From a bacterium (lineage in GTDB: Bacteria; ARS69): DNA of 15,192 nt. The notes beneath the pieces are model-generated. The model ran no database searches and was not told where the DNA came from. It saw only the letters and a list, made by a program, of their open reading frames with translations. The stretch spans positions 1 through 15,192 of the forward strand of contig JALGZR010000094.1 in the NCBI GenBank assembly GCA_025774805.1, given 5' to 3'. This document shows, piece after piece, positions 1 to 15,192 of the stretch; position 1 is the first letter of the stretch; every line of letters begins with the position of its first letter. The translations under genes were made by a program, and so were the position numbers.

Positions 1-1055
1 TCGAGCACCATCGCGCGCTCCGGACCGGGCGGCGCGAGCTCCACTCCCCGCCGGCCGAGCGCCTCGGCCTCCTCCAGGTTCACCGCGTTCTCGAAGCACC
101 ACCAGGCGAAGGAGTTGAGCCGGCTCGAATCGTCCTTCCAGCCCTCGGGCAGCAAGGTCCGCTTCAGATCGAGCGCCTTCTCCGGGTCCCTCTCCACGTG
201 GAGCGCGTACTCCACGCTGAGATCGGTGTGGGCGGAGGCGAGATCGGGGTCGTCGCTTCCGGCGAGGGCGTCGAGCGCCGGCCTCAGGTACGGCACCATC
301 ATCTCCGGCCGCTCCGCCTTCCGCCCGGCGTAACGCATCATCCGGACGGCGGTGGCCAGATCGAGCGGCTTCCGGTCTGCGCCCCGGAAGAGCGCGTCGG
401 CCCGCTCCTTCAACGTGTCGATCGTGTAGACGTCGTCCCGGAAGCCGGAGAACGTCACGTCGAAGAGCTGGAACGCGTAGTCCGAGCTCTCGTCGAGCTC
501 GTCCGCGCTCGCGTAGAGATCCACCGCCTCGGGGTACTCGCCCCGCGTCCCGTGGAATCGTGCGAGCTTCTCCGCGTCCGCGGCCGTCGGGCGCTTCCCG
601 TACCGCTCCCGCTTCTCCTCGATCGTGGTGGGATCGGCCATCGACGCCGCGAGCTGAGCCAGGAACATCTCCTTGCCGTACCCCATCCAGCGATCCATCG
701 TCGCGCCGGTCGCGCCGGCGAAGACGAACGTCGGGTAGCCCTGGATGCGGTACTGCTCCGCGAGCTCGACTCCCTCCCCGTCCTCCGCGTCCAGCAGGAG
801 AAGAACGACGTCCTCGAGCGCTCCCTTCACCTCCGAATCATCGTCCGCCGCCCGGGCGAACCTCTTGCACGCCGCTCACCACGTCGTGAAGAACTCGATC
901 AGGAGCGCCCGTTCCTGCTGGGAGGCCAGCTCCTTCGCCTCGGCGAACGTGCTCGGGCCCGAGCCGGCCGGAGCGCTTCCCGCCGTCACCAGAAGGACCA
1001 CGAGCACGGCGAGAGGAGCGATTCCGGGGCCGAACTCGGAGAGGAATCTCTGCAT
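1..1055 (-). CDS. Secreted thioredoxin-fold protein, putative selenoprotein with UxxC motif (3' end beyond window)
   Basis: The N-terminus (MQRFLSEFGPGIAP followed by a hydrophobic Leu/Val/Ala stretch to about residue 28) looks like a signal peptide, so the protein probably acts in the periplasm or at the membrane. The thioredoxin signature begins at LLIEFFTTW (51-59), then an in-frame TGA as codon 60 (876-878), then A-A-C63-K-R-F. The TGA thus replaces the first Cys of CxxC. The frame stays open for about 290 further codons to the window edge and includes the thioredoxin cis-proline segment YRIQGYPTFVF (Pro108) and a TPR-like helical region (KRPTAADAEKLARFHGTRGE onward). TGA ends other genes here, so recoding must be local; selenocysteine fits best. 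ATG 1055 is chosen because AAAGGA lies 6 nt upstream and the signal peptide follows. A second ATG at 1166 overlaps the GNAT stop but gives no signal peptide. Alternatives are a TGC-to-TGA sequencing error or a decayed gene. No Sec machinery is visible in this window. Confidence 0.8.
843..861 (-). promoter_or_regulatory. Candidate bacterial SECIS stem-loop downstream of the in-frame TGA
   Basis: On the minus strand GTTCGCC (861-855) pairs with GGCGGAC (849-843) over 7 bp with one G-U pair, closing the 5-nt loop CGGGC (854-850). The stem begins 15 nt and the loop 22 nt after the TGA (878-876). Bacterial SECIS elements are known to lie in the coding region just after UGA, with a short apical loop carrying G at position 1 or 2 and a UGA-to-loop distance of roughly 16-37 nt; this hairpin meets each of these. 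In G+C-rich DNA short stems arise by chance, so its value comes from its position next to a TGA at a redox Cys site. SelB binding is inferred. Confidence 0.6.
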
Positions 1056-1061
1056 GGTGGG

Positions 1062-1067
1062 TCCTTT
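1062..1067 (-). promoter_or_regulatory. Ribosome binding site deciding the thioredoxin-like start
   Basis: AAAGGA on the minus strand lies 6 nt before the ATG at 1055. This favours that codon over the in-frame ATG at 1166, which would add 37 residues with no secretion-signal character. Confidence 0.6.
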
Positions 1068-1162
1068 CCCGTGGAGGGCAAAACGAAGGGGTCTCGTACA
1101 AGATACGGTTCCGACGGGATCCGAGGGATCGCCGGAGCCTGAATCGACGGCGGAGGGGGCTC

Positions 1163-1972
1163 TCATCGACCGGCGGGCTCCCGATCGGAGTCGGGGTCGG
1201 CAGGTTCGAGCGTCTTCCCGGACAGCCGAAACCAGTACGGATAGGCGTCCTCGAATCCGAGTCGCGAGTAGAGCCGCCGGGCTCCGACGTTGTCGTCCAT
1301 GACCTGCAGGTAGGCGGTCCGGGCTCCGGCCCCCCGGGCCCAGTCGAGGAGTTCATGGACGACGCGGGTGCCGATCCCCCGGCCTCGGAACGCGGACTGT
1401 GTCAGGAGATCGAAGAGTCCCACGCACCGGCCGTCGAGCACCGCGAGGCCGGTGGCCACGGGGCCGTCCGGCCCCCGGGCGAGCGCGAACCGGCGTTCGG
1501 GACGGATTTGGCGGAGCATCTCCCGCAACTCCCCGACGTGCGGGCGCCATTCGTCCTCCCACGACACGGCCGCCTCGATCCACCGATCGTCGAGCTCGCC
1601 GAAGAGCTCGATCTCGACGGGCACGGGGGGCCGCACGGCGTCCGAACGATCTCCTCCGAAAGAGCGCGGCCCGGGCGGCCCGTCCAGCTCCCGCGTCATC
1701 ACCCGGGTCGGCGCCTCGTGCCGGTATCCCGAATCCTCGAGCAGGCGATCGAGAGCGAACGGCTGACTCGCCGGCGTGAGCTTGAAGAGCGTCCGCATCC
1801 CGCGTTCCCGGTACAGCTCCTCGCACTCCGCGATCCGGGCCCGCACGTCTCCCGTCGGAGGCGAGAAAGTCTGCACCGAGTTCACGCGCCGCCAGGGTCC
1901 GCCGTGGGCGCGTATCGTCCACCCGCCTACCGAGATCTCCTCGGTCGCGGGCACGGCCCGGAGCGTGACCAT
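1163..1972 (-). CDS. GNAT-family N-acetyltransferase (269 aa)
   Basis: Predicted cytoplasmic acetyl-CoA-dependent N-acyltransferase; the acceptor is unknown. The C-terminal half carries the GNAT fold: beta strands around GPVATGLAVLDGRCVGLFDLL (168-190), the acetyl-CoA pyrophosphate-binding motif A RGRGIG (196-201), then the motif B region with LQVMDDNVGARRLYSRLGF (222-240), ending in the usual 'xxLYxxxGF' element. The N-terminal half has GGWTIRAHGGPWRRVNSVQ (16-34), a pattern seen in a subgroup of two-part GNATs (some annotated as N-acetylglutamate synthase-like or Rv0428c-like). ATG 1972 gives the first family-like sequence, but its GGAG abuts the ATG directly, so an in-frame TTG at 2005 is a possible alternative. 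The gene starts 38 nt after the lipoprotein stop, suggesting cotranscription. It ends 107 nt before the thioredoxin-like start. Confidence 0.85.
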   Translation of the reverse strand: MVTLRAVPATEEISVGGWTIRAHGGPWRRVNSVQTFSPPTGDVRARIAECEELYRERGMRTLFKLTPASQPFALDRLLEDSGYRHEAPTRVMTRELDGPPGPRSFGGDRSDAVRPPVPVEIELFGELDDRWIEAAVSWEDEWRPHVGELREMLRQIRPERRFALARGPDGPVATGLAVLDGRCVGLFDLLTQSAFRGRGIGTRVVHELLDWARGAGARTAYLQVMDDNVGARRLYSRLGFEDAYPYWFRLSGKTLEPADPDSDREPAGR

Positions 1973-2010
1973 CTCCAGAGCTCGGATCGACTCGGCGGAC
2001 CGCAAGCGGC

Positions 2011-2541
2011 TTACTCGGGCGGGTACCGCTCCAGGATCTTCGCGACGATCTCGCGAATCCGTTCCTCGGAGCTCTCGGGGTCTCCCAGGGCGCCCACGCC
2101 CCACCCCTGCCAGACCATCTCGTTCCGCGACCGGTCGATCATCTCGAGGATGAGGGTTCCCTCGCGGGTCTCGTGGGCATCGACTCCCCAGCCCCAGCGC
2201 CGCCGGTAGGGGTAGTCGTAGACGTCGATCCGCTTGCGCGCGCTGGCGTGGTAGACGAGGAGCAGGTCGGCGGCCCCCTCTTCCCGGAGGGCGAGCCCGC
2301 GCGCCGCGAGCTCCTCGTCGACCGCGCGGCGAACGCGCCGATCGAACAGCGGTCGGTCTCCCACGAGAGAGAGCCGCACGGTGCGATCCTCCGCCGCCGC
2401 CTTCGGCGTGGGGGCCCACCGGTAGGTCCCGTACCTCGAGAACTCGACCTCCCGATCCCAGTCGGAGTGGACCTCGATGGTGGAGCAGCCGGTCGTCATC
2501 GCGAGGAGTCCCAGCACGACCGCGATAGAACGGGTTCTCAT
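2011..2541 (-). CDS. DUF4136-type lipoprotein (176 aa)
   Basis: A short type II signal peptide (MRTRSIAVVLGLLAMTTGC) ends in a lipobox with lipidated Cys19, followed by Ser at +2. Under the usual +2 rule in many diderms that suggests outer-membrane retention. The mature part opens with STIEVHSDWDREVEFSRYGT and YRWAP, the hallmark start of DUF4136 lipoproteins, whose function is not established. It continues through a helix with FDRRVRRAVDEELAARGL and a strand with ADLLLVYHASARKRIDVYDY, and closes with GTLILEMIDRSRNEMVWQGW and a C-terminal helix, matching the family's layout and usual length. An excellent AAGGAG lies 5 nt before the ATG. It follows the VIT/VWA gene after a strong hairpin and a possible promoter, so it probably has its own transcription start, and it likely leads into the GNAT gene. 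Confidence 0.88.
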   Translation of the reverse strand: MRTRSIAVVLGLLAMTTGCSTIEVHSDWDREVEFSRYGTYRWAPTPKAAAEDRTVRLSLVGDRPLFDRRVRRAVDEELAARGLALREEGAADLLLVYHASARKRIDVYDYPYRRRWGWGVDAHETREGTLILEMIDRSRNEMVWQGWGVGALGDPESSEERIREIVAKILERYPPE

Positions 2542-2583
2542 GGACTCTCCTTCCGCGGAGGGGCGGGGTGGCGAGACCTCTAT

Positions 2584-2612
2584 CGCATAGCACCGAAGAG
2601 GGCCCGCGGCAA
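2584..2612 (-). promoter_or_regulatory. Possible sigma-70-type promoter for the lipoprotein gene
   Basis: On the minus strand TTGCCG (2612-2607) and TATGCG (2589-2584) are separated by 17 nt, and the latter is preceded by TGC, an extended -10 arrangement. The element sits between the hairpin at 2617-2648 and the ATG at 2541, where a promoter for a separately transcribed gene would be expected. The match to consensus is only partial. Confidence 0.35.
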
Positions 2613-2616
2613 GCGC

Positions 2617-2648
2617 GCCGCCCCCCGGACGCGAGCCCGGGGGGCGGC
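2617..2648 (-). terminator. G+C-rich hairpin terminator after the VIT/VWA gene
   Basis: A perfect 12-bp inverted repeat (GCCGCCCCCCGG at 2617-2628 with CCGGGGGGCGGC at 2637-2648) encloses an 8-nt loop. It lies about 26 nt after the VIT/VWA stop on the minus strand. No T tract follows, so it may be a U-less terminator or an mRNA 3'-end stabiliser. Confidence 0.6.
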
Positions 2649-2673
2649 CGTCCGTCTGCGGGGTCGTCCCGGA

Positions 2674-5370
2674 TCAGCCCTCGACGATCCGGACCGTGAC
2701 GCGGGGAGAGTCCTTCGCCCCCCACCGTTCGCCGGGCAGGAACAGGTGTACGAGGCCCGGAGCCGCCGGGCGGCCGAGCCGCGCGGCCGGAACCGTGATC
2801 TCGCGCGTCGCGCTCTCGCCGGGCGCGAGGGTCACGGTGGGGAGGGTACGGGGCGGATCTCCGATCCGCGTCTCCCGCCACCGGGCGTCGATCACCTTCA
2901 GGCCGAGGCTCTCGAGCGTCCATGCTCCCTCCGCCGGGACCTCGACCGGGGCGCGGCCCCGATTCATGAACGTCACGGTGAGCGTGAGCTCTCCGTCGAG
3001 CGGGACCTCGAACACCGAGGTCTCGACCCGGATCTCGACGCCGGGCCGGATCTGCGCCGCGGACGTGGGGGGACCGTCGTCGGGCGATCGATACCTGTCC
3101 GCCTCGACCTCTTCGCTCCGCGCGTCCCGCGGGGCCCTGACCACGGGGGTATCGGACAGAAGCCGACCTTCGCGGGCGGCGTGAGGCAGGATGCCCTTCG
3201 ACACGGCACCGACCGAGGTCGCGCGCCCGGGGTATCGGATCGGAGCGGCCGCCCCCCCGTGGTCACCGAACACCCCTTCCCAGCTCACGCCCTCGGGCAT
3301 CTCCACCGGCACGCGAACGGTCTTCGGCACGCCGTCGGAGACGACGAGCGTCTCCTCGACCGCGACGAACGAGGTGTAGCGCGTGACGAGGCGATGCCTC
3401 AGCCCTAGCCGCGTGATCTCCTCCACCGTCGCCGGGATCTCGCCGCCGCGCATCGTCCGCTCGAGGTCGGCGATCCGCGACCGCGCCCAGAGGCTTCCGA
3501 TCGCCGGGCTCCCCGACGCCGACCGGGGCAGCTCGACGGGAATCCTCTTCTCCCAGCCGCGTCCGGCGATCTTCCCCCGGACGACGAGCTCGCCCGATCC
3601 CCCGCGACCGTAGCGCGCGCGCACGACGAGCGGTTTCCCCTGGAACAGGTCGGGGACGCGCTCGGGAAAGACGTCGGCGACCTCGACCCCCCTCCACTCG
3701 AGCGCGATGTCGGTGAGGTACGGACTGCGAACGCGGTCGTAGAACTTCTCGACGCTCTCGCGCACGTCACTGCCCGGAAGGAAGTAGTGCACCTCTCCGC
3801 GTCCCTCCCGAGCCATCTCGTCGAGGAGGAACCGGTTGACCGAGCTGCCGACACCGAACGAGAAGAGGCGGGCCGACCGGATCCGATCGCGCACCGCGGC
3901 GAGGATCTGATGGTCGTTGCCGATGTACCCGTCGGTCAGGAACATCACGATCCGGAGGCGATGGGGATCGTCGCGATAGTCGAGCGCCGCCTTGATCCCC
4001 TCGATCATCTGAGTGCCCCCTCCTCCGCGCAGACCGTCGAGGTAGGCGAGCGCCCGCTTCACGTTGTCCCCGGTGGCGGCGAGGGGCTCGGGAGAGAGCC
4101 CCGACGCTCGGGTCGAGAAGCGGATGATCTGGAAGGAGTCGTCCGACCCCAGGTCGTGCAGCGCGTGGCGGACGAGGGCCTTGGCTGCGCCGAGGGGCTC
4201 CCCCATCATCGATCCGCTGCAGTCCAGAACGAATACCATCTCCTTCGGGGTGATCTCGTGGGCCTCGAGATCCGTCTTCGGGTGGAGCAGCACGGCCACG
4301 TACCCCTCTTCCCCGTCGGAGTGGGTGAGCACGCCCGTCTCCGGCTCGTCTCCGTCGATCGTCCAGCGCAGGACGAAGTCCTTGTTCGGGATCGTGTCGA
4401 GGGGGTGGAGACGCACCCGGGTCCGGCCTCTCTCGACTGCGAGACGCTCGAAGACGTGCGTGGGGCTTCGGAGGTCCTTCACCGGGAGCCCGGCCTCGAC
4501 CTCGACCTCCACCTCGATGTCGTGACCCGAACGGATCGAGGGAGGAAGGAACGGCGGGTTGATCCGGTGCGCGTCGGGAACGGAGGACCCCCCTCTCGGG
4601 GGACGGAGCCCGTGATCGTCCGCGGGAGGAGTGAAGCCGGCCGGCACCCCTCGGAAGGGCTTCTCGCCCGGCGGGATGTAGCGCGGCCCGACCACCATCG
4701 GAAACGCGAACTCGTACGTCCCGCTCTCGTAGTCCAGGCTCTCGACGTACGTGAGGGTGATGTCGATCTCGTTGCCGGGGAGGATGTTCGCCACGGACTG
4801 CGTGAAGACGTTCGCCCGCTCCTCTTCGAGAAGCGCGGCGACGCGGCCCCGGCGCTTCGCGTCCTCGTAGATGCGCTGGGCTTCCGCCCGTCTCTCGATG
4901 AGCCCCCGGATCATCCGCTCCCCGATCCGCATCTCGAGATCGGTGACCGCGGCCTCGTGGGGCAGCGGGAAGACGTAGACCGCCTCGATCGTCTCCTCGT
5001 AGGGATTCTGAAAGGTCTGCGTGACGCGGACGCGCGCCACCGGCCCGGTGACGACCGCGTCGACCTTCGTGTGCTTCAGCGGAAACTCGCGAATCTCGAC
5101 GTCGGACGCCGACCGGACCCGCAGGGTCCCCGTTCCGAACGGGGCGTCGGCCTCGGGCACGAAAGATTCGCTCCCCTCCGGGGGGGCGACGGGATGGACG
5201 AGCTGGCAGCCCTTCCAGCCCGTGAACTCCGGGGTGCCGGCCGGTCCCGAGACGGGACCCGGCCCGGTTCGAGGGGTCCCCCCCGGGCCGCCCGACGTCG
5301 GCTCGGCGGGGGCGAAAAGCATCAGTCCGAGAAGTACGGCGATCGTGAGGCCGCTCGCTGTCGTTCTCAT
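2674..5370 (-). CDS. Secreted VIT and von Willebrand factor A domain protein (898 aa)
   Basis: Resembles bacterial inter-alpha-trypsin-inhibitor-like proteins. Residues 1-22 form a signal peptide. After a Gly/Pro-rich linker comes a VIT domain (about 90-215) with KHTKVDAVVTGPVARVRVTQ, FQNPYEETIEAVYVFPLP and ERRAEAQRIYEDAKRRGR. A VWA domain (about 375-545) follows with an intact metal site: DCSGS (D383, S385, S387), T453 in GGGGTQM, and D480 in FLTDGYIGND. VWA domains of this kind bind protein ligands through a metal ion. A C-terminal beta-rich segment (about 770-898: TVTFMNRGRAPVEV, TLAPGESATREITV) looks like an Ig-type sandwich. There is no LPXTG/GlyGly-CTERM sorting signal or C-terminal membrane helix, so it is probably periplasmic or secreted. 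GGGAGGA lies 6-7 nt before the ATG. The gene diverges from the sigma-factor gene across 235 bp, so shared regulation is possible but unproven. Confidence 0.9.
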   Translation of the reverse strand: MRTTASGLTIAVLLGLMLFAPAEPTSGGPGGTPRTGPGPVSGPAGTPEFTGWKGCQLVHPVAPPEGSESFVPEADAPFGTGTLRVRSASDVEIREFPLKHTKVDAVVTGPVARVRVTQTFQNPYEETIEAVYVFPLPHEAAVTDLEMRIGERMIRGLIERRAEAQRIYEDAKRRGRVAALLEEERANVFTQSVANILPGNEIDITLTYVESLDYESGTYEFAFPMVVGPRYIPPGEKPFRGVPAGFTPPADDHGLRPPRGGSSVPDAHRINPPFLPPSIRSGHDIEVEVEVEAGLPVKDLRSPTHVFERLAVERGRTRVRLHPLDTIPNKDFVLRWTIDGDEPETGVLTHSDGEEGYVAVLLHPKTDLEAHEITPKEMVFVLDCSGSMMGEPLGAAKALVRHALHDLGSDDSFQIIRFSTRASGLSPEPLAATGDNVKRALAYLDGLRGGGGTQMIEGIKAALDYRDDPHRLRIVMFLTDGYIGNDHQILAAVRDRIRSARLFSFGVGSSVNRFLLDEMAREGRGEVHYFLPGSDVRESVEKFYDRVRSPYLTDIALEWRGVEVADVFPERVPDLFQGKPLVVRARYGRGGSGELVVRGKIAGRGWEKRIPVELPRSASGSPAIGSLWARSRIADLERTMRGGEIPATVEEITRLGLRHRLVTRYTSFVAVEETLVVSDGVPKTVRVPVEMPEGVSWEGVFGDHGGAAAPIRYPGRATSVGAVSKGILPHAAREGRLLSDTPVVRAPRDARSEEVEADRYRSPDDGPPTSAAQIRPGVEIRVETSVFEVPLDGELTLTVTFMNRGRAPVEVPAEGAWTLESLGLKVIDARWRETRIGDPPRTLPTVTLAPGESATREITVPAARLGRPAAPGLVHLFLPGERWGAKDSPRVTVRIVEG

Positions 5371-5404
5371 GGTCGGTCCTCCCTTTTCCGGAACCCCCTC
5401 CGTG

Positions 5405-5540
5405 CCGCGACACCTCGCGGACGCGGGGAATCGGTTCGTCAGGGGAGCTACCGAGGATCGTGCCGGGTTATTCCCGGCGATCGACCCGGCGATCGACGCC
5501 CCTTCCCCCCGGGTCTAGTATGGGCGGTGATTCTCCGCCC
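5405..5540. promoter_or_regulatory. Divergent intergenic control region with tandem repeat and palindromes
   Basis: Between the VIT/VWA start (5370) and the sigma-factor start (5606) lie four small signals. They are a 6-bp hairpin CCGCGA/TCGCGG (5405-5420), an inverted repeat GCCGGG-TTATT-CCCGGC (5462-5478), a perfect 12-bp tandem duplication CCGGCGATCGAC (5474-5485 and 5486-5497), and an inverted repeat GGGCGG/CCGCCC (5522-5540). Such clustering between divergent genes suggests regulator binding sites. The binding proteins are unknown. Confidence 0.4.
5493..5521 (+). promoter_or_regulatory. Possible housekeeping-type promoter upstream of the sigma-factor gene
   Basis: TCGACG (5493-5498) and TAGTAT (5516-5521) are 17 nt apart, each matching four of six sigma-70 consensus bases. 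The -35 element overlaps the second copy of the 12-bp tandem repeat, so a protein bound to the repeats could block or assist it. Prediction by eye only. Confidence 0.3.
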
Positions 5541-5552
5541 CGGCCGGGACGC

Positions 5553-5579
5553 GGAAACCGCGGAATAGACCGCGGTCTC
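5553..5579 (+). promoter_or_regulatory. ECF-type promoter candidate with internal palindrome (possible autoregulation)
   Basis: GGAAAC (5553-5558), a 16-nt spacer and GTCTC (5575-5579) resemble the GGAAC-N16/17-GTCT pattern of many ECF sigma targets. The spacer region holds a 7-bp inverted repeat ACCGCGG-AATAGA-CCGCGGT (5557-5576). The distance to the GTG start at 5606 leaves a short leader with a GAGGAG ribosome site. ECF sigma factors commonly drive their own operon, so autoregulation is a reasonable inference. Confidence 0.45.
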
Positions 5580-5605
5580 GCGCGTAGAAGGGGACGAGGA
5601 GCGAC

Positions 5606-6169
5606 GTGAAGTCGGAAGCACGAGACCAGGACCAGGACACGGTGTCCCGGGAACGGGAGCTGATCGAATGCGCTCGCGAGGGGGACCGAGAGGCGTTCGG
5701 TGCGCTCGTCCGAATCCACCAGCGTCGGATCTTCGCTCTCGGGCTCCGCTTCTTCGGCAACGCCTACGACGCCGACGATCTCGTCCAGGACACCTTCGTC
5801 CGCGCCTGGAAGAACGTCGACCGCTTCGACGTGGACCGACCCTTCGCCCCGTGGCTCCTGAAGATCGCGACCAACCGCGCGCTCACCGAACTGGAGACGA
5901 GGAAACGCCGGCGTGGTGAAGAGATCGACGAGCGGATCCGGGCCCGGGGCCCGGGGCCCGAAGAGGATCTGGAACGGGCGCGACTCACGGCCGCGGTGGA
6001 ACGAGCGGTCGCCCGGCTCCCGGAAGAGCAGCGCATGGTCCTTCTCTTGCGGACGACGGAGGATCTCTCGTACCGGGAGATCGCCGACACCCTCGACATC
6101 CCGATCGGCACGGTGATGTCGCGACTGGCCCGTGCCCGCGAGACGATCCGGAAGAAGGTGCCCCGATGA
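5606..6169 (+). CDS. ECF-family RNA polymerase sigma factor (187 aa)
   Basis: An extracytoplasmic-function sigma factor of RpoE type that directs RNA polymerase to specific promoters. Sigma region 2 spans about residues 25-100, with FGALVRIHQRRIFALGLRFF, NAYDADDLVQDTFVRAWKNV (core binding and -10 recognition) and PFAPWLLKIATNRALTELE followed by a basic KRRR. After an acidic/Gly-Pro linker (about 100-120), region 4 spans about 125-185 with LPEEQRMVLLLRTTEDLSY and the helix-turn-helix REIADTLDIPIGTVMSRLAR. The length is normal for the family. The GTG start follows GAGGAG. The stop overlaps the next start in ATGA, so translation is coupled to the anti-sigma-like gene, the standard arrangement for such pairs. 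The stimulus is unknown; its partner's large extracytoplasmic domain suggests an envelope signal. Confidence 0.95.
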   Translation: MKSEARDQDQDTVSRERELIECAREGDREAFGALVRIHQRRIFALGLRFFGNAYDADDLVQDTFVRAWKNVDRFDVDRPFAPWLLKIATNRALTELETRKRRRGEEIDERIRARGPGPEEDLERARLTAAVERAVARLPEEQRMVLLLRTTEDLSYREIADTLDIPIGTVMSRLARARETIRKKVPR

Positions 6170-7740
6170 ACGAAGACGATCGCGAGATGCTCCCGCTCCT
6201 GGCGGGATGGCTCGACGGCGAGCTCTCGGCGGAGGATGCCCGCCGCGTCGAGACGGCGCTGGTGCGCTCCCCCGAGCTGCAGGAAGTTCTCGAGCGGTGG
6301 CGCCTGCACGACGAGGCGATGCCGCGCGGCGAGGCGTTCCGCTCCGAGGCGGAGTGGGAAGCGCTCGCGCGTCGGGTGGACCGGGCGATCGCGGCCGACA
6401 CCGAGACGGTCGACGGAACGGAGTCCGGCCGCGCCCGCGCCTCGAGTCCGAAGCCGGAACCGGGGTGGCGACGACTCGCGGGCGCCCTCCGACCGAAACG
6501 GCTGGCCTACGGAGGGATGAGCACGCTCGTCGTGGCCGCCCTCGTGCTCCTGCTCTACCCCCGCCAGGAGGAGATGCTGAAGAGGTCGGAAGACGTGGCG
6601 CAGAAGACGGCCCGCAGGATCGAGCTCGCCGAGGAGGCCTCCGAGAAGGGAGGCCCGTCCGCGATCGATCGCGCGGCGGAGACGATCGAGGAGGAAGGGA
6701 TGCCTCCGGTCGTTTCCGAGGTGGCCCTGCCGCCCGCGAACGTGCCGGAGGCGGTCACGCTCGCAGAGGACGTATCGCCTCCGACCGGGCCCGAGGCGGA
6801 GACGGTCGAAGGGGGGACGCCGAAGAAGGAGGAGACGCTTCCGGTCCGCGAGACCGACGGCGCCCCGTGGGAGACCGTGATGCGCGCCGAGCCGGAGACC
6901 CCGGTGGAGACGGAGGAGCGTCCCATCTCCGACGACCGGATGTTCTCGCGGGGAGGCCGCACGGAGGAGATCGTCACGCGAGTGACCGTCCCGGCGGCGC
7001 CTCCCCCGGCGGCGGCCACCCGAACGGAGCCCGGACGGGAACGGTCGGCGCCCCCACCCCTCCCGGCGTTGCCGGGGGCCGCGGAGTCCGTCGGCGACGT
7101 CGAGCGGTGGCTCCGCGGAGACGTCGTTCTCTCCGTGGGTGAGAGCAGGGTCGCCGCGGTCGAGGCCGAACCGAGACTCCATGCGGAAACGAAGAGCGGG
7201 TACCCCCGTGCGATGGCCGAGTCCGACGCGCTTCGAGAGGCCGACGCCCCTCGCCCGCCCGAACCGGATCTCGAGGGCCCGGGCGGGGTCGCCGCGGAAC
7301 CGGACCCGACGTCCCGGGCCCTGGCCCGGGCGATGGAAGACCGGCGCGTCGGACGGCGGGAGGCCGCGCGAGCGGGTCTCCTCCTCCTCACCGGAGACTT
7401 TCCGGAGAATCGGGTGCGGGACACGGCGTGGTTCCTGCTCCTCGAGATGGATCTCGAAGAGGCCCTGGATTCGGGTGACATCGTTCGGCTCGACCGCGTG
7501 TCGGAGGACCTCGAGCGGTGGCTGGTCACGTTCCCGGACGGGGCCCGGCGGGCCGACGCGCTCGGGCAGCTCGCGCGGGCCCGGATCCGGCTCGCGAAGC
7601 TGGACCCGCTCGATCCCGCCCGGTGCGTGGCGGCCCGGCGAGCCTTCGCCGACTGGGAGCGTGAGGCCGGACCGTCCGATCTCGACTCCACTGCGGGCGC
7701 GACGTTGCGGACGGCTCTCGAGTCGTTCTGTCGGGAGTAG
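6166..7740 (+). CDS. Membrane anti-sigma-like protein with large extracytoplasmic domain (524 aa)
   Basis: Probably holds the preceding sigma factor inactive. Residues 1-75 form a helical cytoplasmic domain with LLAGWLDGELSAEDARRVET and SPELQEVLERWRLHDE, the pattern of anti-sigma N-terminal domains. The HxxxCxxC zinc motif of ZAS proteins is absent; no Cys occurs before the C-terminal domain. One membrane helix spans about 113-131 (LAYGGMSTLVVAALVLLLYP), with basic residues before it, giving N-in/C-out topology. Residues 132-380 form a low-complexity Glu/Pro/Thr-rich stalk. Residues 384-524 are helical and TPR-like (RREAARAGLLLLTGDFPENR, ARRADALGQLARARIRLAKL) and could sense a protein or oligomerise. 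The start overlaps the sigma stop by 4 nt. A hairpin 13 nt after the stop ends the operon. The anti-sigma role is inferred from position, topology and the N-terminal pattern. Confidence 0.75.
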   Translation: MNEDDREMLPLLAGWLDGELSAEDARRVETALVRSPELQEVLERWRLHDEAMPRGEAFRSEAEWEALARRVDRAIAADTETVDGTESGRARASSPKPEPGWRRLAGALRPKRLAYGGMSTLVVAALVLLLYPRQEEMLKRSEDVAQKTARRIELAEEASEKGGPSAIDRAAETIEEEGMPPVVSEVALPPANVPEAVTLAEDVSPPTGPEAETVEGGTPKKEETLPVRETDGAPWETVMRAEPETPVETEERPISDDRMFSRGGRTEEIVTRVTVPAAPPPAAATRTEPGRERSAPPPLPALPGAAESVGDVERWLRGDVVLSVGESRVAAVEAEPRLHAETKSGYPRAMAESDALREADAPRPPEPDLEGPGGVAAEPDPTSRALARAMEDRRVGRREAARAGLLLLTGDFPENRVRDTAWFLLLEMDLEEALDSGDIVRLDRVSEDLERWLVTFPDGARRADALGQLARARIRLAKLDPLDPARCVAARRAFADWEREAGPSDLDSTAGATLRTALESFCRE

Positions 7741-7752
7741 CGGAAACGTCGA

Positions 7753-7782
7753 AGCGCCCCCCGCCCGGAGACGGGGGGCGCT
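7753..7782 (+). terminator. G+C-rich hairpin terminator of the sigma/anti-sigma operon
   Basis: A perfect 11-bp stem (AGCGCCCCCCG at 7753-7763 with CGGGGGGCGCT at 7772-7782) and an 8-nt loop lie 13 nt after the anti-sigma-like stop. No T run follows on the plus strand. It resembles the hairpin at 2617-2648 in its C6/G6 core. Confidence 0.65.
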
Positions 7783-7811
7783 CTCGTCGTCGCCTCGCCG
7801 GCGCTCGCCGT

Positions 7812-7830
7812 CCGGCGGCAGGCCCGCCGG
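7812..7830 (-). terminator. Hairpin in the convergent intergenic region
   Basis: A perfect 7-bp inverted repeat CCGGCGG/CCGCCGG with loop CAGGC directly abuts the hairpin at 7831-7861. It may back up termination of the minus-strand gene ending at 7870, or work in both directions between the convergent genes. Confidence 0.4.
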
Positions 7831-7872
7831 TCTCACCCGCCTCCCGACGAGCCGGGTGAGAAATGCAGGCTA
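7831..7872 (-). repeat. Stop-codon-linked repeat motif with hairpin (copy B)
   Basis: On the minus strand this begins TAGCCTGCATTTCTCACC (7872-7855), where TAG is the stop codon of the gene at 7870-8559. The end of the motif forms the 9-bp stem TCTCACCCG/CGGGTGAGA (arms 7831-7839 and 7853-7861, 13-nt loop). The first 22 nt match the right arm of the palindrome at 9583-9652 at 19 positions. The partner arm is conserved only in its inner part, so this is a shortened or degenerate copy that can still form a terminator-like hairpin. Confidence 0.65.
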
Positions 7873-8559
7873 GGACTCCTCCACCTGCACCCGCTCGACC
7901 ATGGTCTTCTCGTCGATCTTCTCGTCGGCGAACGCCCGGACGTCGCTCATCTTCGCCTTGACGACGAGCCGCCGGAGATCGTTCTCGTAGAAGTAGTCCG
8001 CGTCGTCGAGGTAGACCTCGATCTCGATCCACTCACCGTCGGGCACGGCCGTCAGCAGGTCGCCGTAGTCCATGATGACCTCGACGATCTCCGTCTTCCC
8101 GCGCTTGTAGAGCCGCTCCTGCTTCCGGAGGGAGCGCTGCTCCATCTTCTTGCGCGCCTCCCGTCGCTCGCTCCGGCTCATGCGATCGTAGTCGTCGTCG
8201 TCCTCCTCCTCGTCGTCGTCGTCATCACCAAAGATGAAGAAGTGATCGCCACCCCACCACTTCCACTTGGAGGACCGGAAGTGGCCCTTGTGGACGAGAT
8301 CGGCGTCGAACGTGAAGACCGCGCCCTCGCCCTCGTCGTAGGAGCCACGACACTCGTGGGAGCTCTGAACCAGCCAGTTCGGGCTCTCCACCAGCATGTC
8401 GTCGATCACGCGCTCCATGATCCGGATCTGGCGATCGAGCTTCCGGTTGCGGGGTCCGGCGTCGGCGCTGTCGACCAGGGCGCCCACCAGAAGCGCCACG
8501 GTCGCCGCTCCCGCCAGCCGTAGGGTCCACCGGTTTCGAGCCGTCGTCATCGGGTTCAC
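7870..8559 (-). CDS. Unrecognised secreted protein with long acidic run (229 aa)
   Basis: I do not recognise the family. A signal peptide is visible (basic TARNRWTLR, hydrophobic LAGAATVALLVGALV, cleavage likely near ADA-GP at about residue 35). The mature N-terminal part has RQIRIMERVIDDMLVESPNW and SHECRGSYDEGEGAVFTFDA, suggesting a folded alpha/beta domain. Next come an aromatic stretch (KWKWWGGDHFFIFG), an Asp/Glu run (DDDDDEEEDDDDYD) and a strongly basic helix (RMSRSERREARKKMEQRSLR), a charge switch that could bind metal, nucleic acid or a partner, or simply be a flexible linker. The C-terminal part (EIVEVIMDYGDLLTAVPDGE, WIEIEVYLDDADYFYENDLR) looks like a regular domain. GTG 8559 is preferred over ATG 8550 because GGAGGT lies 6 nt before it. 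It converges on the sigma/anti-sigma operon. Confidence 0.8.
   Translation of the reverse strand: MNPMTTARNRWTLRLAGAATVALLVGALVDSADAGPRNRKLDRQIRIMERVIDDMLVESPNWLVQSSHECRGSYDEGEGAVFTFDADLVHKGHFRSSKWKWWGGDHFFIFGDDDDDEEEDDDDYDRMSRSERREARKKMEQRSLRKQERLYKRGKTEIVEVIMDYGDLLTAVPDGEWIEIEVYLDDADYFYENDLRRLVVKAKMSDVRAFADEKIDEKTMVERVQVEES
8187..8226. repeat. GTC/CTC trinucleotide-like tract coding the acidic run
   Basis: A tract of repeated GTC and CTC triplets (plus strand) encodes the Asp/Glu run on the minus strand. Near-identical triplets are prone to slippage, so run length may vary between relatives. Confidence 0.5.
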
Positions 8560-8565
8560 GGTCCT

Positions 8566-8571
8566 ACCTCC
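8566..8571 (-). promoter_or_regulatory. Ribosome binding site deciding a GTG start
   Basis: GGAGGT on the minus strand lies 6 nt before GTG 8559 but 15 nt before the alternative ATG 8550, which supports the GTG start. Confidence 0.65.
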
Positions 8572-8656
8572 CTTGGGGTTTGGGTCTCGGGATCTCGTTG
8601 CGTCGGCGGGGCCAGCCCGCGCTCACCTGGTAGGACGGGACGCCCTCGGAGAGCGT

Positions 8657-9496
8657 TCAAGGGGACCCGGACCCTCCGGGGGAGGAGGACTCGGCCGGGA
8701 TCCGGATTCGGGTCTCGCCGGCCACCCGGTGGCGCCCGCCGTAGTCGACGAAGGCCACGGCCGTGTACTCCCCGGGCTCGAGCGGGGGCGCCGGCAGCAC
8801 GGCGAGGCGGCGGACGCCGCCGGGAAACAGGACGAAGCGCCCCTCGGTCCCCAGGAGGACCTTGCGGGCCACCATCCCCCGCGCGTCCCGGAGCTCGATC
8901 CTCCCCGTGCACCGGAGGATCGCCTCTCCCGAGTTCTCGAGCTCCACGAGGAGCTCGGGGAGGAGAGGGTCCTCCCCCACCCTCGCCTCGAGACGGGGAC
9001 GGGGAGGGGGTCCGGGCGAGGACGGCGGGCTCTCGTGGAAGACCCGAACGCGAACCACCTGGGAGGGTCCGGACGCCGAGTCGGGGCCGGTCCCCTCGCG
9101 AATCTCGGCCAGCGCGAGCTCGGCCCAGTGGGCGCCCCGGGCGTCCGGAGGGACGTCGATGGAAACGCGGAGCGTCCTCTCCTGTCGGGAGGCGAGCACG
9201 AGCCGATCGCTCTCGAGGCGGATCCATCCGGCACAGCTCCGAGGCGCCGAGCCGGCCTCGACCGACTCGAGGGCCCCGTCCCGGTTCAATCGAAAGTCCG
9301 CAGTCGTAATCGCAAGGAAAATAGGCAGATGGCCGCGGTTGTTCAACAAGATTGTCAGAGTTGCCTGCCCCCCGGGGAGGGCCCGGAAGTGGAGCTCGCG
9401 GGGGGAGACCAGGAGCCCGGCGGCCGCGGGGACGGCCCCGTTGCCCCCGCAGAGCAACGCGCCTCCGATGATCCCGACGATTCCCGCCGCGCGCAT
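8657..9496 (-). CDS. Exported PapD-like / Ig-fold protein (279 aa)
   Basis: A hydrophobic N-terminus (MRAAGIVGIIGGALLCGGNG then AVPAAAG) acts as a signal peptide. The mature start GLLVSPRELHFRALPGGQAT and LTILLNNRGHLPIFLAITTA match the first strands of PapD-like periplasmic chaperones: a beta strand ending in Pro, then an 'xxV/L-x-N-x-G' turn, then strands leading to a variable loop. A second conserved block (LVLASRQERTLRVSIDVPPD, AHWAELALAEIREG) corresponds to later strands of the same domain. The C-terminal half (about 165-265) is a second beta-rich domain with ELLVELENSGEAILRCTGRI and LPAPPLEPGEYTAVAFVDYG. Such proteins serve as pilus chaperones or as secreted beta-sandwich proteins, but no usher or pilin gene is nearby, so a chaperone role is unproven. 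GGGAGG lies close before the ATG. Confidence 0.75.
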   Translation of the reverse strand: MRAAGIVGIIGGALLCGGNGAVPAAAGLLVSPRELHFRALPGGQATLTILLNNRGHLPIFLAITTADFRLNRDGALESVEAGSAPRSCAGWIRLESDRLVLASRQERTLRVSIDVPPDARGAHWAELALAEIREGTGPDSASGPSQVVRVRVFHESPPSSPGPPPRPRLEARVGEDPLLPELLVELENSGEAILRCTGRIELRDARGMVARKVLLGTEGRFVLFPGGVRRLAVLPAPPLEPGEYTAVAFVDYGGRHRVAGETRIRIPAESSSPGGSGSP

Positions 9497-9582
9497 GTCG
9501 CCTCCCGGCCGATCCTGATTCGAGAGATCGGTCGGTGAACGGCGATGCCTGAGAACCGGCTCAACCGAAGGGAACTAGGGTC

Positions 9583-9652
9583 TTAGCCTGCGTTTCTCAC
9601 CAGGCGCGGCGAGCCGCAGCCGCAGCAGAGCCTGGTGAGAAACGCGGGCTAA
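9583..9652. repeat. 70-bp near-perfect palindrome overlapping the SDR stop codon (copy A)
   Basis: Left arm 9583-9605 and right arm 9630-9652 are 23-nt inverted repeats; every position pairs, with one T-G wobble (9589/9646), around a 24-nt loop. The loop has a further small GCGG/CCGC hairpin. Read on the minus strand the right arm gives TAGCCCGCGTTTCTCACC from 9651, and this TAG is the stop codon of the SDR gene (9649-9651). The fold lies between two same-strand genes and likely works as a terminator or mRNA 3'-end structure. The arms match the repeat at 7855-7872, so this is a repeated element rather than a random hairpin. Confidence 0.75.
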
Positions 9653-10758
9653 AAGAAGAGCTTCGCGATCCCGAGGATGCCCTGCTTCCAGGGAACGCGG
9701 TGCGAGACTCCGGAGGAGTTCCGGAACTTGTCGAGGTTCGCCAGATACCATTCGTAGTTCCGGATGAGCGCGTCCTGGTTCGAGTACTTCGGAACGAAGC
9801 CGAGGACCCGCTCCGCCTTCTCGGTGGACACGAAGGAGTCCTCGCAGGCCGTCTCGTAGACCCACTTGTAGAGCGGGGAGAGCTTCATCGCCTCGAGGAT
9901 CCGCAGGGTCCAGATGATCGGCCCCGCGGGCGTGGCCACGATCTTCTTTCCGAAGCCGGCCCGGTCGAGTACGGCCTGATAGTCCTCCCGCATCGTGGCG
10001 AACTCCTTGGCCCCGATGTTGAAGACGTCGTTCACCCGGTCCCGGTCGAGAAAGGCGCAGAGGTAGATCGCGTCGCAGAGGTCCTCGACGTCGAGAAGCT
10101 GGTACCGGTTCTTCCCGTTTCCGATCATCGGGAAACCGCGCCCGTCCTTCGCCCAGTCGTAGAACAGCGCGAAGACGCCCAGTCTCTCCGGCCCGATGAA
10201 GGACTTGGGCCGGATGATCGGAACGCAGAGCCCCTTCTCGCGATACTCCCGACAGATCTCCTCCGCCCGCACCTTGGCCACACCGTAGGGTCCCACTCCC
10301 CGGACGCGATCGGTCTCCAGGAGGGGATGGTGGTCGGGGATGCCGTAGACCGCGGTGGTCGAGACGTGGATCATCCGGTCCACCCCGCGCTCCAGGGCCA
10401 CGTCGAGGATGTTCTTCGTGCCCTCGATGTCCGTGGAGAGGATGTCCTCCGGCTTGTAGAGCGGAAGGGCCGCCGCCGTGTGGATGACGTGGTCCACCCC
10501 CTCCATGGCCCGCTCGACGGCGGCGCGGTCCCGAATGTCCCCGTCGATGACCCGGATCTGGTCCTTCATGTCGGGATAGTCGAAGGGGACGATGTCCAGA
10601 GACGTCACCTCGTGTCCGCGCGCGCGCAGGTGGCGGACGAGGTTGATCCCGAGAAAGCCCGCGCCCCCGGTGATGAGGAAACGGCGAGAGGGGACGGGAT
10701 CCGGCAGAGCGCCGGCTTCCGGGGCGGTGAGGGTGGCGGAGGAGGACGATTCGGGCAT
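9649..10758 (-). CDS. NAD-dependent epimerase/dehydratase, extended SDR family (369 aa)
   Basis: A cytoplasmic extended short-chain dehydrogenase/reductase, probably acting on a nucleotide sugar; 3-beta-hydroxysteroid dehydrogenase-like substrates are an alternative. After a 25-residue Ser/Pro/Ala-rich leader, the Rossmann fold starts with FLITGGAGFLGINLVRHL; the NAD-binding TGGxGxxG has G31, G34 and G37. VIDGDIRD (70-77) and HTAAALPLYKPEDILSTDIE (93-112) are typical cofactor-contact segments. The catalytic residues are Ser/Thr in HVSTTAVYG (131-139) and Y158-x-x-x-K162 in PYGVAK. The C-terminal part (IRPKSFIGPERLGVF, VFNIGAKEF, VLGFVPKYSNQDALIRNYEW) forms the substrate lobe. The start has only a weak ribosome site, 72 nt after the carB stop, so it may depend partly on carAB transcription. 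Its TAG stop is the first codon of a palindromic repeat. Confidence 0.88.
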   Translation of the reverse strand: MPESSSSATLTAPEAGALPDPVPSRRFLITGGAGFLGINLVRHLRARGHEVTSLDIVPFDYPDMKDQIRVIDGDIRDRAAVERAMEGVDHVIHTAAALPLYKPEDILSTDIEGTKNILDVALERGVDRMIHVSTTAVYGIPDHHPLLETDRVRGVGPYGVAKVRAEEICREYREKGLCVPIIRPKSFIGPERLGVFALFYDWAKDGRGFPMIGNGKNRYQLLDVEDLCDAIYLCAFLDRDRVNDVFNIGAKEFATMREDYQAVLDRAGFGKKIVATPAGPIIWTLRILEAMKLSPLYKWVYETACEDSFVSTEKAERVLGFVPKYSNQDALIRNYEWYLANLDKFRNSSGVSHRVPWKQGILGIAKLFF

Positions 10759-10830
10759 GGGGCAGCTCTTGGAGTTCCGGGATCGGGCGGCCGGGGACGC
10801 TTTTCGGGAGACCCGCGCAGGTCGCCAGGG

Positions 10831-14193
<3,363 letters not shown>

Positions 14194-14196
14194 GGA

Positions 14197-15192
14197 TCAG
14201 CGCGCCTTTCCGCCGAGGTGATCGAGAAACGTCCCCCACAGGGCAGCCGCATCGTGGGGCCCGGGAGCCGCTTCGGGGTGGTACTGGACCGACAGGAGCC
14301 CGAGCTCGCGATGCACCATGCCCTCCACCGTTCCGTCGAAGAGACTCGTGTGGGTGATCTCGAAGCCGGCCGCGGCGGCCTGGTCGGGATCGACGGCGTA
14401 GTTGTGGTTCTGGGACGTGATCTCGATTCGTCCGGACGGTCCGTGAAGAACCGGGTGGTTCCCGCCGTGGTGGCCGTACTTGAGCTTGAAGGTCCCGGCT
14501 CCCGCGGCGAGCGCGAGGATCTGGTGGCCGAGACAGATTCCCTGGATCGGGAGTCGACCGAGCAGTTCCCGCAGCGTGGCGATCGCGTACGCGGCCTGGC
14601 GGGGGTCGCCCGGGCCGTTGGAGACGAGAAGGCCGTCGGGGGCGGCGTCGAGGATTTCGCGCGCCGGGGCCGTGGCGGGAAAGACGACCACCCGCGCCCC
14701 GCGGTCGTGAAGGCTTCGGAGGATGTTCCGCTTCGCACCGCAGTCGAGGACGGCGACCGTCGGTCCGGGGCGGGCGAGTCCCGTCGCGCTCCGCGAACGG
14801 TCGGACCGGGAGGGACTCCACTCGTACCGGCGGGCCGCCGTCACCTCGCGGACGGGATCGAGCGAGGAGAGGTCGGCGATCTTCCGGGCCGCCCCCACCG
14901 GGTCGGTGAGTGTCTCGAGGGCCTCGCCGCTCGCGATGATCCCCCTCATGCACCCCTCTTCGCGGAGGAGACGGGTGAGGGCGCGCGTATCGATTCCGTG
15001 GATTCCGACGACGTTTCGTTCGACCATCGAGTCGGCGAGAGAACCGTCGGCCCGGTGGCTCGACGGGCGCCGCGCGAACTCGCGCGCGACGAAGCCCCGC
15101 ACCCAGGGTCGTCCCGACTCCGGATCCTCACCGTTGACTCCGGTATTGCCGATATGGGGATGCGTCATCACGACGATCTGGCCATGATAGGA
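14197..15192 (-). CDS. carA: Carbamoyl phosphate synthase small subunit, glutaminase (5' end beyond window)
   Basis: Hydrolyses glutamine and passes ammonia to CarB. The 331 residues present start within the conserved N-terminal domain (SYHGQIVVMTHPHIGNTGVN), so roughly the first 45-50 residues lie beyond the right edge, judged against E. coli CarA. The N-terminal domain continues with HGIDTRALTRLLREEGCMRG. The class I glutamine amidotransferase domain starts near VAVLDCGAKRNILRSL, with LLVSNGPGDPRQ, the nucleophile Cys in GICLGHQILALAAG (codon at 14533-14535), GHHGGNHPV, SQNHNYAV and the His/Glu pair in VQYHPEAAPGPHD. The internal Met at 15171 is not the true start. It is translated just ahead of carB with a 3-nt gap; no upstream control region is inside the window. 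Confidence 0.97.
   Translation of the reverse strand, partial: SYHGQIVVMTHPHIGNTGVNGEDPESGRPWVRGFVAREFARRPSSHRADGSLADSMVERNVVGIHGIDTRALTRLLREEGCMRGIIASGEALETLTDPVGAARKIADLSSLDPVREVTAARRYEWSPSRSDRSRSATGLARPGPTVAVLDCGAKRNILRSLHDRGARVVVFPATAPAREILDAAPDGLLVSNGPGDPRQAAYAIATLRELLGRLPIQGICLGHQILALAAGAGTFKLKYGHHGGNHPVLHGPSGRIEITSQNHNYAVDPDQAAAAGFEITHTSLFDGTVEGMVHRELGLLSVQYHPEAAPGPHDAAALWGTFLDHLGGKAR

Follow-up and report, generated by a model that had tools for sequence, protein, structure and literature searches.

The in-frame TGA at positions 876-878 (minus strand) of the window, the 15,192-nt stretch of DNA analysed here, is with high confidence best explained as a selenocysteine (Sec) codon read by means of a SelB-bound SECIS element in a member of a multi-phylum selenoprotein family. 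That the codon encodes Sec, as the sequence-only reading had proposed, is well supported by homologues with Sec or Cys at this position, by the tRNA-Sec, selA and selB genes found elsewhere in this genome, by an intact downstream frame and by a conserved SECIS hairpin. The gene codes for a thioredoxin domain fused to a TPR superhelix, and its features are as follows.

1..1055, minus strand: Trx-TPR selenoprotein gene, the 5′ 351 of its 403 codons, with the remainder on contig C254, which belongs to the same genome and overlaps the window
963..1055, minus strand: putative N-terminal hydrophobic export signal, residues 1-31, from the sequence and alignment by inspection
633..950, minus strand: thioredoxin domain, about residues 36-141, with the cis-Pro segment GYPTF (Pro108), from Pfam, AlphaFold and fold comparison
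876..878, minus strand: in-frame TGA, residue 60, read as Sec and opening the thioredoxin UxxC
867..869, minus strand: codon of Cys63, the presumed resolving Cys in UxxC, with no variation across the family alignment
842..862, minus strand: bacterial SECIS hairpin of 8 pair positions and a 5-nt loop CGGGC, −11.1 kcal/mol, with 7 of the 8 pairs formed in the window copy
1..623, minus strand: TPR superhelix, residue 145 onward, with the conserved WWCFEN (Cys320 at 96-98), from the alignment, Pfam and models

The window is the entire contig C44 of a 5.1-Mb metagenome-assembled genome (MAG; 284 contigs, 96.3% complete). Translation of the minus-strand frame from the ATG at 1055 (MQRF...FFTTW-TGA-AACKRF...) confirmed that its single stop, the TGA at 876-878, falls where a thioredoxin has its nucleophilic Cys, and both the 59-residue fragment before it and the GYPTF segment after it are present as claimed. 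The frame stays open for 291 codons past the TGA, up to the window edge. Window bases 1-114 match the end of contig C254 exactly, and across the C44/C254 overlap the full gene has 403 codons, of which 343 are open downstream of the TGA and retain the invariant residues, and a TGA terminator of its own. The long open frame noted from the sequence thus extends beyond the window, and the coding past the TGA, where signs of decay had been suggested as a check, is intact. In line with the several TGA-ended neighbours noted at that stage, six of the ten other window genes terminate with TGA, and therefore the codon is not reassigned genome-wide.

The occurrence of TGA at this site is not due to chance, given that the same column holds TGA in at least 23 other copies. 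By tblastn over the fetched loci the codon was found at the identical column in the window copy and 22 further loci, and genome G076 contributes one more. Since the homologue search used peptide patterns with Cys at the Sec column, it was not biased toward TGA. The TGA copies are labelled as originating from Zixibacteria, Eisenbacteria, Krumholzibacteriota, Latescibacterota, Gemmatimonadetes and Acidobacteria MAGs and from a Caldisericaceae MAG, in which the frame breaks off about 55 codons past the TGA. Cys occupies the Sec column in six loci (L012, L015, L023, L026, L028 and L030), and a paralogue on contig C282 of the window's own genome has Ser (WSYSC). The proposed comparison of homologues at this column accordingly returned both residues, with TGA in no fewer than 23 others and Cys in several, and hardly any member has a catalytic residue other than Sec or Cys. 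In the tree, the window copy groups with a relative from the same genome family, G003 (99/98); at least three changes each are needed to explain the Sec and the Cys labels. The Trx-TPR selenoproteins are a family spread over several mostly uncultured phyla.

Several individual copies deserve a separate description. The Ser paralogue (G000:C282:6024-7211, minus strand, corresponding to L079:2516-3712) has an SxxC motif, as does E. coli CnoX, and clusters (99/98) with L028, a Cys copy from an Eisenbacteria MAG. On contig C293 of G076, a Sec copy with a SECIS (L132) and a Cys copy without one (L134) lie about 5 kb apart. In another relative from the window's genome family (L119, G004:C154:11273-12262), about 50 nt comprising the Sec codon and the SECIS are missing and the frame is changed; either the assembly went wrong at the hairpin or the segment has truly been lost.

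The hairpin that follows the TGA is a shared feature of the Sec copies. All of them have an 8-position helix with a 5-nt loop at nt 17-37 counted from the U of the UGA, so that the hairpin begins 13 nt after the UGA. First, the pairing is specific to this position: the Sec copies form on average 7.45 of the 8 pairs, whereas the other in-frame offsets average 3.2 (sd 0.5) and the best of them reaches 4.9, and 92.4% of the cells pair in the 23-sequence alignment, against 36-57% when it is slid. Next, the pairs covary, with a score of 0.386 versus 0.247 for shuffled alignments (0/500). Pair 24-30 is C-G in 17 copies and U-A in 6 and is broken in none; as both sides are third codon positions, its covariation is not explained by amino-acid selection, and the U-A copies are scattered over three or more parts of the tree. 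Finally, the Arg codon in the loop is CGU or CGG in 22 of 22 Sec copies, whereas elsewhere in these genes CGC is the commonest Arg CGN codon (197/369). This preference agrees with the G[G/U] rule of the model for bacterial SECIS elements, which in the 2026 review of prokaryotic selenoproteins (PMC13188914) specifies a loop of 3-9 nt, a stem of 4-16 bp, a G in the first two loop positions, a UGA-to-loop spacing of 16-37 nt and an energy of at most −7.5 kcal/mol. The window hairpin lies within all of these limits, with a 5-nt loop, 7 pairs, G at loop position 2, a spacing of 21 nt and −11.1 kcal/mol; the hairpins of seven other Sec copies are weaker than the energy limit. As probabilities, the pairing, covariation and codon counts are all weakened by the relatedness of the sequences.

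The Cys copies form only 3-4 of the 8 pairs, as in G076, where the TGA copy has 7 pairs and the Cys copy within 5 kb has 4. The exception is L012 (L012:2570-3739, Zixibacteria), which has TGC and retains six inner pairs and a loop CGUGA, and likely represents a recent Sec-to-Cys change with a relic SECIS. Folding of single sequences was less informative: the 54 nt from the UGA of the window copy fold no better than shuffles (z +1.1), the isolated window hairpin gives z −1.6, and the z-scores of single 54-nt segments did not pick out the SECIS among the TGA copies (mean z −0.8). The case rests on comparison.

The genome of the window also has most of the machinery for Sec insertion. A tRNA-Sec is found at C171:8216-8309 (72.3 bits), with ARAGORN in agreement and the anticodon TCA; the tRNA-Sec model is specific, as at the threshold used it matches only two of 14 control genomes, those of E. 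coli and M. jannaschii. The selB and selA genes are located on contigs C266 (383 bits) and C79 (536 bits), respectively. On the basis of established SelB biology, and with the tRNA, SelB and SelA genes observed here, SelB carrying Sec-tRNA(Sec) would bind the hairpin 13 nt past the UGA and deliver Sec at the UGA. The suggested search for the Sec genes was thus borne out for tRNA-Sec, selA and selB but not for selD, which was not found in the genome: the best match of the family model scored 20 bits, and the SelD of a close relative had no match. The likeliest reason is an assembly gap, in a MAG that is 96% complete and in 284 contigs.

Across the family, selD is over the cut-off in 27 of the 28 other family-bearing genomes, mostly with a TGA inside selD itself, and selB in 25 of the 29 genomes tested, the window's own included. 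The four below the selB cut-off are G068, with a fragment, and G066, G072 and G076, which were fetched for their Cys copies. Twenty-two of the genomes tested have a Sec copy: selB exceeds its cut-off in 21 of them, the remaining one having a fragment that matches profile positions 2-198, and selD is present in 21. A tRNA-Sec was not found in G072 or G076; the latter has a TGA copy, yet neither selB nor selD was found in it, and most simply it is another incomplete MAG.

Two further genes in the window's genome appear to use the same system. The mutually similar redoxin-domain genes at C261:36162-36521 and C262:26317-26673 (L130 and L131) both read LEFGANW-TGA-PICPLQAAA and have hairpins directly after the TGA, the 54-nt segments folding at about −19 and −22 kcal/mol. 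They are probably additional UxxC (UPIC) selenoprotein genes, which suggests that the Sec system of this genome serves several clients.

Judging from its sequence, the protein would be exported by means of an N-terminal signal, behind which come a thioredoxin domain and then a TPR superhelix. By inspection, the window copy has a hydrophobic N-terminal signal, as do the other members of the alignment, with a lipobox-like LAGC at the N-terminus of several relatives instead. In Pfam, Thioredoxin_7 (44 bits) and Thioredoxin (39 bits) match the window protein above their cut-offs and, together with Thioredoxin_2, span residues 36-130; the features that define thioredoxin-fold proteins, namely the fold itself, a [C/U]xxC motif and the cis-Pro, are all present. 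The AlphaFold model of residues 1-351 (mean pLDDT 91.8) has a low-confidence hydrophobic N-terminus, the thioredoxin domain to about residue 141 and then paired helices. The C-terminal part of about 260 residues, seen as TPR-like already from the sequence, is supported as such: TPR models of Pfam match up to 24 of 28 family members, and when this region of a relative was modelled by itself (pLDDT 95.8), it superposed on TPR superhelices with Z up to 15.9. Invariant in the 28-row alignment are U/C60-x-x-C63, with U or C at the catalytic position, the cis-Pro 108 and a third Cys in the TPR part, Cys320 of WWCFEN (window 96-98, minus strand). The two G076 copies, as read through in L132 and L134, have WWA instead of WWC.

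The closest solved sequences and folds to the thioredoxin domain are the DsbD C-terminal domain and the Bacteroides disulphide-isomerase 2KUC (E 1.9e-14; Z 13.9 over 109 residues for the latter), which have Cys rather than Sec and lack a TPR region. From these sequence features the protein would rather likely act outside the cytoplasm, reducing or isomerising disulfides by means of a selenol: Sec60 would attack a substrate disulfide, Cys63 would resolve the intermediate and the TPR part might dock a protein partner or substrate.

An alternative concerns the function only and leaves the decoding as proposed: the protein might be mainly a periplasmic chaperone of the chaperedoxin type, with the TPR part as a holdase and the thioredoxin domain in thiol protection, rather than a reductase. 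The top Foldseek matches are YbbN/CnoX (PDB 3QDN and 3QOU; 318 columns, E 2.5e-5 and 1.3e-4), in which TPR repeats likewise follow a thioredoxin domain, and the own-genome paralogue shares its SxxC with E. coli CnoX. However, CnoX acts in the cytoplasm together with GroEL (PMC8129009), while the protein described here has an export signal. E. coli CnoX is devoid of Sec, and the present family has in addition the conserved WWCFEN. The rigid superposition is poor (TM 0.24, rmsd 21.5), the two domains being arranged differently. That nearly every member retains Sec or Cys as the catalytic residue also favours redox catalysis, and a mainly chaperone role is thus rather unlikely. YbbN/CnoX may be viewed as the nearest in architecture, sharing the thioredoxin-TPR fusion and differing in the cytoplasmic location without an export signal, and would serve as an analogy and not as a family assignment. 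CnoX does not appear among the 50 matches listed by VIA-align for either model, though it may well lie beyond them. A selenium-dependent extracytoplasmic chaperedoxin, in which Sec would protect thiols or reshuffle disulfides while the TPR part holds clients, within a family that switches among Sec, Cys and Ser, is offered as a tentative idea.

As regards the decoding itself, a nonsense mutation or sequencing error might have broken a Cys-type thioredoxin gene, so that the TGA would be a true stop in a decaying gene. A single change from TGC or TGT to TGA would suffice, the assembly is a MAG and selD was not found, but no fewer than 23 further copies across a deep tree share the TGA, the 343 downstream codons are open with the invariant residues kept, and the SECIS hairpin is conserved under synonymous covariation. 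Sequencing error at 876-878 is very unlikely because the TGA recurs across many independent genomes, and this reading as a whole is highly improbable. Known Sec genes show competition between stopping and Sec insertion at the UGA, and the codon might thus be mainly a selenium-responsive switch that yields the 59-residue signal-peptide fragment at low and the full protein at high selenium; this is similarly improbable, as the fragment would stop before any functional domain is complete and Sec occupies the catalytic position. Reassignment of TGA to Trp, Gly or Cys in the lineage would account for the apparent read-through here and in the two redoxin-domain genes, but is practically ruled out by the TGA terminators of six of the ten other window genes and of the gene itself, by the presence of tRNA-Sec, selA and selB, and by the location of the read-through codons at redox UxxC sites followed by hairpins.

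The reading of the TGA as Sec places the protein beside several known selenoproteins. In table 1 of the review (PMC13188914), a UxxC thioredoxin (PF00085) and a UxxC thiol:disulfide interchange selenoprotein (PF13098) are catalogued; the thioredoxin fold and Sec as the first residue of UxxC are the same and both Pfams match 28 of 28 members, whereas the domain here would be exported and is fused to the TPR superhelix. NF041199, the Trx7/PDZ domain-containing (seleno)protein, likewise combines a Thioredoxin_7-type domain with an interaction domain, but has CxxU and PDZ where the present family has UxxC and TPR; it matches 7 of 28 members weakly (best E 1.1e-5). The C-terminal DsbD-like thioredoxin domain of the TsoB rhodanese/DsbD fusion-like selenoprotein (NF045694) aligns with that of the window protein, which scores 33 bits against a cut-off of 805 and in which no rhodanese part was found. 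The window protein stays below the cut-off of every NCBIfam model, and across the family there are only weak matches. A Trx-TPR selenoprotein does not appear in the available part of the review's table, nor do the words "TPR" and "tetratricopeptide" in its text (PMC13188914), and it is likewise absent from the new families in the accessible portion of the deep-Sep paper. In the main texts of open-access papers, neither a Trx-TPR selenoprotein nor "selenoprotein" together with "chaperedoxin" was found. Under the domain-plus-motif naming of the review, the protein could be called "thioredoxin, UxxC" (PMC13188914), and it may be a variant of this known kind, possibly with an earlier description elsewhere.

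The position of the gene beside that of a VIT/VWA protein had been called worth describing. VIT/VWA, DUF4136, sigma/anti-sigma and aconitase-like genes are found near the gene in G003 and G004, of the same genome family. As a functional partner of the whole family the VIT/VWA gene was rejected, being conserved only with these close relatives, and the link is most simply explained by local inheritance. In a crude clustering, no neighbour cluster was common to more than four loci apart from the gene itself. A plasmid search gave no match, and a search of viral contigs gave only distant thioredoxins.

The Trx-TPR selenoproteins add to the bacterial selenoproteome an architecture that was not found catalogued, mostly from uncultured phyla. 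Wherever such a gene occurs, standard annotation splits it, leaving a short fragment and an orphan. As one protein family offers natural Sec, Cys and Ser versions, even within one genome, and among them a Cys copy with the SECIS hairpin still in place, what Sec gains over Cys becomes directly testable within a single family.
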